The notes below the pieces were generated by a model. It did not search any database, had not been told where the DNA came from, and saw only the letters and a list, made by a program, of their open reading frames with translations. Of a stretch of 64,000 nt of DNA, positions 1-64,000 are shown one piece after another. How positions within the stretch are numbered: the first letter of the stretch is position 1; the number at the start of each line of letters is the position of its first letter. The DNA lies in contig NZ_JABFVK010000015.1 in assembly GCF_013362815.1 (NCBI RefSeq), forward strand, positions 1-64,000, written 5' to 3'. Source of the DNA: Hamadaea sp. Its GTDB lineage: Bacteria; Actinomycetota; Actinomycetes; Mycobacteriales; Micromonosporaceae. Both the position numbers and the translations under genes were made by a program.

Positions 1-575
1 AGCAGGCCGTCCGGCGTCGGCAGCAGCGCGGGCAGCCACAGATCGGAGCGGTCCCGGACCGCCTCGGCCAGCTCGAATCCGCAGCCGATGACGGCCACCA
101 CGCCACCCGGGCGCAGCAGCCGGGCCGCCCCGACCACGCCGGCGTCGTGCTCGGCGGGATCGCCGTCGATCACCATGAGGTCGTAGCCGCCGTCGGTCAA
201 CCGGGGCAGCACGTCCAACGCCCGCCCGGCGATGACCCGGCTGCGGGAGGCGGCGTACCCGGCTTCGAGGAAGACCCGGCGGGCGAAGCGCTGATGCTCG
301 GCGTCGGTGTCGATTGTGGTCAGTACGCCGTCCGCCCGCATGCCGCGGAGCAGCCACAGTCCACTCACACCGGTGCCGGTGCCGATCTCGATGACGGCAC
401 GGGCGTTCACCATCGCGGCGAACAGCCGCAGCGCAGCACCGGTGGAGGCGGCGATCGGGGCCAGTCCGAGCTCGTGCGCGAGCGTCCGGGCGGTCTGCAG
501 CACGACGTCCTCGGCGAGATAGCTCTCGGCCGCACCGCGTCCGCCCGCCATCGACGGCCCGAGCTGCCTAGACAT
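1..575 (-). CDS. SAM-dependent O-methyltransferase, C-terminus cut by window edge
   Basis: Class I SAM-dependent methyltransferase. The reading frame is open from an ATG at 575 (GTG directly before it at 578) to the left window edge, so about 191 N-terminal residues are seen and the 3' end is missing. The SAM-binding motif I, EIGTGTGVSGLWLL, is near residue 63, and YDLMVIDGDP near residue 131 is the acidic post-motif segment typical of the catechol/caffeoyl-CoA O-methyltransferase-like group. A strong ribosome site (GGGAGGGG) precedes the start. From memory, the homologous position in M. tuberculosis is Rv1220c, which stands before sigE. Here the next gene, on the opposite strand, is the HtrA protease. 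The natural substrate is unknown. Confidence 0.85.
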   Translation of the reverse strand, partial: MSRQLGPSMAGGRGAAESYLAEDVVLQTARTLAHELGLAPIAASTGAALRLFAAMVNARAVIEIGTGTGVSGLWLLRGMRADGVLTTIDTDAEHQRFARRVFLEAGYAASRSRVIAGRALDVLPRLTDGGYDLMVIDGDPAEHDAGVVGAARLLRPGGVVAVIGCGFELAEAVRDRSDLWLPALLPTPDGL

Positions 576-696
576 CACGCCCCTCCCATTTCCCCTGTGG
601 ATAGTAGTTGGAGATCGTCAACGAAGCGCTTTGAGGCAGCCAGGTCCGGACAACTCCGGATCTCGCGAAAAATCATCATGAACTACTCATCCATGA

Positions 697-702
697 CATT
701 CT
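697..702 (+). promoter_or_regulatory. -10-like box CATTCT before htrA (possible leaderless start)
   Basis: CATTCT ends seven bases before the GTG start of the protease gene and there is no purine-rich ribosome site. This fits a leaderless transcript. The 576-709 gap shows no remnant of sigma or anti-sigma genes. Confidence 0.35.
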
Positions 703-709
703 GAGACTC

Positions 710-2074
710 GTGACCGACGGCTGGAACTGGCGCCAGCCCCGCGATGACGACCCCGCTCGGCGCGCCGCCTCCGGCGACGCTCCGGGGCCGCCGACCGAGG
801 GCCGCACCGACGACGGAGTATGGGCGGACCAGGCCTGGTCCGACCCCCAGACCAGCGCGAACTGGGCATCTGGTCCGGTACGCCCGGCCGAACCGGCCGG
901 CGACCACTGGTGGACCGACGCTCGCCGCGATCCGTGGCGGGATCCGTCCGCTCCAGTGACCTTGACGGTGCCGGGGCACACGGACGCGCCTTCCGCCGAC
1001 CACGTCACCGACGGCGGGTTCTTCTCTCGGCGTACCCTCTGGATCGCCGCCTTGGTGGTCGCGGCCGCGCTCGTGGCCGGCGTGATGGGTGGCGCCCTCG
1101 GCGTGGGATTCGCGACCGCAGCCCGCCGCCCGACCGCGGCCTTGAGCAGCTCGAACCACCCCGTGGCCGCACTCGCCCAGCGGCCGCCGCAGTCGTTCGC
1201 GGCGATCGCGGCCCGAGTGCTGCCGAGCGTCGTGACGGTACGCGCCCAGATCCCCGGCGGAACCGCGCTGGGCTCGGGATTCGCCGTGGGCGACGGGACT
1301 TATGTGATCACGAACGACCATGTGGTCTCGGGCGGATCCAGCCTGTCGATCGTGCGCAACGACGGCAGTTCGATCGCCGCCAAGCTGCTCGGCTCGGACC
1401 CCGAATCCGACGTGGCCGTTCTCCGGGTGCCGAAGAGCGGGCTGGAGCCGCTGGAACTCGGCGACTCGACCTCGGTGCAGGTCGGCGACCCGGTGCTGGC
1501 GGTCGGCTCGCCGCTGGCCCTGCCCGGCACGGTGACCTCGGGCATCGTCAGCGCGGTCGATCGGCTGCTCGCGGCGGGCGACCCGACGCTGACCCGCTAC
1601 TACGCCGCCATCCAGACCGACGCGGCGATCAACCATGGCAACTCAGGCGGCCCACTGCTCGACGGCGACGGACAGGTCGTCGGCATCAACTCCGTGATCA
1701 AGTCCATGGCGACCGACGACGACTCGGCCGGCAACATCGGGCTGGCCTTCGCGATCCCGATCAACCAGGCCAAGCGCATCGCCGAGGAGATCATCGCCCA
1801 CGGCAAGGCCCGGCGTACCGTCATCGGGGCCCGGCTCGACGACGCCTTCCGGGGCGTACGCGTGGCTCAGGTCGACCCGGCCGGACCGGCGGCCGATGCG
1901 GGCATCAAGGACGGGGACGTGATCGTCTCCCTGGACGGGCACGCCGTGGGCGAACCGGTGGAGTTGATCGCATTGATCCGCAAATATCCGCCCGGATCCA
2001 AGGTGTCCGTACGCTACCAGCGCGGTTCTGATCGTAAGGATGTGACGGTGACGCTCGCCGCCGATGCGAAGTAG
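710..2074 (+). CDS. htrA: HtrA/DegP-like membrane serine protease with PDZ domain
   Basis: Envelope quality-control protease of the S1C family, 454 residues. There is a Pro/Asp-rich cytoplasmic N-terminus (1-106), one membrane segment (about 109-137), then an extracytoplasmic trypsin-like domain. The triad is visible: His204 in TNDHVV, Asp234 in ESDVAVL and Ser312 in HGNSGGPLL. A C-terminal PDZ domain (about 355-450) contains GPAADAGIKDGDVIVSLDG. The length is close to that of mycobacterial HtrA (Rv1223). The start is a GTG at 710 with no clear ribosome site. tatB follows 90 bases downstream. In M. tuberculosis sigE and rseA precede htrA, but here they are absent and an O-methyltransferase is the direct divergent neighbour. 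Confidence 0.92.
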   Translation: MTDGWNWRQPRDDDPARRAASGDAPGPPTEGRTDDGVWADQAWSDPQTSANWASGPVRPAEPAGDHWWTDARRDPWRDPSAPVTLTVPGHTDAPSADHVTDGGFFSRRTLWIAALVVAAALVAGVMGGALGVGFATAARRPTAALSSSNHPVAALAQRPPQSFAAIAARVLPSVVTVRAQIPGGTALGSGFAVGDGTYVITNDHVVSGGSSLSIVRNDGSSIAAKLLGSDPESDVAVLRVPKSGLEPLELGDSTSVQVGDPVLAVGSPLALPGTVTSGIVSAVDRLLAAGDPTLTRYYAAIQTDAAINHGNSGGPLLDGDGQVVGINSVIKSMATDDDSAGNIGLAFAIPINQAKRIAEEIIAHGKARRTVIGARLDDAFRGVRVAQVDPAGPAADAGIKDGDVIVSLDGHAVGEPVELIALIRKYPPGSKVSVRYQRGSDRKDVTVTLAADAK

Positions 2075-2164
2075 GCTCGCCGTTAGCGCTTCGGGGTGAC
2101 TACCCTTGGGCGCGGTGCCCCCCAGCCGTGGCGGGCACGTGCGGCCGCGAGAGAGGCGACGAGG

Positions 2165-2608
2165 GTGTTCGAGAACCTGGATGCGTGGGAGGTCCTGGTC
2201 ATCCTCCTGCTCGCGTTGATCGTCTTCGGTGAGAAGCTGCCCAACGTCATCGCCGACGGCGTACGCATGCTGCGGAACCTGCGGAACATGGCGCGCAACG
2301 CGACCGGCGACCTCAGCAAGGAACTCGGCACCGACATCAGCCTCGAGGACTTGAACCCGAAGACCTTCCTCCGCAAGCACATCCTCAGCGAGGAAGAAGA
2401 GGCGAATCTTCGCAAACCGCTCGAGGGCCTGCTCAACGACGTGAAGCGGGACGTTCAGGGCATCGGTGACGAGCTGAAGTCGACTGCTTCGAACCTCGAC
2501 CACCGTACGCCGATCCAGTCGTCCGACTCCGCGAGCTCCTCCGGGTCCGGCTCCAACTCCAACGACGGTGGCGGCGCAGCGCCGAACCGGTTCGCCGACG
2601 CCACCTGA
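2165..2608 (+). CDS. tatB: Twin-arginine translocase subunit TatB
   Basis: TatB receives folded precursors with TatC and hands them to TatA. The frame is open further upstream, but the GTG at 2165 is preferred. It follows a purine-rich site (GAGAGGCGACGAGG) and places the N-terminus VFENLDAWEVLVILLLALIV at the membrane, as in all TatA/B proteins. One membrane helix (about 6-21) is followed by the FGEKLP hinge, an amphipathic helix (IADGVRMLRNLRNMARN) and a charged Ser/Asn-rich tail, giving 147 residues. The hinge reads GEKLP rather than the usual GPKLP. TACCCT near 2109 could be a -10 box. The order htrA-tatB-mrp is conserved in actinobacteria. Confidence 0.88.
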   Translation: MFENLDAWEVLVILLLALIVFGEKLPNVIADGVRMLRNLRNMARNATGDLSKELGTDISLEDLNPKTFLRKHILSEEEEANLRKPLEGLLNDVKRDVQGIGDELKSTASNLDHRTPIQSSDSASSSGSGSNSNDGGGAAPNRFADAT

Positions 2609-2620
2609 CCAGCGAAACGA

Positions 2621-2650
2621 AACGAGCCCCGGTGGGAACCGGGGCTCGTT
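2621..2650. terminator. Bidirectional hairpin terminator between tatB and mrp
   Basis: Perfect 13-bp stem (AACGAGCCCCGGT and its complement) with a GGGA loop, lying between convergent tatB and mrp. It ends in TT, and on the other strand the stem starts with AA, so it can serve both genes. Confidence 0.8.
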
Positions 2651-2666
2651 CGCGTCAGACGGTGGG

Positions 2667-3818
2667 TCAGCGGCGCGCCGGGCTGAGCCCGAGCGGCTTG
2701 CCGAGCAGGGACTCCTTGCGTACCGAGAGGCGGTCCGCCACGCCCTGGAGGGCGGCTGCGGCCGGGGCCTCCGGCGCGGCGAGCACGACCGGGTTGCCTT
2801 CGTCCCCGCCTTCGCGTACGCGAGTGTCCAGCGGAATCTGGCCCAGCAGCGGCACCGGCGCACCGATCAGCTTCGTCAGCGAGTCGGCGACCGTCTGACC
2901 GCCACCCGCCCCGAACAGTTCCATGCGTTCGCCGGTCGGAAGCTCCAAGTAGGACATGTTCTCCACGACGCCGACGACGCGCTGGTGCGTCTGCAACGCG
3001 ATCGCGCCCGCCCGCTCGGCGACTTCGGCGGCGGCCTGCTGCGGAGTCGTCACGACGAGGATCTCGGCGTTCGGCAGCAACTGGGCCAGCGAGATCGCCA
3101 CGTCACCGGTGCCCGGCGGCAGGTCGAGCAGCAGGATGTCCAGGTCGCCCCAGTAGACGTCGGCCAGGAACTGCTGGAGGGCCCGGTGCAGCATCGGCCC
3201 CCGCCAGACGACGGCGGCGTTGCCGGACGTGAACATGCCGATCGAGATGACCTTCACGCCGTGCGCCTGCGGCGGCATGATCATGTCTTCGACCTGGGTC
3301 GGGCTGCCGTCGGCGCCGAGCATCCGGGGCACGGAGTGGCCGTAGATGTCGGCGTCGATCACTCCGACGCTCAGTCCCTTGGCGGCCAGCGCGGCGGCCA
3401 GGTTCACCGTCACGCTCGACTTTCCGACGCCACCCTTGCCGGAGGCGACGGCGTACACCCGGGTCCGGGAACCCGGCTGGGCGAACGGGATCACCGGCTC
3501 GGCCGCGCCCGGCCCGCGCAGCGACTTCTGCAGGTTCTGCCGCTGCTCGGCCGTCATCACGCCGAACGCGATCTGCACGTCGTCGATGCCGGGGACGGCC
3601 GTCACGGCGGCGGTGATGTCCTCGCGCAGTTTGTCCCGCAACGGGCAGCCCGCGATCGTCAGCAGAATGCCGATCGAGGCGGTCGTGCCGTCGACGGCGA
3701 CGGACTCCACCATGCCCAGATCGGTGATCGGGCGGCGGATCTCGGGGTCGTTGACGGTGGCCAGAGCAGCGTTGATCGCATCGGCGAGCGTCGTGGCAGG
3801 CGCGGACATGGATCCCAT
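2667..3818 (-). CDS. mrp: Mrp/NBP35-family iron-sulfur carrier ATPase
   Basis: P-loop ATPase that carries Fe-S clusters (ApbC/Mrp family), 383 residues. An N-terminal MIP18/DUF59 domain (about 8-95, NDPEIRRPITDLGM) is followed by the MinD-like ATPase. Its deviant Walker A SGKGGVGKSS is near residue 130, then DADIYGHSVPRMLG and LLLDLPPGTGD. The family CxxC motif is not obvious in the C-terminal part, so the cluster site may differ. ATG at 3818 and ATG at 3809 (MSAPATT) are both possible starts; neither has a strong ribosome site. The gene is convergent with tatB. Same neighbourhood as Rv1229c. Confidence 0.92.
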   Translation of the reverse strand: MGSMSAPATTLADAINAALATVNDPEIRRPITDLGMVESVAVDGTTASIGILLTIAGCPLRDKLREDITAAVTAVPGIDDVQIAFGVMTAEQRQNLQKSLRGPGAAEPVIPFAQPGSRTRVYAVASGKGGVGKSSVTVNLAAALAAKGLSVGVIDADIYGHSVPRMLGADGSPTQVEDMIMPPQAHGVKVISIGMFTSGNAAVVWRGPMLHRALQQFLADVYWGDLDILLLDLPPGTGDVAISLAQLLPNAEILVVTTPQQAAAEVAERAGAIALQTHQRVVGVVENMSYLELPTGERMELFGAGGGQTVADSLTKLIGAPVPLLGQIPLDTRVREGGDEGNPVVLAAPEAPAAAALQGVADRLSVRKESLLGKPLGLSPARR

Positions 3819-3890
3819 GCTACGTCCGGGCCGACGGCGTACCGAGCGCGCCGTCGCGCGGTGTGACAGATCACCCCGGACGGCACCGGC

Positions 3891-4379
3891 TTACGGCAGG
3901 ATGCCGGCCTCGACGAGGCGGGCGAACTTGCGGAGCGCCCGTTTGAAGCCGACCTTCGAGCCGGGCCAGAGCAGCGGCCACACCGCTTTGCCGACGACAC
4001 CGCCGGGGAGCTGGAACCATTCGTGCCAGACGACTTGCGTACGCCCACCGGCGAGTGGGGTGCAGCGCAGGACACCCGGTCCGCGCAGCAGCTTGCCGCA
4101 GTGCAGTACGCGCAGCTCATAGGGCGCGTCGACCTTCTCGACCCGCATCTCGTCCTTGATCACCGCCGGTCCGGCCTGCGTGATCGCCTCGATCAGACTG
4201 CCTTCGCCGCCGTCTCCCTCGACGACGCGTACGGCGGTGAACGGAATCCATTCGCCCTGGCGTTCCCAGGTGAGGAACGCGGCGAAGACCCGTTCGGCCG
4301 GCGCGTCGACGATGACGGTCGCGGTGACCTCGCCGGTGCCCGGTTCGTGGGGCGTCGGCGGCATTGCCTCCGAGGTCAC
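3891..4379 (-). CDS. SRPBCC (START/polyketide cyclase-like) family protein
   Basis: 162-residue single-domain protein of the SRPBCC fold, with a hydrophobic ligand cavity. The typical opening strand is TATVIVDAPAERVFAAFLTW, and the C-terminal helix is KVGFKRALRKFARLVEAG. The start is a GTG at 4379 that overlaps the stop of the upstream DivIVA-domain gene in a GTGA arrangement, so translation is probably coupled. Ligand and role are unknown. The coupling suggests a link to the cell-envelope or polar protein upstream. Confidence 0.8.
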   Translation of the reverse strand: MTSEAMPPTPHEPGTGEVTATVIVDAPAERVFAAFLTWERQGEWIPFTAVRVVEGDGGEGSLIEAITQAGPAVIKDEMRVEKVDAPYELRVLHCGKLLRGPGVLRCTPLAGGRTQVVWHEWFQLPGGVVGKAVWPLLWPGSKVGFKRALRKFARLVEAGILP

Positions 4380-5128
4380 CCTCGGGTCACCACCCGATCG
4401 CCGTCGTCGGCGTCCGAGTCGGCGGGCTTCTCCGCCCTCTCCTCGGACTTCTCCCCGGCGGCGGGCGCGTCGGTCGGGTGGTCGGCCTCCTCGGCTGCGG
4501 CCTCTTCCGCCGCCTCGTCGGACGGTGCCTCATCGGACGGCTTCTCGTCAGACGGCTTGTCATCAGACGGCTTCTCGTCGGAGGCCGCTGGCCACGGCGC
4601 GAACGGCCCGTCGGGAACCTCGTCGAAGTCGATCGCGGGCTGACTCGCCCGGATCTCCTCGGCCTTGGCGGGCTTGTCGAGATCGATCAGGCCCGGCTCG
4701 TCGATCGACGGCCCGCTCTCGGTCACCGTACCGTCGATCAGCTCGCTCGCCGCGGCGGGCTCCGGCTCACTCGACGCGGCCAGGCGCGCGGCCCGCAGCG
4801 AGTCGGCGTCTTCGACCCGGCCGTCGCGCAGCGCCTCGACTTCCGCCGACAGGACGTTGATCAGTTCGTCCTTATAACCGATGTCGTACGCCACGCGCTT
4901 GAGCGCGCGGTCGACCTGATCCATCCGGTATCCGCGGAGTGCCACATCGAATGTCACCTTCGCGACATCCTGCTCGACGAGCGGGCGGCTACCGGGCAGC
5001 GGACGCCCGCGGCCGTCCGGCTCCACTCCGGCCATTCCGGGGTCACCCCCGCTGACCAGCACCATCACGCCGAAGACGACGGCACCGACGGTGAGGGCGA
5101 CGACGAGCAGAAGCAGGACTTGAGCCAT
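4376..5128 (-). CDS. DivIVA-domain membrane-anchored protein
   Basis: 250-residue protein with one N-terminal membrane helix (about 4-26). A short DivIVA-like segment follows (about 55-95: KVTFDVALRGYRMDQVDRAL, then a coiled helix to EVEALRDG). The tail is long, acidic and disordered, with tandem PSDE(K/A) and PSDDKP repeats near residues 190-215 that are also visible as repeated DNA around 4527-4580. DivIVA domains bind curved membrane and act in polar growth, so a scaffolding role is inferred. The ATG at 5128 lies seven bases after CACGAT, a possible -10 box. The gene is translationally coupled to the SRPBCC gene. Confidence 0.8.
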   Translation of the reverse strand: MAQVLLLLVVALTVGAVVFGVMVLVSGGDPGMAGVEPDGRGRPLPGSRPLVEQDVAKVTFDVALRGYRMDQVDRALKRVAYDIGYKDELINVLSAEVEALRDGRVEDADSLRAARLAASSEPEPAAASELIDGTVTESGPSIDEPGLIDLDKPAKAEEIRASQPAIDFDEVPDGPFAPWPAASDEKPSDDKPSDEKPSDEAPSDEAAEEAAAEEADHPTDAPAAGEKSEERAEKPADSDADDGDRVVTRG

Positions 5129-5189
5129 GCCTGCGATCGTGGCACGAACCCGGGTCAGAAAGCGACCCTGCCACCCGAATTCTCAGGTG

Positions 5190-5561
5190 TCACTCCCACA
5201 CCAGAACGCGCTTGCGCCACGCGTACAACAAGCCGAGCGCGAGAACCGCGACGAAGATGGCCATCTCGATCACGGTGGTGAGTCCTTGCCGCAGGTAAAC
5301 CACGGCCCAGGGGAACAGGAAGACGGCCTCCACCGCGAACAGCAGATACAGGTACGCGTAGAGGTAGTAGCGAATGTGCACCTGCGCCCAGCCACCACCG
5401 ACCGGATCGAGTCCGCATTCGTACGTGTCGAACTTTCCGGCCCCGTTCGCCGGATTCGCCGGGCGGAGCAGGCGGTTCGCGCCGAACGCAATCACGAAGA
5501 AGACCACCGCCACCGCGACCAGCAGTCCCAGGGTCGCGTACGAGCCGAGGTAGCCATCCAC
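5190..5561 (-). CDS. nuoA: NADH-quinone oxidoreductase subunit A (orphan NuoA)
   Basis: Membrane subunit A of complex I, 123 residues from a GTG at 5561. There are three membrane helices (about 8-30, 62-82, 90-110). The conserved loop between helices one and two contains FDTYECGLDP, followed by WAQVHIRYYLYAYLYLLFAVE. The GTG start follows TATGCT by six bases, so a leaderless mRNA is likely. No other nuo gene is adjacent: a DivIVA-domain gene lies downstream and korAB is divergent. From memory, Streptomyces has a second partial nuo cluster beside korAB-like genes, so this may be the remnant of such a cluster. Confidence 0.9.
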   Translation of the reverse strand: MDGYLGSYATLGLLVAVAVVFFVIAFGANRLLRPANPANGAGKFDTYECGLDPVGGGWAQVHIRYYLYAYLYLLFAVEAVFLFPWAVVYLRQGLTTVIEMAIFVAVLALGLLYAWRKRVLVWE

Positions 5562-5567
5562 GTGCGC

Positions 5568-5573
5568 AGCATA
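5568..5573 (-). promoter_or_regulatory. -10 box TATGCT of leaderless nuoA
   Basis: TATGCT on the minus strand stands six bases before the nuoA GTG. Confidence 0.45.
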
Positions 5574-5637
5574 ACCCGCATGTCCACAGGGTGGGCCTGG
5601 CGGACCGGCCCCTGAAGTGACAGCGTGGTAACCGACG

Positions 5638-5643
5638 TACGCT
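5638..5643 (+). promoter_or_regulatory. -10 box TACGCT of korAB
   Basis: TACGCT lies 36 bases before the korA start, leaving a short leader that carries the CAGGAGG ribosome site at 5667-5673. The -35 region is not convincing. Confidence 0.4.
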
Positions 5644-5679
5644 TTCCCCGTAACAGGACCATCCGGCAGGAGGACGCAG

Positions 5680-7524
5680 GTGGCCAAGGAGACGCAGCAG
5701 CTCGATCGCGTGGTGATCCGGTTCGCCGGGGACTCGGGCGACGGCATGCAGTTGACCGGCGACAGATTCACCTCGGAGACAGCGCAGCTCGGCAACGACA
5801 TCTCCACGCTGCCCAACTTCCCCGCGGAGATCCGGGCGCCCGCCGGCACGCTGCCGGGTGTCTCCAGCTTCCAGGTGCATTTCGCGGACTTCGACATCCT
5901 CACTCCGGGTGACGCCCCGAACGTGCTGGTCGCGATGAACCCCGCGGCCTTGAAGGCGAACCTGGCCGACCTGCCCCGGGGCGCGACGATCATCGTCAAC
6001 ACCGACGAGTTCTCCAAGCGCAACCTGCAGAAGGTCGGCTACGACGCGTCGCCGCTGGACGACGGATCGCTCGCCTCCTACCAGGTGCACCCGGTCGCCC
6101 TGACGAGCATGACCGTCGGCGCGCTCGCGGATCACCCGATCAGCAAGAAGGACGCCGAGCGGGCCAAGAACATGTTCGCCCTCGGCATGCTGAGCTGGCT
6201 GTACTCGCGGCCGCACGAGTCGACGCTGCAATTCCTGCGCAAGAAGTTCGCCGCCCGGCCGGAACTGGTCGCCGCCAACATCGCCGCGTTCGAGGCGGGC
6301 TGGTCGTTCGGGGAGACCACCGAGGGCTTCGCCGTCCGCTACGAGGTCAAGCCGGCCAAGATGCACCCCGGGCGGTATCGGAACATCACCGGCAACGCCG
6401 GGCTGGCGCTCGGCATCGTGGCCGCCGGCGTACGCGCGAAGCTGCCGGTCGTGCTGGGGGCGTACCCGATCACGCCGGCCTCGGACATCCTGCACGAGTT
6501 GAGCAAGCACAAGAAGTTCGGCGTGACCACGGTGCAGGCCGAGGACGAGATCGCCGCCGCGGGCATCGCGCTCGGCGCGTCCTACGGCGGTTCGCTGGGG
6601 ATCACCACCACCAGTGGACCCGGCGTCGCGCTGAAGAGCGAGACGATCTCCCTGGCGCTGATGCTGGAGCTGCCGCTCGTCGTCGTCGACGTGCAGCGGG
6701 CCGGCCCGTCGACCGGGATGCCGACCAAGACCGAGCAGGCCGACCTCAACATGGCGTTGTACGGCCGGCACGGCGAAGCGCCGGTGGCCGTGATCGCCCC
6801 GCGTTCGCCGGCGGACTGCTTCGACGCCGCGATCGAGGCGTGCCGGATCGCGCTGACCTACCGGACGCCGGTGCTGCTGTTGTCGGACGGGTACATCGCC
6901 AACGGCTCCGAGCCGTGGCTGCTGCCCGAGGTCGACAGCCTCCCCGACCTGCAGGTCCCGTTCGCGACCGAGCCGAACGGCGAGGACGGCAAGTTCCTGC
7001 CTTATCTGCGCGACCCGCAGACGCTGGCCCGCCCGTGGGCCGTCCCCGGTACGCCCGGACTCGAACACCGCATCGGCGGGCTCGAGAAGAAGGACGTCAC
7101 CGGAGACATCTCCTACGACCCGGCCAACCACGACCTCATGGTGCGTACGCGGGCGGCCCGGATCGAGGCGATCGAGGTTCCGGACCTGGTGGTCGAAGAT
7201 CCTTCCGAGCAGGCCAAGGTGCTCGTCCTGGGCTGGGGGTCGACGTTCGGCCCGATCGGTGCGGCGTGCCGTGATCTGCGTCAGCGGGGGCTCGCCGTCG
7301 CTCAGGCGCACCTGCGGCACCTCAACCCGATGCCGGCCAACCTCGGCGAGGTGCTCAAGGCGTACGACCGGGTGGTGATCCCGGAGATGAACCTGGGTCA
7401 GCTCGCCCAGGTGATCCGCGGCCGTTACCTCGTCGACGTCGTCGCCTACAACCAGGTACGCGGACTGCCGTTCACGTCCGCCGAACTCGCCTCGATGCTG
7501 GAGGAGGTCGTCAAGAATGTCTAG
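5680..7524 (+). CDS. korA: 2-oxoacid:ferredoxin oxidoreductase, fused gamma-alpha subunit
   Basis: Large subunit of 2-oxoglutarate (or related 2-oxoacid):ferredoxin oxidoreductase, which decarboxylates 2-oxoacids to acyl-CoA and reduces ferredoxin. It has 614 residues. The gamma domain is N-terminal (about 10-190, VIRFAGDSGDGMQLTGDRF). The alpha domain follows, with the substrate-loop motif AYPITPASDI near residue 262, DEIAAAGIALGASYGG and GPGVALKSE. GTG at 5680 follows CAGGAGG. The stop overlaps the korB start by eight bases. The substrate is inferred from family and context; pyruvate-type enzymes differ mainly in extra domains. Confidence 0.93.
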   Translation: MAKETQQLDRVVIRFAGDSGDGMQLTGDRFTSETAQLGNDISTLPNFPAEIRAPAGTLPGVSSFQVHFADFDILTPGDAPNVLVAMNPAALKANLADLPRGATIIVNTDEFSKRNLQKVGYDASPLDDGSLASYQVHPVALTSMTVGALADHPISKKDAERAKNMFALGMLSWLYSRPHESTLQFLRKKFAARPELVAANIAAFEAGWSFGETTEGFAVRYEVKPAKMHPGRYRNITGNAGLALGIVAAGVRAKLPVVLGAYPITPASDILHELSKHKKFGVTTVQAEDEIAAAGIALGASYGGSLGITTTSGPGVALKSETISLALMLELPLVVVDVQRAGPSTGMPTKTEQADLNMALYGRHGEAPVAVIAPRSPADCFDAAIEACRIALTYRTPVLLLSDGYIANGSEPWLLPEVDSLPDLQVPFATEPNGEDGKFLPYLRDPQTLARPWAVPGTPGLEHRIGGLEKKDVTGDISYDPANHDLMVRTRAARIEAIEVPDLVVEDPSEQAKVLVLGWGSTFGPIGAACRDLRQRGLAVAQAHLRHLNPMPANLGEVLKAYDRVVIPEMNLGQLAQVIRGRYLVDVVAYNQVRGLPFTSAELASMLEEVVKNV

Positions 7525-8548
7525 CGTCCCGGTGCAGTTGACCGCCAAGGACTTCAAGTCCGACCAGGAAGTGCGCTGGTGCCCGGGGTGCGGTGACTAC
7601 GCGATCCTCGCGGCGATGCAGGGCTTCCTGCCGGAGCTGGGCATTCCGAAGGAGCGGATCGTCTTCGTCTCCGGCATCGGCTGCTCCTCCCGCTTCCCGT
7701 ACTACCTGAACACGTACGGCATGCACTCGATCCACGGGCGCGCGCCGGCCATCGCCACCGGCCTGTCGGTGTCGCGGCCGGACTTGTCGGTGTGGGTGGT
7801 GACCGGCGACGGCGACGCGCTGTCGATCGGCGGCAACCACCTGATCCACGCGCTGCGCCGCAACGTCAACCTGAAGATCCTGCTGTTCAACAACCGGATC
7901 TACGGCCTGACGAAGGGGCAGTATTCGCCCACCTCCGAGGTCGGCAAGATCACCAAGTCGACGCCGTTCGGTTCGGCCGACGCGCCGTTCAACCCGATCT
8001 CGCTGGCGCTCGGGGCGGAGGCGACCTTCGTCGCGCGGACCATCGACTCCGACCGCAAGCACCTTCAGTCGGTGCTGCGGGCGGCGGCCGAGCACAACGG
8101 CTCCGCGTTCGTCGAGATCTACCAGAACTGCAACATCTTCAACGACGGCGCGTTCGACGTCCTCAAGGCCCCGGAGACCCGCGACGACTTCGTGATGCCG
8201 CTGGATCACGGCCAGCCGATCACCTTCGGTAAAGACCGGGAGTGGTGTGTCGTGCACCCGCCCGGAGGCTTCGGCCTCGAAGTCCGGCGTACGTCCGAAG
8301 TGGATGCCTCGGAGATCGTGGTGCACGACGCGACCGTCGCCGAACCGGCGTACGCCTTCGCGCTGTCCCGGCTGCCGGGGCTGGACCTGCGGCATACGCC
8401 GATCGGGGTGTTCCGCTCGGTCGACCGCCCGACGTACGACGAAGTCGTCGTCAACCAGGTCGCGGCCGCTCAAGCGAAAGCCGAAGGTACGCCCGAGGAC
8501 CAGCTTTCCGCGCTGCTCAACGCCGGGGACACCTGGACCATCCTCTGA
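7517..8548 (+). CDS. korB: 2-oxoacid:ferredoxin oxidoreductase, beta subunit
   Basis: Thiamine-diphosphate and Fe-S subunit, 343 residues. Cluster and TPP residues are visible: RWCPGCGDYAIL near residue 22, GIGCSSRFPYY near 54 and the TPP-Mg motif GDGDALSIGGNH near 96, followed by NNRIYGLTKGQYSPTS. ATG at 7517 lies inside the end of korA (ATGTCTAG), which gives translational coupling. Together the two subunits form the CoA-dependent KorAB enzyme that actinobacteria use beside, or instead of, 2-oxoglutarate dehydrogenase. A repeat-family palindrome follows the stop. Confidence 0.94.
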   Translation: MSSVPVQLTAKDFKSDQEVRWCPGCGDYAILAAMQGFLPELGIPKERIVFVSGIGCSSRFPYYLNTYGMHSIHGRAPAIATGLSVSRPDLSVWVVTGDGDALSIGGNHLIHALRRNVNLKILLFNNRIYGLTKGQYSPTSEVGKITKSTPFGSADAPFNPISLALGAEATFVARTIDSDRKHLQSVLRAAAEHNGSAFVEIYQNCNIFNDGAFDVLKAPETRDDFVMPLDHGQPITFGKDREWCVVHPPGGFGLEVRRTSEVDASEIVVHDATVAEPAYAFALSRLPGLDLRHTPIGVFRSVDRPTYDEVVVNQVAAAQAKAEGTPEDQLSALLNAGDTWTIL

Positions 8549-8560
8549 CCCGTTCTTCCG

Positions 8561-8625
8561 GCTGCAGATCACGGTTACGCAGGCCAAAACCGACTCGGGA
8601 AGCCTGCGTAACCGTGATCTGCAGC
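8561..8625. repeat. Palindromic intergenic element, family A copy 1
   Basis: Perfect 24-bp inverted repeat (arms 8561-8584 and 8602-8625, arm starts GCTGCAGATCACGGTTACGC) with a 17-nt loop, between the convergent korB and GNAT genes. The same arm sequence recurs at 41498, 44008 and 57183. It could terminate both genes. Confidence 0.85.
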
Positions 8626-8639
8626 TAACGGGGGGAGCG

Positions 8640-9566
8640 TCAGGAGAGGACTAGGCGTACGGCGAACTGCCGGTAGCCGAGCCGCCGGAAGGTGTTCGCC
8701 ATCGGCACGTTGCCGAGGTCGGTGTCGGCGGCGATCCGGTCCGCCCCGAGGTCGACCAGGTCGGCAGTGATCTCGGCGAGCAGGTCGGCGGCGTACGCGT
8801 GACCGCGGTGCTCCGGCACGACGCCGAGGAACCCGACGACGGGTCCGCCGTTGTTGCGCGACGGGATGCCGAAGCCGACGAGGTCACCGGCGGAGTCGTA
8901 GGCGAGCTTCCACCAGGATCGCTCGCCCGGCATCTCCTTGTACATGTCCAGGTCTTCCTGGGCGTACCCGGCCAGCCCGGCGCGGGCGATCGCATCGTGG
9001 GTGTTGGCGTCGAGGCTGCCCGCCGCGACTCGCTGGAAGACGTCCAGGAACGCCTGGTCGTCCGGCTCCGCCCGGAAGGTCAACCGGGTGGAACGCTCCG
9101 GCACCGGAGTGTCGGAGAGCCATTCGAACCGCAGTCGCTCCAGCTCCTGAGTCATGCCTGCCGCTCTCGCCGCAGCCGAGCGGGTGGCCAGGGCGGACTG
9201 GATCGCGGCGTCGGAACGCCAGTCCGGGGGCAGGAAGATGTGATACGACGGGGGCTCTTCCCCCGCCGGTGCGGTCGAGGTGACCTGCCGGATCAGCTCC
9301 GTCCACAGCGTCACGGAATCCGTTCGGTCTGGCAGTGCGTACAAGCCGTCCAAAGCGAACGGTCTGGACGCGCCGGGAAAGCTCCACCACACCGCGGCCG
9401 CGACCAGGCGGCCGCCCTCTTCCGCGACCCAGGTGAAATCGTGGCGATATTGGCCCGCGGCCAGGAGTTCGGTGTAGCGCGCGGGGTGAGCGGTGTTGAC
9501 GGACTGATCACCGAGCAGGTTGACGAGCTGGTCGAGGTCGTCCTCGACCGAGGTACGGATGAGCAA
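8640..9566 (-). CDS. GNAT-family N-acetyltransferase (double-domain length)
   Basis: 308-residue acetyltransferase. The C-terminal GNAT core carries the acetyl-CoA motif VVGFLGVVPEHRGHAYAADL (about 248-267) and the final NVPMANTFRRLGY. The N-terminal half looks like a degenerate second GNAT domain. The only upstream start in frame is TTG at 9566, three bases after GGAGGA, an unusual but well supported start. A 16-residue leader ORF and a consensus promoter lie upstream. The substrate is unknown. It is not clearly MshD by sequence. Confidence 0.8.
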   Translation of the reverse strand: MLIRTSVEDDLDQLVNLLGDQSVNTAHPARYTELLAAGQYRHDFTWVAEEGGRLVAAAVWWSFPGASRPFALDGLYALPDRTDSVTLWTELIRQVTSTAPAGEEPPSYHIFLPPDWRSDAAIQSALATRSAAARAAGMTQELERLRFEWLSDTPVPERSTRLTFRAEPDDQAFLDVFQRVAAGSLDANTHDAIARAGLAGYAQEDLDMYKEMPGERSWWKLAYDSAGDLVGFGIPSRNNGGPVVGFLGVVPEHRGHAYAADLLAEITADLVDLGADRIAADTDLGNVPMANTFRRLGYRQFAVRLVLS

Positions 9567-9602
9567 GATTCCTCCACAGGGGAGGCGCGCCGGCGGCCGC
9601 GG

Positions 9603-9653
9603 TCAGATCGCGGTGCCCTTCGGGGCCCGACGCGCCATATCGACGGTACGCAT
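9603..9653 (-). CDS. Candidate 16-residue leader peptide upstream of GNAT gene
   Basis: The tiny ORF MRTVDMARRAPKGTAI starts at the ATG at 9651-9653 and has a very strong ribosome site (GAGAGGAGG, centred near 9661). It lies between a consensus promoter (9717-9745) and the GNAT gene, 36 bases before that gene. It is basic and has no hydrophobic stretch. A regulatory leader peptide or small protein is inferred; I do not recognise it. Confidence 0.5.
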   Translation of the reverse strand: MRTVDMARRAPKGTAI

Positions 9654-9716
9654 CGCGACCTCCTCTCTGCGCTCGACGTCGCGCGGTTGACGACCGGCGA
9701 CGGGCTACGGCAGCTG

Positions 9717-9747
9717 ACGCTAAATGACCTTGGCGTCAGCGTCAAGG
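9717..9747. promoter_or_regulatory. Promoter with MerR-type palindromic operator
   Basis: The minus strand reads TTGACG (9740-9745), 17 bases, TAGCGT (9717-9722), a near-consensus sigma-70-type promoter pointing to the leader ORF and GNAT gene. Over the -35 lies a 20-bp palindrome, CCTTGGCGTCAGCGTCAAGG (9728-9747), whose form resembles MerR-family operators. The plus strand faces the phospholipase gene, so both genes may be controlled from here. Confidence 0.55.
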
Positions 9748-9827
9748 GATCTAGACCGGACGGGGTCTCGGACTTACATTGCTAATCACCAATGCGCACC
9801 ACCCACCTACACCCCCGAGGTGACGTG

Positions 9828-10376
9828 ATGTCCCGTACCCGCCTGGCCCGGTGGGCCACTCCCCTGCTCAGCGCACTGCTCGTCCTCGGCGTCGCAGCGC
9901 CCGCCGCCGCGGCCACCTTCGAGCAGAAGGTCGCCGTCGTCACCGGCTTCACGCAGGACTCGCTGTCCAGCTACAACTCCTGGCTGTCCGCCCGGAACAA
10001 CCAGGCCGCCTGGGCGGACTACGAGCTGGACTGGTCGACCGACCTCTGCTCCAGCTCGCCGGACAACCCGCTCGGCTTCGACTTCAAGCTGTCGTGCGCC
10101 CGCCATGACTTCGGCTACCGCAACAACAAGAAGCTGGGCATCTTCACCTCGACCGTCAAGGCCCGGGTCGATCTGGCCTTCTACAACGACCTCAAGCGCA
10201 AGTGCGCCACCTACAGCTGGGTGGTCCGCCCGGCCTGCTACAGCCTGGCCTGGACGTACTACGAGGCGGTGAAGAACTTCGGCTCGCTCGCCGCGGTGAA
10301 GCAGGCCGACCTCGACAAGGCCGCCAAGATCAAGGCCGACGCGCTGGCCAAGCAGCCGACGCGCTCAAGGGCGTAA
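9828..10376 (+). CDS. Secreted phospholipase A2
   Basis: Exported prokaryotic PLA2 that hydrolyses sn-2 acyl chains of phospholipids, 182 residues. The signal peptide is MSRTRLARW then a hydrophobic core, with cleavage around GVAAPAAAA/TF (residue 29). The Ca-dependent catalytic motif is LSCARHDFGYRNN, with His93 and Asp94. Four cysteines (74, 90 and two near 141-149) fit the two disulfides of the family. ATG at 9828 was chosen because it gives a clean signal peptide after CGAGGTGA; an ATG at 9792 in the same frame would add 12 residues. The gene stands alone. Confidence 0.88.
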   Translation: MSRTRLARWATPLLSALLVLGVAAPAAAATFEQKVAVVTGFTQDSLSSYNSWLSARNNQAAWADYELDWSTDLCSSSPDNPLGFDFKLSCARHDFGYRNNKKLGIFTSTVKARVDLAFYNDLKRKCATYSWVVRPACYSLAWTYYEAVKNFGSLAAVKQADLDKAAKIKADALAKQPTRSRA

Positions 10377-10396
10377 GCCCCGGTCGGCCGCGTCGG

Positions 10397-13105
10397 TCAC
10401 GAGTTCTCGGGCTGCGACACTCCGTCGAGCAGAACCGTCAGCTCGTGATCGACGCGGCGCGGCGCCTCGATGTCCAGGGCCAGCGAGGACGCGTCCTCCA
10501 GGCTCATCGTCGACCCGCGCGCCCAGGCCGCGTCGAAGGCCGCGTCGCCCAAGGCCGCCCGGCTCACCGCCTGCTGCGCGGTCCAATAAGGGCCGAAGAT
10601 CCCCGGCCCGCGACACAACCGGGCCTTGGCCGCGGCGGCGGCTCCGAAGAGAGTCGCGGCCATTTCATGATCACCACCGAGTACGCAACGCGCCGCCATC
10701 GCGCTCACCGCCACGCAGGCCCGGGAATGGAAGCCGTAAGACATCCGGGATCGCAGCGCGATGGACAGGTGGTCGTGGGCCGCGACCAGGTCTCGCCGGC
10801 CCAACGCCGCCATGCCCAGCAGCAGGTCCACCGTGCGGCGTCCGCGCTCGGCCGGACGCAGCGCCTCGACCGGGCGGGCCGTCGCGAGCAGTTCGGCGGC
10901 TTCGGCGTACGCCCCGCGCAGCCACAGAAGTTCGGCGAGGTTGTAGATCGCGAACAACGCGTCGGCGGTCACCTCACGCGGGCCCGCCCAGGTCAGCAGA
11001 TCACGGCAGAGCTGCTCCGCCTCGGTCGCCTTGCCCAGGGAGACCAGCGGTCCGGGCTGACCGGCGAGCACCCGGGCGACTGTGCCGGCGTCACCGCTGC
11101 GGCGGGCGGCGACCTCGGCGCGCTGGGCGAACCGGATCTCCTCGCTGGTCTCGCCGTCGGCGCAGGCGTGCATCGAATGCGCGTAGTACACCAGCGCCAG
11201 CTCGCGGTCGGGCACCTGCTCGCCGGTCTCGGCCAGCCGCGAGTAGAGCCGGAAATGCCAGAGCCGGCCCTCTCGGGCCAGGCCGCGCTCGCGCCACCAC
11301 TGATCCAGTCCACTGGCGATCCGCAGCCCGAACCGGGCGCTCCCACCGGTGACGCACCAGCGCAGAGCGGCGCGCAACTCGGCAGCCAGCGGATCGAGCG
11401 AGTACATCGACAGCGTCACCGGACGGCCGTCGGCGCCCTGTTGCGCCCGTTCGAGCCGGTGCAACGCCCAGCGCAGGTGGCGATCGCGGACGGCGCGTTC
11501 CTCGCCTTCGGCGGTCAGACAGCGGCTCGCGAACGCCCGGATCGGGTCGAGCATGCGGTATTCCGACCGGCCCGTGTCCCGCCCGACCTGCAACAGCGAC
11601 TTGTCGACCAAGGTGGCCAGGGTGTCCAGCGGATCACCGTCCACCCACCACTCGACCGTCTGCAGGTCGACCGGGCCGGCGAAGACCGACAGCCCGCGCA
11701 GCAGGGCGGCGGCGGCCGGCGGCAGCGTACGGTAGGACCAGTCCACTGTGGCCTGAAGGGTGGCGTGCCGCCCACTCGGCTCACCCAGCGCCATCGCGGT
11801 GCCGTCGATCGCGCCCAGCGGGTCGGGTGCCTTGCCGTCGAGCTCGTTCTCCAGGCGGTCGGCCAATTCGCTCGCCGACAGTACGCGTAGCCGGGCAGCG
11901 GCCAGCTCCAACGCCAGCGGCAGCCCGTCGAGGCGAGTGGCGACCCGGCCCAGGGAACGGATCTCGGACTCGGCCGGGGCTCGGCCGCCCCGCGCCGCGG
12001 TGGTTCGTTCGACCAGCAGCGCGACGGAGTCAGCGCGCTCCGCGCCGGGCCCGGGTTCGAGGCCGAGCGGCGGAATCCGCCACACCACCTCCCCCGGTAC
12101 GCTCAACGGCTCCCGGCTGGTGGTGAGGACTTGCACGCCCCGACCGGCCGTCAGCAGTTGAGCGATCACGGCGCGTACGCCCGGCAGCTGTGCCTCGCAG
12201 GTGTCGAGCACCAACAGCATCCGGCGAGCTGCGGCGTACTCGACGAGGGTGTCGAGCACCGGCTTGCCGGGTTCGGGGCGCAGACCCAGCGTGTTCATCA
12301 GGGTGAACGCGACCAGACCGGGATCGCTGATGGTCGCCATGTCCAGCAGCCACACCCCGTCGGGGAACTGTCCGACCAGGTCACCGGCCACCTCGACGGC
12401 GAGCCGGGTCTTGCCGGCTCCGCCCGAGCCGACGACCGTCACGAGCCGCTGATGAGTGGCGAGATCGGACAGCTCGGCGCGTTCGGTGGCGCGGCCGACG
12501 AACGGCGTGATCGCCGACGGCAGGTTGTGTGCGGGAGCCTGCGACGTCCGCAGCCGGGGGAAGTGCCGGGTGAGACCCGGTGCGACCAACTGGAACAGCC
12601 GCTCGTGCCCGTCGAACCCGCGCAACTTGTGCAGACCGAGGTCAAGCAGCCAGGTCTCGTCGGGCAGCCGCCGCGTCCGGCCGGCCGTCGCCTCGGACAA
12701 CAGGATCTGCCCGCCATGGGCGGCGTTGGCGACCCGGGCCGCCCGATGAACCTCGTGACTGGCGTACTCCCCGGCGTGGGGCTGGGCGAATCCGGTGTGC
12801 AGTCCCATGCGGACTCGCGGCATGGCCTGCTCGCTCGGCCACGCGTACGCGGCCAGATCCCGCTGGCCTTCGGCGCAGGCCAGGACGGCGGCCTCGGGGT
12901 CGGTGAAGACGAAGAAGTAGGAGTCGCCCTCGGTGAACAGCTCGACGCCGTCAGCCCGCTGGAGTGCAGACCGCAACAATCGCCGGTGCTCGGCGAGCAC
13001 CGGTCGATAGCCGTTTCCAAGCATCTGAGCCAGCCGGGTCGAGCCTTCGATGTCCGTGAACAGGAAGGTCACCAACCCGCTAGGCAGATGCCGATCTGCC
13101 GACAC
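10397..13105 (-). CDS. Adenylate/guanylate cyclase-like domain fused to NB-ARC-type ATPase and helical repeats
   Basis: 902-residue cytosolic multidomain protein. Residues 11-175 form a class III nucleotide cyclase domain (LFTDIEGSTRL with metal Asp18; FTEGDSYFFVF with Asp61; MGLHTG). A STAND/NB-ARC-like ATPase follows, with Walker A VGSGGAGKTRLA at about 226-236 and Walker B-like MLLVLDTCE. The C-terminal half is rich in helical, TPR-like repeats. There is no DNA-binding HTH at the end, unlike similar mycobacterial LuxR fusions. GTG at 13105 follows GGAGG. Whether the cyclase is active cannot be told by eye; the usual substrate Lys is not obvious. Confidence 0.82.
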   Translation of the reverse strand: MSADRHLPSGLVTFLFTDIEGSTRLAQMLGNGYRPVLAEHRRLLRSALQRADGVELFTEGDSYFFVFTDPEAAVLACAEGQRDLAAYAWPSEQAMPRVRMGLHTGFAQPHAGEYASHEVHRAARVANAAHGGQILLSEATAGRTRRLPDETWLLDLGLHKLRGFDGHERLFQLVAPGLTRHFPRLRTSQAPAHNLPSAITPFVGRATERAELSDLATHQRLVTVVGSGGAGKTRLAVEVAGDLVGQFPDGVWLLDMATISDPGLVAFTLMNTLGLRPEPGKPVLDTLVEYAAARRMLLVLDTCEAQLPGVRAVIAQLLTAGRGVQVLTTSREPLSVPGEVVWRIPPLGLEPGPGAERADSVALLVERTTAARGGRAPAESEIRSLGRVATRLDGLPLALELAAARLRVLSASELADRLENELDGKAPDPLGAIDGTAMALGEPSGRHATLQATVDWSYRTLPPAAAALLRGLSVFAGPVDLQTVEWWVDGDPLDTLATLVDKSLLQVGRDTGRSEYRMLDPIRAFASRCLTAEGEERAVRDRHLRWALHRLERAQQGADGRPVTLSMYSLDPLAAELRAALRWCVTGGSARFGLRIASGLDQWWRERGLAREGRLWHFRLYSRLAETGEQVPDRELALVYYAHSMHACADGETSEEIRFAQRAEVAARRSGDAGTVARVLAGQPGPLVSLGKATEAEQLCRDLLTWAGPREVTADALFAIYNLAELLWLRGAYAEAAELLATARPVEALRPAERGRRTVDLLLGMAALGRRDLVAAHDHLSIALRSRMSYGFHSRACVAVSAMAARCVLGGDHEMAATLFGAAAAAKARLCRGPGIFGPYWTAQQAVSRAALGDAAFDAAWARGSTMSLEDASSLALDIEAPRRVDHELTVLLDGVSQPENS

Positions 13106-13287
13106 GAAAACCTCCGCCCCCCTGGAAGTCGGTTCATGGTTTCCGACGCCGAGGTCCTAGCGCCATCGCCGGAACGGATGGCAAGTGATCCATCCAAGGT
13201 CCTACCCGGTTCGGGCAGACCCCGCGGTCGCGGCGTCGGCGTGCACCTCACAAAACGAGGACCAGGGCGGCTAGATGTGGCCCGAAC

Positions 13288-13315
13288 GGCCAGATCTGGC
13301 CGCATGGGCCATACT
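13288..13315 (+). promoter_or_regulatory. Palindrome plus -10 box before transglycosylase gene
   Basis: A 14-bp palindrome GGCCAGATCTGGCC (13288-13301) ends eight bases before CATACT (13310-13315). CATACT is itself seven bases before the GTG start, which fits a leaderless promoter with an overlapping operator. Confidence 0.4.
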
Positions 13316-13322
13316 CGACGGC

Positions 13323-14264
13323 GTGACGACCCCTGAACCCACCCGCGAACCCGAGACCCCTCCGGCCGCGCCGCCGTCCGGGGAGCAGTCCGGGAAACAG
13401 TCCGTCCCGAAGGTGCGTCCCGCGGTGGCGGCCGCCGGGCGCAAGGTCGCCGAAGGCGGGCGTACCGCGATGGGAGCGGCGCGGCGGCCCCAGGGTCGCC
13501 TGATCGCGGGCGGTCTGTTCGTCACCGCCATCGTCACCGCGGTGGTACTGGTCGCCGTGTGGCTCGCCCCGTCGGGCGGCGTACCCACGGCTCAGGAGAG
13601 TTCGGCGTCCGCCGGGCCGACCTCGGCCGCACCGTCATCCACGGGCGAGGCGAGTTTCAGCCCGACCCCGACCACCAGTTCGTCACCGCTCCCGCCGAAC
13701 TCCGGCCTCACCGAATGGGCCGACAAGCTCGCGGTCAAGGTGGAGATCCCGCCGGTGGCGCTGCGCGCTTACGCGTACGCCGAATATGTGCTGACCAACC
13801 GCAAGCCGGCGTGCAACCTCCACTGGACGACGATCGCCGCGATCGGCAAGATCGAGACCAACCACGGCCGGGTCGGCGCGTCGACGCTGGGACCGGACGG
13901 GCGCGTCCTGCCCCCGATCGTCGGGCCGGCGCTGGACGGCAAGGCGGGCCGGGCCAAGGTCACCGACACCGACGCGGGCGCGCTGGACAACGACCGCGCC
14001 TGGGACCACTCCGTGGGACCGCTGCAATTCCTCCCGGCCGCCTGGCGAACGTTCGCCGTCGATGCGGACGGTGACGGAATCGTCGATCCGAACGACATTG
14101 ACGATGCGGCACTGGCGACCGCCACGAAACTTTGCGAAGCTAATAAGGACCTGTCACAAGCAGCGAATTGGAACGCGGCGATAAAGACGTTTCCCGATCT
14201 CTCGGCCAAAGTGCAGCAGGTTTTCGACGCCGCGAACACCTACGGGCAGAAGAGCCGAACATGA
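13323..14264 (+). CDS. Membrane-anchored lytic transglycosylase (MltB/SLT_2-like)
   Basis: Murein-cleaving enzyme anchored at the membrane. From the GTG at 13323 it has 313 residues: a Pro/Ala-rich cytoplasmic start, one membrane helix (about 60-82), a Ser/Thr/Pro linker, then a transglycosylase domain. The catalytic-type Glu lies in AIGKIETNHGRVG. SVGPLQFLPAAW is the signature of the SLT_2 group, and DADGDGIVDPNDIDDAA resembles an EF-hand-like calcium loop. The frame continues upstream to an ATG at 13275, but the leaderless GTG fits the promoter better. Likely role: peptidoglycan remodelling during growth. Confidence 0.82.
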   Translation: MTTPEPTREPETPPAAPPSGEQSGKQSVPKVRPAVAAAGRKVAEGGRTAMGAARRPQGRLIAGGLFVTAIVTAVVLVAVWLAPSGGVPTAQESSASAGPTSAAPSSTGEASFSPTPTTSSSPLPPNSGLTEWADKLAVKVEIPPVALRAYAYAEYVLTNRKPACNLHWTTIAAIGKIETNHGRVGASTLGPDGRVLPPIVGPALDGKAGRAKVTDTDAGALDNDRAWDHSVGPLQFLPAAWRTFAVDADGDGIVDPNDIDDAALATATKLCEANKDLSQAANWNAAIKTFPDLSAKVQQVFDAANTYGQKSRT

Positions 14265-14340
14265 CCATGAGTAGTCGAGCATGCACTGTGGAGAAAACTT
14301 AGGCCTTCCCAAGGCACCTTGCAGCGTGCAAGCTGAACAG

Positions 14341-15363
14341 GTGAAGGTTCGCGAGTGGGATCCCCGAGTCGCGACGGCCACCGAGATAACCACCGTGGTA
14401 GAGACGCTCAACACTGTGATGAGCGTCGACCTCCCCGATGACCCGTCGTGGCGCGATGTGCTGATGCGTGAATATCTCTCGGTCACCATGCCGGGCGAAC
14501 GCAAGATCACCTGGATCGCCGAGAAAGAGGAAGGCGATCTCGCCCGGGGCATCCCGCTGCTGGGCTTCGCGAGCATCCTGCTGCTCGGCGACATCGGCGT
14601 GGTCGAGTGCATCGTCCACCCCGAAATGCGCAAGCAAGGGCTCGGCCGGACACTTCTGCATGCGGTAGTCAGCCGCGCCCACGCCGAGAAGTTCCAGGCG
14701 ATCGGCGTCGAGGTCCCCGGCGGCACCCCAGGGGTCGAGTTCTACACCGGCCTCGGCTTCCGCAAGGCGTTCACCGAGCAGCGCAGTGTGCTCGACCTCG
14801 ACACCGTCGACTGGTACGCGCTGGGCGAGCTGGCCAACGGCGTCGCCACCGGCTACACCATCCGGTTCTACCCGGATTCGCCGCCCGACGAGCTGATCGA
14901 GGCGTACGCCGCGGCCAAGGCCGAGGTGCAGGACGTCGATCTCGGTGATCTCGACCTGCGACCGAGCTCCTACGAGCCGGATCGGTTACGGGCGAGCCTG
15001 GCTTGCCTCCACGCGCGCGGGCTGCGGCCGTACATCGTCGTGGCGGTACATGAGACCACCGGCGTGGTCGCCGGGCTCACCGAGGTCGTGGTGCCGGAAC
15101 AGCGCCCGATGCGCGCCGATCAGTACGACACCGTCGTCGTCCCCGCTCATCGGGGCTACGGCGTCGGCCGGGCGATCAAGGCGCGGATGCTGTTCGAGCT
15201 GCGCTCGGCGGTGCCGTCGCTGCGTCAGGTGCAGACTTGGAACGCGGCGGTCAACGAGCCCCTGCTCAAGGTCAACGCCGAGCTCGGCTTCAGCGCCGAC
15301 CGCGACTGGCTGGAGTTCGAGGCCGACGTGCCGGATCTCGCTCGCGTCCTGGGCATCGCCTGA
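14341..15363 (+). CDS. Tandem-domain GNAT N-acetyltransferase
   Basis: 340-residue protein with two GNAT folds. Domain one has VECIVHPEMRKQGLGRTLL (near residue 83), and domain two has TVVVPAHRGYGVGRAIKARM (near residue 263) followed by NEPLLKVNAELGF. Such tandem GNATs are common in actinobacteria and often modify small molecules; the substrate is unknown. The start is uncertain: GTG at 14341 gives the natural beginning VKVREWDP, while an ATG at 14281 lies in frame. No strong ribosome site is seen for either. Convergent with hemB. Confidence 0.78.
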   Translation: MKVREWDPRVATATEITTVVETLNTVMSVDLPDDPSWRDVLMREYLSVTMPGERKITWIAEKEEGDLARGIPLLGFASILLLGDIGVVECIVHPEMRKQGLGRTLLHAVVSRAHAEKFQAIGVEVPGGTPGVEFYTGLGFRKAFTEQRSVLDLDTVDWYALGELANGVATGYTIRFYPDSPPDELIEAYAAAKAEVQDVDLGDLDLRPSSYEPDRLRASLACLHARGLRPYIVVAVHETTGVVAGLTEVVVPEQRPMRADQYDTVVVPAHRGYGVGRAIKARMLFELRSAVPSLRQVQTWNAAVNEPLLKVNAELGFSADRDWLEFEADVPDLARVLGIA

Positions 15364-15386
15364 CCGACGCCCCCACCGCCCGGACT

Positions 15387-15469
15387 GCAAGATCCGCGCT
15401 GGATCACCGATCTGGGGCGAATCTTGCCTCAAGATTCGACCGTGATCCCTGATCCGGCGCCGATCTTGC
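15387..15469. repeat. Palindromic intergenic element, family B copy 1
   Basis: Imperfect long inverted repeat between a GNAT gene and hemB. The outer arms GCAAGATCCGCGCTGGATCA (15387-15406) and their near complement end at 15469. The inner arms GGCGAATCTTG and AAGATTCG form the centre. It shares GATCAGGG and TCGAATCTT blocks with 31676 and 36992. Confidence 0.75.
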
Positions 15470-15478
15470 GAGTGCTGA

Positions 15479-16459
15479 TCAGAGCTGGTGCAGACGGCGG
15501 GCGGCGTCCACTGCCCAGTAGGTGAGGATCATGGAGGCGCCGGCGCGCTTGATCGAGTGCAGCGTCTCCATCATGACCCGGTCGCGATCGAGCCAGCCGT
15601 TCGCCGCGGCCGCCTCGACCATGGCGTACTCCCCGCTGACCTGATAGGCCGCGACGGGCACGTCCACCCGCTGCCGGACGGCCGACACGACGTCCAGGTA
15701 GGGCAGCGCCGGCTTCACCATCACCATGTCGGCGCCCTCGGCGACGTCGAGCTCCACCTCGCGGAGCGACTCCCGCAGGTTGGCCGGGTCCTGCTGGTAC
15801 GCCCGCCGGTCGCCCTCCAGCGAGGACTCCACCGCGTCACGGAAGGGCCCGAAGAAGGCCGACGCGTACTTCACGGCGTACGCGAGGATGGAGACGTCGA
15901 TGTAGCCCGCGTCGTCCAGCGCCCGGCGTACCACGCCGACCTGGCCGTCCATCATTCCCGACGGTCCCACGACGTGCACTCCGGCCGCCGCCTGCGCAAC
16001 CGCCATCTTCGCGTACGCGTCGAGGGTCGCGTCGTTGTCGACGTTTCCGGAGGCGTCGAGCACCCCACAATGCCCGTGCGAAGTGAACTCGTCCAGGCAG
16101 AGGTCGCCCATCACCACAGTCGAGTCGCCGACCTCGGCGACGACATCCCGAATGGCGACGTTGAGAATGCCCGAAGGATCGATGCCCCCGGAACCCGACG
16201 CGTCCTTACGCTCGGGAATCCCGAACAGCATGATCCCACCGACGCCAGCCTCAACCGCCTCAACAGCAGCCTTCCGCAACGACTCGCGCGAGTGCTGAAC
16301 GACCCCAGGCATGGAAGCAATGGGCCGCGGCTCGGCCAACCCCTCCTTGACGAACATGGGAAGGATCAACTCAGCCGGATGCAGCCGAGTCTCCGAAACC
16401 AGCCGCCGCATCGCCCCACTGCTACGAAGTCGACGCATCCGAATCTCAGGAAACCCCAT
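15479..16459 (-). CDS. hemB: Delta-aminolevulinic acid dehydratase (porphobilinogen synthase)
   Basis: Condenses two aminolevulinate molecules to porphobilinogen in haem and corrinoid synthesis. It has 326 residues from the ATG at 16459, which follows GGGAGAGGG. A TTG further upstream (16483) is less likely. Active-site lysines appear in [10 protein letters not shown] and [10 protein letters not shown]. The metal-site segment reads [15 protein letters not shown], so it has Cys-Asp-Cys instead of the three cysteines of the zinc type, a variant I associate with actinobacteria. It is separated from the upstream cobA/hemD by a 68-base hairpin element, so it may be transcribed only partly with the hem operon. 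Confidence 0.95.
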
Positions 16460-16494
16460 TTGCCCTCTCCCAATCCGGCTCAACCCGTGGGTTC

Positions 16495-16562
16495 GGAGCC
16501 ACTTGGGTGAGTCGCGGAGGGATCAAGCCTGACCGCCCGGAGCGACTCACCCAAGTGGCTCC
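16495..16562. repeat. Palindromic intergenic element (single copy here) between cobA/hemD and hemB
   Basis: Perfect 21-bp inverted repeat: arms 16495-16515 (starts GGAGCCACTTGGGTGAGTCG) and 16542-16562 with a 26-nt loop. It begins at the stop of cobA/hemD and may attenuate read-through into hemB. It resembles families A-C in placement, not in sequence. Confidence 0.75.
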
Positions 16563-18143
16563 CTACCTAAAGCGCAACGCCGTCGGACCCTGAACTTTGG
16601 ACCCACGCCGACTCTTCGGCGGCATAGTCGCCAACTTCTCACGCAGCTCGACCGCGTACGACGCCAGTGCCTCGACCAGGTCGGGAACCGAGGCGTGCTC
16701 GGGCTGGACGTCGACCCGGAGACCGAACTCGATCGCCGTGTCGTGCGTCTTCGGCCCGATGACCGCGACGACCGTCCGCTGGTGGGGCTTGCCTGCGATG
16801 CCGACCAGGTTCCGGACGGTGGACGACGAGGTGAACAGGACCGCGTCGAACCCGCCCTGCTTGATCGCGTTGCGGATCTCCTCCGGCGGCGGGGCGGCCC
16901 GGACGGTCCGGTACGCCGTCACGTCGTCGACCTCCCAGCCCATTTCCGTCAGCCCGGCGACCAGGGTCTCCGTCGCGATGTCCGCCCGCGGCAGGAGGAT
17001 GCGCCCGACCGGGTCGAGCATCTCGTCGTGCGGGGCGAACTCGGCGAGCAGGCCTTCCGAGGTCTGTTCGGTGCCCGGGATCAGCTCCGGCTGGATGCCG
17101 AAGGACCGGACCGCCTCAGCGGTGGCCTCGCCGATGCAGGCGATCTTCACGCCGCCGAAGTGGCGCGCGTCGAGCCCGTGCTCGGCGAACTTCTCCCAGA
17201 CTGCCTTTACGGCGTTCACGCTGGTGAAGATGGTCCAGGCGTACCGGCCGTCGACGAGGCCCTTGATGGCGCGTTCCATCTGGGCCGGCGTACGCGGCGG
17301 TTCGACCGCGATGGTCGGCACCTCGCACGGGATCGCCCCGTACGCCCGCAGCCGTTCACTCATCGCGCCGGCCTGCTCCTTCGTACGCGGCACGAGTACG
17401 CGCCACCCGTAGAGCGGGCGGTTCTCCCACCAGCCGAGCTTGTCTCGCAGCTGTACGCCGGTGCCGACGGAGAGCACCGCGCGGCCGCTGAAGCCGAGGG
17501 CGGCGGCGACGAAGCTGTCGACGGTCGACACCGTCGTGTACTGCGTCTCCCCGGTGCCGTCGCCGGTGATGGCCACCGGCGTCGACCCCTCTACGCCACT
17601 CGCCAGCAGCCCATCGCGTACCGATGCCAGATCGCCGGCGTCGACGCTGAGCGCGATCGACCCACGGCGCAGGCCCGCCGCCAAGGCCGGGAAATCAACC
17701 TCGGCGATGTCTTCGATGTCCGCGACCGTGCGCACCCCGGCGAGCGGGACCCCCGCGTAGGTCGCGACGCCCGCGGCCTGGCTGACCCCCGGCACCACGG
17801 CGAAGCGGACGGCGGTCCGCGCCACCGCTTGGACCTCGCGGACCACGGACTCGTGGCCGAACGGGTCGCCGGAGACGAGGTGGACCGCGTTGCGGCCGGA
17901 CTTGGCCTCGTTGAGCAGCACCTTCGCGACGTCGCCGGAAGCGCCTTCGGCCGGAGACCATTCGGCCTCAGGCGGTACTACCTCCCGCAGTGCGGTGAGG
18001 AGCGTTTCGGGTACGCCACGGTCGTAGACGACGTGATCGGCGTCGGCCAAGGCGTCGTAGGCCCGGCGGGTGACCAGGCCGGGATCGCCCGGACCGGCTC
18101 CGACGAACGCGATGTGGCCGGCCGGCTTACGGGTGCGGGTCAT
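16563..18143 (-). CDS. hemD: Bifunctional uroporphyrinogen-III C-methyltransferase / uroporphyrinogen-III synthase
   Basis: 526-residue fusion. Residues about 10-245 form a SUMT/CobA-type tetrapyrrole methylase (FVGAGPGDPGLVTRRA near 13; the DRGV and HLVSGDPFGHE motifs). Residues about 255-510 form uroporphyrinogen-III synthase (WRVLVPRTKEQAGAMSERL; FTSVNAVKAV; DAVLFTSSSTVRNLVG). It cyclises hydroxymethylbilane and can divert uroporphyrinogen III to precorrin-2. The ATG at 18143 overlaps the hemC stop (ATGA). The fusion is the usual actinobacterial arrangement (cysG/hemD). Confidence 0.94.
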   Translation of the reverse strand: MTRTRKPAGHIAFVGAGPGDPGLVTRRAYDALADADHVVYDRGVPETLLTALREVVPPEAEWSPAEGASGDVAKVLLNEAKSGRNAVHLVSGDPFGHESVVREVQAVARTAVRFAVVPGVSQAAGVATYAGVPLAGVRTVADIEDIAEVDFPALAAGLRRGSIALSVDAGDLASVRDGLLASGVEGSTPVAITGDGTGETQYTTVSTVDSFVAAALGFSGRAVLSVGTGVQLRDKLGWWENRPLYGWRVLVPRTKEQAGAMSERLRAYGAIPCEVPTIAVEPPRTPAQMERAIKGLVDGRYAWTIFTSVNAVKAVWEKFAEHGLDARHFGGVKIACIGEATAEAVRSFGIQPELIPGTEQTSEGLLAEFAPHDEMLDPVGRILLPRADIATETLVAGLTEMGWEVDDVTAYRTVRAAPPPEEIRNAIKQGGFDAVLFTSSSTVRNLVGIAGKPHQRTVVAVIGPKTHDTAIEFGLRVDVQPEHASVPDLVEALASYAVELREKLATMPPKSRRGSKVQGPTALRFR

Positions 18144-19087
18144 TGTGCACTCCCAGGTACAGCATCATTCTCATCCGTCTTTCCGCCGTCGAAGGCGAAG
18201 AGACGATCTGCGCCCGCCGCGAGCAGGTCCGCGGCGAGAAGCCGGCCGATTTGCTCGGCGTCGGCGAAGGTGCCCGTGCGCGACAGCCGGATGGCGTGAC
18301 GGCCGTCTTCACTGAAGACCGCGCCGCGCAGGTAGATCTCTTCTTCACTTATCTCGGCCAACCCGGCGATCGGCGCGGAGCAACCGGCCTCGAGTTGAGC
18401 GAGCAGGCCGCGCTCGGCGGCCACAGCCGCCCGCGTGGCCGGGTGGTCGAGCGCACTGAGCGCCGCCACCAGGTCGGTGTCGTCGGCCCGGCACTCCACC
18501 GCCAGCGCGCCCTGAGCGGGGGCGGGCAGCATGAGCATCGGGTCGAGCGCCTCGGTCGCCTCGGCGGACCGGCCCAGCCGATCGAGACCGGCCTTGGCCA
18601 GCACAATCGCGTCCAGTTCGCCCGAGGCGACCCGACGCAGCCGGGAATCCACGTTGCCCCGGATCGGCGTCGTACGCAAGCCGAGCCCCAGCGCCTGGAG
18701 CTGGGCGATCCGCCGCAGCGCGCCGGTGCCGACGAGCGAGCTCGGCGGCAGTTCGGCCAGGGTCAGGCCGTCCCGGGCGACGAGCACGTCCCGTGGGTCG
18801 GCCCGCTCCGGCACAGCCGCGATGATCAGGTCGTCGACCGGCGCGGTCGGCAAGTCCTTGTACGAGTGGACGGCGAAGTCGATCTCCTTCGCCTGGAGGG
18901 CGTCGCGCAGCGCGGAGACGAAGACCCCCACGCCGAGGCGCTGCACCGGCGCGGCCGAGCGATCCCCCGGCGTGACGATCTCGACGAGCTCCACCGTGTG
19001 GCCGGTCGCCGCGGTCACCGCGTCGGCGACCATCTGCGACTGGGCCAGGGCCAGTGCGGAACCCCTCGTCCCGAGACGAAGCTTCAC
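18140..19087 (-). CDS. hemC: Hydroxymethylbilane synthase (porphobilinogen deaminase)
   Basis: Polymerises four porphobilinogens to hydroxymethylbilane. 315 residues. Opening LRLGTRGSALALAQSQ, substrate-site motifs HSYKDLP and RRIAQLQ, and the dipyrromethane cofactor Cys236 in EAGCSAPIAG are all present. The start overlaps the hemA stop and the stop overlaps the next start (ATGA both times). This gives tight translational coupling through the rex-hemA-hemC-hemD operon. Confidence 0.96.
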   Translation of the reverse strand: MKLRLGTRGSALALAQSQMVADAVTAATGHTVELVEIVTPGDRSAAPVQRLGVGVFVSALRDALQAKEIDFAVHSYKDLPTAPVDDLIIAAVPERADPRDVLVARDGLTLAELPPSSLVGTGALRRIAQLQALGLGLRTTPIRGNVDSRLRRVASGELDAIVLAKAGLDRLGRSAEATEALDPMLMLPAPAQGALAVECRADDTDLVAALSALDHPATRAAVAAERGLLAQLEAGCSAPIAGLAEISEEEIYLRGAVFSEDGRHAIRLSRTGTFADAEQIGRLLAADLLAAGADRLFAFDGGKTDENDAVPGSAQ

Positions 19088-20493
19088 GGCGCACCATCCT
19101 CTTCCAGCTTCGCTGTTCCCAGCTCTTCCGGGGCGCGACTCGCGGGATCTTCCGGCCCGCGGTCCCCTGGCGGCACGGCCTCGAAGATCACCGCGACGTT
19201 CTCGCCCTTGGGCATGACCGCGCCGCTCGGCCCGGCCTCCGGCTCCCCCAGGCCACCGGCCGGCACCGACAGGCCGAACAGGTCACGCAACAACTTCGGG
19301 TACGCCTCACCGCCGGGCCCGGCCGCAAGCTGCCGTACGCGGACGGTCGGCTCGTGCAGCAGCCGCTGGACGATGCGGTGCATGGCGTGGGCGACCTCGG
19401 CCCGCTGATCCGCGGTCAGGTCGGAGCGCCGCGCCAGCCGACCCATCTCGGCCTCGACGAGCTCGTCCGCGCGCGCCCGGAGGGCGGCCACCGTCGGGGC
19501 CACCTGCGAGCCGCGCAGCCAGGTCAGGAACGCCTCGACCTCGGCGGCGACGATGGTCTCCGCCTCGTCGACGATGTGCGACGCGTGCCCGTGCGCCCCG
19601 CCCGCCTCGGCGAGGTGCTCGATGTCGATCACCGTCACGCCGGGCAACTGCTTGACGGCCGGTTCGACGTCTCTCGGTACGGCGAGGTCGATGATGACCG
19701 GGCGGCCACCCGACTCGGCGACCATGGCGGCCGTCAGGACGTGCCCGATCGAGGCGGTCGCGGTCACCACGACGTCCGCCTCGGCCAGCAGCTTGGGCAG
19801 CTGGTCGAACGGGGCGGCCGTGACGGCGTACAGCTCGGCGAGGCGCTCGGCGCGATCGGAGCCCCGGTTGACGATCGTGACCTGATCCACCGCGGCTCGG
19901 GTCAGGGCCGACACGGCGAGCGAACCCATGGCTCCGGCCCCGATGACGAGCGCACGGGCTCCGGCGAGCCGCCCGGCCTGGGCCAGCGCTGCCGTCACCA
20001 TGCTGCGGGGAGCCTGGTCGATGCCGGTCTCGGCGTGGGCCCGCTTGCCGACGCGCAGCGCCTGCTGCAGCAGTTCGTGCAGGAGGCGGCCGACCGTCTC
20101 GGACTCGGTCGCGGCGGCGTACGCGTCGCGCAGCTGACCGAGGATCTGGGCTTCGCCGACGACCATGGAGTCCAGTCCGGCGGCTACGCGGTAGACGTGC
20201 GAGACCGCGTCGGCACCGTGGTGGACGTAGAGACTTCCGGCCAGTTCGTCCGCGCTCACTCCGGACTGTTCGGCCAGCGCGGCGACGACCTGGCTCAGAC
20301 CGGGGTGGAACGCGGGTACAGCCGCGTACACCTCGACGCGGTTGCACGTCGAGACGAGGGCGACCTCGGCGACGTGCGGGCCGCCGACCAGCCCGCGCAG
20401 CAGCCGGTGCTGCTCGGCGGGCGGTACGCTCAGCCGCTCCAGCAGCGGCACGCTGGCACTGCGGTAGGACGCTCCGACGACGATCAGGTTCAC
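19084..20493 (-). CDS. hemA: Glutamyl-tRNA reductase
   Basis: First committed step of C5-pathway tetrapyrrole synthesis: reduces glutamyl-tRNA to glutamate-1-semialdehyde with NADPH. 469 residues. Catalytic Cys50 lies in VSTCNRVEVY, with GEAQILGQLRDA near 123 and the Rossmann motif VIGAGAMGSLAV near 194. A long C-terminal dimerisation helix is followed by an extra acidic, Pro-rich tail of about 50 residues. The GTG start at 20493 overlaps the rex stop in a GTGA arrangement. HemL is not in this window. Confidence 0.96.
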   Translation of the reverse strand: MNLIVVGASYRSASVPLLERLSVPPAEQHRLLRGLVGGPHVAEVALVSTCNRVEVYAAVPAFHPGLSQVVAALAEQSGVSADELAGSLYVHHGADAVSHVYRVAAGLDSMVVGEAQILGQLRDAYAAATESETVGRLLHELLQQALRVGKRAHAETGIDQAPRSMVTAALAQAGRLAGARALVIGAGAMGSLAVSALTRAAVDQVTIVNRGSDRAERLAELYAVTAAPFDQLPKLLAEADVVVTATASIGHVLTAAMVAESGGRPVIIDLAVPRDVEPAVKQLPGVTVIDIEHLAEAGGAHGHASHIVDEAETIVAAEVEAFLTWLRGSQVAPTVAALRARADELVEAEMGRLARRSDLTADQRAEVAHAMHRIVQRLLHEPTVRVRQLAAGPGGEAYPKLLRDLFGLSVPAGGLGEPEAGPSGAVMPKGENVAVIFEAVPPGDRGPEDPASRAPEELGTAKLEEDGAP

Positions 20494-21296
20494 GCTGGCA
20501 CCTCCCCAGGTCGGACCGCGGATCCGCGCGCAACGCCGGCGGCGTGACCGGTGCCGTTGCCCTTGCGGTTCGCGATTCCGTTGCCGTTGGCCTTGCGGTG
20601 CTCGTTCCCGTTGGCCTTGCGGTGCTCATGGAACGACAGGATCTGCAGCTCGACCGCGAGGTCGACCTTGCGTACGTCGACGCCCTCCGGTACGGAGAGC
20701 ACACACGGGGCGAAGTTCAGGATGCTGGTGACTCCGGCCGCCACAAGCTGGTCCGCGACGCCCTGCGCGGCGCGTGCCGGGGTGGCGATCACGCCGATCG
20801 CGATCCGCTCCTGCGCCACCGTGTCGGCGAGCTGATCGATATGCCGGACGGCAAGCCCGTGCACCAGCTCTCCGATGCGGGCGGGATCGGCGTCGAACAG
20901 GGCGACTATCTCGAATCCCCGGCTGGCGAATCCGGCGTACCCGGCGAGGGCGTGCCCGAGGTTACCGAGACCGACCAGGGCCACGCCCCGGTGGATCGTG
21001 AGGCCGAGCACATGCTCGATCTGCTCGACGAGCCGGGCGATGTCGTAGCCGACGCCCCGGGTGCCGTAGGACCCCAGATGCGACAGGTCTTTGCGCAGCT
21101 TGGCCGAGTTCACACCGGCCGCCGCAGCAAGGCCCTCGCTGGAGGTCGTGTCCTGCCCGCTCTCCAGCATTTGGTGCAAAGACCGCAGGTACTCCGGCAG
21201 CCGAGCGACCGTAGCGTCCGGCAGATCCGGAAAGTCCGGACCCGCACCGTTACGGGTACTCAGTCCGGCTTCTCCACCGGAACGCTGCTGGCTCAT
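20490..21296 (-). CDS. rex: Redox-sensing transcriptional repressor Rex
   Basis: NADH/NAD+ sensor that releases DNA when NADH is high. 268 residues from the ATG at 21296 (CACGGAG precedes). A winged helix (LPEYLRSLHQML; SAKLRKDLSHLGSYGTRGVG) is followed by a Rossmann domain with VGLGNLGHALAGY and VIATPARAAQGVAD. The C-terminus bears a tandem tail EHRKANGN-EHRKANGN-GIANRKGNG, encoded by DNA repeats at 20580-20627, which is not part of the family core. The gene heads the haem operon, and its promoter overlaps a Rex operator, so autoregulation is likely. Confidence 0.95.
   Translation of the reverse strand: MSQQRSGGEAGLSTRNGAGPDFPDLPDATVARLPEYLRSLHQMLESGQDTTSSEGLAAAAGVNSAKLRKDLSHLGSYGTRGVGYDIARLVEQIEHVLGLTIHRGVALVGLGNLGHALAGYAGFASRGFEIVALFDADPARIGELVHGLAVRHIDQLADTVAQERIAIGVIATPARAAQGVADQLVAAGVTSILNFAPCVLSVPEGVDVRKVDLAVELQILSFHEHRKANGNEHRKANGNGIANRKGNGTGHAAGVARGSAVRPGEVPA
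20580..20627 (-). repeat. 24-bp tandem repeat inside rex
   Basis: Two 24-nt copies (20580-20603, 20604-20627; core CCGTTGGCCTTGCGGTGCTC) plus a degenerate third at 20552-20579. They encode the 8-residue EHRKANGN repeats at the Rex C-terminus. Confidence 0.85.
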
Positions 21297-21383
21297 GTGA
21301 CTCCGTGCCGACTCGGCTTGCATTCGCTTGACCCCACCACACGCACGCCGACCGGCTGTGCTATCGGGGCCCGTCGCGGTAAC

Positions 21384-21412
21384 AGAGTAGGCGCTTGTGA
21401 AGACGTGCACAA
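21384..21412 (-). promoter_or_regulatory. rex-hem promoter with Rex operator
   Basis: The minus strand has TTGTGC (21407-21412), 17 bases, TACTCT (21384-21389). The 18-bp site TTGTGAAGACGTGCACAA (21395-21412) covers the -35. It has the length and TTGTG/CACAA ends of the known Rex operator. The rest of the 404-base gap, 21413-21687, shows no other feature. Confidence 0.75.
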
Positions 21413-21687
21413 ATCGCGATCTTGATAGATCGCTCGGGTATGGCGACGCAGCCAGCGCCCACCCGCGACATGGATGATCCCGAGAGATGCCCCCGCGGCA
21501 CACATGCCCTCCATTCTCGAGATCGCGCATGCGGCAGGTGGGCGCTGCAATTGCGATTATTTCGCAAGCAGGGATATTTCAGCCCGCGCCGCGCCGCCCC
21601 TCCATCCTGCGGTGCTGCATCCTCTCGATGTCACGCGCAGTGACGAAAGTCGCGTTCGGCGAAGGGTTCCGGTACCCCGTTCCCCAC

Positions 21688-21693
21688 TACGCT
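21688..21693 (+). promoter_or_regulatory. -10 box TACGCT of leaderless HAD gene
   Basis: TACGCT, seven bases, GTG start at 21701; no ribosome site. Confidence 0.5.
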
Positions 21694-21700
21694 GTGCGAC

Positions 21701-22333
21701 GTGAAACACCTCGTCTGGGACTGGAACGGCACTCTCCTCAACGACTTGGGCCTGGTCGTCGCGGCCACCAACGTGGCGCTGGCCTCCTCAGGCGGACAGC
21801 CGGTCACCGCAGACGAGCACCGGCGCGACTTCCGCCGCCCGATCATCGACTACTACGGCTCCCTGCTGGGCCGGCCCGTCGAGCCCGACGAGTTCAGCCG
21901 GATGGACACGATCTTCCACAACGAGTACCGAACCGGACTCCTCCAGGTCGAGCTCGCCGCCGACGCCCGTGACGCGATCGCCACTTGGGCCGGTACGCAG
22001 TCCCTGCTGAGCATGTGGTTCCACCACGAACTGGTGCCGACCGTCGACCGTTTCGGCCTGACGTCGCACTTCGCCCGGATCGACGGCCTCCGTGACCCGA
22101 TCGGCGGCGGATTCAAGGCCGGTCACCTCGCCGCCCACCTGGAGGCGCTGGGCATCGAGGGCACCGAGACGGTGCTCATCGGCGACTCGGTGGACGACGC
22201 GCACGCGGCCGCCTCGGTCGGGGCCCGGTGCGTGCTCTACGGCGGCGGCTTCACCGACCCCGTCAAGCTGCGGGAAGTCGGCGTACCGGTCGCCGGGTCG
22301 CTGGTCGAGGCGATCTCGCTCGCCTCCCGCTAG
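21701..22333 (+). CDS. HAD-family hydrolase (phosphoglycolate phosphatase-like)
   Basis: 210-residue haloacid dehalogenase-type phosphatase. Motif I is VWDWNGTLLND with the nucleophile near residue 7; the middle has the cap domain; motif III/IV is ETVLIGDSVDDAHAA followed by GARCVLYGGG. The start is a GTG read from a probable leaderless transcript. It faces away from rex and converges on the glutaredoxin gene. The substrate is unknown; phosphoglycolate or another small phosphate is a guess from family. Confidence 0.88.
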   Translation: MKHLVWDWNGTLLNDLGLVVAATNVALASSGGQPVTADEHRRDFRRPIIDYYGSLLGRPVEPDEFSRMDTIFHNEYRTGLLQVELAADARDAIATWAGTQSLLSMWFHHELVPTVDRFGLTSHFARIDGLRDPIGGGFKAGHLAAHLEALGIEGTETVLIGDSVDDAHAAASVGARCVLYGGGFTDPVKLREVGVPVAGSLVEAISLASR

Positions 22334-22364
22334 CCCCGCGCTGAGGTCGCCGCGCGCTGCGTTG

Positions 22365-22450
22365 ATCATGCTCTCGCGGAGTTGATCAGGGCGCTGTGGA
22401 CACGACGCGCCGGTCGATCACGCCCGTTAGTTCATGATCGCGCGGAGAGG
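22365..22450. repeat. Intergenic element, family C copy 1 (single arm)
   Basis: Gap between the convergent HAD and glutaredoxin genes. Blocks GTTGATCAGGGCGC, CGCCGGTCGATCA and AGTTCATGATCGCGC occur in the same order and spacing at 46923-46985, and inverted at 46801-46844. Confidence 0.7.
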
Positions 22451-22466
22451 GCGCGAGCGGGGCGGG

Positions 22467-22706
22467 TCAGGCGGGGATGGCGAGGGCGCGGAGCAACCGG
22501 TCGCCCTCGACCCGCCAGTACCCGTGTTCCTTGCCGTCCAGCATGATCACCGGAATCCGGTCGCCGTACTCGGCTTCCAGCTCCCGATCGCCGGTGATGT
22601 CCACCTCGGCGAAGTCCACCGAGAGCGAGCGAAGCTCCGCCACGGCGTCGGCGCACAGGTGACAGCCGGGCCGGGTGTACAGGGTGACGCGGGGCTGGTC
22701 AGACAT
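22467..22706 (-). CDS. Glutaredoxin-like thiol-disulfide protein
   Basis: 79-residue thioredoxin-fold protein of the short DUF836/glutaredoxin group. The redox motif is YTRPGCHLCADAV (CHLC near residue 15), the cis-Pro segment is DRIPVIMLDG, then a C-terminal helix. The start lies inside the end of the acyl-CoA ligase gene (ATGTCTGA), so the two are translationally coupled. M. tuberculosis has a similar small gene (Rv0508) next to hemA, which supports a conserved neighbourhood. The partner is unknown. Confidence 0.88.
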   Translation of the reverse strand: MSDQPRVTLYTRPGCHLCADAVAELRSLSVDFAEVDITGDRELEAEYGDRIPVIMLDGKEHGYWRVEGDRLLRALAIPA

Positions 22707-24345
22707 CCCGCAAGACTACTTTCCGCACCTTGCCGATCGCCGAGTGCGGCAGTTCCGGGACGAACGAGATCTGCGTCGGGCACTTGAACCGGGCGAGGTT
22801 GCGTTCGCAGTGGCGGGCCAGCTCCGCCTCGTCGACCGTGCTGCCCGCAGCGCGTACGACGAACGCTCGGACGGTCTGGCCGCGTACCGGGTCGGGTGCG
22901 CCGAGCACGGCGGATTCGGCGACGCCCGGGTGCATGCCGAGCACCAGTTCGACCTCGTACGGGTAGACGTTGAAGCCGTTGACGATGATCAGCTCGCCGA
23001 TGCGGTCCACCAGGAACAGGTCGCCGTCGCCGTCGGCGTACGCCACGTCGCCGGTGGCCCACCAGCCGTCCTCACCAGGACCGCCCCGGCCGTCGGGCCA
23101 ATAGCCGGAGAACAGGTTGTCGCCGCGCACGACGATCTCCCCGGGGTCGCTGCCCGGGCTGTCCGGCGACTCGTGTTCCAGCCCCGCCACTTCCTCGTCC
23201 TCGGACGGGCTGCCCGCGTACCAGACGTCGTCGCCGGTAGACGAGACGAGCCGCACTTCGATCCCGGGCAGCGGCCGCCCGATCGAGCCGGTTTTGAGCG
23301 TGGGCGCGGCCAGGGTCGAGCTGACGACCGGCGCGGTCTCGGTGAGGCCATAGCCGATGTGCACGTCGACGCCGGTGATGGCCGCGAACTTGCGGGCGGT
23401 GACGGTCTCGAGCGGCGCGGCGCCGCAGACGGCGATGCGGATCGACGACATCGGCGCGGCCGAGGTCAAGCTGGCCGCCCACAACGTGTACATCGACGGC
23501 ACGCCGACCACGACGCTCACGCCCGCCTCCGCGATCAACCGCAGCGACTCCTCGGCGTCGAACCGGTCCGTGAGCACGCCGCAGGCCCCGTGGTAGGCCA
23601 CCGCGCCGAGCCCCGAGTTCAGCCCATATGCGTGGAACATCGGCAGGCCGAGCAGGGCCACGTCTGAGCCGTCCATGATGGCCGGCTCGACCGCCGCTAG
23701 CTGCACATGGTTGGCGATCAGCGCACGGTGGGTCAGCATCGCGCCCTTCGGCGCGCCCTCGGTGCCGGAGGTGTAAAGCAGCACCGCGAGGTCACTCGCC
23801 GCGGGGAGGCGCGGGTTCGGGGCCGCGTCGCGCGCGAGCGCCCTAGCCAAGGCACGGCCCGCGTCTTCATTTCCACTACAGGTGTACGCCCAGCGCAGCG
23901 ACCCGAGCTCGCTCCCGATGCCGGCGACGGCCGCGGCGACCGCGTCCGTCGCGATGAGGACACTGGCGCCGGAGTCGGCCAGCACATGGCGGAGTTCACG
24001 CGGCGTGTAGCCGGGATTGACCGGGACGGCGACGAGACCCGCGCGCATGGCACCGAAGAAGGACACCGCGAATTCGGGGATGTTCGGCAGGGCGATGGCG
24101 ACCCGCGCGGGGCGGCCGTCGCTGTCCGGCGCGCCGAGATTGCGCAGCCCGCCCGCTACCGAGTCCACTTGCGAATCCAATTCGGACCAGGTCAGGGTGC
24201 GTCCGTTGTGCCGCAACGCCGGCCGGTCCGGGTGCCGGCGCGCGGCGCGCTGGACATAGCCCGCGAGGGTGGCGTACTCGGCGACATCGGCGGCGATCGC
24301 ATCCAGCACGACCGGAGTCTTCCACACGACGAAAATTCGCGGCAC
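22699..24345 (-). CDS. AMP-forming acyl-CoA synthetase (long-chain fatty acid ligase-like)
   Basis: Adenylates and thioesterifies a carboxylic acid, probably a fatty acid. 548 residues. ANL-family motifs in order: LLYTSGTEGAPKGAMLTH near 190, GYGLTETAPV near 335, WWATGDVAYADGDG near 428, VDRIGELIIVNGFNVYP near 446, and the catalytic Lys in SAIGKVRKV near the end. An acidic loop (SPSEDEEVAGLEHE) is inserted before the A8 region. GTG at 24345 is the outermost start; GTG codons at 24327 and 24309 are alternatives. Coupled to the glutaredoxin gene. Confidence 0.9.
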   Translation of the reverse strand: MPRIFVVWKTPVVLDAIAADVAEYATLAGYVQRAARRHPDRPALRHNGRTLTWSELDSQVDSVAGGLRNLGAPDSDGRPARVAIALPNIPEFAVSFFGAMRAGLVAVPVNPGYTPRELRHVLADSGASVLIATDAVAAAVAGIGSELGSLRWAYTCSGNEDAGRALARALARDAAPNPRLPAASDLAVLLYTSGTEGAPKGAMLTHRALIANHVQLAAVEPAIMDGSDVALLGLPMFHAYGLNSGLGAVAYHGACGVLTDRFDAEESLRLIAEAGVSVVVGVPSMYTLWAASLTSAAPMSSIRIAVCGAAPLETVTARKFAAITGVDVHIGYGLTETAPVVSSTLAAPTLKTGSIGRPLPGIEVRLVSSTGDDVWYAGSPSEDEEVAGLEHESPDSPGSDPGEIVVRGDNLFSGYWPDGRGGPGEDGWWATGDVAYADGDGDLFLVDRIGELIIVNGFNVYPYEVELVLGMHPGVAESAVLGAPDPVRGQTVRAFVVRAAGSTVDEAELARHCERNLARFKCPTQISFVPELPHSAIGKVRKVVLRDV

Positions 24346-24703
24346 CCCCGTGAATCTCGTTCGTTGTAGAGATCGGATCTCCCTCTCGTCACTGTGGGGT
24401 CACCCGGCGGGGTGAAACGCCGGGCCTATCAGACGCCCCGATCTGCGGTTATCCGAAGGTTCTTGCAGCTCCTGAGTAGGTGGGAACGTGACTACGGCGT
24501 GTTCGCGACGACACGCCGTGTGATTGACGAAGTAAAGCCGCACACGATGTGCGACGTCCGTGTGAAAGCAGCGGAAATACTCCCCCCGATGGCCGGACAG
24601 TTTTCGTGAACACGCACACCAGGGTGGGTTTGGCCCTATCATTCCGAGGGTCGGCTCACCCGTTTTGGCATGATCCGACACCCCTCAACCAGAGGAGGCC
24701 GCT
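24346..24703. other. Upstream region of the bldN locus: candidate promoter and hairpin
   Basis: No convincing gene. A TATCAT box (24637-24642) with a weak -35 could start bldN-locus transcription about 55 bases before the leader ORF. A 9-bp hairpin (ACGGCGTGT at 24494-24502, complement at 24511-24519) and a direct repeat GTCAC-N6-GTCAC near 24400 are visible. I see no clear BldD box. Confidence 0.35.
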
Positions 24704-24826
24704 GTGCCCGTTCTTGCACCGCACCCGTGCTTAGTGGGTGTTTGTCGGCTTATGGTGAGAGATGCCCCGTTTGCCGCCGCCTGCCCCTGCGGCTCCGCAT
24801 TCGGGCGCTCGGAGGTGACGGCATGA
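24704..24826 (+). CDS. Candidate 40-residue leader peptide with TTA codon, coupled to bldN
   Basis: GTG at 24704 follows a strong site (AGAGGAGG, 24691-24698). The ORF runs 40 codons and its TGA overlaps the bldN ATG (ATGA). Codon 10 is TTA, the leucine codon read by the bldA tRNA in streptomycetes and very rare in high-GC actinomycetes. Residues 1-23 use many A/T-ending codons (GTT, CTT, TTA, TGT, AGA, GAT), unlike the neighbours. The peptide has four cysteines (positions 9, 14, 27, 29; CPC near the end). Inferred role: translational control of the developmental sigma factor. Confidence 0.6.
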   Translation: MPVLAPHPCLVGVCRLMVRDAPFAAACPCGSAFGRSEVTA

Positions 24827-25788
24827 CAAGCAGTGCGTACTACGGCGTGAGCCCGGAAGTGTTCGCCGCACGGCAGGCGCTCACCGAGGGTTTGGACGCC
24901 CTTCGCACTTCACTCAACGAACTTCTCCTGAATCCGCTACTGAGCGTCACCTCGCGCGGCGAGGGCGCCACCGTCCGGGCGCGTACCCGGACCAAGACCG
25001 GCAACGACAGCGGCCACCACAACCCGGCCGCGAAGACCCCCGCCACGAAGCCGATCGGCGGCCGGGTCAACGGGCGGCCGGTCGCCCCCGCCCAAGGCGG
25101 GACGGTCACCGTGCCCGACTCGGAGACCACGCTGCTCCCGGTCCTCCCCGAGGAGGACACCCAGCGCGTCGACCCGCCCGGTGGCGGGCAGCCGGCGTAC
25201 CCGAGCCGGCCGGATCCGTCCGACGCCGCCGCCGAGGTGTGGGCGCTCGTCGAGCGGGCCCAGGCGGGCGAGGCCGAGGCGTTCGGCCTGATCTACGACC
25301 GGTACGTCGACACCGTCTTCCGGTTCATCTACTTCCGCGTGGGCAACCGGCCGCTGGCCGAGGATCTGACCAGCGACACCTTCCTGCGCGCGCTCAAGCG
25401 CATCGGCAGCTTCACCTGGCAGGGCCGCGACCTGGGCGCGTGGCTGGTGACCATCGCCCGCAACCTGGTCGCCGACCATTTCAAATCCGGGCGGTACCGC
25501 CTCGAGGTGACCACCGGCGACGTCCTCGACGCCGACCGCGAGGACCGGGGTCCCGAGGGCAGCCCGGAGGCCGCCGTCGTCGACCACATCACCAACGTCG
25601 CCCTGCTGACCGCCGTCAAGCAGCTGAACCCGGAGCAGCAGGAATGCATCGTGCTGCGCTTCCTCCAGGGTTTCTCCGTGGCGGAGACCGCGCAGGCGAT
25701 GGGCAAGAACGAGGGCGCCATCAAGGCGCTGCAGTACCGAGCCGTCCGCGCACTCGCCCGACTGCTTCCGGAGGGCTTCCAGCCGTGA
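24823..25788 (+). CDS. bldN: BldN-type ECF sigma factor with long N-terminal extension
   Basis: RNA polymerase sigma factor, 321 residues from the ATG at 24823 (GGAGGTGACGGC precedes). Sigma region 2 is at about 148-215 (AEAFGLIYDRYVDTVFRFIY; TSDTFLRALKRI; WLVTIARNLVADHF) and region 4 at about 255-310 (QECIVLRFLQGFSVAETAQA). It is preceded by about 138 residues without similarity to sigma domains. Streptomyces BldN also has an N-terminal pro-sequence (about 86 residues, from memory), removed during development. Synteny with hem-rex and a DUF5667 membrane protein downstream support the BldN call. In Streptomyces BldN drives aerial-growth genes. Confidence 0.85.
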   Translation: MTSSAYYGVSPEVFAARQALTEGLDALRTSLNELLLNPLLSVTSRGEGATVRARTRTKTGNDSGHHNPAAKTPATKPIGGRVNGRPVAPAQGGTVTVPDSETTLLPVLPEEDTQRVDPPGGGQPAYPSRPDPSDAAAEVWALVERAQAGEAEAFGLIYDRYVDTVFRFIYFRVGNRPLAEDLTSDTFLRALKRIGSFTWQGRDLGAWLVTIARNLVADHFKSGRYRLEVTTGDVLDADREDRGPEGSPEAAVVDHITNVALLTAVKQLNPEQQECIVLRFLQGFSVAETAQAMGKNEGAIKALQYRAVRALARLLPEGFQP

Positions 25789-25933
25789 CCCCGCTCACCG
25801 CCCCCGCAGTGAGCCGAGTCACGCCCCGGCTCTCCGTAACCCGAGACCCCCTGCGGCCGTTTGACCGAGTACGACCGGAGTCCGTGAACACACTCCGGCA
25901 GTCCGCCGCGACCAGCGAAGGGGGGTGCCCGCT

Positions 25934-26974
25934 ATGAACACAGTCTTCGACCGGCGGCGCGCCGAGCGCTTCGCCCGACTCCTGGACGAGGCCAACGGCG
26001 GCCGACGCCACCATTCCCACGCCCGTCTCGACACCCAGCTCGCGGAGTTCGTGACGCTCGGCGACCAGCTCCGGGGCACACACGTGCCGGGGCCGACGCC
26101 GGACTTCCGAAGCAGTCTGCGAGCACAATTGATGGCCACCGCCGAACGGGAGGGCATCGGCGTCACCGCGACCGAGCCGGAACCGATCCTGGTGAAGCCC
26201 GCCCGGTCGCGTACGCGTATCGCGATCATCGCGGGCGTGGCGACCGGCACGCTGGCCGTCTCCGGCATCTCCATGGCCAGCGGCGATGCCAATCCGGGCG
26301 ACGCGCTCTACCAGGTCAAGCGATCGACGGAACGGGCTCAGCTGGCGCTCGCCAGCTCAGACCTGTCCCGTGGGCAGCTCTACCTGGAGTTCGCCCGTAC
26401 GCGGTTGGGCGAAGCCAGCGCGGTCCGGTCGGACGGCACCGGCTTCACGTCCGCCCTGGGCGACATGGACAAGGACACGGTCGAGGGCGTACGCCTGCTG
26501 ACCACTTCGGCCATGGGACAGAGCGGCGCGGCCGCCCTCGACATGGTCGACCGGTTCGTGACCGACCAGAAGTCGCTGATGGGTCAGCTCACCGCCCTGG
26601 TGGACGGGCCGTCTCGGCAGCGGGCGGAGGCTTCGAAGGCACTGCTCGACGCGATCTCCGACCGCTCGCACTCGCTGCGCGCCGCCCTCGCCTGTGGGGC
26701 GGGCACCGCGACGGCGGACGGACTCGGTCCGGCAGCGGCGCCGTGCCCGACGCCGGCCGGTCAGCAGCCGGAGACGAGCATTCCGCGAGGCACCTCGACG
26801 ATCACCCCGCGTCCGGCAACGGCGCCGAGCGCGGGGGTCAGCGGCGAGGCGACGACGCCGGCCCAGATCGCTCCGTCCTCCTCCGCCACGCCGAAGCCGT
26901 CGGCGAGCACCGAGGGTGACGAGGGACTGCTCGGCGAACTCGGCCGCATCCTGGGTGATCTGCTCGGTAACTGA
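25934..26974 (+). CDS. Membrane anti-sigma-like protein with DUF5667-type domain (RsbN-like)
   Basis: 346-residue single-pass protein. The cytoplasmic N-terminus (1-92) starts DRRRAERFARLLDEANGGRR, a helical segment seen in anti-sigma partners of BldN. The membrane helix is at about 95-115. An extracytoplasmic helical domain follows (GDANPGDALYQVKRSTERAQ, DUF5667-like), then a Thr/Pro/Ser-rich tail and a final helix. ATG at 25934 follows GAAGGGGG; a GTG at 25925 lies in frame. Position directly after bldN matches rsbN of Streptomyces. Role inferred: it holds BldN at the membrane until a signal arrives. Confidence 0.75.
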   Translation: MNTVFDRRRAERFARLLDEANGGRRHHSHARLDTQLAEFVTLGDQLRGTHVPGPTPDFRSSLRAQLMATAEREGIGVTATEPEPILVKPARSRTRIAIIAGVATGTLAVSGISMASGDANPGDALYQVKRSTERAQLALASSDLSRGQLYLEFARTRLGEASAVRSDGTGFTSALGDMDKDTVEGVRLLTTSAMGQSGAAALDMVDRFVTDQKSLMGQLTALVDGPSRQRAEASKALLDAISDRSHSLRAALACGAGTATADGLGPAAAPCPTPAGQQPETSIPRGTSTITPRPATAPSAGVSGEATTPAQIAPSSSATPKPSASTEGDEGLLGELGRILGDLLGN

Positions 26975-27011
26975 TCACCGAACGAGCGTCAGCGGTTAAA
27001 CCGCACGCCAC

Positions 27012-27039
27012 GGGGGCGTCACCGCAGGGTGACGCCCCC
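27012..27039 (+). terminator. Hairpin terminator after rsbN-like gene
   Basis: Perfect 12-bp stem GGGGGCGTCACC with GCAG loop, 37 bases after the stop; no T-tract, as is common in high-GC actinobacteria. Confidence 0.75.
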
Positions 27040-27098
27040 GATCGCATCCACCCGCTACGCTCGAAGTCGTGTTGCCACAATCAGGAGGCGAAGCGGTC

Positions 27099-27887
27099 GT
27101 GACGGAGCCCCACGAGCGCATCAAGGCGGCTGCCTTCTTCGATCTGGACAACACCCTCATGCAGGGCGCTTCGCTCTACTACTTCGCCCGTGGCCTGGCG
27201 GCCCGGAAGTACTTCACGACGACCGACCTGCTCCGGTTCGGCTGGAGCCAGGTCAAGTTCCGCCTGCTCGCGGCCGAGCACGCCGGAGACATCGCCGAGG
27301 CGCGCCAGGCGGCGCTCGCCTTCATCGAGGGCTGGCGGGTCGAGGACGTCAAACGGCTCAGCGAAGAGATCTTCGACGAGCTGATGGCCGAACGGATCTG
27401 GGCCGGCACCCGGGCCATCGCCGAGCAGCACATCACCGACGGCGACCGGGTCTGGCTGGTCACCGCCGCCCCGGTCGAGCTCGGGGAGGTGATCGCCCGG
27501 CGGCTGGGCCTGACCGGCGCGCTCGGGACGGTGGCGGAGATCCGCGACGGCGTCTACACCGGACGGCTGGTCGGCGAGATGCTGCACGGCCCGGCGAAGG
27601 AGACAGCGGTCGAAGCGCTGGCCGCCGCCGAGGGCTTCGACCTCGCCGACTGTTATGCGTACTCGGACTCGGTGAACGATCTGCCGATGCTCAGCGCGGT
27701 CGGGCACCCGACCGCGGTCAACCCGGACAGCGCGTTGCGCCGCCACGCTCGCGCACGCTCGTGGCAGATCCGCGATTTCCGGACCGGCCGCAAGGCGGCG
27801 AAGGTGGCGGTCCCGGCGACGCTGGCGGCCGGGGTGCTCGCCGGTGCGGTCGTGGCAGGACTGGCGATCCGCGCTCGCCGCGACTGA
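27099..27887 (+). CDS. HAD-IB family phosphatase, SerB-like, with C-terminal membrane helix
   Basis: 262 residues from a GTG at 27099, which follows AGGAGG by ten bases. TACGCT at 27056-27061 is the likely -10 box, and an in-frame GTG at 27069 is less likely. Motif I FFDLDNTLMQGAS, motif II LVTAAPVELGEVIA and motif III/IV CYAYSDSVNDLPML are those of the HAD-IB group. It ends with a hydrophobic helix (VAVPATLAAGVLAGAVVAGLAI) and basic tail, so it is probably membrane bound. Counterpart of mycobacterial serB1 (Rv0505c) by position. True substrate unproven. Confidence 0.85.
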   Translation: MTEPHERIKAAAFFDLDNTLMQGASLYYFARGLAARKYFTTTDLLRFGWSQVKFRLLAAEHAGDIAEARQAALAFIEGWRVEDVKRLSEEIFDELMAERIWAGTRAIAEQHITDGDRVWLVTAAPVELGEVIARRLGLTGALGTVAEIRDGVYTGRLVGEMLHGPAKETAVEALAAAEGFDLADCYAYSDSVNDLPMLSAVGHPTAVNPDSALRRHARARSWQIRDFRTGRKAAKVAVPATLAAGVLAGAVVAGLAIRARRD

Positions 27888-27905
27888 CCTGCCCGAACCC
27901 GGCGA

Positions 27906-29024
27906 TCAGCGCAGGGTGTGCAGATCCAGCACGTGCCAGGTGACGTCGTCGCCCATCCCGGAGCCCCACCAGACGAACCCGTTCCGGCCCATGATCTGCC
28001 CGGCTCCGTCGGACAGGTTGATCGTCCGGCGCTCACGGACGTCGTACAGCAGGACCTGCTGGCGGGCGAGGGCGGAGGCGCCCGAGCCCTGCCGGGAGTA
28101 GACCTCCCAGCGGTCGAGCAGTCCGACGTCCACCAGGGCCGCGGTCACCGAGCCGGACGCCGCCCGATGCCGCTGACTGCCGTCGGTACGCATGACGTCG
28201 ATCCGGGTCGCGCCGCCGTCACCGCCCAGCACTAGTACGCGGCACAGTGCCGAACTGCAGCTGACCAGCTCCGACTGCTGGTTCGGAATGGGCGTACGCC
28301 GACCGGTCTTCCAGTTGACCAGGGCGGTCGCACCCCCACCGGCGGTCATCGCGGTGACGAGCCAGTCGCCGCCGACCGCCTGCCAGCCGCCGTCGATCCG
28401 GCGCACCGAGACGGTGCCGCCGGTCACCGAGATCGAGCGGATCTCCGAGCTCAGCCCGTCGCCGGGGGCCGCCGCCACCCAGTACACCCGGCTGTCGCGG
28501 ATGAGCAGGTCGTACTGCGAGTTGAAGAACGCGAAGTCGCCGAGATCCCGGGTCAGGACGCGGGCGTCCGAGCCGTCCCGGCCGGCGATCCAGATGGCGG
28601 CGTCGCCCTGTCCGTCGTCGCCGGCCGTCTGCTCCAGCCAGGCGATCCGATCGTCGCCCGTGGTGAAGCCGCCGAACTGGGGAGCCTCCTCCGCGCCCAG
28701 CGTGCGTACCGTGCGGAGAGTGCCTTCCGGGCCGAGGATCACCAACGCCGTCGAGCCGCCGGTGGACGGTGTCGCCGTGCCCAGCGACGTCTGCCCGTCC
28801 AGAAACAACATCGGCTGGTACGCCCAATCGCCCTCGACATAGCCGGGAACGTCCACGACGGCGGCCGACGGATAGGCCTCCTTCAGCGTCCAGTCCGTCC
28901 CCGGTGGATGCGGAGCCGGGAGGGTCAGCAGCCGGACCGAAGCCGCCAGTGCCACGACCAGCGCGGCGACGCCGCCGATCCGCAGCGTCGACCGGTGTCT
29001 GTGCAGACCGGGAGGCACTTCCAC
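27906..29024 (-). CDS. Membrane-anchored beta-propeller-like protein of unknown function
   Basis: 372 residues with an N-terminal membrane helix (about 16-34) and a large extracytoplasmic part of repeated beta-strand units. Segments such as GDDRIAWLEQ, RDSRVYWVAA and GRNGFVWWGS look like TolB/WD-type blades. Two cysteines (SCSSALC) may form a disulfide. GTG at 29024 starts ten bases after the stop of the acyltransferase gene upstream, so the two are probably co-transcribed. I do not recognise a specific function. Confidence 0.7.
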   Translation of the reverse strand: MEVPPGLHRHRSTLRIGGVAALVVALAASVRLLTLPAPHPPGTDWTLKEAYPSAAVVDVPGYVEGDWAYQPMLFLDGQTSLGTATPSTGGSTALVILGPEGTLRTVRTLGAEEAPQFGGFTTGDDRIAWLEQTAGDDGQGDAAIWIAGRDGSDARVLTRDLGDFAFFNSQYDLLIRDSRVYWVAAAPGDGLSSEIRSISVTGGTVSVRRIDGGWQAVGGDWLVTAMTAGGGATALVNWKTGRRTPIPNQQSELVSCSSALCRVLVLGGDGGATRIDVMRTDGSQRHRAASGSVTAALVDVGLLDRWEVYSRQGSGASALARQQVLLYDVRERRTINLSDGAGQIMGRNGFVWWGSGMGDDVTWHVLDLHTLR

Positions 29025-29034
29025 AAGCTACTGC

Positions 29035-29925
29035 TTACTGCGCAAAGGGGTCGGGTCGCCGCTCCAGCAGACCGTGGATCATCTCCTGAACGGTCTCGCG
29101 TACCTGGTCGGCCAGGTTGAAGACGACCATCGGATCGTCGGCCTGATCCACGAGATCCTCGGTCGGGATCGGCTCGCCGAACTCGATCAGCCACTTGCTC
29201 GGCAACGGCACCAGGCCCAGCGGCCCCAGCCACGGGAAGGTCGGCGTCACCGGGAAGTACGGCGCGCCGAGCACCCGGGCCAGCGGCTTGATGTTGCCGA
29301 TCAGGGGATAGATCTCCTCGGCGCCCACGATCGCGGCGGGGATGATCGGCACCCCCGTACGCAGAGCGGCCGAGACGAAGCCGCCCCGGCCGAAACGCTG
29401 CAGCTTGTAACGGTCACGGAAAGGCTTGCCGACGCCCTTGAACCCCTCGGGGAAGACGCCCACCAGTTCGCCCCCGGCGAGCAGGCGCTCGGCGTCCGGC
29501 GTACAGGCCAGCGTCGCACCTGACTTGCGGGCGAGCTCGCTCAGACCGGGCAGCTTGAAGACGAAGTCCGCACCCAGCAGGCGCAGGTGGCGGTTGCCCT
29601 CCGACTCGTCGTGGCAGGCGATCGCCAGCATCAGCGCGTCCAGGGCCACCGTGCCGGAGTGGTTGCCGACCAGCAGCGCTCCACCGTCGGCCGGGATGTG
29701 CTTCGCGCCGAAGATCTCGGTGCGGAACCACTCCCGCTGCAACAGCCGCATCATCGGATGGAAGAGGCCCTCGGTCAGCTCCTGGTCGAAGCCGAACTCG
29801 TCGACCTCGTACGCCCCGGACAGCCGCCGACGCAGGAACGCCAATCCAGAGGCGACTCGACGATCCCAGGCGTCGTCCTGCTCGGTCAGCGGCGACTGGG
29901 GAAGCGAGTGTTCAGGAGCCGACAT
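29035..29925 (-). CDS. 1-acyl-sn-glycerol-3-phosphate acyltransferase-like (PlsC family)
   Basis: 296-residue acyltransferase of the LPLAT superfamily. The catalytic NHSGTVALD (HX4D) is near residue 88 and the glycerol-phosphate binding VFPEGFKGVGKPF near 154. A long N-terminal extension precedes the domain. It may acylate lysophosphatidate or another lipid alcohol. The start abuts the stop of the epimerase gene (TGAATG). The pair epimerase-acyltransferase after bS22 equals Rv0501-Rv0502 in M. tuberculosis. Confidence 0.87.
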   Translation of the reverse strand: MSAPEHSLPQSPLTEQDDAWDRRVASGLAFLRRRLSGAYEVDEFGFDQELTEGLFHPMMRLLQREWFRTEIFGAKHIPADGGALLVGNHSGTVALDALMLAIACHDESEGNRHLRLLGADFVFKLPGLSELARKSGATLACTPDAERLLAGGELVGVFPEGFKGVGKPFRDRYKLQRFGRGGFVSAALRTGVPIIPAAIVGAEEIYPLIGNIKPLARVLGAPYFPVTPTFPWLGPLGLVPLPSKWLIEFGEPIPTEDLVDQADDPMVVFNLADQVRETVQEMIHGLLERRPDPFAQ

Positions 29926-30969
29926 TCACCGCACCTCTTCGCGTACCCGATGGATCATGTCGAGGAAGGACCGCTCAGCCGCCGCCAGCCGGTCGGGAGT
30001 GACCAGCGCGCCGGACTGGTGCGAGCGGACGAAGTCCGCGAAGGCGTCGGGAGTCGAGCGCGGCGTGAAGCCGAATTCGCTGACCAGACGCGTGGTGTCG
30101 ACCACGCGGCCGTGCACGAACAGGTCGATCTGGTCGTTGCTGATGAGCCCGCGGCCGGTCGCGGCGCTGGCGGCGAGGGCCTGCTCGACGATCGGCACCG
30201 CGATGCGGCCGGCGCGGCGGATGGCCTGCGAGAGCGTGATGATCCCGGGTCCCGCGACGTTGAACGTGCCGGGGTGGCTTTCGAGCACGGACCGCTCGAG
30301 GACCTCCAGCGCGTCGTCGACGTGGACGAACTGCATGCGGGGATCGCGGCCGAGCACGGTCGGCACGGTGGGCCGGGCCAGGTAGCGCAGCAGCGCGGTC
30401 TCGGCGGTGGCCCCGATGAACGGCGCGAATCGCAACACCGTCGCGGTCACGTCCGGACGGCGGCGGCGGAATCCGCGCACGTAGCTCTCGATGTCGAGGA
30501 TGTCGCGGGCATAGCCGCCGCGCGGCACCTCGCGCGGCTCGGTGTCCTCGGTGAAGACGGCAGGGTCGCGGAAGGAGGCCCCGTACGCGGCCGTCGAGGA
30601 GCGCACCACCAGCCGACGCAGCGTGTCGGCCTGTTGACAGGCGGCCAGCAGCTGCATCGTGCCGATGACGTTCTGCTCTTTCATCGCCGCCCGGCCGCCC
30701 CGCGCCTGATCGGGCGAGGAGATGACGGCTAGGTGCACCACGGCTTCGACACCGAGATCGGCGATGACCTCGCCGGCAGCGCGCAGATCCGCCTGCACGA
30801 CTTCGACGGAGCTGTCCGCCAGCAGGGGCTCGACCTCGGGATGCGGCGGGAACGGGTCCAGCCCGATCACCCGGCCGACCCCGGTACGCGTGGCGAGGTT
30901 GGCCGCGACCCGCGCGCCGAGGAACCGGCTCACGCCGGTGACCAGAACCACTTCGGGTCTCGTCGCCAT
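29926..30969 (-). CDS. NAD-dependent epimerase/dehydratase (SDR)
   Basis: 347-residue extended short-chain dehydrogenase. The NAD-binding TGVSRFLGARVAANL is near residue 11 and VHLAVISSPDQARGG near 78. The catalytic area has SSTAAYGAS near 123, where the Tyr of the usual YxxxK is not plainly placed (GGYARDILDIE near 150 is the best candidate). A GalE-type sugar epimerase role is often assigned to the mycobacterial counterpart (Rv0501), but this is not certain. ATG at 30969 follows AGGTGGGGG. Probably co-transcribed with the acyltransferase and propeller genes. Confidence 0.85.
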   Translation of the reverse strand: MATRPEVVLVTGVSRFLGARVAANLATRTGVGRVIGLDPFPPHPEVEPLLADSSVEVVQADLRAAGEVIADLGVEAVVHLAVISSPDQARGGRAAMKEQNVIGTMQLLAACQQADTLRRLVVRSSTAAYGASFRDPAVFTEDTEPREVPRGGYARDILDIESYVRGFRRRRPDVTATVLRFAPFIGATAETALLRYLARPTVPTVLGRDPRMQFVHVDDALEVLERSVLESHPGTFNVAGPGIITLSQAIRRAGRIAVPIVEQALAASAATGRGLISNDQIDLFVHGRVVDTTRLVSEFGFTPRSTPDAFADFVRSHQSGALVTPDRLAAAERSFLDMIHRVREEVR

Positions 30970-31062
30970 GCTCCCCCACCTGGACTGAGCCCGGACCGCC
31001 GCACGTGGGCAGCGTGCCGGGCTCAGATACCCGCTGCTATGACGCCGGCGAACCGGCGCGGG

Positions 31063-31164
31063 TCACTTGCCGAGACGACGACGCTGGACGCGGGTCTTGC
31101 GCAGCAGCTTGCGGTGCTTCTTCTTAGCCATGCGCTTGCGGCGCTTCTTGACCACGGAGCCCAT
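31063..31164 (-). CDS. 30S ribosomal protein bS22 (AURKAIP1/COX24-domain peptide)
   Basis: 33-residue extremely basic peptide [20 protein letters not shown] then [13 protein letters not shown], too short for most gene callers. It matches, from memory, the actinobacterial ribosomal peptide encoded by Rv0500B, now called bS22. ATG at 31164 follows GAGAGGG. The neighbourhood (DNA-binding excisionase-type gene before, epimerase after) is the same as Rv0500A-Rv0500B-Rv0501. Confidence 0.93.
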
Positions 31165-31331
31165 ACGGCAGCCCTCTCATAACATGCTTCGGTTTCGCCC
31201 GGCGCGCGAACGCGCCATGGCGGAAGTTGGACATCTCGCCCCGCCCTCGGTTCGCGTACGCGCGAACGGGGCCGGAGCCGCTGTCCAGGGTAACCGCACG
31301 CATGCGTGTTCGTGAAACCGGGCGGTCACCC

Positions 31332-31547
31332 TCATGCGGCTTGGGAGAACGCGCCCCTCAAGTATTCGTGGACCGCGTGCTCAGGCACTCGAAACGATCG
31401 CCCGACGCGGACGGCGGTCAGATCACCGGAGTGGACCAGCCGATACACGGTCATCTTCGAGACCCGCATCAGCGTCGCCACCTCGGCGACCGTGAGGAAG
31501 CGCACCTCCGCGAGCTCGTTGTCGTGTGGCGCTCCGCGCGAATTCAT
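31332..31547 (-). CDS. Excisionase-family helix-turn-helix DNA-binding protein
   Basis: 71-residue MerR/excisionase-like protein. The winged helix is FLTVAEVATLMRVSKMTVYR followed by LVHSGDLTAVRVGRSFRVPE. ATG at 31547 follows GGGGGATAGG. It is the counterpart of Rv0500A, and in Streptomyces of a BldD-target gene near bldN (from memory, bdtA). Probably a small transcription factor rather than a phage excisionase, because no mobile element is near. Confidence 0.88.
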   Translation of the reverse strand: MNSRGAPHDNELAEVRFLTVAEVATLMRVSKMTVYRLVHSGDLTAVRVGRSFRVPEHAVHEYLRGAFSQAA

Positions 31548-31675
31548 GCCTATCCCCCATCCAGCGTGTAAGTAGAACGTTAGCGGGGCTCATGTGGCTA
31601 ACGCGACAGCTTTCCGTAATCGCTCGAACACAGCTCGCAGCCGCTCGAGTGATCGCTGGGCGCTGGTAGGTGCCA

Positions 31676-31728
31676 GATCAGGGATCTCGGTCGAATCTTC
31701 GGTCAAGATTCGACACAGAACCCTGATC
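31676..31728. repeat. Palindromic intergenic element, family B copy 2
   Basis: 24-bp arms (31676-31699 and 31705-31728; core GATCAGGGATCTCGGTCGAA) with three mismatches and a 5-nt loop. It lies in the 210-base gap 31548-31757 downstream of the ABC permease. Confidence 0.75.
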
Positions 31729-31757
31729 CAGCGCCTAAACCAGACAGCGCGAAACGG

Positions 31758-32942
31758 TCATTCGGTACGCAGAGCGACCACCGGGTCGAGCCGCCCGGCC
31801 CGCTGCGCGGGCACGACGCCGAAGATGATCCCGACGCCGGCCGATACGCCGAAGGCGAGCGCGAGCGACCACCAGGTGACGGTGGCAGGCACCGGCGAGA
31901 GCGCAGCAGTGATCAACGACGCGGCGACGCCCAACGCCATCCCCAGTACGCCGCCGATGGTGGTCAGCAGCACCGCCTCCAGCAGGAACTGCACACCGAT
32001 GTCGCGAGGTTTCGCGCCGACCGCCTTGCGTAGCCCGATCTCCTTGGTTCGTTCCCGAACCGAGACCAGCATGATGTTCGAGACTCCAACCCCGCCGACG
32101 AGCAGAGAGATTCCGGCGATCGCGGCGAGCACCGTCGTCAGCACCCCGAGGATGTCGGCCAGTACGCCGAGGATCTGATCCTGGGTGACGGCGCTGAACT
32201 CGGTGTCCGGATGACGTTTGCGCAGCTCGGCGAGGACTCGGTCGCCGAGCGGGCCGACCGACTCCGCGTCCGGGGCCTTGATCGCGAAGGCGTCGATCCG
32301 GTTCGTCCCGAACAGTCGCTGAGCCGTGCTGATCGGGATGTGCACCTCGGTGTCCCGGTCGACGCCGAGGCTCTGTCCCAGCGGCTCGAACACCCCGACG
32401 ACGCGGAAGCGTACGCCCGCGATCGTGATCTGCCGCCCGACCGCTTCACGGTCACCGAACAGCACGTGAGCCGTCTTCGAGCCGAGCACGGCCACCCGCC
32501 GCCCGGTGTCGACGTCCGTCCGCGCCAGATAAGTCCCGCTGTGCACTGTGCGTACGAAGACCTTGGGGGTGGTCTCCATGACACCGAGCACCGTGGTGAA
32601 GGTGGAGTTCCGCCCGGCTCGCACGGTTTCCCCGGAGGTCAGCGACACCGTCACCCGGTCGCGATCGCCGACGGTCCGGATGACGGCGTTGAGATCGCTC
32701 GTGTCCAGCGGCGACGCGGTCGGCGCGGAATTGAAGTCCACCTTGCCGGGCACCACGAACATCAGGTTCGCGCCCAGCCCCTCGACCTGCGACTCGACCT
32801 CGTTCTTCGTGCCCGTGCCGAGCGCGACGAGCACGACGACCGCACCGACCCCGATCACCATGCCCAGCATCGTCAGGCCGCTGCGCAGCCGGTTGGCCCG
32901 CAACGCGTCCAGCGCCACCCGCCACGCTTCCGCCAGCCTCAC
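31758..32942 (-). CDS. MacB/FtsX-type ABC transporter permease
   Basis: 394 residues with four membrane helices: one at about 20-42 and three in the C-terminal third. A large periplasmic-type MacB domain lies between them. FtsX-family motifs include RANRLRSGLTMLGMVIGVGA, ERTKEIGLRKAVGAK and the final VPAQRAGRLDPVVALR. The start overlaps the stop of the ATPase gene (GTGA). With the ATPase and adaptor it should form a mechanotransmission-type exporter; the cargo is unknown. Confidence 0.9.
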   Translation of the reverse strand: MRLAEAWRVALDALRANRLRSGLTMLGMVIGVGAVVVLVALGTGTKNEVESQVEGLGANLMFVVPGKVDFNSAPTASPLDTSDLNAVIRTVGDRDRVTVSLTSGETVRAGRNSTFTTVLGVMETTPKVFVRTVHSGTYLARTDVDTGRRVAVLGSKTAHVLFGDREAVGRQITIAGVRFRVVGVFEPLGQSLGVDRDTEVHIPISTAQRLFGTNRIDAFAIKAPDAESVGPLGDRVLAELRKRHPDTEFSAVTQDQILGVLADILGVLTTVLAAIAGISLLVGGVGVSNIMLVSVRERTKEIGLRKAVGAKPRDIGVQFLLEAVLLTTIGGVLGMALGVAASLITAALSPVPATVTWWSLALAFGVSAGVGIIFGVVPAQRAGRLDPVVALRTE

Positions 32943-33643
32943 GCCGCCCCGCCCTCGTCCGCCTCGATGACGCCGTCTCGCATGTGGATGCGCCGCTTGG
33001 CCCGCGCAGCCACCTCCCGATCGTGGGTGACCAGCACCAACGCCGCGTTCGACTCCGCGTTCAACCGCTCCAGCAGCTCCATCACCGCGTGCCCGGTCGC
33101 GGTGTCGAGGTTGCCGGTCGGCTCGTCGGCCAGCAGCACGGTCGGCTCGGTCACCAGCGCCCGCGCGATCGCGACCCGCTGCTGCTCACCGCCCGACAGC
33201 TGGTTGGGGCGATGATCCACGCGGTGCTCCAGGCCGACGCGCGCCAGCATCTCGCGGGCCCGCGCCCGGCGCTCGCGGGCGCTCAGACCGCGATAGACCA
33301 GCGGCAACGCGACATTGTCCAAGGCAGTGGTACGCGCAAGGAGGTGAAACGACTGGAAGACGAAGCCGATGGTCTCGTTGCGGAGCTGTGCGAGCTCTGC
33401 GGGCGTCAGCGAGGAGACGTCGCGACCGTCGATCCGCAGAGTTCCCGCCGAGGGCCGATCCAGGCCGCCGAGCAGGTGCATCAGGGTCGACTTGCCGGAG
33501 CCGGAGGGGCCGACGACGGCCACGTACGCGGCGCGCTCGACCGTGAAGGAGACGCCTCGCAACGCCGGGACGGTGACACCGCCCAGGTCGTACGTGCGCT
33601 CCACGTCCACCGCCTCGACGGCCGCCGACTCGGGCACCGTCAC
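32939..33643 (-). CDS. ABC transporter ATP-binding protein (LolD/MacB type)
   Basis: 234-residue ATPase. Walker A GPSGSGKSTLMHLLG near residue 42, signature LSGGEQQRVAIARAL near 143, Walker B VLLADEPTGNLD near 164 and the switch His in LVTHDREVA are all present. The N-terminal strand VERTYDLGGVTVPALRGVSF is typical of the MacB/LolD subfamily. Overlaps both neighbours by GTGA (stop/start), so the three genes are one translational unit. Confidence 0.94.
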   Translation of the reverse strand: MTVPESAAVEAVDVERTYDLGGVTVPALRGVSFTVERAAYVAVVGPSGSGKSTLMHLLGGLDRPSAGTLRIDGRDVSSLTPAELAQLRNETIGFVFQSFHLLARTTALDNVALPLVYRGLSARERRARAREMLARVGLEHRVDHRPNQLSGGEQQRVAIARALVTEPTVLLADEPTGNLDTATGHAVMELLERLNAESNAALVLVTHDREVAARAKRRIHMRDGVIEADEGGAA

Positions 33644-34965
33644 GGCAGTTCGTCTCCGGTCTTGACCTTGTCGGTTCCGCGGACGACGACGCGATCGCCG
33701 GGTTGCAGACCGTTGGTGATCTGCACCAGATCCTCGCCCGATACCCCGATCGTCACCGGGCGGCGCTCGGCCTTGCCGTCCGGCCCGCGTACCCAGGTCA
33801 AGGATTGGCCTTCGGCGGTGAAGACGGCGGCGGCGGGCACCGCGACGGCGGACGTCGCCTGGCGTACGCGCAGATGAGCGACGGCGTTCATGCCGGGCCG
33901 CGGGGTCGGAGCCCCCGCAGTCGGGGTGAGCGTGAGCCGCACGTGGTACGCGACGCCGCCGCGCGCGTTCGCCGTCGGCAGCACGTCGATGCTGGCGACA
34001 CGGGCCGGATAGCGGACGTCGGTGGCGGCGTCGAGCTCGACGTCAGCGTCCAGTCCCGGCTTGACCAGCAGGATGTCCGTCTCGTCGACCTCGGCCACCA
34101 AGCCGAGCTCGCTGACGTCGACGATGGTCAGGATGGCGGTGCCCGCGCTGACCAGGCCACCCTCGGGGATGTTGGGCGAGACGCCGGGGATCGAGCCCGT
34201 TCCGCCGCTGGTCGACGGCGATTGCCCGCCCGTGGCCGCACCGAGCAGCGACGACAGGTCGACACCGCCGGCGGGCGAGCTGCTCGCGCCGCCCAACTGG
34301 ACCACGCCGGCGATCGGCGCCCGCAGCGTCAGCGCGTCGACCGTCGCCTTCGCCAGGTCGTACGCCTGCTGCGCCTGGAGTCTCTGAGCCGCGCCGAGGG
34401 CGCTCATGGCACTGCTGACCGACTGCAACCCGCGCTCCACACCACGGACGGCCGAGGTCACCGCCTTGGAAGCGGCGGCGTACTGCTGCTCGGCCGCGTC
34501 GACCTGGGCGAGCAGCGCCTTCTTGAGAGCCGGGTCGGCGATGTACGCCACCGCCGCCCGCGCCTGGTCGAACGCCTTGGCGGCGGCCTCGTCGAGGTGC
34601 CGGGCGGTGCTGCCGATGTTCAGCCGGACTCCGCCGCCACCGCTCGACCGTTTCGCCAGGTCCAGCGCCTTCTTCGCGTCCCGGAGTCGTAGCTGGGCCG
34701 AAGGCGAGTCCACTACTGCGACGATCTGACCCTTGCCGACCTGATCACCAGCGCTGACGGCCAGCCGGGCGAGGGTGCCCTCGGCGGGCGAGGTCAAGGT
34801 GGCGGCCGCCCGCGCCACGACCGAGGCGGGCGCATCGACGATCTCGACGACGTCGGCCCGGCTCACCTCCGCCGTCGTGATGCCCTCGTCGCCACCGCCA
34901 CAGGACGCGGCGCTCAAGGCCACGAGGACGGTCACCGCCCCTGCCAACACCATCGGTCGCCGCAC
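33640..34965 (-). CDS. HlyD-type periplasmic adaptor lipoprotein
   Basis: Membrane-fusion subunit of the MacB-type exporter, 441 residues from the GTG at 34965. This start gives a compact lipoprotein signal (VRRPMVLAGAVTVLVALSAASC, lipobox Cys at residue 22) and lies seven bases after TACCAT; a longer ATG frame at 34992 is less likely. A biotinyl-lipoyl-like barrel (TLTSPAEGTLARLAVSAGDQ) is interrupted by a long helical hairpin (about 95-200), then LRAPIAGVVQLGG and a beta-barrel. Gly/Ser-rich loop near 225-250. Confidence 0.87.
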   Translation of the reverse strand: MRRPMVLAGAVTVLVALSAASCGGGDEGITTAEVSRADVVEIVDAPASVVARAAATLTSPAEGTLARLAVSAGDQVGKGQIVAVVDSPSAQLRLRDAKKALDLAKRSSGGGGVRLNIGSTARHLDEAAAKAFDQARAAVAYIADPALKKALLAQVDAAEQQYAAASKAVTSAVRGVERGLQSVSSAMSALGAAQRLQAQQAYDLAKATVDALTLRAPIAGVVQLGGASSSPAGGVDLSSLLGAATGGQSPSTSGGTGSIPGVSPNIPEGGLVSAGTAILTIVDVSELGLVAEVDETDILLVKPGLDADVELDAATDVRYPARVASIDVLPTANARGGVAYHVRLTLTPTAGAPTPRPGMNAVAHLRVRQATSAVAVPAAAVFTAEGQSLTWVRGPDGKAERRPVTIGVSGEDLVQITNGLQPGDRVVVRGTDKVKTGDELP

Positions 34966-34972
34966 TCGCGTG

Positions 34973-34978
34973 ATGGTA
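34973..34978 (-). promoter_or_regulatory. -10 box TACCAT of leaderless exporter operon
   Basis: TACCAT, seven bases, GTG start at 34965. Confidence 0.4.
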
Positions 34979-35043
34979 GTCAACTCGAGCATGTTTCACA
35001 CTGGCCGAACTTCTTCCGCAGCGCTTTCCGGCGGCTTCCGGCT

Positions 35044-36876
35044 TCAGACTGAGGCGCGGATGAACTCCACGCAGCCGGCCTGCACTGTGGACCAATCCTC
35101 GCCGAACACCGCTTCCGAGGCTTGTCCCTCGGTCTGGTGGTCATGCACGACCGCGTCGAAGAACTCGCGCATCTTCTGCTCGCCGTACTTGTCGGCCAGG
35201 TGGCGCACGGCCAGAAAGGCGACCCCGTAGGCGGCGGCCGCCTTCGCATCACCGTCGCTGTCACGCGGCGCGCTCACCGCAACCATGCCGTCCCACGAAC
35301 CCTCGACGAACTTCTTCGTCTCCTCGAGTGCGCTGTAGCGGCTGACCGCCGCGCCGTCCATGTCGGCGTACTCGGCGATGCCTTCGATCAGCCACCACGC
35401 CCGTGACGTGCTGCCACCGGGCAGCGTCGCGGCGTGCGTCATCTCGTGCCGGAGCAGGTTGTCGATGAACCAGCCCTGCAAATCCTTGCCGTTCAGCACG
35501 ATGTTGGAGGCCTCGCCGACCTCGATCGTGACGCCGCCGGACCACTCCGGTGGATCCCAGTCGTACCAGGTCTTCCACTCGGTCGGACCGGCATAGAAGA
35601 TCACGTACTTGGTCGGCGGCTGGCCGTGGTACGCCAGCCGGTCGGCGACCTTGGCCGCCGCCTCGGCCTGCTTCGAGACGTTGGCCAGCAGCGACGCGTA
35701 CGCCTTCGTCGTGGCCACGACCGTCCGGTCGCCCACCACCGCGACGAGGTCGCTGACCTGCCACGGCCGGGGCCCGTTGGCGCCGTCCTCGGTCTCCAGG
35801 GAAGTCATCAGCGGAGTGTCCGGGTCGGCCAGCCGCCACGTCGTGACCATCGAGAAGTCGTCTTCGTCGCAGGTGGCCGCGCCGAAGCAGGGATGGCCGT
35901 CGACGCGTACGCGCCACGTGGTGGCGAACTCCTTGCCCCCGGTGGCCGTGATGGTCAGCAGATCGTTGCCCCACGCGCCGATCTTCATGTTCCGCAGGGA
36001 CGCGTACTGCTTGCGCAGCTGGCTGATCAGCGAAGTCTTGGCCGGGTCGACGACCTTGACGTAGCCGGTGAGGTCGCCGGTCAGCAGCGCCTGGGTCTGC
36101 CGGTCAAGCGCCGCCTGTACTCGGTCCTCGGCCCAGTACTGGTAGACCGTCTGTGGATCGCCCGGATTCGGGCGGCGGGCCGGCGATCGGGACGCCTTCG
36201 GCGACGCCTTGGTACTCACTCCCGCCGACGCGGTCGGCTGGGCGACCGGATCCGCCTTCGACCTGGTCAGCATGTACGCCGTCACACCGAAGACGGGCAG
36301 CGCGCAGGCGACCAGCACGACCACGACCGCCAGCACGGCCAACCGGCTCAGCCAGGGCTTCTTCGGCGGCGGGGTGTATGCGCCCGGCCACGGCTGGTTC
36401 GGGTAGCCCGGTTGCGTCGGATAGCCCGGCTGGTTCGGATAGCCGGGCTGCGTCGGGTACGCCGGTGGCGGCTGCGGCGAGTAGCCCGGCTGTTGCGGCG
36501 GGTACGCCGTGTACGGTCCGGCCGGGCCGAGTTGGCCGGGCTGCCGCTGCTGCGGGATCTGGGGCGGCCACGTCGGAGGAACCTGTCCCGGCTGTGGCTG
36601 GTCCGCTCCCGGAGCCCACTGACCGGTTCCCGGAACCGCCTGGCCCCCCGCATACTGCTGGCCCGCACCTGGATGGGGCTCGCCGGGCCCGGTCAGCGGC
36701 TGGCCGGCCGCCGGCGACGACGGGCCCGAGTCGGGATACGGCTGCTGCGGCCGGATCGGCTGCGTCGGCGGCTGGGAGTCGGCGGGCGGCGGATCAGGCT
36801 GAGAGGGGTCCCCGGGGTGCACGGGCGGCAACGCTACTGGACGACCAGCCGATCGCGGATCGTCCGTTCGGCCCAT
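35044..36876 (-). CDS. Pro-rich membrane protein with HExxH metallopeptidase-like domain
   Basis: 610 residues. The cytoplasmic N-terminus (1-170) is Pro/Gln/Gly-rich with tandem GYPNQP/GYPTQP repeats. One membrane helix is at about 177-200, then a Ser/Lys linker. The large extracytoplasmic part has an NTF2-like region (QYWAEDRVQAALDRQTQALL) and a zincin-type site LLRHEMTHAATLPGG followed by WWLIEGIAEYADMDG, i.e. HExxH with a downstream Glu. Six or so bases after GAGAGG the ATG at 36876 starts the gene. Peptidase activity is inferred; the target is unknown. Confidence 0.8.
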   Translation of the reverse strand: MGRTDDPRSAGRPVALPPVHPGDPSQPDPPPADSQPPTQPIRPQQPYPDSGPSSPAAGQPLTGPGEPHPGAGQQYAGGQAVPGTGQWAPGADQPQPGQVPPTWPPQIPQQRQPGQLGPAGPYTAYPPQQPGYSPQPPPAYPTQPGYPNQPGYPTQPGYPNQPWPGAYTPPPKKPWLSRLAVLAVVVVLVACALPVFGVTAYMLTRSKADPVAQPTASAGVSTKASPKASRSPARRPNPGDPQTVYQYWAEDRVQAALDRQTQALLTGDLTGYVKVVDPAKTSLISQLRKQYASLRNMKIGAWGNDLLTITATGGKEFATTWRVRVDGHPCFGAATCDEDDFSMVTTWRLADPDTPLMTSLETEDGANGPRPWQVSDLVAVVGDRTVVATTKAYASLLANVSKQAEAAAKVADRLAYHGQPPTKYVIFYAGPTEWKTWYDWDPPEWSGGVTIEVGEASNIVLNGKDLQGWFIDNLLRHEMTHAATLPGGSTSRAWWLIEGIAEYADMDGAAVSRYSALEETKKFVEGSWDGMVAVSAPRDSDGDAKAAAAYGVAFLAVRHLADKYGEQKMREFFDAVVHDHQTEGQASEAVFGEDWSTVQAGCVEFIRASV

Positions 36877-36937
36877 ACAGATGGCCTCTCGGTGCTCGCT
36901 TCGCTGGTCGTCAGGCTGGCCGCGTCTCCGCTCGGGC

Positions 36938-36988
36938 GCTGGCACCTCGGGCGCGTTGCCACCTCGGGCGCGCTGGCACCTCGGGCGC
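36938..36988. repeat. 17-bp tandem repeat (three units)
   Basis: Three 17-nt units, GCTGGCACCTCGGGCGC or one-step variants (36938-36954, 36955-36971, 36972-36988), directly abutting family B copy 3. Confidence 0.85.
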
Positions 36989-36991
36989 GCT

Positions 36992-37045
36992 GGATCAGGG
37001 TTCCGGGTCGAATCTTGGCGGGAATTCGACCCGGAACCCTGATCC
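36992..37045. repeat. Palindromic intergenic element, family B copy 3
   Basis: Arms 36992-37013 and 37024-37045 are perfectly complementary over 22 bp (core GGATCAGGGTTCCGGGTCGA), with a short loop. Downstream of the CGNR gene (stop at 37121). Between 37050 and 37110 short repeats of CCGTCGG and CTGGG(C/T)TCAG are also seen. Confidence 0.8.
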
Positions 37046-37120
37046 GGCTGCGTTCAGAGAGCCGTCGGGCTGGGTTCAGAGACCCGTCGGCCTGGGCTCA
37101 GCGGGCCGTCGGGACCGAGG

Positions 37121-37732
37121 TCAGCGGCCGACGGCGACCGGCGACTTCGCCACCACGGCGGCCGCCGGAGCGGCCGACGGAGCAGTCGTCGGCAGCGCGG
37201 CGACCTCGTCGACCGCGGCCTTCTTCCGCGCCCGATGGGCTGCCACGTGCGACCGCGTGGCGCAGCGCTCGGAGCAGAACCGGCGGCAGTTGTTGGACGA
37301 CGTGTCCAGGTAGACGTTGCCGCAACGTTCGTCGGCGCACACGCCGAATCGAGCGCTGCCGTATTCGCAGAGCCAGACCGCGAGCCCCCAGGCTGCGCCG
37401 GCCAGATACTCCGCCGAGGCGGAGGCGCCCCGGCTGGTGACGTGCATATGCCAGTCCCCGGCGTCGTGACCGGAGATCCGCGGCTGCACCGGGAAGGTCT
37501 CCAGCAGCACGTTCAGGTCCGCCACCGCGTCCGCGTCGCGTCCGGCCGCACCGGCCTCGAACACGTCGCGGAGCTTGCGTTGGGCCCGCCGGAAGACTGC
37601 CATCTCCTTGTCGGCGACCGACTCTTTCATCCACTCCCGGTCGTCCGCGAAAAGCGCACGAAGGTCGTCGAGGGTGTCAAGCCGGACATTGACCAGGTCA
37701 ACGGCGGTCTTGGCGTACGCATCGAAGTCCAC
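37121..37732 (-). CDS. CGNR zinc-finger regulator (ABATE-type)
   Basis: 203 residues from the GTG at 37732, six bases after TACCTT. The N-terminal ABATE-like helical domain starts VDFDAYAKTAVDLVNVRLDT. The C-terminal CGNR zinc finger has FGVCADERCGNVYLDTSSNN then RRFCSERCATRSHVAAHRARK, with four cysteines and the NRRR-like SNNCRR. Proteins of this family are thought to be stress-linked transcription factors. Divergent from proline dehydrogenase, so it may control that gene. Confidence 0.85.
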   Translation of the reverse strand: MDFDAYAKTAVDLVNVRLDTLDDLRALFADDREWMKESVADKEMAVFRRAQRKLRDVFEAGAAGRDADAVADLNVLLETFPVQPRISGHDAGDWHMHVTSRGASASAEYLAGAAWGLAVWLCEYGSARFGVCADERCGNVYLDTSSNNCRRFCSERCATRSHVAAHRARKKAAVDEVAALPTTAPSAAPAAAVVAKSPVAVGR

Positions 37733-37738
37733 CCGACA

Positions 37739-37744
37739 AAGGTA
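37739..37744 (-). promoter_or_regulatory. -10 box TACCTT of leaderless CGNR gene
   Basis: TACCTT, six bases, GTG at 37732. Confidence 0.45.
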
Positions 37745-37840
37745 GAGCAATCTTGACGGAAGTGGTGTGCCGAGGTTTACCGGAACCGTTTCCGACGGAC
37801 GGGACGTACCTCACATCCGGCCGCTCAGCCGAATCGGAGA

Positions 37841-37846
37841 TACGCT
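37841..37846 (+). promoter_or_regulatory. -10 box TACGCT of leaderless proline dehydrogenase gene
   Basis: TACGCT, six bases, ATG at 37853; no ribosome site. Confidence 0.5.
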
Positions 37847-37852
37847 GCTGAC

Positions 37853-38773
37853 ATGCTCAGGTCGGTCATTCTCGCAGCGTCGCGATCCGGCAAGGTGGAA
37901 AAGTTCGTGGGCTCCGCCCCCGTCAGCCGGGATGTGGTCAACCGGTTCGTCGCCGGGACCGGTACGCCGGACGCCCTCCGGGTGACCCGGGAGCTGGCCG
38001 ACCAGGGCCTGCGTTCGACGCTGGACTACCTCGGCGAGGACACCCTGACGGCGGAGCAGGCCGAGGCCACCCGGGACGAGTACCTGGCTCTGCTGACCGC
38101 CCTGGCCGAGGCGGGGCTGACCGCGTACGCCGAGGTCAGTGTGAAGCTCTCCGCCTTGGGGCAGGCCTTCGACGAGGACCTGGCTGAGGCGAACGCGCGC
38201 GCGATCTGCGCTGCCGCGGCCGAGGCCGGCACGACGGTCACCCTCGACATGGAAGATCACACGACCACCGACTCGACGCTGACCATCCTGAGCCGGTTGC
38301 GCAAGGACTATCCCGGAACGGGCGCGGTTCTCCAGTCGTATCTGCGCCGCACCGAGCAGGACTGCCGTGAGCTGGCTACGGCGGGGTCACGCGTACGCCT
38401 CTGCAAGGGTGCGTACTCCGAACCGGAGCATGTGGCATACCAGTCGTCGCTGGACGTCGACAAGTCCTACGTACGCTGCATGAACGTGCTGATGGCCGGG
38501 GCGGGGTACCCGATGCTGGCCACCCACGACCCCCGGCTGATCGCCATCGGCGAGGACCGAGCCCGGTGGTTCGACCGGGCCGCCGACGAGTTCGAGTTCC
38601 AGATGCTCTACGGCGTACGCCCGGAGGAGCAGCGGCGGCTCGTCCGGGAGGGTTACCAGGTCCGGGTCTACGTGCCCTACGGCACCCAGTGGTACGGCTA
38701 CCTCATGCGGCGGCTGGCCGAGCGCCCGGCGAACATGATGTTCTTCGCGCGAGCGCTCGCCTCCAAGAAATAG
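37853..38773 (+). CDS. putA: Proline dehydrogenase (monofunctional, FAD)
   Basis: Oxidises proline to pyrroline-5-carboxylate with FAD, feeding the quinone pool. 306 residues, the normal monofunctional length. TIM-barrel motifs: EVSVKLSALGQAF near 95, TLDMEDHTTTDSTL near 130, RVRLCKGAYSEPEHVAY near 180, MLATHDPRLIAIG near 222, FEFQMLYGVRPEEQRRL near 245 and VRVYVPYGTQWYGYLMRRL near 266. The P5C dehydrogenase partner is not in the window. The CGNR regulator gene is divergent. Confidence 0.93.
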   Translation: MLRSVILAASRSGKVEKFVGSAPVSRDVVNRFVAGTGTPDALRVTRELADQGLRSTLDYLGEDTLTAEQAEATRDEYLALLTALAEAGLTAYAEVSVKLSALGQAFDEDLAEANARAICAAAAEAGTTVTLDMEDHTTTDSTLTILSRLRKDYPGTGAVLQSYLRRTEQDCRELATAGSRVRLCKGAYSEPEHVAYQSSLDVDKSYVRCMNVLMAGAGYPMLATHDPRLIAIGEDRARWFDRAADEFEFQMLYGVRPEEQRRLVREGYQVRVYVPYGTQWYGYLMRRLAERPANMMFFARALASKK

Positions 38774-38798
38774 CGAGCCGCCCCACCGGCGGCGGCTG

Positions 38799-39485
38799 TC
38801 AGAGGGACTCGGGGAGTTCCGGGTCCTCGTCGGAGACCTGCCCCTCCGGGATCTCGCCCGTCACCAGGTAGATCACGTGACGTCCCGCGTTGACCGCATG
38901 GTCGGCGTACCGCTCGTAGAACCGGCCGAGCAGGGCCGCGTCGATCGCCGCCTCCACTCCGTGCTGCCAGGACTCGCCGAGGATGACCGCGAACAGGTCG
39001 CGCTCCAGCGCGTCCATCACGTCGTCGTCGTGCTCGAGTTCGGCCGCGCGCTTGGTGTCGTAACGGGCCAGCACGAGGGTGATCTTGCCCGCGATGCGGT
39101 CGGCGACCTCGGCCATCTCCGCGATGACGGTGGCCAGCTCGGCCGGGACGGCGGCGGCCGGGTGGCGCCGCAGCGCGGTCTTGGCCACGTGGTCGGCGAG
39201 GTCGCCCATCCGCTCGAGATCGGTCGCGACGTGCTGGGAGGTGATCACCATCCGCAGATCGCGGGCGACCGGCTGCTGCTGGGCGAGCAGGCGCAGGACC
39301 CGCTCCTCGACCTGGCGGTAGAGATCGTTGATCTCCGCGTCCCGGGCGACGACCCGGTCGGCCGCCTCCTTGTCCGCCGTGAGCAGCGCGTACGTCGCCT
39401 GACGCATCTGGGTGCGGGCCGCCTCGGCCATGGAGACGAGCAGGTTGCCCACCTCGTGCAGGGCGGCGCCGAACGACTCTCGCAT
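38799..39485 (-). CDS. phoU: Phosphate signalling regulator PhoU
   Basis: Negative regulator of phosphate uptake and Pho signalling. 228 residues of two three-helix bundles, with metal-binding-type motifs EINDLYRQVEERVLRLLAQQ near 67, DLERMGDLADHVAK near 105 and ERYADHAVNAGRHVIYLVTG near 195. ATG at 39485 gives the normal family N-terminus (MRESFGAALHEVGNLL). The frame continues upstream only by chance. Divergent from senX3-regX3 with PHO-box-like repeats between. Confidence 0.94.
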   Translation of the reverse strand: MRESFGAALHEVGNLLVSMAEAARTQMRQATYALLTADKEAADRVVARDAEINDLYRQVEERVLRLLAQQQPVARDLRMVITSQHVATDLERMGDLADHVAKTALRRHPAAAVPAELATVIAEMAEVADRIAGKITLVLARYDTKRAAELEHDDDVMDALERDLFAVILGESWQHGVEAAIDAALLGRFYERYADHAVNAGRHVIYLVTGEIPEGQVSDEDPELPESL

Positions 39486-39549
39486 TGAAGGTCCCTGTGG
39501 TCGGTATGGATCGGTCGGAGGCCACGGTAGGTGCGCCGGGCGACCGCCA

Positions 39550-39588
39550 GATGAACAACGGTGAACGGCGAACCGCGCATAGGTGAAC
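39550..39588. promoter_or_regulatory. PHO-box-like heptamer cluster between phoU and senX3
   Basis: Four copies of GGTGAAC or one-step variants on the plus strand (GTTCACC on the minus): 39550-39556, 39560-39566, 39567-39573, 39582-39588. GTTCACC repeats are the known PhoP/RegX3-type recognition unit in actinobacteria. Spacing is irregular (10, 7, 15). Confidence 0.6.
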
Positions 39589-39649
39589 ATTGACTGGTCA
39601 CCGGGTCGTTTTGCCCCGCTTTTTCTGTTCAGTCTGGTAAACAACCGGC

Positions 39650-39655
39650 TATCGT
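39650..39655 (+). promoter_or_regulatory. -10 box TATCGT of leaderless senX3
   Basis: TATCGT, six bases, GTG at 39662; TGTTCA lies 18 bases upstream as a possible -35. Confidence 0.5.
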
Positions 39656-39661
39656 TCCAGC

Positions 39662-40768
39662 GTGTTCCTCCGCCGCTCGCCAGCCGCCCCTGAGGTGGAC
39701 GCGCTCGCCGGGCTCGGTCGCAAGAGCCTGGACTCGCTGCGCGTCGGCGTCATCGTGCTCGACACCACCGACCAGATCGCGCTGGCCAATCCGGCCGCCC
39801 GGGCGATGGGCCTGCTCCGGGCCGGCGCCGTCCCCGGTACGCCGGTCGCCCACCCCATCGTGCGTACGCTCGCCGGTCAGGTCCGGCGCACCGGCGTACG
39901 CCGAGAGGTGGAGCTGGACCTGCCGCGGGGAGCCGAGGGCAGCGACTTCGAGCCGATGGGGGTCAGCCTGCGCGCGGTCGCCCTGGGCGGCGGCCTCGTC
40001 GCGGTCGAGGCGTTCGACGTCACCGACGCCCACCGGGTCGCCCGCGTACGCCGGGACTTCGTGGCCAACGTCAGCCATGAGCTCAAGACTCCGATCGGCG
40101 CATTGCAGCTGCTCGCCGAGGCGATCCTGGACGCCACCGACGGCGATGTCGACGTCGACTCCACTCGGCGCTTCGCACTGCGAATGCAGCGGGAGTCGGT
40201 ACGCCTCGGCACCCTCGTGACCGAGCTGCTGGAACTGACTCGCCTGCAGGGCGCCGAGCCGCTGCCCGACCCCGAGCCGGTTCAGGTCGAGTGGATCGTC
40301 GCCGAGGCGGTGGACCGATCGCGGACAGCGGCGCAGGCCAAGTCCATCGACATCGCGGTACGCGGCCGGCTCGACCTGGAGGCGTACGGGAGCGACAGCC
40401 AGCTGGCGACCGCCCTGGGCAACCTCATCGAGAACGCCGTCGCGTACTCCGACGAGGGCAAGACCGTCTCCGTGACGGTGCACGGCGACGCCGAGAAGAT
40501 CGAGATCGAGGTCGCCGACGAGGGCATCGGCATCGCCCCCGACGAGGTCGACCGGGTCTTCGAGCGGTTCTACCGCTCCGACAAGGCGCGTTCGAGGGAG
40601 GCCGGCGGCACCGGCCTGGGCCTGGCGATCGTCAAGCACATCGCGACCAACCACGGCGGCCGGGTGGACGTCTCCAGCCGCGTCGGCGGCGGTTCGACGT
40701 TCACCTTGCGGCTGCCGGCCCGGCCGCCTGAGGACGAATTCGGGCTGACGTTGTCCGAGCCGTTCTGA
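39662..40768 (+). CDS. senX3: SenX3-like sensor histidine kinase without membrane segments
   Basis: Phosphate-responsive kinase partner of RegX3, 368 residues. It has a PAS-like domain (about 22-118, SLRVGVIVLDTTDQIALANP), HisKA with phosphorylated His139 in ANVSHELKTPIGAL, and HATPase (NLIENAVAYSDEG; DEGIGIAPDEVDRVFERFYR; GGTGLGLAIVKHI). SenX3 of M. tuberculosis starts with two membrane helices, but here none is visible from the GTG at 39662. The gap upstream of 39662 is short and holds the promoter, so the protein looks truly soluble. regX3 follows after 39 bases. Confidence 0.9.
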   Translation: MFLRRSPAAPEVDALAGLGRKSLDSLRVGVIVLDTTDQIALANPAARAMGLLRAGAVPGTPVAHPIVRTLAGQVRRTGVRREVELDLPRGAEGSDFEPMGVSLRAVALGGGLVAVEAFDVTDAHRVARVRRDFVANVSHELKTPIGALQLLAEAILDATDGDVDVDSTRRFALRMQRESVRLGTLVTELLELTRLQGAEPLPDPEPVQVEWIVAEAVDRSRTAAQAKSIDIAVRGRLDLEAYGSDSQLATALGNLIENAVAYSDEGKTVSVTVHGDAEKIEIEVADEGIGIAPDEVDRVFERFYRSDKARSREAGGTGLGLAIVKHIATNHGGRVDVSSRVGGGSTFTLRLPARPPEDEFGLTLSEPF

Positions 40769-40807
40769 GGCATTCAAGAGACTTTGCACATAGCGAAAGG
40801 GAAAGAC

Positions 40808-41491
40808 GTGGCACGAGTACTCGTGGTGGAGGATGAGGAGGCGTTCTCGGACGCCATCTCCTACATGCTTCGCAAGGAGGGCTTCGAGGTGTCGGTGGCC
40901 GCCACCGGCACTGCGGCGCTCACCGAGTTCGACCGTTCCGGCGCCGACATCGTCCTGCTCGACCTGATGCTCCCCGAGATGTCCGGGACCGAGGTCTGCC
41001 GGCAGCTGCGGGCCCGGTCGAGCGTTCCGATCATCATGGTCACCGCGCGCGACAGCGAGATCGACAAGGTCGTCGGGCTGGAGCTGGGCGCGGACGACTA
41101 CGTGACCAAGCCGTACTCCCCGCGCGAGCTGGTCGCCCGGATCCGGGCGGTGCTGCGCCGCCGGTCGCAGGAGCCGGTCGACGCCGTGGGCGCGACGCTC
41201 AGCGCCGGACCGGTACGCATGGACGTCGAGCGGCACGTGGTGACCGTCAGCGGCGACACCGTCCCGTTGCCGCTCAAGGAGTTCGAGCTGCTCGAACTGC
41301 TCCTGCGCAACGCGGGCCGGGTGCTCACCCGGGGTCAGCTCATCGACCGGGTGTGGGGCGCGGACTACGTCGGCGACACGAAGACCCTCGACGTGCACGT
41401 GAAGCGGCTGCGCTCGAAGATCGAGCCGGAACCGTCGACCCCGCGCTACCTCGTCACCGTTCGGGGGCTGGGCTACAAGTTCGAGCCGTAG
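40808..41491 (+). CDS. regX3: RegX3-like OmpR-family response regulator
   Basis: 227 residues from the GTG at 40808, after GAAAGGGAAAG. Receiver domain with phospho-acceptor Asp52 in DIVLLDLMLPEMSG, Thr in IIMVTARDSE and Lys in YVTKPYSPREL. Winged-helix output domain with VLTRGQLIDRVWG, DTKTLDVHVKRLRSKIE and TVRGLGYKFEP. Order phoU-senX3-regX3 identifies it as the phosphate regulator. A family A palindrome follows the stop. Confidence 0.93.
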   Translation: MARVLVVEDEEAFSDAISYMLRKEGFEVSVAATGTAALTEFDRSGADIVLLDLMLPEMSGTEVCRQLRARSSVPIIMVTARDSEIDKVVGLELGADDYVTKPYSPRELVARIRAVLRRRSQEPVDAVGATLSAGPVRMDVERHVVTVSGDTVPLPLKEFELLELLLRNAGRVLTRGQLIDRVWGADYVGDTKTLDVHVKRLRSKIEPEPSTPRYLVTVRGLGYKFEP

Positions 41492-41497
41492 AAAGGC

Positions 41498-41556
41498 GCA
41501 GATCACGGTTACGCATGCCTCCGAGTGGCGATGAGGCCTGCATACCCGTGATCTGC
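41498..41556. repeat. Palindromic intergenic element, family A copy 2
   Basis: Arms 41498-41519 (GCAGATCACGGTTACGCATG...) and 41535-41556 with three mismatches, between convergent regX3 and the beta-helix gene. Confidence 0.78.
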
Positions 41557-41573
41557 ATGGTTCCCGAGCGGTC

Positions 41574-43919
41574 TCAGCGGCAGGCCAGGTTGGCCGGCGT
41601 ACCGAGACCGCTGACGTTGAAGCCGAAGTACTCCGATCCGCCCGGTGCGATGTCAGCGGCGTACGACAATGGCGTCACCACGTAGTGGTTGCCGGATCTG
41701 GCGTACGTCGCGCGCCACATCGAGCTGACGCTCGTCCCGCTGGGCAGGTCGAACTCCGCGGACCAGCTGGGGACCGTCGCCGCGCCGTCGTTGTAGACGG
41801 TCACCTGACCGCCGTATCCGCTGCTCCAGACCGAGGTTTGGGCGAACGCACACCGCAGGCGCACACCGGTCGGCGAGGCCGATGGAGAAGCCGACGGCGA
41901 GATCGACGGCGACGGTGAGGGCGAGGCGGACGAAGGAGACGGCGACGCACTGACCGACGACGGTGATGCGCTGGGCGTACCAGTCAGCGAAAGCAGGAAC
42001 AACGACGGGCCTGAATCGGTACGCGAAGCGTCGACGCCGTGACCGCCGGTGTAGTCGGCCTGCTCGTGGCCGGCCCAGTCCGCGATCGGCGTGCCCGCGA
42101 TGTCCAGATGGTGCCACGCGGACCCGGTCCACCCGAATTGGTAGATGCGGGAGTGATCGGGATAGTACGCGGTGTAGGGCGCGGTGTCGGAACCGAGCTG
42201 TTTGGACATGGTGTTGTTGAAGAAGACGTTGCGCGGCCCGGACGAGCCCGACCACTTGACGGCCTTCTGCCCGGCGGCCCACCAAATGGGGAACCAATTC
42301 GAGGTGTCCGGCCCGCCGCCGCCCTCTTCACCGCAATTGGCCTGACAATTCGCCGAGCGATGGGCATAGGGCACGGTCACGGTGTTGAGTTCGACGAGAT
42401 TGTTGCGCTCCCAACCGCCGTGGAGGTTGAAGTCGGAGTCGGTGTCGTTGCCGATCGCGACGTTGCCGGAAGCGGACCACTGGAATGTGAAATGGCGCAG
42501 GTTGCGGCTGACGTTCCCGGCGTAGACGGAGTCCCAGACCCGCGAGCCTCGGAAGTATCCGTTGCCGCCCTTGCCTTTGTTCCAAGATCCGTCGAGATAG
42601 TTGTCCACAATGGTGAGATGGGCCGCCTCCTCGGTGACGATCGGATGGGAGCCGGTCATCCACGTGCGGATGCCGCGTACCCAGGAATGGGCCGCCCACT
42701 TGAACACGATGCCGTGCATCTCCCCAGCGGGGTCCATGTTGCCGTAGTTGTGCACGGCGTCGGCCGGGTTGAGCCCGGGCTCGGCCTGGGTCAGGTAGAA
42801 GTTCTCGAAACCGACCCCGACCACCGGATCCACCAGCGGTGACGCCTTCGAGTCGTACGCCGTGCCACCGATAGCGGCGGAGCCGTCCGACGTCGAGGTG
42901 ATCGGCACGTCGTACTCCACCGGCTTGTCCAAAGTGATCGACTTCGCGGTGGAGTTCACGGCGGTGATGGTGAAGATCTGCTGTCGCATGTGGAGGTTGC
43001 TCATCAGCGCGGTGTCGAAGACGTCCTGCGAGTTGTAGAACTTCACTGAGTTCGCCGCTCGGATGTTCACCAGCGTCCCGGCGGTCAATCCCGTGAGGCT
43101 CGCGACATAGACCACCGAATCGCCGGTCCGTGCGGCGTAGGCCGTCTCCCCCGGTTTGGCGGCCAGCTTCTGGCCCGCCTTCCAATGCACGTTGACCGTG
43201 CCCTCGAAGATGTCCTTCCGGTTCGCCGGAGCGCTCGCGTAATCGCTCGCATAGGCGCTGTGCACTTGCCGGGACTGCACGCGGAAAAGGCCGCGCCCAG
43301 GCCACAGCCAGCCGCCTTTGCCCTGCCCCCAGACCATGCCGTCCTCGTCCCAGTCCGAGCCGTCGTCGGTCAAGGTGTCGTAGCGCGTATTCGCGTCCGG
43401 CTGAAAGACCAGTCGAGTCCCGGTCGCCGGATCACTCCCGGCACCGCGCAGAATCAGGTAATCGGCGTCCACGCCCAGCTGGCGGCTCACATTCACGACG
43501 CCCGCGGGCAGCGTGATCAGCGAAAGCTTCGTGAAACTCGCCGTCGGCGAACAAGTGGTACGCACAAAGTCGATAGCGGATTGGAGACCAGTCGTGTCGT
43601 CCACGCCGTCGTTCGGGCTCACGGCGTACTGGGAGGCGAGTTCAGCCGGCGTTATCTGGCACGCGGCGTCGGGATTGACCTCGTTCGGCCCGGGCAGCTT
43701 CGCACCGTTGCGATACCCGGCTTTGCTCCAGTCATAGAGCCCGGCGACCGGCGTACGCCGATTGGCGCTGGTCAGGTCGAGTCCGGTCAGCGCGGCTCCG
43801 GCCTGGTCGAGGCGGTCGGCATTCGCTGCCGGGCGGATCAGCAGGGACACGGAGACGAGCGTGGTGGCGGTCAGGGCAGCGGCGAGCGCGCCGACGAGAG
43901 ATCGGTGGGCGTCCATCAT
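41574..43919 (-). CDS. Secreted parallel beta-helix protein with C-terminal CBM2
   Basis: 781 residues. A signal peptide (about 1-34, ending IRPAANA) is followed by a large right-handed beta-helix-type domain: DDTTGLQSAIDFVRTTC, VSRQLGVDADYLILRGAGSD, then Asn/Gly-rich coils such as NVSRNLRHFTFQWSASGNVA. A Ser/Pro linker (near 650-685) leads to a cellulose-binding CBM2 (LRCAFAQTSVWSSGYGGQVT to GTPANLACR). This fits a polysaccharide lyase or hydrolase acting on plant cell-wall material; the catalytic residues are not identifiable by eye. The start is an ATG at 43919 or 43916. Flanked by two family A elements. Confidence 0.85.
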   Translation of the reverse strand: MMDAHRSLVGALAAALTATTLVSVSLLIRPAANADRLDQAGAALTGLDLTSANRRTPVAGLYDWSKAGYRNGAKLPGPNEVNPDAACQITPAELASQYAVSPNDGVDDTTGLQSAIDFVRTTCSPTASFTKLSLITLPAGVVNVSRQLGVDADYLILRGAGSDPATGTRLVFQPDANTRYDTLTDDGSDWDEDGMVWGQGKGGWLWPGRGLFRVQSRQVHSAYASDYASAPANRKDIFEGTVNVHWKAGQKLAAKPGETAYAARTGDSVVYVASLTGLTAGTLVNIRAANSVKFYNSQDVFDTALMSNLHMRQQIFTITAVNSTAKSITLDKPVEYDVPITSTSDGSAAIGGTAYDSKASPLVDPVVGVGFENFYLTQAEPGLNPADAVHNYGNMDPAGEMHGIVFKWAAHSWVRGIRTWMTGSHPIVTEEAAHLTIVDNYLDGSWNKGKGGNGYFRGSRVWDSVYAGNVSRNLRHFTFQWSASGNVAIGNDTDSDFNLHGGWERNNLVELNTVTVPYAHRSANCQANCGEEGGGGPDTSNWFPIWWAAGQKAVKWSGSSGPRNVFFNNTMSKQLGSDTAPYTAYYPDHSRIYQFGWTGSAWHHLDIAGTPIADWAGHEQADYTGGHGVDASRTDSGPSLFLLSLTGTPSASPSSVSASPSPSSASPSPSPSISPSASPSASPTGVRLRCAFAQTSVWSSGYGGQVTVYNDGAATVPSWSAEFDLPSGTSVSSMWRATYARSGNHYVVTPLSYAADIAPGGSEYFGFNVSGLGTPANLACR

Positions 43920-44007
43920 GCAAGACAGTTAACGAAACCGTGTCCATGTCGTCAACAGCCGTTCGAAATATGGCATGCCGTCCACATCCTTGTACGCACC
44001 CGTCAGC

Positions 44008-44069
44008 TGCAGATCACGGTTGTGCATGCTTCCCGGGCCCGGGAAGCATGCACAACCGTGATCTGCAGG
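44008..44069. repeat. Perfect 62-bp palindrome, family A copy 3
   Basis: 31-bp arms without any spacer (44008-44038 and 44039-44069; arm starts CTGCAGATCACGGTTGTGCA), ending seven bases before the ppx stop. Confidence 0.88.
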
Positions 44070-44075
44070 AACCAG

Positions 44076-44996
44076 TCAGGAGGTGAGGTCGAGCTGGCGC
44101 AGGATGACGCCCTCCCGGAGCGCCCACGGGCAGATGTCGACGGAGTCGAGGTCGAGCCGATCCATGGCGGCCAGCGCCACGATCGCCCCGGCGAGCACCT
44201 GGTGCGACCGCTGCGGGCTGACTCCGTCGAGTTCGGCGACGGCGTCGGCGGGCATCCGCCGGATGAACGCCAGCACCTGCTTCAACCCCGTACGCGTCAA
44301 CGACCGAGGCGCCCAGAGACCTTTCCCGCTCGGGGCGGCCCCGGCGAGCCGGGCCAGGGAACGGAAGGTCTTCGACGTCGCCGCCGCCCGGTCGAGCCCG
44401 GTCAACCCCGAGACGTCCAGCTCCTCCAGCGTCGCCGTGACGTACGCCCGGACCTCGTCGATCGCTTGCGCGGACGGGGGATCGCCGGCGAGGCGCTCGC
44501 GGGTCAGCCGTCCTGCGCCCAACGGGAGCGACACCGCGAGGGTGGGTTCCTCGTCGATGCCGGCCGCGATCTCCAGCGAGCCCCCGCCGATGTCGAGGAC
44601 GGCGAGCCGCCCCGCCGACCAGCCGAACCACCGGCGTACGGCGAGGAAGGTCAGCCGGGCCTCGTCGGCACCCGACAGGACTTGCAGATCCACTCCGGTC
44701 TCTTCGCGTACGCGTGCCAGAACTTGAGCGGAATTGCTCGCGTCGCGTACCGCCGAAGTCGCGAAGGCCATGAGGCTGTCGACGCTGAGCCGATCCGCGG
44801 CCTGGCGGGCGTCGCGAACCGCGGAGAGCAAGGCCTGTTCGCCCACGGCCGTGAGCGAGCCGTCCGGGCCGAGCTGCTCGGCCAGGCGCAACATCGCCTT
44901 CTCCGAGTGAGCCGGCCAAGGGTGCGCACCGTGGTACGCGTCCACCACGAGGAGATGCACCGTGTTGGATCCGACATCGAGCACGCCCAGACGCAC
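44076..44996 (-). CDS. ppx: Exopolyphosphatase / pppGpp phosphohydrolase (Ppx/GppA family)
   Basis: Hydrolyses polyphosphate or pppGpp. 306 residues, the short actinobacterial form. From the GTG at 44996 it begins [20 protein letters not shown], the ASKHA phosphate-1 motif. Also present are [15 protein letters not shown], the phosphate-2 motif [13 protein letters not shown] near 138, and the C-terminal [15 protein letters not shown]. The start stands six bases after TACGGT (leaderless). Counterpart of Rv0496 and divergent from the Rv0495c-like gene, as in M. tuberculosis. Confidence 0.92.
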
Positions 44997-45002
44997 GGGA
45001 AT

Positions 45003-45008
45003 ACCGTA
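45003..45008 (-). promoter_or_regulatory. -10 box TACGGT of leaderless ppx
   Basis: TACGGT, six bases, GTG at 44996. It lies 19 bases from the divergent TACGCT box. Confidence 0.5.
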
Positions 45009-45027
45009 CCGGGGAGCCGCACCGCCG

Positions 45028-45033
45028 TACGCT
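45028..45033 (+). promoter_or_regulatory. -10 box TACGCT of leaderless Rv0495c-like gene
   Basis: TACGCT, six bases, GTG at 45040. The two divergent -10 boxes are so close that the polymerases must compete. Confidence 0.5.
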
Positions 45034-45039
45034 GGATGC

Positions 45040-45870
45040 GTGCGTATCAGCGAAACCACCCAGCGCAAGAGCGCGCCCGCGCCGCGCAAGACCTTGCCGG
45101 TGACTCCGGTGAACCCCCGCGATCGTGAAGTGGGGCTGGACTTCCCGCGTGAGTGGGTGGAGTTCGCCGACCCCGCCGACGACACCCAGCTCATCCGGGC
45201 CGACCTCACCTGGCTGCTGTCCCGGTGGAGCTGCGTCTACGGCAAGGGCTGCCACGGCATCATCAAGGACCGCGCGATCGAGGGCTGTTGCTCGCACGGC
45301 GCGTTCCTGACCGACGCCGACGACATCCGCCGGGTGAAGTCGGCCGTCCGGAAGCTGACTCCGGAGACCTGGCAGCACTATCGCAAGGGCTACAAGAACT
45401 GGACCGAGCTCGACGAGCTGAACGACGAGGAACCTGCTCGGCGTACGGCGACGCAGAGTGAGGACGGCCCGTGTGTCTTCCTCAACGACGCCGACTTCCC
45501 CGGCGGCGGCGGCTGCGCGCTGCACGGTCAGGCGCTGCGGGACGGCGTTCACCCGTTGGAGTACAAGCCCGACGTGTGCTGGCAACTGCCGATCCGCCGC
45601 GACCAGAAGTGGCACAAGCGGCCGGACGGCACCAAGGTGCTGATCACCAGCATCACCGAGTTCGACCGGCGCGGCTGGGGCGCGGGCGGCCATGACCTGC
45701 ACTGGTGGTGCACATCGTCGCCGGAGGCCCGGGTCGATCGCACCCCGGTCTACGTCTCCTACGCGCCGGAGTTGATCGCGCTTCTCGGGCAGCCCGCGTA
45801 CGACGAGCTGGCCCGGCTGTGCGCGGCCCGCGCCAAGAAAGGCCTGGTCGCCCCGCATCCGGCGGGCTGA
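45040..45870 (+). CDS. Conserved cysteine-rich protein (Rv0495c-like)
   Basis: 276-residue actinobacterial core protein of unknown biochemical role. Cysteines cluster in [51 protein letters not shown] and HWWCTSS, a pattern like metal or Fe-S cluster proteins of the YkgJ type. The start is a leaderless GTG at 45040. Always beside ppx in mycobacteria (Rv0495c-Rv0496, from memory), and the same arrangement is kept here, so a shared regulatory region is conserved. Confidence 0.85.
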
Positions 45871-45893
45871 GCAGCGTATTTCGCGGACGGGGC

Positions 45894-45899
45894 TAGCCT
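45894..45899 (+). promoter_or_regulatory. -10 box TAGCCT of isomerase gene
   Basis: TAGCCT, seven bases, ATG at 45907. The intervening AGGAGGC is too close to the ATG to work as a normal ribosome site. Confidence 0.45.
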
Positions 45900-45906
45900 A
45901 GGAGGC

Positions 45907-46704
45907 ATGCCCAGGATTCCGGTGCTCCTTTCCAGTTCGTCCGTTTTTCCGGAGCCCACGGCCGCCGCGTTCGAGCTGGCGGCCGCGCTCGGCTACGACG
46001 GCGTGGAGGTCATGGTCTGGACCGACGCGGTCAGCCAGGACGCGGGTGCGCTGCGCGGCCTCGCCGCGCACTACGGGGTCCAGATCGGGTCGATCCACGC
46101 GCCTTGCCTTCTGGTCACGCAGCGTGTCTGGTCCAGTGATCCATGGGTACGCCTTAGGCGGGCAGCTGCGTTGGCGGAGTCGTTGGAGGCCGACACCGTG
46201 GTAGTGCACCCGCCGTTCACCTGGCAACGCGAGTACGCCCGGACGTTCGAGTCCGGCCTACGCAAGCTGAACGGGCGCTATCCGCAGATCCGGTTCGCCG
46301 TCGAGAACATGTATCCCGTGCGGATGGCGCGACGGGAGTTCGTCCCCTACTCCCCCGGCTGGGACCCCACCCAGACCGGGTACGCGGCGTACACATTGGA
46401 CGTCTCGCACTGTGCGGCGGCGAAGATGGACTCGCTGGCGATGGCCGACGCGATGGGTGACGGGCTGGCCCACATCCACCTCGGTGACGGCACCGGCGAA
46501 GGTCGCGACGAGCACCTCGTCCCCGGCCGGGGCAAGCAACCCTGCGCCGAACTGCTGTCGTCACTGGCCGAACGCGGCTTCACCGGCTCGATCGCAGTCG
46601 AGGTCGCCACCCGGCGCGCCGCCAGCCGGGCCGAACGCGAAGAGCTGCTGGCCGAGGCGCTGACCTTCGCCCGCCAGCACCTAGCCGCCCCCGCCGCCCT
46701 CTAA
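45907..46704 (+). CDS. Sugar phosphate isomerase/epimerase (xylose isomerase-like TIM barrel)
   Basis: 265 residues of the AP_endonuc_2 fold. Barrel landmarks: [20 protein letters not shown] near 21, [20 protein letters not shown] near 98, [10 protein letters not shown] near 128, [15 protein letters not shown] near 161, [21 protein letters not shown] near 183 and [12 protein letters not shown] near 229; Glu and His metal ligands are in place. Counterpart of Rv0498 by position. The sugar substrate is unknown. Convergent with the MFS operon. Confidence 0.87.
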
Positions 46705-46715
46705 CCCCGTCCCTC

Positions 46716-46798
46716 CCGCGCGACCCTCGCTGCTTTCCGCGCGCCCCACGCTGCTTCCGCGCGCCCCTCGCTGCTTTCCGCGCGCCCCTCGCTGCTTT
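46716..46798. repeat. ~21-bp tandem repeat (four units)
   Basis: Units at 46716-46736, 46737-46756, 46757-46777, 46778-46798 (CCGCGCGCCCCTCGCTGCTT type), directly abutting family C copy 2. Confidence 0.85.
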
Positions 46799-46800
46799 CC

Positions 46801-46990
46801 GCGCGATCATGAACTATCGGGCGTGATCGACCGGCGCGTCGCGTCCCCAACGGCCTGATCGACTCCGCGGGGCCGTGATCAACTTTCTCGCGAGGTTCCC
46901 GAGTTGATCAGGCAGTAAGGGGATTGATCAGGGCGCCAGTGCCACGACACGCCGGTCGATCATGCCGAGAAGTTCATGATCGCGCAGAAA
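46801..46990. repeat. Intergenic element, family C copy 2 (complete inverted pair)
   Basis: Arms of about 44 nt (46801-46844 and 46943-46985; shared blocks GCGCGATCATGAACT and TGATCGACCGGCG, inverted in the right arm) flank about 98 nt that hold further GATCAAC/GTTGATC pairs. It fills the gap between the isomerase gene and the MFS operon (46705-47007). No gene is seen. Confidence 0.75.
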
Positions 46991-47007
46991 GGGGCAGGGG
47001 AAGGCGT

Positions 47008-48321
47008 TCAGACGGTGGCGTTGTTGGGCAGGATCGCCGGCGACGCCAGGAGCCGGGCGACCCGTCGCTCCCGAGGCCGGCTCGCGAGCAGGTGACCGAC
47101 CGCGGCGGCGAGACCGGCCGCGCCGATGATGACCCAGTGCACGTCGCCGAGGTGCTCCAGCGACCAGCCGCCGACCGCGGGCGCGACGAATCCGGCGGCC
47201 GGGAAGGTCAGGAAGAACACCGCCTGGTAGCGAGCCCGTAGCCGGGCGGGGGCCAATTCGGCGATGACTTCGGCGTTCGGCGGTGCGGCGAGCATCGAGC
47301 CGATCGTCCAGATCGCCGCCGCCATCAGGTACGCGCCGAAGACGTCGGCGAAGGTGAGCGTGAAGTAGCCGATCCCGGAGATCGCGAGGGACAGCGCGAG
47401 CACCCGTCCCTTGAGCCGGCCCTGGATGAGCCGGGGGACGAAGAGCTGGCCGAGGACGATGAGCAGGCCCGGCACTGCGGCCACGATGCCGTACGCCGCC
47501 GGTGGCAGGCCGTCGGAGTCCATGGCCAGCTGCAGGATCGAGGTCTGCGAGTTGAGCACGGCGGCGATGAAGGTGAGCCCGACGAAGACCATGAAGATCG
47601 GGTCGGTGAGCGCCGTGCCGAGCCCGCCCGGGCCGGCCGACCGCTTGACCTGACCGCTGGCCGGGTGCGGACGCGAGCCGATGGGGCGGGGCGGCCAGGG
47701 CCGGGTGGCCCACGGACGCGACGGACGGCCCTGACGCAGCATCAGCGTCTCCGGCACATACCGGAAGAGCACGTACGCCGTGATCGCCGTCGTGGCGGCG
47801 TCGAGCGCGAAGAGGAGGAAGAAGCCCACCTCAGCGATCACGCCGGCGAGGGCCGAGGCGATCGCCGTACCGAGGTTGAAGGCCCAGAACTGCAGGTTGA
47901 ACGCCCGGGATCGGGAGTCCTCGGGAACGATGTCGATGATGGCCGCGACCGTCGCCGGACCCGGCATCGAGTGGAAGATCCCGATGAACAGGGTCAGCCC
48001 CGCGATGAGCCACAACGGCTGCGCGAACGCGAGACCCAGCATCAAGGCGGCGGCAATGCCGTTCGCGGTGACCATCGTCGCGCGACGGCCCCACTTGTCG
48101 GCCAGTACGCCGCCCATCAGGCTGCCGGCCGCGCCGCCGATGCCGTACCCGGCGGTGACCAGGCCCGCCGCGGTGAGCGAGAGCCCGCGTCCGGTGCTGA
48201 GGTAGAGCGGCAGGAAAAGCATGCCGAACGCGCCGACACGGTTGACGAGGATCGCCGACCAGAGGGTCCAGAAGACACGGGGAAGTCCTCCGGCGGTCTG
48301 CGACCAGAAGCGAGAGAACAA
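47008..48321 (-). CDS. MFS transporter, third gene of paralogous trio
   Basis: 437 residues, about 12 membrane helices, of the drug-efflux-like MFS group. Opening RFWSQTAGGLPRVFWTLWSA; motif A-like GSLMGGVLADKWGRR near 70; central loop rich in Pro/Trp/Arg (RPWATRPWPPRP). The best start is TTG at 48321, nine bases after AAGGA. The frame runs on into the upstream gene by chance, but identity with the paralogues starts here. About 12 bases separate it from the upstream gene's stop. Cargo unknown. Confidence 0.82.
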   Translation of the reverse strand: MFSRFWSQTAGGLPRVFWTLWSAILVNRVGAFGMLFLPLYLSTGRGLSLTAAGLVTAGYGIGGAAGSLMGGVLADKWGRRATMVTANGIAAALMLGLAFAQPLWLIAGLTLFIGIFHSMPGPATVAAIIDIVPEDSRSRAFNLQFWAFNLGTAIASALAGVIAEVGFFLLFALDAATTAITAYVLFRYVPETLMLRQGRPSRPWATRPWPPRPIGSRPHPASGQVKRSAGPGGLGTALTDPIFMVFVGLTFIAAVLNSQTSILQLAMDSDGLPPAAYGIVAAVPGLLIVLGQLFVPRLIQGRLKGRVLALSLAISGIGYFTLTFADVFGAYLMAAAIWTIGSMLAAPPNAEVIAELAPARLRARYQAVFFLTFPAAGFVAPAVGGWSLEHLGDVHWVIIGAAGLAAAVGHLLASRPRERRVARLLASPAILPNNATV

Positions 48322-48332
48322 GACGCGATTCC

Positions 48333-49589
48333 TTACGAAACGGGGGCTGGCTGCCGGGAAACAGCCGATGGGGGTGGGGCGAGGATCGCGGCTCTGCGTT
48401 CGCGCGCCGGTCCCGAGGCTACCTGAGCTGCGGCGACGACCAATCCGACGGCGGCGCACAGCAGCCACAGGAAGGTGTTGCCGAGGTGTTCCTGGAGGAA
48501 GCCGCCGGCCGTCGGGGCGACGAATCCGGCGATCGACCAGGAGAGGGAGAAGACGCCCTGGTAACGACCCCGCAGGTCGGCGGGGGACAGGGCGGCCATG
48601 GTGGTGGAGTTGGCCGGGGCGTTGACCATCTCGCCGAGCGTCCAGACGAAGACGGTGAAGGCGTAGAACAGCGGCGTGTTCGCGAACGCCGTCAACCCGA
48701 AGCCCACTCCGGTGACGATTGCCGCCAGCGCGAGCATCCGGGTCGGCGTCATCCCCCGGGTCATGCGGGGGATGAACAACTGGCCGAGCACGATCAGCAC
48801 ACCGTTGAGGGCGATCACGTAACCGTAGGTCTGCCCGGAGATGCCGTCGGCGGCCATGGCGATCGGCAGCGTCGTGAGGTGCTGGAGGAAGACGAACGCA
48901 CCCAGGATGTTCAGCCCGGCGAAGGTCAGGAAGATCCGGTCGGTGAACACGATCCGCAGCCCGCCGCGAGCAGCCGACGGGGCGGCGGCCGAACTGGTCG
49001 CGGGCCGAGCCGCTCGGGTCTCCTTCAAGGTGAAGAACAAGAAGGTTGCCGTGACGATCGTCGTCGCCGCGTCGATCAGGAACACCAAGTGGTAGTCCGC
49101 GGCGGCGGCCAAGCCGGCGAGCGTCGCGGCGAACGAGAAGCCGAGGTTGATCACCCAGTAGCTCAAGGTGAACGCCCGCAGGCGGTCCTTCTCCGGGACG
49201 ATGTCGATCAGCATCGCGCCGAACGCGGGGCGGGCGCCGTCGGCGAACACTCCGAAGAGGAAGGCGAGCCCGGCGATCGCCCAATACGGCTTGGCGTACG
49301 CCATCGCGATCAACGTCGCGGCCCCGCCGACCTGCCCGGTGAGCAGCGTGACCTTGCGGCCGATCCGGTCGGCCGCCACGCCGCCGAGCATGTTGCCCAA
49401 TGCGCCGCCGGCCGCCCAGACCCCCATGATCAGGCCGGCCTGCGACGGCGTGAAATGCCGCACCGTCGTCAGATAAATGGTGAGGAAGATGACGACGAAG
49501 CCGCCGACCCGATTGATCAGGGTCCCGAACCACAGATACCAGAACGGTCGCGGCAGACCGCCGGTCGTGTCACGCAACCAGCGCCTCAT
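48333..49589 (-). CDS. MFS transporter, second gene of paralogous trio
   Basis: 418 residues, about 12 membrane helices. Opening MRRWLRDTTGGLPRPFWYLW is nearly the same as in both neighbours (TxGGLPxxFW). Motif A-like GNMLGGVAADRIGRK; second half has GALNILGAFVFLQHLTTLP-type helix and YGYVIALNGVLIVLGQLFIP. ATG at 49589 follows AAGGGG and lies inside the end of the upstream gene (20-base overlap), which indicates coupling. Confidence 0.88.
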   Translation of the reverse strand: MRRWLRDTTGGLPRPFWYLWFGTLINRVGGFVVIFLTIYLTTVRHFTPSQAGLIMGVWAAGGALGNMLGGVAADRIGRKVTLLTGQVGGAATLIAMAYAKPYWAIAGLAFLFGVFADGARPAFGAMLIDIVPEKDRLRAFTLSYWVINLGFSFAATLAGLAAAADYHLVFLIDAATTIVTATFLFFTLKETRAARPATSSAAAPSAARGGLRIVFTDRIFLTFAGLNILGAFVFLQHLTTLPIAMAADGISGQTYGYVIALNGVLIVLGQLFIPRMTRGMTPTRMLALAAIVTGVGFGLTAFANTPLFYAFTVFVWTLGEMVNAPANSTTMAALSPADLRGRYQGVFSLSWSIAGFVAPTAGGFLQEHLGNTFLWLLCAAVGLVVAAAQVASGPARERRAAILAPPPSAVSRQPAPVS

Positions 49590-50811
49590 CGCGTACCCCT
49601 TCTGGCTGAGTGAGTTGAACGGCCCGGCGCTCGCGCGCGGGACCGGAAGCGAGATGACCTGCCGCGACGACCAGACCGAGGACCCCGAGGCCGAACCACA
49701 GCGTGGCCGGAGCGGTCCGGTCGAGGACCACACCGCCGATGATCGGCGCGAAGAAGTTGGCGGCGGTGAAGCTCATCGAGGCGACGCCTTGATAGCGCCC
49801 GCGCATCGTGGGGCTGGACAGGTCGGCGATGGTGGTGCCGTTGACCGGCGCATTGATCATTTCACCGAGCGTCCAGACGGCGACGGTGAGTGCCAGCGTG
49901 GGTACGCTTCCCGCCAGGCCGACCGCGCCCATCCCGAGCCCGACGAGCAGGGCCGAAGTGATCTGTACGCGATTACGCGGGTGCCGGCCGACGAGCTTGG
50001 GAATGAACAGTTGCAGCGCCACGATCATGATGCCGTTGACCGCGATGACCGTGCCGTAGTTGGCCGGGTCGATGCCCCGGTTCACCATGGCGATCGGGAT
50101 GAGCTTGCAGGACTCGATGATCGACCAGAGCCCGAGGTTGAGCAGCACGTACGTCATGAAGATCCGGTCACGCAGGACGAGACCGAGGCCGCCGCGCTCC
50201 TTGGGAGCCGACAGGGCCGGACCGGGCGACGTCTCGGGGACCTTCACGGCGATGATCACGGTGGTGATGGCGAGCACCGACGCGTTGAGGACGAAGACCA
50301 CCATGCGCGGGGTGTGCGCCAGTACGCCGGCCAGGAAGGCGGCGCCGGAGAACCCGAGGTTGATCGCCCAGTAGTTGAGGTTCATGCCGCGCATGCGCTT
50401 GGTCGGGCCGAGCACGTCGACCAGGGTGGCGCTGTACGCCGGCCGCCCGAGCCCGTTCCAGAAGCCGTACACCAGCGCGATGAGCGCGACGAACCAGGGC
50501 GTCAGAGTGATCCCGAGGGCGAGCGCGGTGACGACGCCGGCGATGTTGGCGAGCAGCAACGTCGGACGGCGGCCCCATCGGTCGGCCAGTACGCCGCCCG
50601 CGATCGAGCCGAGGGCCATGCCACCGCCGTACAGACCGAGTACCAGTCCGGCGAGCGTCGCGGAGAAGCCGTACCCCGAGACCATGTGGATCTCCAGGAA
50701 CAGCACAGCCACCGCACCGAGGCGGTTGATCAGCGTGCCGAGCCAGAGGTACCAGAAGGTGGCCGGCAGGCCACCCACCGTGTCGCCGGCCCAGGTACGC
50801 AGACTCCGCAC
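49570..50811 (-). CDS. MFS transporter, first gene of paralogous trio
   Basis: 413 residues, about 12 membrane helices. Opening LRTWAGDTVGGLPATFWYLW, motif A-like GSIAGGVLADRWGRRP near 67, ANYGTVIAVNGIMIVALQLF in the second half, and C-terminal HLASGPARERRA, a signature shared with the second gene. GTG at 50811 follows GGTGGTGG. It heads a three-gene operon and is divergent from gpmA. Exported compound unknown. Confidence 0.88.
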   Translation of the reverse strand: MRSLRTWAGDTVGGLPATFWYLWLGTLINRLGAVAVLFLEIHMVSGYGFSATLAGLVLGLYGGGMALGSIAGGVLADRWGRRPTLLLANIAGVVTALALGITLTPWFVALIALVYGFWNGLGRPAYSATLVDVLGPTKRMRGMNLNYWAINLGFSGAAFLAGVLAHTPRMVVFVLNASVLAITTVIIAVKVPETSPGPALSAPKERGGLGLVLRDRIFMTYVLLNLGLWSIIESCKLIPIAMVNRGIDPANYGTVIAVNGIMIVALQLFIPKLVGRHPRNRVQITSALLVGLGMGAVGLAGSVPTLALTVAVWTLGEMINAPVNGTTIADLSSPTMRGRYQGVASMSFTAANFFAPIIGGVVLDRTAPATLWFGLGVLGLVVAAGHLASGPARERRAVQLTQPEGVRDEALVA

Positions 50812-50941
50812 GCAGCCACCACCAGGAGTAATGAGCGTTTTGACAAGGACGCCTTACAACCTAGGCCAGCTCGGGTAACACGGTCACGCGATTTAGAACG
50901 TGTCTGTGGTCACTCTCCGTGCGTAAGGCAGGATGACAGGC

Positions 50942-51688
50942 ATGGTTGGAACTCTCGTGCTGCTGCGGCACGGTTACAGCGAATGGAACGCGAAGAACCT
51001 CTTCACCGGCTGGGTCGACGTCGACCTCAACGCCCAGGGGGAGAGCGAGGCGCGCCGCGGCGGTGAGTTGCTCAAGGAGCAGGGCCTGCTGCCCGACGTG
51101 GTGCACACCAGCGTCCTGCGACGCGCCATCCGCACGGCGGAGATCGCCCTGCACACCGCCGACCGCCACTGGATTCCGGTACGCCGGTCGTGGCGGCTGA
51201 ACGAGCGGCACTACGGAGCCCTGCAGGGCAAGGACAAGAAGCAGACGTTGCAGGAGTTCGGCGAGGAGCAGTTCATGCTCTGGCGCCGGTCCTACGACGT
51301 GCCACCGCCTCCGATCGCGGTGGACGACGAGTTCTCGCAGTTCGACGACGCCCGGTACGCCCGCCTCCCGGAGGAGATCCGGCCGCGTACGGAGTGCTTG
51401 AAGGACGTCCTCGGGCGCGCGCTGCCGTACTGGTACGACGCCATCGTTCCCGACCTGTACGACGGCAAGACCGTTCTCGTCGCCGCGCACGGCAACTCGT
51501 TGCGGGCCTTGGTGAAGCACCTCGACGGCATCTCCGACGAGGCGATCGCCGCGCTGAACATCCCCACCGGCATTCCGCTGCGGTACGACCTCGACGAGAA
51601 CCTTCGGCCGATCACGCCCGGCGGGGTCTACCTCGACCCTGCGGCGGCGGCTGAGGCTGCGGCGGCTGTCGCCAACCAGGGGCGCTGA
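50942..51688 (+). CDS. gpmA: 2,3-bisphosphoglycerate-dependent phosphoglycerate mutase
   Basis: Interconverts 3- and 2-phosphoglycerate. 248 residues from the ATG at 50942; an ATG at 50933 would add three. Phospho-His in [20 protein letters not shown] (Tyr replaces the usual Glu of RHGESxWN), [31 protein letters not shown] and [17 protein letters not shown] are all family signatures. Position next to the senX3-regX3/ppx region matches Rv0489. The Glu-to-Tyr change directly after RHG is a small oddity. Confidence 0.95.
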
Positions 51689-51745
51689 CCCAGCGCTCCG
51701 GTCGCGGCGCTTTCGCGATATCTGCGCGCGCCCGCTCGCGATATC

Positions 51746-51859
51746 CCGGGATAACGCGCGCTCGAACAGTGTGCGAGACCGCGTTATCCCGGAAGACGCG
51801 CGAGGCCGCGCACGAAACGCGCGAGGCCGCACACGAAACGCGCGAGGCCGCACAGTGAA
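51746..51859. repeat. Inverted repeat plus 21-bp tandem repeats downstream of gpmA
   Basis: 13-bp arms CCGGGATAACGCG (51746-51758) and complement (51780-51792), followed at once by three units of ACGCGCGAGGCCGCACACGA type (51796-51816, 51817-51837, 51838-51859). No gene. Confidence 0.8.
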
Positions 51860-51886
51860 AGCACGAGAAAACAGAAACCCGGCGGC

Positions 51887-51922
51887 GGCTGGCGACGCTC
51901 ACCCCCGTTAGCGTCGCCAGCC
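51887..51922. terminator. Hairpin between gpmA and LuxR-type gene
   Basis: 13-bp stem GGCTGGCGACGCT / AGCGTCGCCAGCC with a 10-nt loop in the 439-base gap between convergent genes. The rest of the gap, up to 52127, shows nothing else. Confidence 0.6.
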
Positions 51923-52127
51923 AGCGCGCCGGTTCAGGTGGCTACCGTCCCCCAACGGTGTTGCGCCACCCATCCCCCAGCTCCTCGCTCGGCGCCAAAG
52001 TCGAAACAGATCGACTAGGCGAACCCCCGGTTTGCACAAGCGAGGCGCGTTACGGATCACGGTACGCCGGGCGTATTCCCTCGTCCACCTGTTTCCGTGT
52101 CTCTACTGTCACAATCTGTAACGGTGA

Positions 52128-54686
52128 TCACACGGGTCGACCGCTGTCCCGGAGATGGGCCACCAATTCGACTCGGCTGCGTACGCCGAGCTTGCGATAG
52201 ATGTTCGCGAGGTGGGTCTCCACTGTTCGCTCGCCGATCACCAGCCGTTCGGCGATCTCCCGCGCCGACGCGCCCGCAGCGGCCAGCTCCAGCACTTCCT
52301 GCTCGCGCCGGGTCAGCGTCCGGCCGTCCGGTGGCTCGAATCGGTCGATTCGGCGTACGAGGCCGGAAAGGCCGCGTTCGGCGGCATAGCTCCGCGCACT
52401 CTTCACTTCCTGCGGATCGGCGCGCAATCGAGCCCGCTCCCACCGCACCCAAGCGAGCCACGGCGTGTGACCGACCACGCGCGCCGCGTCGTCCAGCCAG
52501 GCCGTAGCGCGCTTCGGGTCCGGCTCCAGCCGCGCGGCGATCAGCGCCGTCGGCCCCGCGCTTGCCGTCGCCGGTCCGGCCACAATCCATTTCCCGTGAT
52601 ACGCCGAAAGCAGTGCACCGAGCCGGTTGGCGGCGTCCGGGCCGGGCTCGGCGGCGGCGAGGAACGCGATCGTCCACGGATCGAGGGGCTGATCCACCAA
52701 CTCTTCGATGAGCGCGTCGGCCAGATCGTCCCGGCCGTCGGCGCGGGCCACCCACGCGGCGACTGCGGTTATCCATAGTGGACCGTTCACGTCCCGGAGG
52801 CGCTCGGCGAGATCGCCGGGTTCACCGTCGATCAGCCGCAGTCCGGCGTACGCCGCAAGGGTTTCCAGATCGGAACCGGCAAGCGCCCGCTCTCGGGCCG
52901 CCGAGGTCTTTCCCGCCAGCAACAGGCGGTGCACCTCGATCACCGGTACGCCGTCCACCTCGGCCAGCTGCCGGTCGGCCGGTCCGAGATCGCCGTCGGC
53001 GAGGGACAGCGCGGCCAACGCCCGATGCGCCCGGCTCAGCAGTACGCCGTCGTCCAGCGCACTCGCTTCGCGCAGCGCCTGCCGTAGCTGGTCGGCGTCC
53101 GGCTCGACCTGGGCGAGCAGGGCTTCGGCCATCGCCCGGGGGTCGGCGCATTCGCGGGCGGCCGCCAACGACTGCTCGGCGAGCGTGCGAGCCGCCGCTC
53201 CCGTCGACTCCAAGGCCAACCGGGCGCGCAGTCGCGCCACAGTAGACAGATCAGCGCCTTCGATCGAGTTGAGGAGCGCGAGGGCTTCAGTGAGTGCGGT
53301 GGCCCGCTGCGGATCGGTGGGCTCCGCCGTCGCGCCCGACCCCGATCGTGGCCCGTACGCCAAGGCCGCCTCCGCCAGCAGTCCAGCGTCTTTCGCTTGT
53401 CGCCCAAGGCGTACCGCTGCTGCAAACGCGTCGCGAGCCTGATCCCGACGCCCGGCCTGGAGTTGCGCGGACCCGAAGGCGACGAGCAGCCGGCCGAGGT
53501 GACCAGGCGACCACTGCGCGCGGGACGCGAGTTCGACGGCGACGGCGAACGCGTCGGCCGCCTCGACCGGGCGTTCGGCCGCCCGCGCGGACGCGACCGT
53601 GGCGGCCACCGCGCGATCGAGGCGCTCCTCACCGCCCAGTACGGCCGCCGCGACCAGGTGATGAGCCAGCTCCGCCACGGTCGGGGCCCGTTCGCCCGCC
53701 CGCGCGCCGACCGAGAGCAGCGCGTCGGCGACCGCCTCGTGCAAGCCGGCCGCCTCGGTCAGGCCGAGCGCGTCGTAACTCAGTTCGCGGGTGAGCGCGG
53801 AGTCGAAGGTGAACACACGGTCGGTCACCGGGCGGACCAGCCCGGCTGCGATCGCGGCCTCCAACGCGGGCAACGCCGCGTCTCCGGCGACCTCCTCCAC
53901 GATGGACAGATCGAACTCCCGCCCGACGACGGAGGCGACTCCGAGCACGTGCCGGGCGGACTCCGGCAGTGCAGTGAGGCGCTCGGTGATCAACCCAGTC
54001 GACGTCTCCGGCCAGCGCACCGCGACCCGGCGGCGGCCGTCGTCGGACTCCCGCAGCTGCCCGGCGATCGCAGCCAGCAACGCCGGACTGCCGTCGGAGC
54101 GGCGGCGCAGCTGCGTCGCGAGCGCCTCCGGCACCGGCCAGGCGACCGATCCGGCCAGCATCTCGGCGACCTCGTCCCGGCTCAGTCCCGGCAACCACAC
54201 CCGGTACGCCGCCGGACCGGTCGGCAGCGCTTCAGCCACCTCCGGGCGTACGACGGCGACGATGAGGGTCGGCGTGGCGGGTGGTTGATCGGCGTACTCG
54301 GCGAGCAGGGTCACCGTCGCCTCGTCGGCGCGGTGCAGATCATCCAGCGCGACGAGTAGCGGACCGGCGGCGGCGAAGGCGTCGGACAAGGCGGCCTGCG
54401 CCGACCAGACGTCCTCCACAGTGGAGCTTCCACCGAGCTCGGTCAGCACCCGTCGCCACGGCCAGAGCGGAGGTGCTCCCGCCGCCCGGGGCGGAGCCGC
54501 GCGTACGTAGCGCAGCCCCGGCGTACGCCGATGGAACTCCTCCAGCAGCCCGCTCGCTCCCCGGCCCGGCTCGGCGATCAGCAGCACCACCCGGAGCCGC
54601 CGCTCCTCGGCGACCGCACGAGCGTGGCCGGCCAGAGTTCCCAGCTCCACCGCGCGCCCGACGAACCGCACGACTCCCACCCCCAT
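52128..54686 (-). CDS. LuxR-family regulator with AAA/STAND ATPase (MalT/LAL type)
   Basis: 852-residue large ATP-binding LuxR-type activator. N-terminal ATPase: FVGRAVELGTLAGHARAV, modified Walker A LLIAEPGRGASGLLEEF near 36, Walker B LLVALDDLHRADEAT near 108. The middle is all-helical, TPR-like. The C-terminal LuxR HTH is GRTLTRREQEVLELAAAGAS then AREIAERLVIGERTVETHLA. The usual GxxGxGKT is degenerate (no Lys before Ser), so ATP binding may be altered. ATG at 54686 is outermost; GTG at 54680 has the better spacing from GGAAAGG. Divergent from the three-gene surface operon, which it probably controls. Confidence 0.87.
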   Translation of the reverse strand: MGVGVVRFVGRAVELGTLAGHARAVAEERRLRVVLLIAEPGRGASGLLEEFHRRTPGLRYVRAAPPRAAGAPPLWPWRRVLTELGGSSTVEDVWSAQAALSDAFAAAGPLLVALDDLHRADEATVTLLAEYADQPPATPTLIVAVVRPEVAEALPTGPAAYRVWLPGLSRDEVAEMLAGSVAWPVPEALATQLRRRSDGSPALLAAIAGQLRESDDGRRRVAVRWPETSTGLITERLTALPESARHVLGVASVVGREFDLSIVEEVAGDAALPALEAAIAAGLVRPVTDRVFTFDSALTRELSYDALGLTEAAGLHEAVADALLSVGARAGERAPTVAELAHHLVAAAVLGGEERLDRAVAATVASARAAERPVEAADAFAVAVELASRAQWSPGHLGRLLVAFGSAQLQAGRRDQARDAFAAAVRLGRQAKDAGLLAEAALAYGPRSGSGATAEPTDPQRATALTEALALLNSIEGADLSTVARLRARLALESTGAAARTLAEQSLAAARECADPRAMAEALLAQVEPDADQLRQALREASALDDGVLLSRAHRALAALSLADGDLGPADRQLAEVDGVPVIEVHRLLLAGKTSAARERALAGSDLETLAAYAGLRLIDGEPGDLAERLRDVNGPLWITAVAAWVARADGRDDLADALIEELVDQPLDPWTIAFLAAAEPGPDAANRLGALLSAYHGKWIVAGPATASAGPTALIAARLEPDPKRATAWLDDAARVVGHTPWLAWVRWERARLRADPQEVKSARSYAAERGLSGLVRRIDRFEPPDGRTLTRREQEVLELAAAGASAREIAERLVIGERTVETHLANIYRKLGVRSRVELVAHLRDSGRPV

Positions 54687-54891
54687 CCTTTCCGGCGACG
54701 CTATGCACTCCTGCGGCCGACCGGCCATCCTCCGCCCGGAGGGTACCCAGAGCGGTACGGATGGCGGTACGGAGAACCCGCGCGTGGGAAAGTTCCGTAC
54801 CCGGCCCGATGACCTCCGAGCGGCTCGCTTCCTACCTTCGTACTCGTTCCTGGCAAGCCCCCAGACAGCCACCGAGAAAGGATCGAAGGCC

Positions 54892-57090
54892 ATGTCCCAG
54901 TTCCGCGACGTGATCGCGCGGATGGCGGTGGACTCGGAGTTCGCCCGGCATGCGCGATCCCACCCCGACCAGGTGGCCGCCGAGTACGGGTTGACCTCCG
55001 AAGAGTCCGACCGCCTCCGCGGCCTGGCCGACGCCTCCACGGGCAGCGGCCCGCAGGCGCTCGGCGTACGCCTCTCCAAGAGCGGCGTCACGACCGGGGG
55101 GCTGGCGACCGCCCTCACCTCCGGCCCTCCCGACCTGCACGTGGATCCGCACGTCACCCCCGAGGTGCACGTCGCACCCGAAATCCACATCACCCCGCAC
55201 GTCGTCACACCGGCCGACGGCGGCCACGACGGCCCGGCCGACTCCGGCGGCGGCTCGGGAGCCGACGACGGCCCGAGCGGTCCCCCGCCCTCCGGCGGTG
55301 GCGACACCCCGCCCGGCGGTGGCGACTCGCCGTCCCCGGCGATCATCGTCCAAGGTGGACTGCACCCGACCCCCGACGGCTCGGGTGGCGGCGACGGCGG
55401 CCACGGCGGCCTGGAGATCGGCCCGAAGCAGGACGATCCCGCCCCGCCCCCGCCGAGCGACCTGCACCTGGCGCCCGGCGCATTGCACCTGACCGGCGGC
55501 GACGGCCCCGGCGACGGTCCCGGCGGCCTGCCGACCCCACCCACGCCGCCGACGCCGCCCGGTGGTGACCCGACGCCGATGAACCTCGTACTGCCCGACC
55601 TCGGGCACACCGACCCGCCCGACCCGATCGTGCCCGGCGGCGACGCTCCGCACCTGCTGCGAGACTTCGGCGACTTGGACTTCGGCACCGACGGCGACGG
55701 CACCGACGGCGGCGACGGCGGGGACGGCGGCTCGGATGGCGGCGGCTCAGGCGGCGGCGAGGAGCTCACTCCGATGCCTCCGGGCGGACGACTCGCCGGC
55801 CTCATCGGGTCGGACTTCCACCTGCCTGACATCGGCAATATCGGGGATCTCGGCGACGGCGGATCCGACGGCGGCGGCGACCCCGGCGTACCGGACTTCG
55901 GGCCGGACTCCGACGGCGACGGCCTGCCCGACTCGCTCGAAGGCCTCGGCACCTGGGGCGGCATCCCCGGCCTCGGCGGCGACCCAGGCGACGGCGGATC
56001 CGATGGCGGCGGCGACCCCGGCATGCCCGACTTCGGGCCGGACTCCGACGGCGACGGCCTGCCCGACTCGCTCGAAGGCCTCGGCACCTGGGGCGGCATC
56101 CCCGGCCTCGGCGGCGACCCAGGCGACGGCGGATCCGATGGCGGCGGCTTCCCGGGCTTCCCCGGCGGCCTGCCTGGCCTGGGGCTGGACACGGACGGCG
56201 ACGGCATCCCGGACGTCTTCGACTCGACGCCCGGCGGCGATCCCGCGCCCGACCCCGGCTTCCCCGGCGGTCTGGGGCTGCCCGATCTCACCGGCATCTT
56301 CGGGGACAACGACGGCGACGGTACGCCGAACTACCTCGACCCGACGCCCGACGGCCCGGTGTTCCCGCACTTCCCGGGCACGCTGCCGGACAGCGACGGC
56401 GACGGCACGCCGGACATCCTGGAGCCGGGCGGCATCATCGTCGACCCCGTGCACCCCATCGACCCGCACTTCCCGGGCACGCTGCCGGACAGCGACGGCG
56501 ACGGCACGCCGGACATCCTGGAGCCGGGCGGCATCATCGTCGACCCCGTGCACCCGACCGATCCGACCGACCCGGGCGACGTCCTCGGCGACCCGCCGGT
56601 CCTCGACCCGGGCGACGGCGGCGCGCCGACCGACCCGGGCACCGATCCCGGCCCCAGCGACCCCGGAACCGACGGCGGTACGCCGACCCCGGAGCCGTCG
56701 GACAGCGGGACCGGAACGGGCGGCACGGGCGGTGGCACCGGCCACACCGGCACGCCGACCCCGGAACCGCCGACGGAGCAGCCGCCGGTTCAGCAGCCGG
56801 AGACGGAGCAGCCCGAGACGGAGTCGCCGACGGCCGAGGCCGACGCGGCAGCCGCCTCGCATGCTCCGGCCACCACTCCGCCGGCCGACGGCGGGCAGGG
56901 TGGCGGCGGCGCGGCCGGCGCTCAGGGCGGCGACGCGAGCGACTCGGACGGCATCGGCATGACCGAGCTGGCCGTGGGCGCGGGCGGCGTGGTCGCCGGA
57001 GTCATCGTCGGTGGCATCGCGGGCGGCATCGCCGGGGCGAAGTTCGCCGGCAAGGACGACGACGAGGACAAGACGCAACCGAACGCTTAG
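54892..57090 (+). CDS. Asp/Gly/Pro-rich surface-type protein with RiPP-leader-like N-terminus and DxDGDG repeats
   Basis: 732 residues. ATG at 54892 follows GAAAGGATCGAAGG. Residues 1-48 (SQFRDVIARMAVDSEFARHA, then PDQVAAEYGLTSEESDRLRG) resemble NHLP/Os1348-type RiPP leader peptides rather than a signal peptide. A His/Val-rich stretch (HVTPEVHVAPEIHITPHVV) and low-complexity Asp-Gly-Pro follow. Six calcium-type loops come next (DSDGDGLPD twice, DTDGDGIPD, DNDGDGTPN, DSDGDGTPD twice), as in thrombospondin-3-like repeats. A Thr/Pro/Glu tail precedes a Gly-rich membrane helix (AVGAGGVVAGVIVGGIAGGI) and an acidic end. Likely surface-exposed; export route unclear. Confidence 0.75.
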   Translation: MSQFRDVIARMAVDSEFARHARSHPDQVAAEYGLTSEESDRLRGLADASTGSGPQALGVRLSKSGVTTGGLATALTSGPPDLHVDPHVTPEVHVAPEIHITPHVVTPADGGHDGPADSGGGSGADDGPSGPPPSGGGDTPPGGGDSPSPAIIVQGGLHPTPDGSGGGDGGHGGLEIGPKQDDPAPPPPSDLHLAPGALHLTGGDGPGDGPGGLPTPPTPPTPPGGDPTPMNLVLPDLGHTDPPDPIVPGGDAPHLLRDFGDLDFGTDGDGTDGGDGGDGGSDGGGSGGGEELTPMPPGGRLAGLIGSDFHLPDIGNIGDLGDGGSDGGGDPGVPDFGPDSDGDGLPDSLEGLGTWGGIPGLGGDPGDGGSDGGGDPGMPDFGPDSDGDGLPDSLEGLGTWGGIPGLGGDPGDGGSDGGGFPGFPGGLPGLGLDTDGDGIPDVFDSTPGGDPAPDPGFPGGLGLPDLTGIFGDNDGDGTPNYLDPTPDGPVFPHFPGTLPDSDGDGTPDILEPGGIIVDPVHPIDPHFPGTLPDSDGDGTPDILEPGGIIVDPVHPTDPTDPGDVLGDPPVLDPGDGGAPTDPGTDPGPSDPGTDGGTPTPEPSDSGTGTGGTGGGTGHTGTPTPEPPTEQPPVQQPETEQPETESPTAEADAAAASHAPATTPPADGGQGGGGAAGAQGGDASDSDGIGMTELAVGAGGVVAGVIVGGIAGGIAGAKFAGKDDDEDKTQPNA
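55855..56124 (+). repeat. Two 135-bp near-identical repeats inside the Asp-rich gene
   Basis: Copies 55855-55989 and 55990-56124, each coding 45 residues with one DSDGDGLPDSLEGLGTWGG segment. A third copy starts at 56125 and breaks off after about 25 bases. Confidence 0.88.
56366..56563 (+). repeat. Two 99-bp near-identical repeats inside the Asp-rich gene
   Basis: Copies 56366-56464 and 56465-56563 coding 33 residues each (HFPGTLPDSDGDGTPDILEP and onward to IIVDPVHP). Confidence 0.88.
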
Positions 57091-57124
57091 CACCTACTCG
57101 CGGAGAGCACCCTCCGCCGAGTAC

Positions 57125-57166
57125 GCCGGCCGGGGCCGAGTCTCCCCCGTGCTCGCCCCGGCCGGC
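57125..57166 (+). terminator. Hairpin after Asp-rich gene
   Basis: 12-bp stem GCCGGCCGGGGC (57125-57136) and complement (57155-57166), 35 bases after the stop. It may reduce read-through into the protease and kinase genes. Confidence 0.6.
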
Positions 57167-57182
57167 CCCTCCACCCCGATGG

Positions 57183-57245
57183 CTGCAGATCACGGTTACG
57201 CAGGCTAAAACCGCCGCGTGAAGCATGCGTAACCGTGATCTGCAG
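57183..57245. repeat. Palindromic intergenic element, family A copy 4
   Basis: 24-bp arms (57183-57206, CTGCAGATCACGGTTACGCA...; 57222-57245) with one mismatch and a 15-nt loop, directly before the FHA/M50 gene. Confidence 0.82.
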
Positions 57246-57274
57246 AGAACAGAGCCGAGTCAGAAAGGCCCGAA

Positions 57275-59008
57275 ATGCTCTGCCACGCCTGTCACGTGCA
57301 CCTGCGCCGGGACTACCCGTACTGCCTGCACTGCGGCACGCTGCGCAAAGGCGCCAAGGTCGCCGAGTTCGCCGCGCCGGAGTTGCGGCACGCCGGGCAG
57401 GCGTACCCGTTGGTCCGTCCAGTGACGACGATTGGGCGCACCAGCGACAACGACCTGATCCTGGACGACCCGAGCGTCTCGCGCCACCACGCCCGGATCA
57501 CCCGGGGCCCGGAGGGCTTCCTCATCGAGGACCTCAATTCGTTCAACGGCACCACGGTCGCGGGGCGTACGCTCCACGGCGATCGCGCGGCTCTGAACGA
57601 CGAGATGGAACTGATCTTCGGGGACGTGCCGGTTCGGTTCGCGCAACCGCGGAACGCGGCTATCGGGTCGAAGACGATGGTCAAGGGCACCGAGTACACG
57701 ATGCTCGCCGCCGCTCGGCAGCAACCCGAGGCGGCCACCGCGACCGAACCCCTTTCGGCGGTTCCCCGGCGTCGTTCGGGCTGGGCGCTCAAGCAGATCC
57801 CGGACAGTCGCGGGGTCGAGCAGTGGGTGCTCAGCAACACGCGTACGGGGCAGTATCTGCAGCTCGACGACCGGGACGCGTTCCTCTGGAACAGTCTCGA
57901 CGGCGAGAACAGCGTCCGCGACCTCCTCTTTCTGTACGCCGACAAGTACGGCGAACTGGCCCTCCCCCGGATCGAGCAGACCCTTCGGACGTTCGCGGCC
58001 ATCGGGCTCGTCCGCGGCCTGGCCGGGCAACGCGATCCGGAGCGCCCGCCACTGCTGAAGCGGATCGGCCAGGCGATCTTCCGCGCGCTGCTCCGCCTGG
58101 AACTGTCGGTGAAGGGGCTGGATCTCCTGTTCGGGCGGATGTACCGAGCGTTCGGCTGGCGCTTCTTCACGCGTACAAGTGTGATTTTGATGTGGATTTT
58201 GATCTTGAGTGGCGTCTACGCCTTCTTCGTCGCGCAGCGTGAGCAGGAGCTGTTCAACGTGGGCGGCGCGGGCCTGGCCGGTGCGATCATCGTCGCGGCC
58301 GTATGCCTGACAGCGCTGGCGATTCACGAGAGTGCGCACGCGCTGGCGGTGAAATCGTTCGGCCGCAAGGTGACCCGGGGCGGATTCATGCTGATGATGG
58401 GCATGCCGTTCGCCTTTGTGGACACGAGCGACATGTGGTTCGGGACTCGCTGGTCACGAATAGTCGTCACCCTGTCCGGTCCACTGTCGACGGCTGCCGT
58501 GGCGAGTGCGGCCTCCCTGGTCGCGGCGTACGCCCCCCAGCCGGTGGTGGCCGGGATCGCCTTCCAGATCGCGTTCGCGCTGTACCTGAACACCATTTAC
58601 AACCTGAACCCGCTGATGCCGCTCGACGGCTACCAGGCGTTGTCCGATGCGCTGCGGATGCCCCGGCTTCGGGAAGAGGCTTCGGCGTACTTCACCAAAG
58701 GCATCTGGGCCGACCTGCGCGGTGGCAAACGCCCTGGTCTGAAGCAGTGGGGCATGGCGGCGTACGGGATGACGGCAGTGCTCGGCATGACCGCGTTCAT
58801 GGTGATGGCCGTCTTCAGCTGGCGTACGCGACTCGACGGAATGGTGCAGAAGTACCTGCCCCACGGCTTCGCGATCCCGGTGATCGTCATCGGCCTGGGT
58901 GTCTTCATGTTTCCGATCTGGTTCCGCATCTACAAGAAGGTGTCCACACTGGTGCGGCGAACGGCGGCAAAGCGTTCGCTCACCGAGCCTGGGGAGGCGA
59001 CGGCATGA
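57275..59008 (+). CDS. Zinc-ribbon/FHA/PqqD-like/M50 site-2 protease chimera
   Basis: 577-residue membrane protein with an unusual domain order. The zinc ribbon CHAC...CLHC (Cys3, 6, 17, 20) is followed by an FHA phosphothreonine-binding domain (about 45-120; GRTSDNDLILDDPSVSRHHA, DLNSFNGTT). A PqqD/RRE-like domain follows (about 168-248; WVLSNTRTGQYLQLDDRDAF, FLYADKYGEL, FAAIGLVRGL). The membrane metalloprotease domain comes last, with HESAH at 351-355 and NPLMPLDG at 445-452 and about six helices. ATG at 57275 follows CAGAAAGG-type purines. The stop overlaps the kinase start (ATGA). It may bind a leader peptide through the PqqD domain and a kinase-made phosphothreonine through FHA. Confidence 0.87.
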   Translation: MLCHACHVHLRRDYPYCLHCGTLRKGAKVAEFAAPELRHAGQAYPLVRPVTTIGRTSDNDLILDDPSVSRHHARITRGPEGFLIEDLNSFNGTTVAGRTLHGDRAALNDEMELIFGDVPVRFAQPRNAAIGSKTMVKGTEYTMLAAARQQPEAATATEPLSAVPRRRSGWALKQIPDSRGVEQWVLSNTRTGQYLQLDDRDAFLWNSLDGENSVRDLLFLYADKYGELALPRIEQTLRTFAAIGLVRGLAGQRDPERPPLLKRIGQAIFRALLRLELSVKGLDLLFGRMYRAFGWRFFTRTSVILMWILILSGVYAFFVAQREQELFNVGGAGLAGAIIVAAVCLTALAIHESAHALAVKSFGRKVTRGGFMLMMGMPFAFVDTSDMWFGTRWSRIVVTLSGPLSTAAVASAASLVAAYAPQPVVAGIAFQIAFALYLNTIYNLNPLMPLDGYQALSDALRMPRLREEASAYFTKGIWADLRGGKRPGLKQWGMAAYGMTAVLGMTAFMVMAVFSWRTRLDGMVQKYLPHGFAIPVIVIGLGVFMFPIWFRIYKKVSTLVRRTAAKRSLTEPGEATA

Positions 59009-60591
59009 CCTGGTCGGTGCCGGGTTACACGGCGGTACAAGAATTGGGGCGCGGCGCCTCCGGGCTGGTCGTGCTCGCCACTCACAATCAGACGGGCGTA
59101 CCCGTCGCGATCAAATACCTCGCCGACAATCTGAAGCACGACGAGACCTTCCTCAGGGAGTTTCGCGCCGAGGCGCGCATTCTCGCGGAGGTACAGGACG
59201 ACCACGTCGCCCGCCTCTACGAGTACGTCGAAGATCCCGGCGGCGCGGCGATCGTCATGGAGCTGGTCAACGGCGTCGCCCTCCGCAAACTCATCCGCGA
59301 GCAAGGTCCGGCCGAGCCCGAGGCCGCGCTCGTCGTCCTCAAGGGATCGCTGCTCGGCCTGGCCGCCTCGCACAAGCTCGGCATCGTCCACCGCGACTAC
59401 AAGCCGGAAAACGTACTGGTCGACGCGGAGGGCCAGAGCAAGCTCGCCGACTTCGGCATCGCGGTCCGCGCCGGGCGTACCGGGGCGCTCGCGGGCACGC
59501 CCAGCTACATGGCCCCCGAGCAGTGGGCCGGCGGTACAGCCACGCCGCAGACCGACATCTACGCGGCGACCGCCACCTTCTTCGAGTGCCTCACGGGCGC
59601 GCCGCCCTATCGGGCGCCGGGTGACCTGGTCCAGCTCCGCCGACAGCACGAGTCCGCGCCCATTCCGGTCGACAATGCGCCAGAAGGGGTACGCGGACTG
59701 CTGCGACGCGGGCTCGCCAAGGATCCGGCGCAGCGCCCCACCAACGCGACGCTCTTCCTTCGGGAGTTGGAGGCAGTCGCCGGAGCGGCATACGGCCCCG
59801 AATGGGAGGAGGAGGGCAAGAAGAAGCTCGCCCGACGGGCTCTGCTGCTCGCAGCGCTCTTCCCGCTCGCGCTCGCCTCGATGTCCGGCACCGCCGTCGC
59901 GGACTCCTCCCTCGGTCGTGGACTGGGTCACAAGATCCGCTCGTTGTCGAGCGGAGTGAAGAAGGCGGTCGTCGCCGGAGCCATCACGGTCGTCGTCGTA
60001 GGCGGCGGAGTCGGCGGATGCGTCGCGCTCAACCCGACGGACGCCGCGAACACGTCGGCCCTCCCGTCCTCCTCGCCCTCCACCTCCCCTTCCGTTGAGC
60101 TGACCATCTCCGAGTCGCCCTCGGCCTCTCCGTCCGACTCGGCTTCTCCGTCGGTGTCGCCTACGACGGCCTCCCCCACCCCGACGAAGTCGAAGACGAA
60201 GTCCCCGTCCCCCAAACCCACTCCGACGTCGGCCAGTCCCAAACCGGCCCCGTCGATCATCCGGTTTGCTGCCGGCGGCACACCATCTCCGTCGCCGACC
60301 TGTGGGGCTGCCTGCACGACAGTGTGGTACCTCAAGGTCAGCGCGACGGCCTACTACGGTGGCTATGGCAACGCCGTTCTACACATCGGCATCTACAACC
60401 CGAATCTGGCCTCGCTCTGGGGCCCCAACAGCTATCCGTTCACCATCAACGGATCCGGCAGTTTCCCGAAGACCGTCTCGATTCCGCGATCTCAGGCGTG
60501 CGGCGATTACAAGGTCGTAATCCTGAAGGCATGGGTGACTATCGGCGGTGCCACCGTCAAGGAAGCTCAGGTCAACGTCAACTGCTACTAA
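59005..60591 (+). CDS. Membrane Ser/Thr protein kinase with extracytoplasmic C-terminal domain
   Basis: 528 residues from the ATG at 59005, coupled to the protease gene. PknB-type kinase (1-260): LGRGASGLVVLA, Lys37 in VAIKYL, catalytic IVHRDYKPENVL (Asp131, with Tyr in place of the usual Leu), LADFGIA and GTPSYMAPEQW. A hydrophobic segment with a signal-peptide-like end (about 278-299, SMSGTAVADSS) is followed by a second helix (320-342), a Ser/Pro/Thr linker (350-425) and a small Cys-containing beta-rich domain (430-528). No PASTA repeats. A sensor role for the outer domain is inferred; two helices leave topology open. Confidence 0.88.
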   Translation: MTWSVPGYTAVQELGRGASGLVVLATHNQTGVPVAIKYLADNLKHDETFLREFRAEARILAEVQDDHVARLYEYVEDPGGAAIVMELVNGVALRKLIREQGPAEPEAALVVLKGSLLGLAASHKLGIVHRDYKPENVLVDAEGQSKLADFGIAVRAGRTGALAGTPSYMAPEQWAGGTATPQTDIYAATATFFECLTGAPPYRAPGDLVQLRRQHESAPIPVDNAPEGVRGLLRRGLAKDPAQRPTNATLFLRELEAVAGAAYGPEWEEEGKKKLARRALLLAALFPLALASMSGTAVADSSLGRGLGHKIRSLSSGVKKAVVAGAITVVVVGGGVGGCVALNPTDAANTSALPSSSPSTSPSVELTISESPSASPSDSASPSVSPTTASPTPTKSKTKSPSPKPTPTSASPKPAPSIIRFAAGGTPSPSPTCGAACTTVWYLKVSATAYYGGYGNAVLHIGIYNPNLASLWGPNSYPFTINGSGSFPKTVSIPRSQACGDYKVVILKAWVTIGGATVKEAQVNVNCY

Positions 60592-60602
60592 CAAATCCTC
60601 GA

Positions 60603-60653
60603 GTGGAACGTTTGGGGGGTCGGGGAGGTCTGCCGGCCCCCCAAACGTTCCAC
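60603..60653. terminator. Strong bidirectional hairpin after kinase gene
   Basis: Perfect 17-bp stem GTGGAACGTTTGGGGGG (60603-60619) and complement (60637-60653), 17-nt loop, between convergent genes. Confidence 0.78.
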
Positions 60654-60697
60654 CCACGGGGAACTCGGCGGAACTCGCGGGGAACATCGGCGTGGTA

Positions 60698-61588
60698 CTA
60701 GGGTCGCCAGCCCAACCGGAGCAGCATCGCCCGAACAGTTGCGACTGTTCTGTCCGGAAAGCGCAGTACGTCGTCCGCGTTGAAGCGGAGCACCGTCCAA
60801 CCTTCGACGTAGAGCTCGTTCTGCCGAGTCATGTCCTTCCGATGAGTTTCTCGCTCCCGATGATGATCGCCGTCGTACTCGAGGGCGAGTTTCCATTCCT
60901 CGTAGGCCAGGTCTACCCGGGCCAGCACGCGGACCCGCCCATCGGGCAGGGTTCGGGTGATTCGCACCTGTAGGTCGGGTTCAGGCAGACCACCGTCGAC
61001 GAGCAGCAGACGCAAGCGCGTCTCCATGACGGATTCCGCCCGACCGTCGCTGAGGGACAGTGCCACTCGCCCAGACCGGACCGACGGCCAGCCGGAATGC
61101 GCTTCGGTGTAGGCGAGAACCTGGTCGGGTGACACGCGGCGGCGCTGAAACAAGGCGTCGAGGGCGATGACGGCATCGACTCGCGGCAGGAGCCGCGCGA
61201 GGTCGAACGCCGTCCGAAGGGCCGAAGTCACCGGTACGCCCCGCCGCGACTCGACGTCGCCAGGTTCCAGCACCATCCGGTGAACGACAAGGTGGTCCTG
61301 CGTACGCAGCTTCGCCGAAAGCGGGACGACGACGGTGACTGGGTCCTCCGACGAGCGGAGTAGCGGCACGTTCCAGAGCGCAGCCGCACTGAGCAGCCCG
61401 ATCGCGCCGCCGGGCGGAGGAAGCAGCGCAGCCGCCGAACACCAGAGCTCATGGTCGACGCGTACGCCGGAATCGACGTAGACGCCGCGAAACAACCGGC
61501 GCCAGCGCGAGCCTCGTAACTCATCCCTGGTCAGCAGCCCGGCGGCGAGCCAATCGCGCGCCCGGAACGGCGAGGATGAGGAGCGCAT
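60698..61588 (-). CDS. DUF559/Vsr-like endonuclease-fold protein with AbiEi-like N-terminus
   Basis: 296 residues. The N-terminal part (FRARDWLAAGLLTRDELRGS, RLFRGVYVDSG) resembles the winged helix of AbiEi-type antitoxins. The C-terminal part has a PD-(D/E)XK-like core: ESVMETRLRLLL, ARVDLAYEEWKLALEYDGDH and VLRFNADDVL. Such proteins are common, multi-copy and mostly uncharacterised in actinobacteria. No toxin partner gene lies next to it here, so a toxin-antitoxin role is doubtful. The start is an ATG at 61588. Convergent with the kinase gene. Confidence 0.8.
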   Translation of the reverse strand: MRSSSSPFRARDWLAAGLLTRDELRGSRWRRLFRGVYVDSGVRVDHELWCSAAALLPPPGGAIGLLSAAALWNVPLLRSSEDPVTVVVPLSAKLRTQDHLVVHRMVLEPGDVESRRGVPVTSALRTAFDLARLLPRVDAVIALDALFQRRRVSPDQVLAYTEAHSGWPSVRSGRVALSLSDGRAESVMETRLRLLLVDGGLPEPDLQVRITRTLPDGRVRVLARVDLAYEEWKLALEYDGDHHRERETHRKDMTRQNELYVEGWTVLRFNADDVLRFPDRTVATVRAMLLRLGWRP

Positions 61589-61712
61589 CGCACAAGGGTG
61601 GCGCGCGGTGGTTCGCCGATCGTCGAGTTATCCACAGGATCCTGCTGTAGCAGGAGGGGGTGCGGCTGACAGCAGGACGAACGAGGGCGCCGATTCCGGA
61701 ACCGTCAAGGGC

Positions 61713-62606
61713 ATGAGGAATGCACTGAGGAACGCGTACCGGGGTAGCAGTTGGCTCACCGTGATGGCGGTGGCGATGACGGCGCTCGCCGTATTGGCGG
61801 CGTTCGGACTGGTGGTCGACGACCGGACCGTGTTGGGCCAGCCGACCTGGATGAAGCCGTTCAAGTTCGGCACTTCGTTCGCCGTGTACGCGATGACGCT
61901 GGCGTGGCTGCTGAGCTTCGTGAAGCCGACGCTGACGAAGAAGATCGCGGTCGGTCTGATCGTCGTCGGCTCCTATTTGGAGGTAGCGCTCATCGTGTGG
62001 CAGGCGGCCCGGGGCCGGGCGAGTCACTTCCATGTCGAGACGGCTTTGGACAACGCCATCTGGAGCGCGATGGGTGCCATGGCGGGGCTGTTCGGCGTCG
62101 GTACGGCGATCGTTGCGATCGTCGTCTGGCGTAGCGACGTCCGGTCGGGCACTGCGAAACTGGCCGCCAAGGTCGGGCTGTTGTTGCTGCTCGCCGGGAT
62201 GGGACAGGCCGCCCTGATGGTGGTGCCGACCAAGGAACAACGCCGGCTCGATGAAATCCAGGATCAGCCCATGCTCGGGGCGCATTCGGTCGGCGTACCA
62301 GATGGTGGAGCGGGACTGCCGATCACCGGATGGAGCACGACGGGCGGTGATCTGCGGGTGGGGCATTTCGTGGGGGTGCACGGCCTGCAGGCGATGATCG
62401 TGCTGGCGATGTTGTTCCCGGGGCGACCGGGGCTGATCAAGGTCGCGGGCGGCGCGTACGCCGGACTCCTCGCACTGGTGACCTGGCAGGCGCTGCGTGG
62501 ACAGCCGTTGACCCGGCCGGATGCGCTGACTCTGACGGCTGCCGGAGTACTCGTCGTCGCGACCACCGTCGGGCTACTGACGGTGGACCGGAAAGCTAGG
62601 GTCTAA
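61713..62606 (+). CDS. Polytopic membrane protein of unknown function
   Basis: 297 residues with about seven hydrophobic helices (for example LTVMAVAMTALAVLAAFGLV, KFGTSFAVYAMTLAWLLSFV, IAVGLIVVGSYLEVALIVWQ). Histidines lie near membrane edges (SHFHVETALDNAIW; HFVGVHGLQAMIVL). ATG at 61713 follows CAAGGG; the frame extends to 61608 without a good site. It lies three bases before the kinase of the two-component pair and is surely co-transcribed, so it may be an accessory sensor. Confidence 0.78.
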   Translation: MRNALRNAYRGSSWLTVMAVAMTALAVLAAFGLVVDDRTVLGQPTWMKPFKFGTSFAVYAMTLAWLLSFVKPTLTKKIAVGLIVVGSYLEVALIVWQAARGRASHFHVETALDNAIWSAMGAMAGLFGVGTAIVAIVVWRSDVRSGTAKLAAKVGLLLLLAGMGQAALMVVPTKEQRRLDEIQDQPMLGAHSVGVPDGGAGLPITGWSTTGGDLRVGHFVGVHGLQAMIVLAMLFPGRPGLIKVAGGAYAGLLALVTWQALRGQPLTRPDALTLTAAGVLVVATTVGLLTVDRKARV

Positions 62607-62609
62607 AGA

Positions 62610-63737
62610 ATGCCTTGGGTGGAGTGGCTGTTCGCCGAGCGGCACACCTTCAGCCGACTGAGTCTCGTCAGTGTGGCCGGACTCGGATACCTCGTGATCC
62701 GGCCGGACGGCGCGTCGCTGAACACAGTGGACTGGATTCTGTCGATCGGCACCTTGCTCTACGGATTCGCCGCAGTCTGGTCACCGCTGTGGTCGGCGGC
62801 CGGACTCGCGGCGGGCATCGGCGCCGGTTGGTTCTTCGGAGCCGACAACGACGTCGTCCCGACCGTCGGGCTGGCGTGGGCGATGTTCGAGTTGGGGATG
62901 CGCCGGTCCGGTCGTCCGATGTGGATCGGACTCGGGCTCGCGTTGACCGGCAGCGTCGTCTCCGATCTGGACGACGCCTGGCGGGAGCCGATCACGGTCT
63001 TCTTCGCTTCGGCCATCCTGATCGTTCCGCTGCTCATCGGCGTACAAGTGCGCATGGCTCAGGAACTGGCCCGGCAGGCGTCCGACCGAGCGGCTCAAGT
63101 CGTGTCCCGGGTCCGGGCCGAAGAACGCGCGACGATCGCTCGCGAATTGCACGACATCGTGGCGCATCACGTGGCGTCGATCGTACTGCGCGTCTCGGTC
63201 GCGGCCGACGTGCTGCCGATCGAGGATGCGCGTGTTCGCAAAGTGCTGGACGATGTGCGTACGACCGGGTCGTCGGCGTTGACCGATCTGCGGCGGCTGG
63301 TCGCGGTGTTGCGCGACGTCCAGCCCGCCGACTCCTTCGTCGACCCCGCCGGGCTGGTCCTCGCGCTGGAGTCGGCGGCCGACCGCAGTCGCGGCCTCGG
63401 CTTGACGGTCCAGACCACGATCGATCCCGCCGTCGGTGAGCTGGACTCGCGTACCGCGCTCGCCGTGTTGCGCCTGACTCAGGAGGGACTCGCGAACGTG
63501 GCCAAACACGCCGGGACCTCGGCTCGCGCCGAATTGTCCGTCGACGTCCGCGGTGATCAGGTCTCGTTCGAGCTGCGCGACTTCGGCGGAGCCGCGATCG
63601 TGTCCGGCGACGGCGGGCACGGGCTCGTGGGTCTGCGCGAGCGCGTCGAACTCCTGGGCGGTGGGCTGGTCGCGACTCCGGCCACGCCCGGCTGGCGACT
63701 GTCCGCGCTGGTCCCGGCCATGCGGGCGGCGTCATGA
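62610..63737 (+). CDS. NarL-type sensor histidine kinase
   Basis: 375 residues. Four to five membrane helices (about 12-145) are followed by HisKA_3 dimerisation with the phospho-acceptor His181 in ATIARELHDIVAHHVASIVL. A HATPase domain follows (VLRLTQEGLANVAKHAG, FGGAAIVSGDGGHGLVGLRE). The signal is unknown; no separate sensor domain is seen. The stop overlaps the regulator start (ATGA). Confidence 0.92.
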   Translation: MPWVEWLFAERHTFSRLSLVSVAGLGYLVIRPDGASLNTVDWILSIGTLLYGFAAVWSPLWSAAGLAAGIGAGWFFGADNDVVPTVGLAWAMFELGMRRSGRPMWIGLGLALTGSVVSDLDDAWREPITVFFASAILIVPLLIGVQVRMAQELARQASDRAAQVVSRVRAEERATIARELHDIVAHHVASIVLRVSVAADVLPIEDARVRKVLDDVRTTGSSALTDLRRLVAVLRDVQPADSFVDPAGLVLALESAADRSRGLGLTVQTTIDPAVGELDSRTALAVLRLTQEGLANVAKHAGTSARAELSVDVRGDQVSFELRDFGGAAIVSGDGGHGLVGLRERVELLGGGLVATPATPGWRLSALVPAMRAAS

Positions 63738-64000
63738 TCCGGGTGCTCCTGGTCGATGATCAGCAACTTGTACGCGCAGGGCTGCGCATGCTGTGCGAAT
63801 CCGACCCCGAGATGGAGGTGGTCGGCGAGGCGGCCGACGGCGGTGCCGCCGTCCGGCTGGCGCAGCAGCTCCGCCCGGACGTGATCGTGATGGACCTGCG
63901 GATGCCCGGGGTCGACGGGACCACCGCCACCGGCCGCATCCTCGCCGACCGCCCCGGTACGCGAGTCCTCGTCCTGACGACGTTCGACGACGACGATCAC
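63734..64000 (+). CDS. NarL/LuxR-family response regulator, cut by window edge
   Basis: The first 89 codons of a response regulator: VLLVDDQQLVRAGLRMLC, phospho-acceptor Asp54 in VIVMDLRMPGVDG, and the Thr region VLVLTTFDDD. The receiver is not complete and the expected C-terminal LuxR HTH lies beyond the window. Translationally coupled to the preceding kinase, which identifies the pair. Confidence 0.92.
   Translation, partial: MIRVLLVDDQQLVRAGLRMLCESDPEMEVVGEAADGGAAVRLAQQLRPDVIVMDLRMPGVDGTTATGRILADRPGTRVLVLTTFDDDDH

Follow-up and report, generated by a model that had tools for sequence, protein, structure and literature searches.

The window, i.e. the entire 64,000-nt stretch of Hamadaea DNA analysed here, carries the genes R (52128-54686, minus strand) and, divergent from it, A (54892-57090), B (57275-59008) and C (59005-60591), all three on the plus strand; the four genes and their arrangement were thus confirmed as given in the original prediction. 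The module proved real, but its end, which had been placed at 60591, was wrong, as a fifth gene, D, encoding a membrane pseudokinase, had been missed: it lies on the plus strand at 64487-65869 of the contig (G000:C56), just beyond the end of the window. Genes at 60698-64372 stand between C and D in the Hamadaea genome, and D directly follows C in the Catellatospora and Streptomyces loci. The stop codon of B sits in an ATGA that overlaps the start of C, and an ATGA or GTGA was found at this junction in 24 of 24 loci (the window plus 23 named loci; the remaining named locus, L057, has a B split over several reading frames and was not counted), with the kinase frame of C open from the overlapping start in 22/24 (the exceptions are L042 and L054).

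The A-B-C-D set recurs across Micromonosporaceae and Streptomyces, and since the same genes were found together in many genomes, the set is more than a chance grouping. FHA-type B was detected (E 1e-90) in 4 of 394 genomes of a class sample, its own genome included, and in 4 of 297 Streptomycetaceae genomes. In one genus the set is split into an R-A-C and a B-D locus, separated by 20-30 kb in G040 and G062, with all parts retained; B adjoins D there, and not A, a point against the maturation model proposed below. No paper describing such a composition was found in the open-access PMC literature, and the conserved gene set is apparently undescribed so far. A role in anti-phage defence was considered and set aside: PADLOC matches were of kinase type only, for C (34 families) and for the D of L036 (10 families), mostly to PD-T4-6, and neither A nor B gave a match at E 0.01.

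The regulator and the flanks of A

R encodes an 852 aa LuxR-type regulator with an N-terminal AAA_16-like ATPase domain (Pfam GerE 70 bits; AAA_16 30.3 bits vs a cut-off of 32.6). A homologue of R adjoins A in 10/10 named Micromonosporaceae loci with a visible A leader, as well as in the split genus, and no match to R was found in 10 Streptomyces loci. Upstream of A we identified a candidate R operator and A promoter (54764-54811, plus strand), consisting of a GCGGTACGGA box (GTAC at 54767) followed by AAAGTTCCGTACCCGGCCCGATG (54789-54811; GTAC at 54797), such that the two GTAC cores are 30 bp apart; further GTAC boxes lie at 54743 and 54755. This promoter is almost unique in each genome, and in the L056 locus, which has two A genes, the GTAC site was seen upstream of the first A (in G042, same locus sequence). 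R is proposed to bind these boxes. Control by R of the orphan leader genes in this genome was considered as well and rejected, the operator pattern occurring only at A and at a predicted lipoprotein gene.

The gap between A and B (57095-57242, plus strand) contains three strong RNA hairpins 3' of the A stop codon, at ~57095-57123, 57125-57166 and 57183-57242, a candidate attenuator; its folding had a dinucleotide-shuffle z of -10.0, with 0/100 shuffles as low. The case for such hairpins as a universal feature was weakened by two of 11 gaps (L036 and L044), which were unexceptional.

A leader-bearing protein and an FHA-PqqD-M50 protease

A is a 732 aa acidic low-complexity protein, with a conserved leader and a hypervariable body. 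Residues 1-77 (54892-55122, plus strand) comprise an NHLP/Os1348-like leader and the junction motif GPxxLxxRLSKS, with G53, P54, L57, R60 and S62 being invariant. Residues 5-50 match NCBIfam NF038399 (Os1348 NHLP clan), and although window A scored below the curated cut-off of 40 bits, whether whole (E 7.6e-5, 22.7 bits) or as its first 80 residues (E 1.6e-6, 28.1 bits), the family was matched by 15/15 A homologues at E <= 0.1 (best 2e-9), bearing out the proposed leader-like N-terminus; PF14407 (Frankia_peptide) gave weak matches in 7/15. Among 200 sampled genomes, all 21 that have an FHA-type B and none of the 179 others gave leader matches at E < 1e-15. The description of A as a surface protein found no support: no signal-type hydrophobic stretch was seen at its N-terminus, and the most hydrophobic part is its Gly-rich C-terminus. 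C39-type double-Gly processing was considered and set aside: a GG or G follows RLSKSGxx in most Micromonosporaceae leaders and is missing from Streptomyces leaders, and no C39 gene was noticed.

B is composed of a zinc ribbon (residues 1-25), an FHA domain (39-122), a PqqD-like domain (180-248) and an M50 protease domain (~300-553). The FHA assignment rests on score and fold (Pfam 60.3 bits vs a cut-off of 20.7): the fold matches listed for B are FHA domains, with OdhI, GarA and the FhaA-Rv3910 complex (3oun) among them, and the absence of PqqD and M50 from this list says nothing against either domain. Pfam scores for M50 (24.4 bits vs 27.2) and PqqD (20.2 bits vs 23.4; E 0.001 was reached by 6/14 members) fell under the cut-offs. 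The catalytic residues H351, E352 and H355 (HExxH) and the distal D451 are invariant in 14/14 B proteins, and the hydrophobic segments fit a multi-TM M50/site-2 protease. The daptide_HExxH family (NF041824) was matched by 14/14 B proteins, window B scoring 144.1 bits (E 6e-42; cut-off 300) in an alignment of its residues 180-523 with positions 15-351 of the 379-position model, and YydH/LiaK (NF058609) by 13/14 (33 bits vs a cut-off of 225). Judged by these alignments, the PqqD-like segment does not appear to be some other fold, though the structure model (mean pLDDT 62.6) is weak there, showing strands and then helices in blocks of pLDDT 43-65.

NHLP leaders also accompany an FHA-less family of PqqD-M50 proteins: in 48 cases a leader gene lies 2.1-4.6 kb downstream of the protease match on the same strand, and in the loci that were read, leader proteins adjoin PqqD-M50 while neither a kinase nor a D was recognised. 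Across the 200 genomes, M50 and leader were associated (77/28/4/91, Fisher p 3e-26, ignoring relatedness); 28 of the 105 PqqD-M50 genomes gave no leader match, and at the second-family locus L111 no leader gene stands beside the protease. With 43.7 and 41.0 bits, two leaders of this second system exceed the 40-bit threshold of NF038399.

Kinase C, pseudokinase D and the proposed maturation of A

Judged by its sequence, C is an intact membrane Ser/Thr kinase (kinase domain ~1-262, Pkinase E 2.3e-45), the K, HRD, DFG and APE motifs being present in 14/14 C proteins, two of which read DFGIS. A TM segment is predicted at ~322-340, with a second hydrophobic stretch at 275-293, and C also has a Ser/Thr/Pro-rich stretch and a Cys-containing C-terminal domain. 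D is a kinase homologue (PknA match, E 3.8e-10) that has lost HRD and DFG, and was modelled as a disordered linker followed by a single TM helix and a beta-sandwich domain; C and D probably both span the membrane and carry outer domains. The linker of D is unalignable save around one Thr, which is invariant in 15/15 rows of alignment A4, within the motif A-T-x-[LM]-G-x-R, a pattern written after looking at the alignment; A4 excludes L065 and L066, the D proteins from the split genus, both of which lack the motif; in alignment A3 it stands at 13/15. The shortened D of L055, which lacks the kinase-like domain, keeps two copies of the motif, the TM segment and the C-terminal domain. The linker of D is a likely partner for the FHA domain of B.

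Taken together, we propose, at a probability of about one in two, that these genes together mature a large acidic protein with a leader, and do so under the control of a signal. R would activate A via the GTAC boxes, and the cytosolic PqqD-like domain of B would hold the helical NHLP-type leader of A. C would sense an outside signal through its C-terminal domain and phosphorylate the linker Thr of the pseudokinase receptor D, upon which the FHA domain of B would dock, bringing B and its bound A to D. The M50 domain would then cleave A downstream of its leader, close to the conserved RLSKS(S/G) junction, in parallel with the role proposed for MpaP in daptides, with the kinase branch setting the timing. 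The original interpretation is thus supported in part; its core survives, strengthened by the leader family and the co-occurrence of the genes, and amended by D, which it lacked.

The part of this proposal that concerns docking has a possible, though doubtful, alternative, namely that the phosphothreonine recognised by the FHA domain belongs not to D but to C or to B itself, giving an intramolecular switch like OdhI and GarA. T134, in the linker just past the FHA domain, is invariant in 14/14 B proteins, OdhI and GarA are among the best FHA matches of B, and the linker motif is missing from the D of the split genus. Such a switch would be compatible with docking on D too, and the confinement of linker conservation to the Thr, together with the motif retained in the short D of L055, argues for D.

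It is unlikely that A is instead tail-anchored, with B cutting its Gly-rich helix to free a cytosolic protein or signal and the leader serving for docking only. This hydrophobic segment (~residues 693-717; 56968-57042, plus strand; KD19 2.01 at residue 693) is present in all Micromonosporaceae A proteins examined except the second A of L043 (= L067), and site-2 M50 proteases work at membrane segments, SpoIVFB and Pro-sigmaK being a known case (excerpt of PMC11486902). However, besides that second A, none of the Streptomyces A proteins examined has such a helix, and the second-system substrates end Asp-rich rather than hydrophobic (by eye), yet the pairing with PqqD-M50 holds, and the leader and junction are the sole parts common to the substrates. 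Of the two cuts originally suggested for M50, at the leader or at the Gly-rich helix, the latter is therefore not general, and cleavage of the helix alone was rejected as a general mechanism.

We regard as quite improbable a reading in which the leader is an uncleaved anchoring or assembly tag, by which B holds A at D while the protease acts on another protein, e.g., D or C. It would accord with the adjacency of B and D in the split genus, by which these two appear linked at least as tightly as A and B, and with membrane and probable outer domains in D and C that could be shed. Against it, strong leader matches occur in exactly those sampled genomes that have an FHA-type B, the second-system leaders adjoin PqqD-M50 where neither kinase nor D was recognised, and the families nearest to B are leader-removing peptidases.

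The RiPP logic first ascribed to the locus holds only in part: the leader family fits it, but the conserved neighbours yielded no RiPP-modifying enzyme, no typical one being recognised in gene clusters common to at least two genera or in the 10 window neighbours scanned. Nor was an exporter or phosphatase recognised among genes common to at least two genera, barring an MFS transporter of the syntenic flank. A true RiPP pathway, with modifying enzymes elsewhere in the genome, B as leader peptidase and the core carried by A or by the short orphan leader genes (91-102 aa, in the window genome and Catellatospora), is very improbable: the leader family is RiPP-associated, and ~2-4 kb past D there are genes for a short-chain dehydrogenase and, by eye, a methyltransferase-like protein, which recur in some relatives, but a YbjN gene and a glycosyltransferase stand before these two, which resemble syntenic flank, and the A bodies are hundreds of residues long, almost free of Cys and highly variable.

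More broadly, and tentatively, we suggest that a phosphorylation-gated leader peptidase matures large, fast-evolving acidic proteins, and that PqqD-M50 with an NHLP leader constitutes a general actinobacterial maturation device outside natural-product biosynthesis, in at least two regulatory versions, kinase/FHA-controlled or not. That many Micromonosporaceae have the second version, which lacks the kinase, suggests such a general route, one that would escape searches for modifying enzymes. Small-peptide natural products are where RiPP leaders and RRE-type binding domains are known; in this module the same kinds of parts appear to serve, under the control of a Ser/Thr kinase, in the recognition and maturation of proteins of ~250-800 residues. 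Should this be so, signal-controlled proteolysis of a leader could be tested directly in one example, some unassigned actinobacterial FHA and pseudokinase proteins would gain a function, and a defined substrate, with a promoter nearly unique in the genome, could be followed; two bacterial machineries usually studied apart would thereby be connected.

Comparison with known systems

The first ~50 residues of A resemble Os1348-type NHLP leaders (NF038399) and Frankia_peptide (PF14407), from which window A differs in scoring under the cut-offs, in the long acidic body after its leader and in having no modification enzymes recognised nearby. B shares an M50-type HExxH core with YydH/LiaK (NF058609), with 13/14 proteins matching, but at far lower bits (33 vs 225) and with no epipeptide gene recognised in the loci. 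SpoIVFB is likewise an M50 protease with an extra cytosolic domain, and cuts the pro-sequence of Pro-sigmaK (excerpt of PMC11486902); that domain is a CBS domain, whereas B has FHA-PqqD, and the substrate of SpoIVFB is a sigma factor.

B also resembles MpaP/DapP (NF041824), with a PqqD/RRE-like domain N-terminal to M50 in one alignment over ~340 residues of window B. MpaP has been called an intramembrane peptidase, dependent on an RRE, whose proposed job is leader removal (excerpt of PMC10036551); B would share this job. B differs in its added zinc ribbon and FHA domain, in its score (144 vs 300 bits) and in its likely substrate, which is hundreds of residues long and has a leader of another type; nor was the daptide enzyme set (oxidative decarboxylase with its DUF-RRE partner, aminotransferase and methyltransferase) recognised by Pfam among 17 window-region proteins or in clusters common to at least two genera, with some reserve on account of the dehydrogenase and methyltransferase-like genes past D. 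The kinase branch, for its part, recalls the PknB-MviN-FhaA relay of mycobacteria, which combines a Ser/Thr kinase, a membrane pseudokinase whose C-terminal tail carries a Thr, and an FHA partner (excerpt of PMC12599244). At the level of genes only, an active-type kinase (C), a pseudokinase (D) and an FHA domain (in B) are encoded together here as well, but the FHA domain here belongs to a protease that also carries a domain of leader-binding type, and D has one modelled TM helix and is no MviN flippase. By analogy, the overall scheme resembles PknB-MviN-FhaA joined to MpaP.

Gene content, spread and surroundings of the module

Four genes of the module lie where the original prediction placed them, namely A, encoding a leader-bearing acidic protein (54892-57090, plus strand; 732 aa), B, a zinc ribbon-FHA-PqqD-M50 protease (57275-59008, plus strand; 577 aa), C, a membrane Ser/Thr kinase (59005-60591, plus strand; 528 aa), and the divergent R, a LuxR-type ATPase regulator (52128-54686, minus strand; 852 aa). 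Domain scans agreed with the leader-like start that had been read in A and with the FHA-PqqD-M50 composition of B, supported C as a kinase, and detected GerE and AAA_16 in R, consistent with a LuxR ATPase. The PqqD and M50 domains of B and the AAA_16 domain of R scored under Pfam's own cut-offs, and the leader of A matched NF038399, the Os1348 NHLP-clan leader family, with a score under the family cut-off. A single NCBIfam model, that of the daptide intramembrane metalloprotease, spanned both PqqD and M50 of B (E 6e-42, 144 bits vs a cut-off of 300).

Among 200 genomes of the same family as the window genome, 105 held a B relative (E <= 1e-20), which in 21 of them (own genome included) was of the FHA type, aligning from residue 1; the remaining relatives aligned from about residue 150, most of them within open frames about 1000-1370 aa long. 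Named genomes, when scanned, yielded 24 loci, hosted by Hamadaea, Catellatospora, Catelliglobosispora, Rhizocola, a Micromonosporaceae MAG, a Jatrophihabitans MAG and Streptomyces (10 loci), and their content was judged by BLAST with the window genes and D, a membrane pseudokinase gene past the window end (64487-65869 of the window genome contig). The original prediction had called for a search for conserved co-occurrence, and this was observed: C adjoined B in all 24 loci, and an A leader lay upstream of B in 20 (10 in Micromonosporaceae and 10/10 in Streptomyces). D was present in 23 of the 24, the exception being a 4-kb contig (L035). In each of the four loci where the A leader was not seen, B lies at most 1.4 kb from a contig end; the C-terminus of A is visible in L035, A was not seen in L039 and L040, and L055, from Jatrophihabitans, has before B an acidic ORF whose start is not visible. 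R adjoined A in all 10 named Micromonosporaceae loci that have the A leader and had no BLAST match in the 10 Streptomyces loci. The stop codon of B overlaps ATGA or GTGA in 24/24 loci (window included, L057 left out), and from there the kinase frame is open in 22 of 24. Two A genes each were found in L036, L043 and L056. Some locus sequences are duplicates (L063 of L054, L064 of L056, L067 of L043 and L068 of L044). Genus g40 has a split set, with B-D at L065 and L066 and R-A-C, identified by BLAST, 20-30 kb away at L103 and L104, and every module part is kept; a gene of ~500 aa follows D there (L065:3589-5091 and L066:3815-5305).

Clustering of 301 called genes from 26 loci gave, apart from the clusters of B, C, D and R, ten gene clusters common to two or more genera, A escaping because of its low complexity. 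These include an MFS transporter, a glycosyltransferase, a short-chain dehydrogenase, a YbjN-like gene and a DUF559-like gene, together with genes assigned by eye: a methyltransferase-like gene, two of phosphoglycerate-mutase type and one macro-domain-like (Catellatospora, Streptomyces). Most of the multi-genus clusters look like a common chromosomal flank in Micromonosporaceae, and the module therefore seems to be vertically inherited in this family; its rarity in Streptomyces (4/297) suggests that it was acquired there by transfer. In the window, three adjacent MFS transporter genes (Pfam MFS_1) occupy 47008-50811 on the minus strand, and an MFS gene of this flank recurs across five genera. 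Between C and D (60698-64372) lie a DUF559/REase-like gene, a membrane protein and a histidine kinase-response regulator pair; the DUF559-like gene holds the same position in other Hamadaea and g10 loci.

Leader proteins and their pairing with PqqD-M50 proteases

The first 77 residues of A are conserved and the remainder is variable: identity between the window and H. tsunoensis was 86% over the leader, 51% over the aligned, gap-rich middle and 60% over the C-terminus. In Micromonosporaceae the middle abounds in D, G, P and, in some cases, H, with little K, R, C or W; in Streptomyces it is about half glycine. Repeats of the DxDGDG type occur in some members only. A Gly-rich hydrophobic C-terminus was found in the Micromonosporaceae proteins examined, the second A of L043 excepted, and was absent from the Streptomyces proteins examined. 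Neither a signal-type N-terminus of A nor a dedicated exporter for it was recognised. All 15 rows of the leader profile (A2) matched NF038399 (best E 2e-9), and leader matches at E < 1e-15 occurred in 21/200 genomes, exactly those holding FHA-type B. The leader lies within 5 kb of B in 16 of these; of the other five, two are genomes of the split genus, and in G080, G087 and G128 B lies at the end of its contig.

The 71 weaker leader matches (E >= 1e-10) were compared with FHA-less PqqD-M50 matches in 85 genomes, and 48 of them lay 2.07-4.56 kb downstream of such a protease match and on its strand, while 23 did not. Across 200 genomes, PqqD-M50 and leader were associated (2x2 table 77/28/4/91, p 3e-26, relatedness uncorrected). 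Four loci of this second system were read: in L106, L109 and L110 the protease is followed by a leader protein that contains a Gly-rich stretch as well as Asp-rich repeats, in L111 a leader protein is absent beside it, and neither a C-type nor a D-type kinase was recognised next to any of the four. The protease is about 1070-1170 aa long in L109 and L110, and its C-terminal part looks, by eye, cNMP-binding and FecR-like. That the pairing recurs in proteins which otherwise do not resemble those of the window is the best argument for PqqD-M50 proteases and leaders acting together. Two second-system leaders exceed the NF038399 cut-off, and two show a weak match to the N-terminal domain of IniB (E about 0.005); a distant link between NHLP leaders and this domain is possible.

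Leader genes also occur as orphans. On contig C12 of the own genome, L100:8435-9211 encodes a 258-aa A-type leader protein with an RLSKSG junction and then many CNGH/CDGH repeats, possibly a metal-binding protein and possibly a further substrate of B, of which no other full-length relative was found in that genome. On contig C17, L101:8029-8304 (minus strand) encodes a leader-like protein of 91 aa that lacks the RLSKS junction, and a similar 102-aa protein is found in a genome of the same genus (G039; L107:7397-7705). Orphan leader proteins of about 100 aa that carry the complete junction motif and have a charged tail (L102:8271-8579, L108:8530-8835) were found in genus g17, Catellatospora by sequence; the search of 200 genomes gave similar matches in its other g17 genomes.

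Pseudokinase D, the control region and the A-B gap

The first ~200 residues of D are kinase-like (PknA, E 3.8e-10, with kinase folds among the matches). The HRD position reads HG followed by A, D, E, S or T in 14/15 rows, L055 being without the kinase-like domain, and DFG is lost. In the structure model, the kinase-like domain has high confidence; residues 220-298 form a disordered linker, residues 312-341 a TM helix and residues 346-442 a beta-sandwich. A linker Thr is invariant in the 15 rows of alignment A4 (L065, L066 and L069 left out), within the motif A-T-x-[LM]-G-x-R. In alignment A3, which takes in these three loci, the motif occurred in 13/15 linkers vs 0.45 expected from shuffles, being absent from L065 and L066, with the pattern set after inspection and the rows related to each other.

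Most R-bearing loci have a pair of GTAC boxes upstream of A, at a distance of 29-31 bp from each other, the second alone being clear in L103 and L104. The pattern AAAGWTMMGTACYNRNCNSGATG was built from these sites; that the source loci contain it follows from how it was made, but its near-uniqueness per genome does not. At up to 2 mismatches it had two sites in the window genome, before A and before a predicted lipoprotein gene (reversed-pattern control, 1). Extended to 15 further genomes at up to 1 mismatch, the search found it in 10 of 11 further A-holding genomes, each time 34-107 nt before the A leader (G040 being without), at one extra site in G061, before the lipoprotein orthologue, and in none of the four genomes without a strong A leader; the reversed pattern gave 0 throughout. 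The lipoprotein gene, predicted by eye (sites at C66, 89256-89278, of the own genome and at G061:C1:275495, L125), shares the double GTAC promoter with A and is thus likely a second target of R.

Folding of the A-B gap in 11 Micromonosporaceae loci, each against 100 dinucleotide shuffles, gave z values of -10.0 (window), -7.9 (L060), -4.2 to -3.1 (six loci), -2.0 (L045) and -1.6 (L036 and L044); given this range, a strong hairpin after A is common, though proved for part of the loci only. Such a hairpin would agree with production of A in excess. In the window, a 20-bp perfect inverted repeat lies between A and B (57183-57242), nearly identical in G061 (L060).

Comparison with known systems

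A search of open-access PMC found no literature with this gene composition. The NHLP paper (PMC2887384) mentions that, in a TOMM setting unlike the present module, a Burkholderia precursor group has a large Ser/Thr kinase next to it, and FHA, kinase and M50 go unmentioned in the part seen of the RRE-Finder paper (PMC7470986). Leader removal is preferred over a cut at the C-terminal helix of A, because the leader and junction are what the substrates have in common. The nearest worked-out parallels are MpaP, described as an RRE-dependent intramembrane peptidase that takes off the daptide leader (PMC10036551), and PknB-MviN-FhaA, in which a phosphorylated pseudokinase tail brings in an FHA protein (PMC12599244); the proposed model would join leader removal of the former type to FHA recruitment of the latter. 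As its members fall short of the curated cut-offs of the daptide, epipeptide and Os1348 families, we file the module as one that works like these systems rather than as a member of them.
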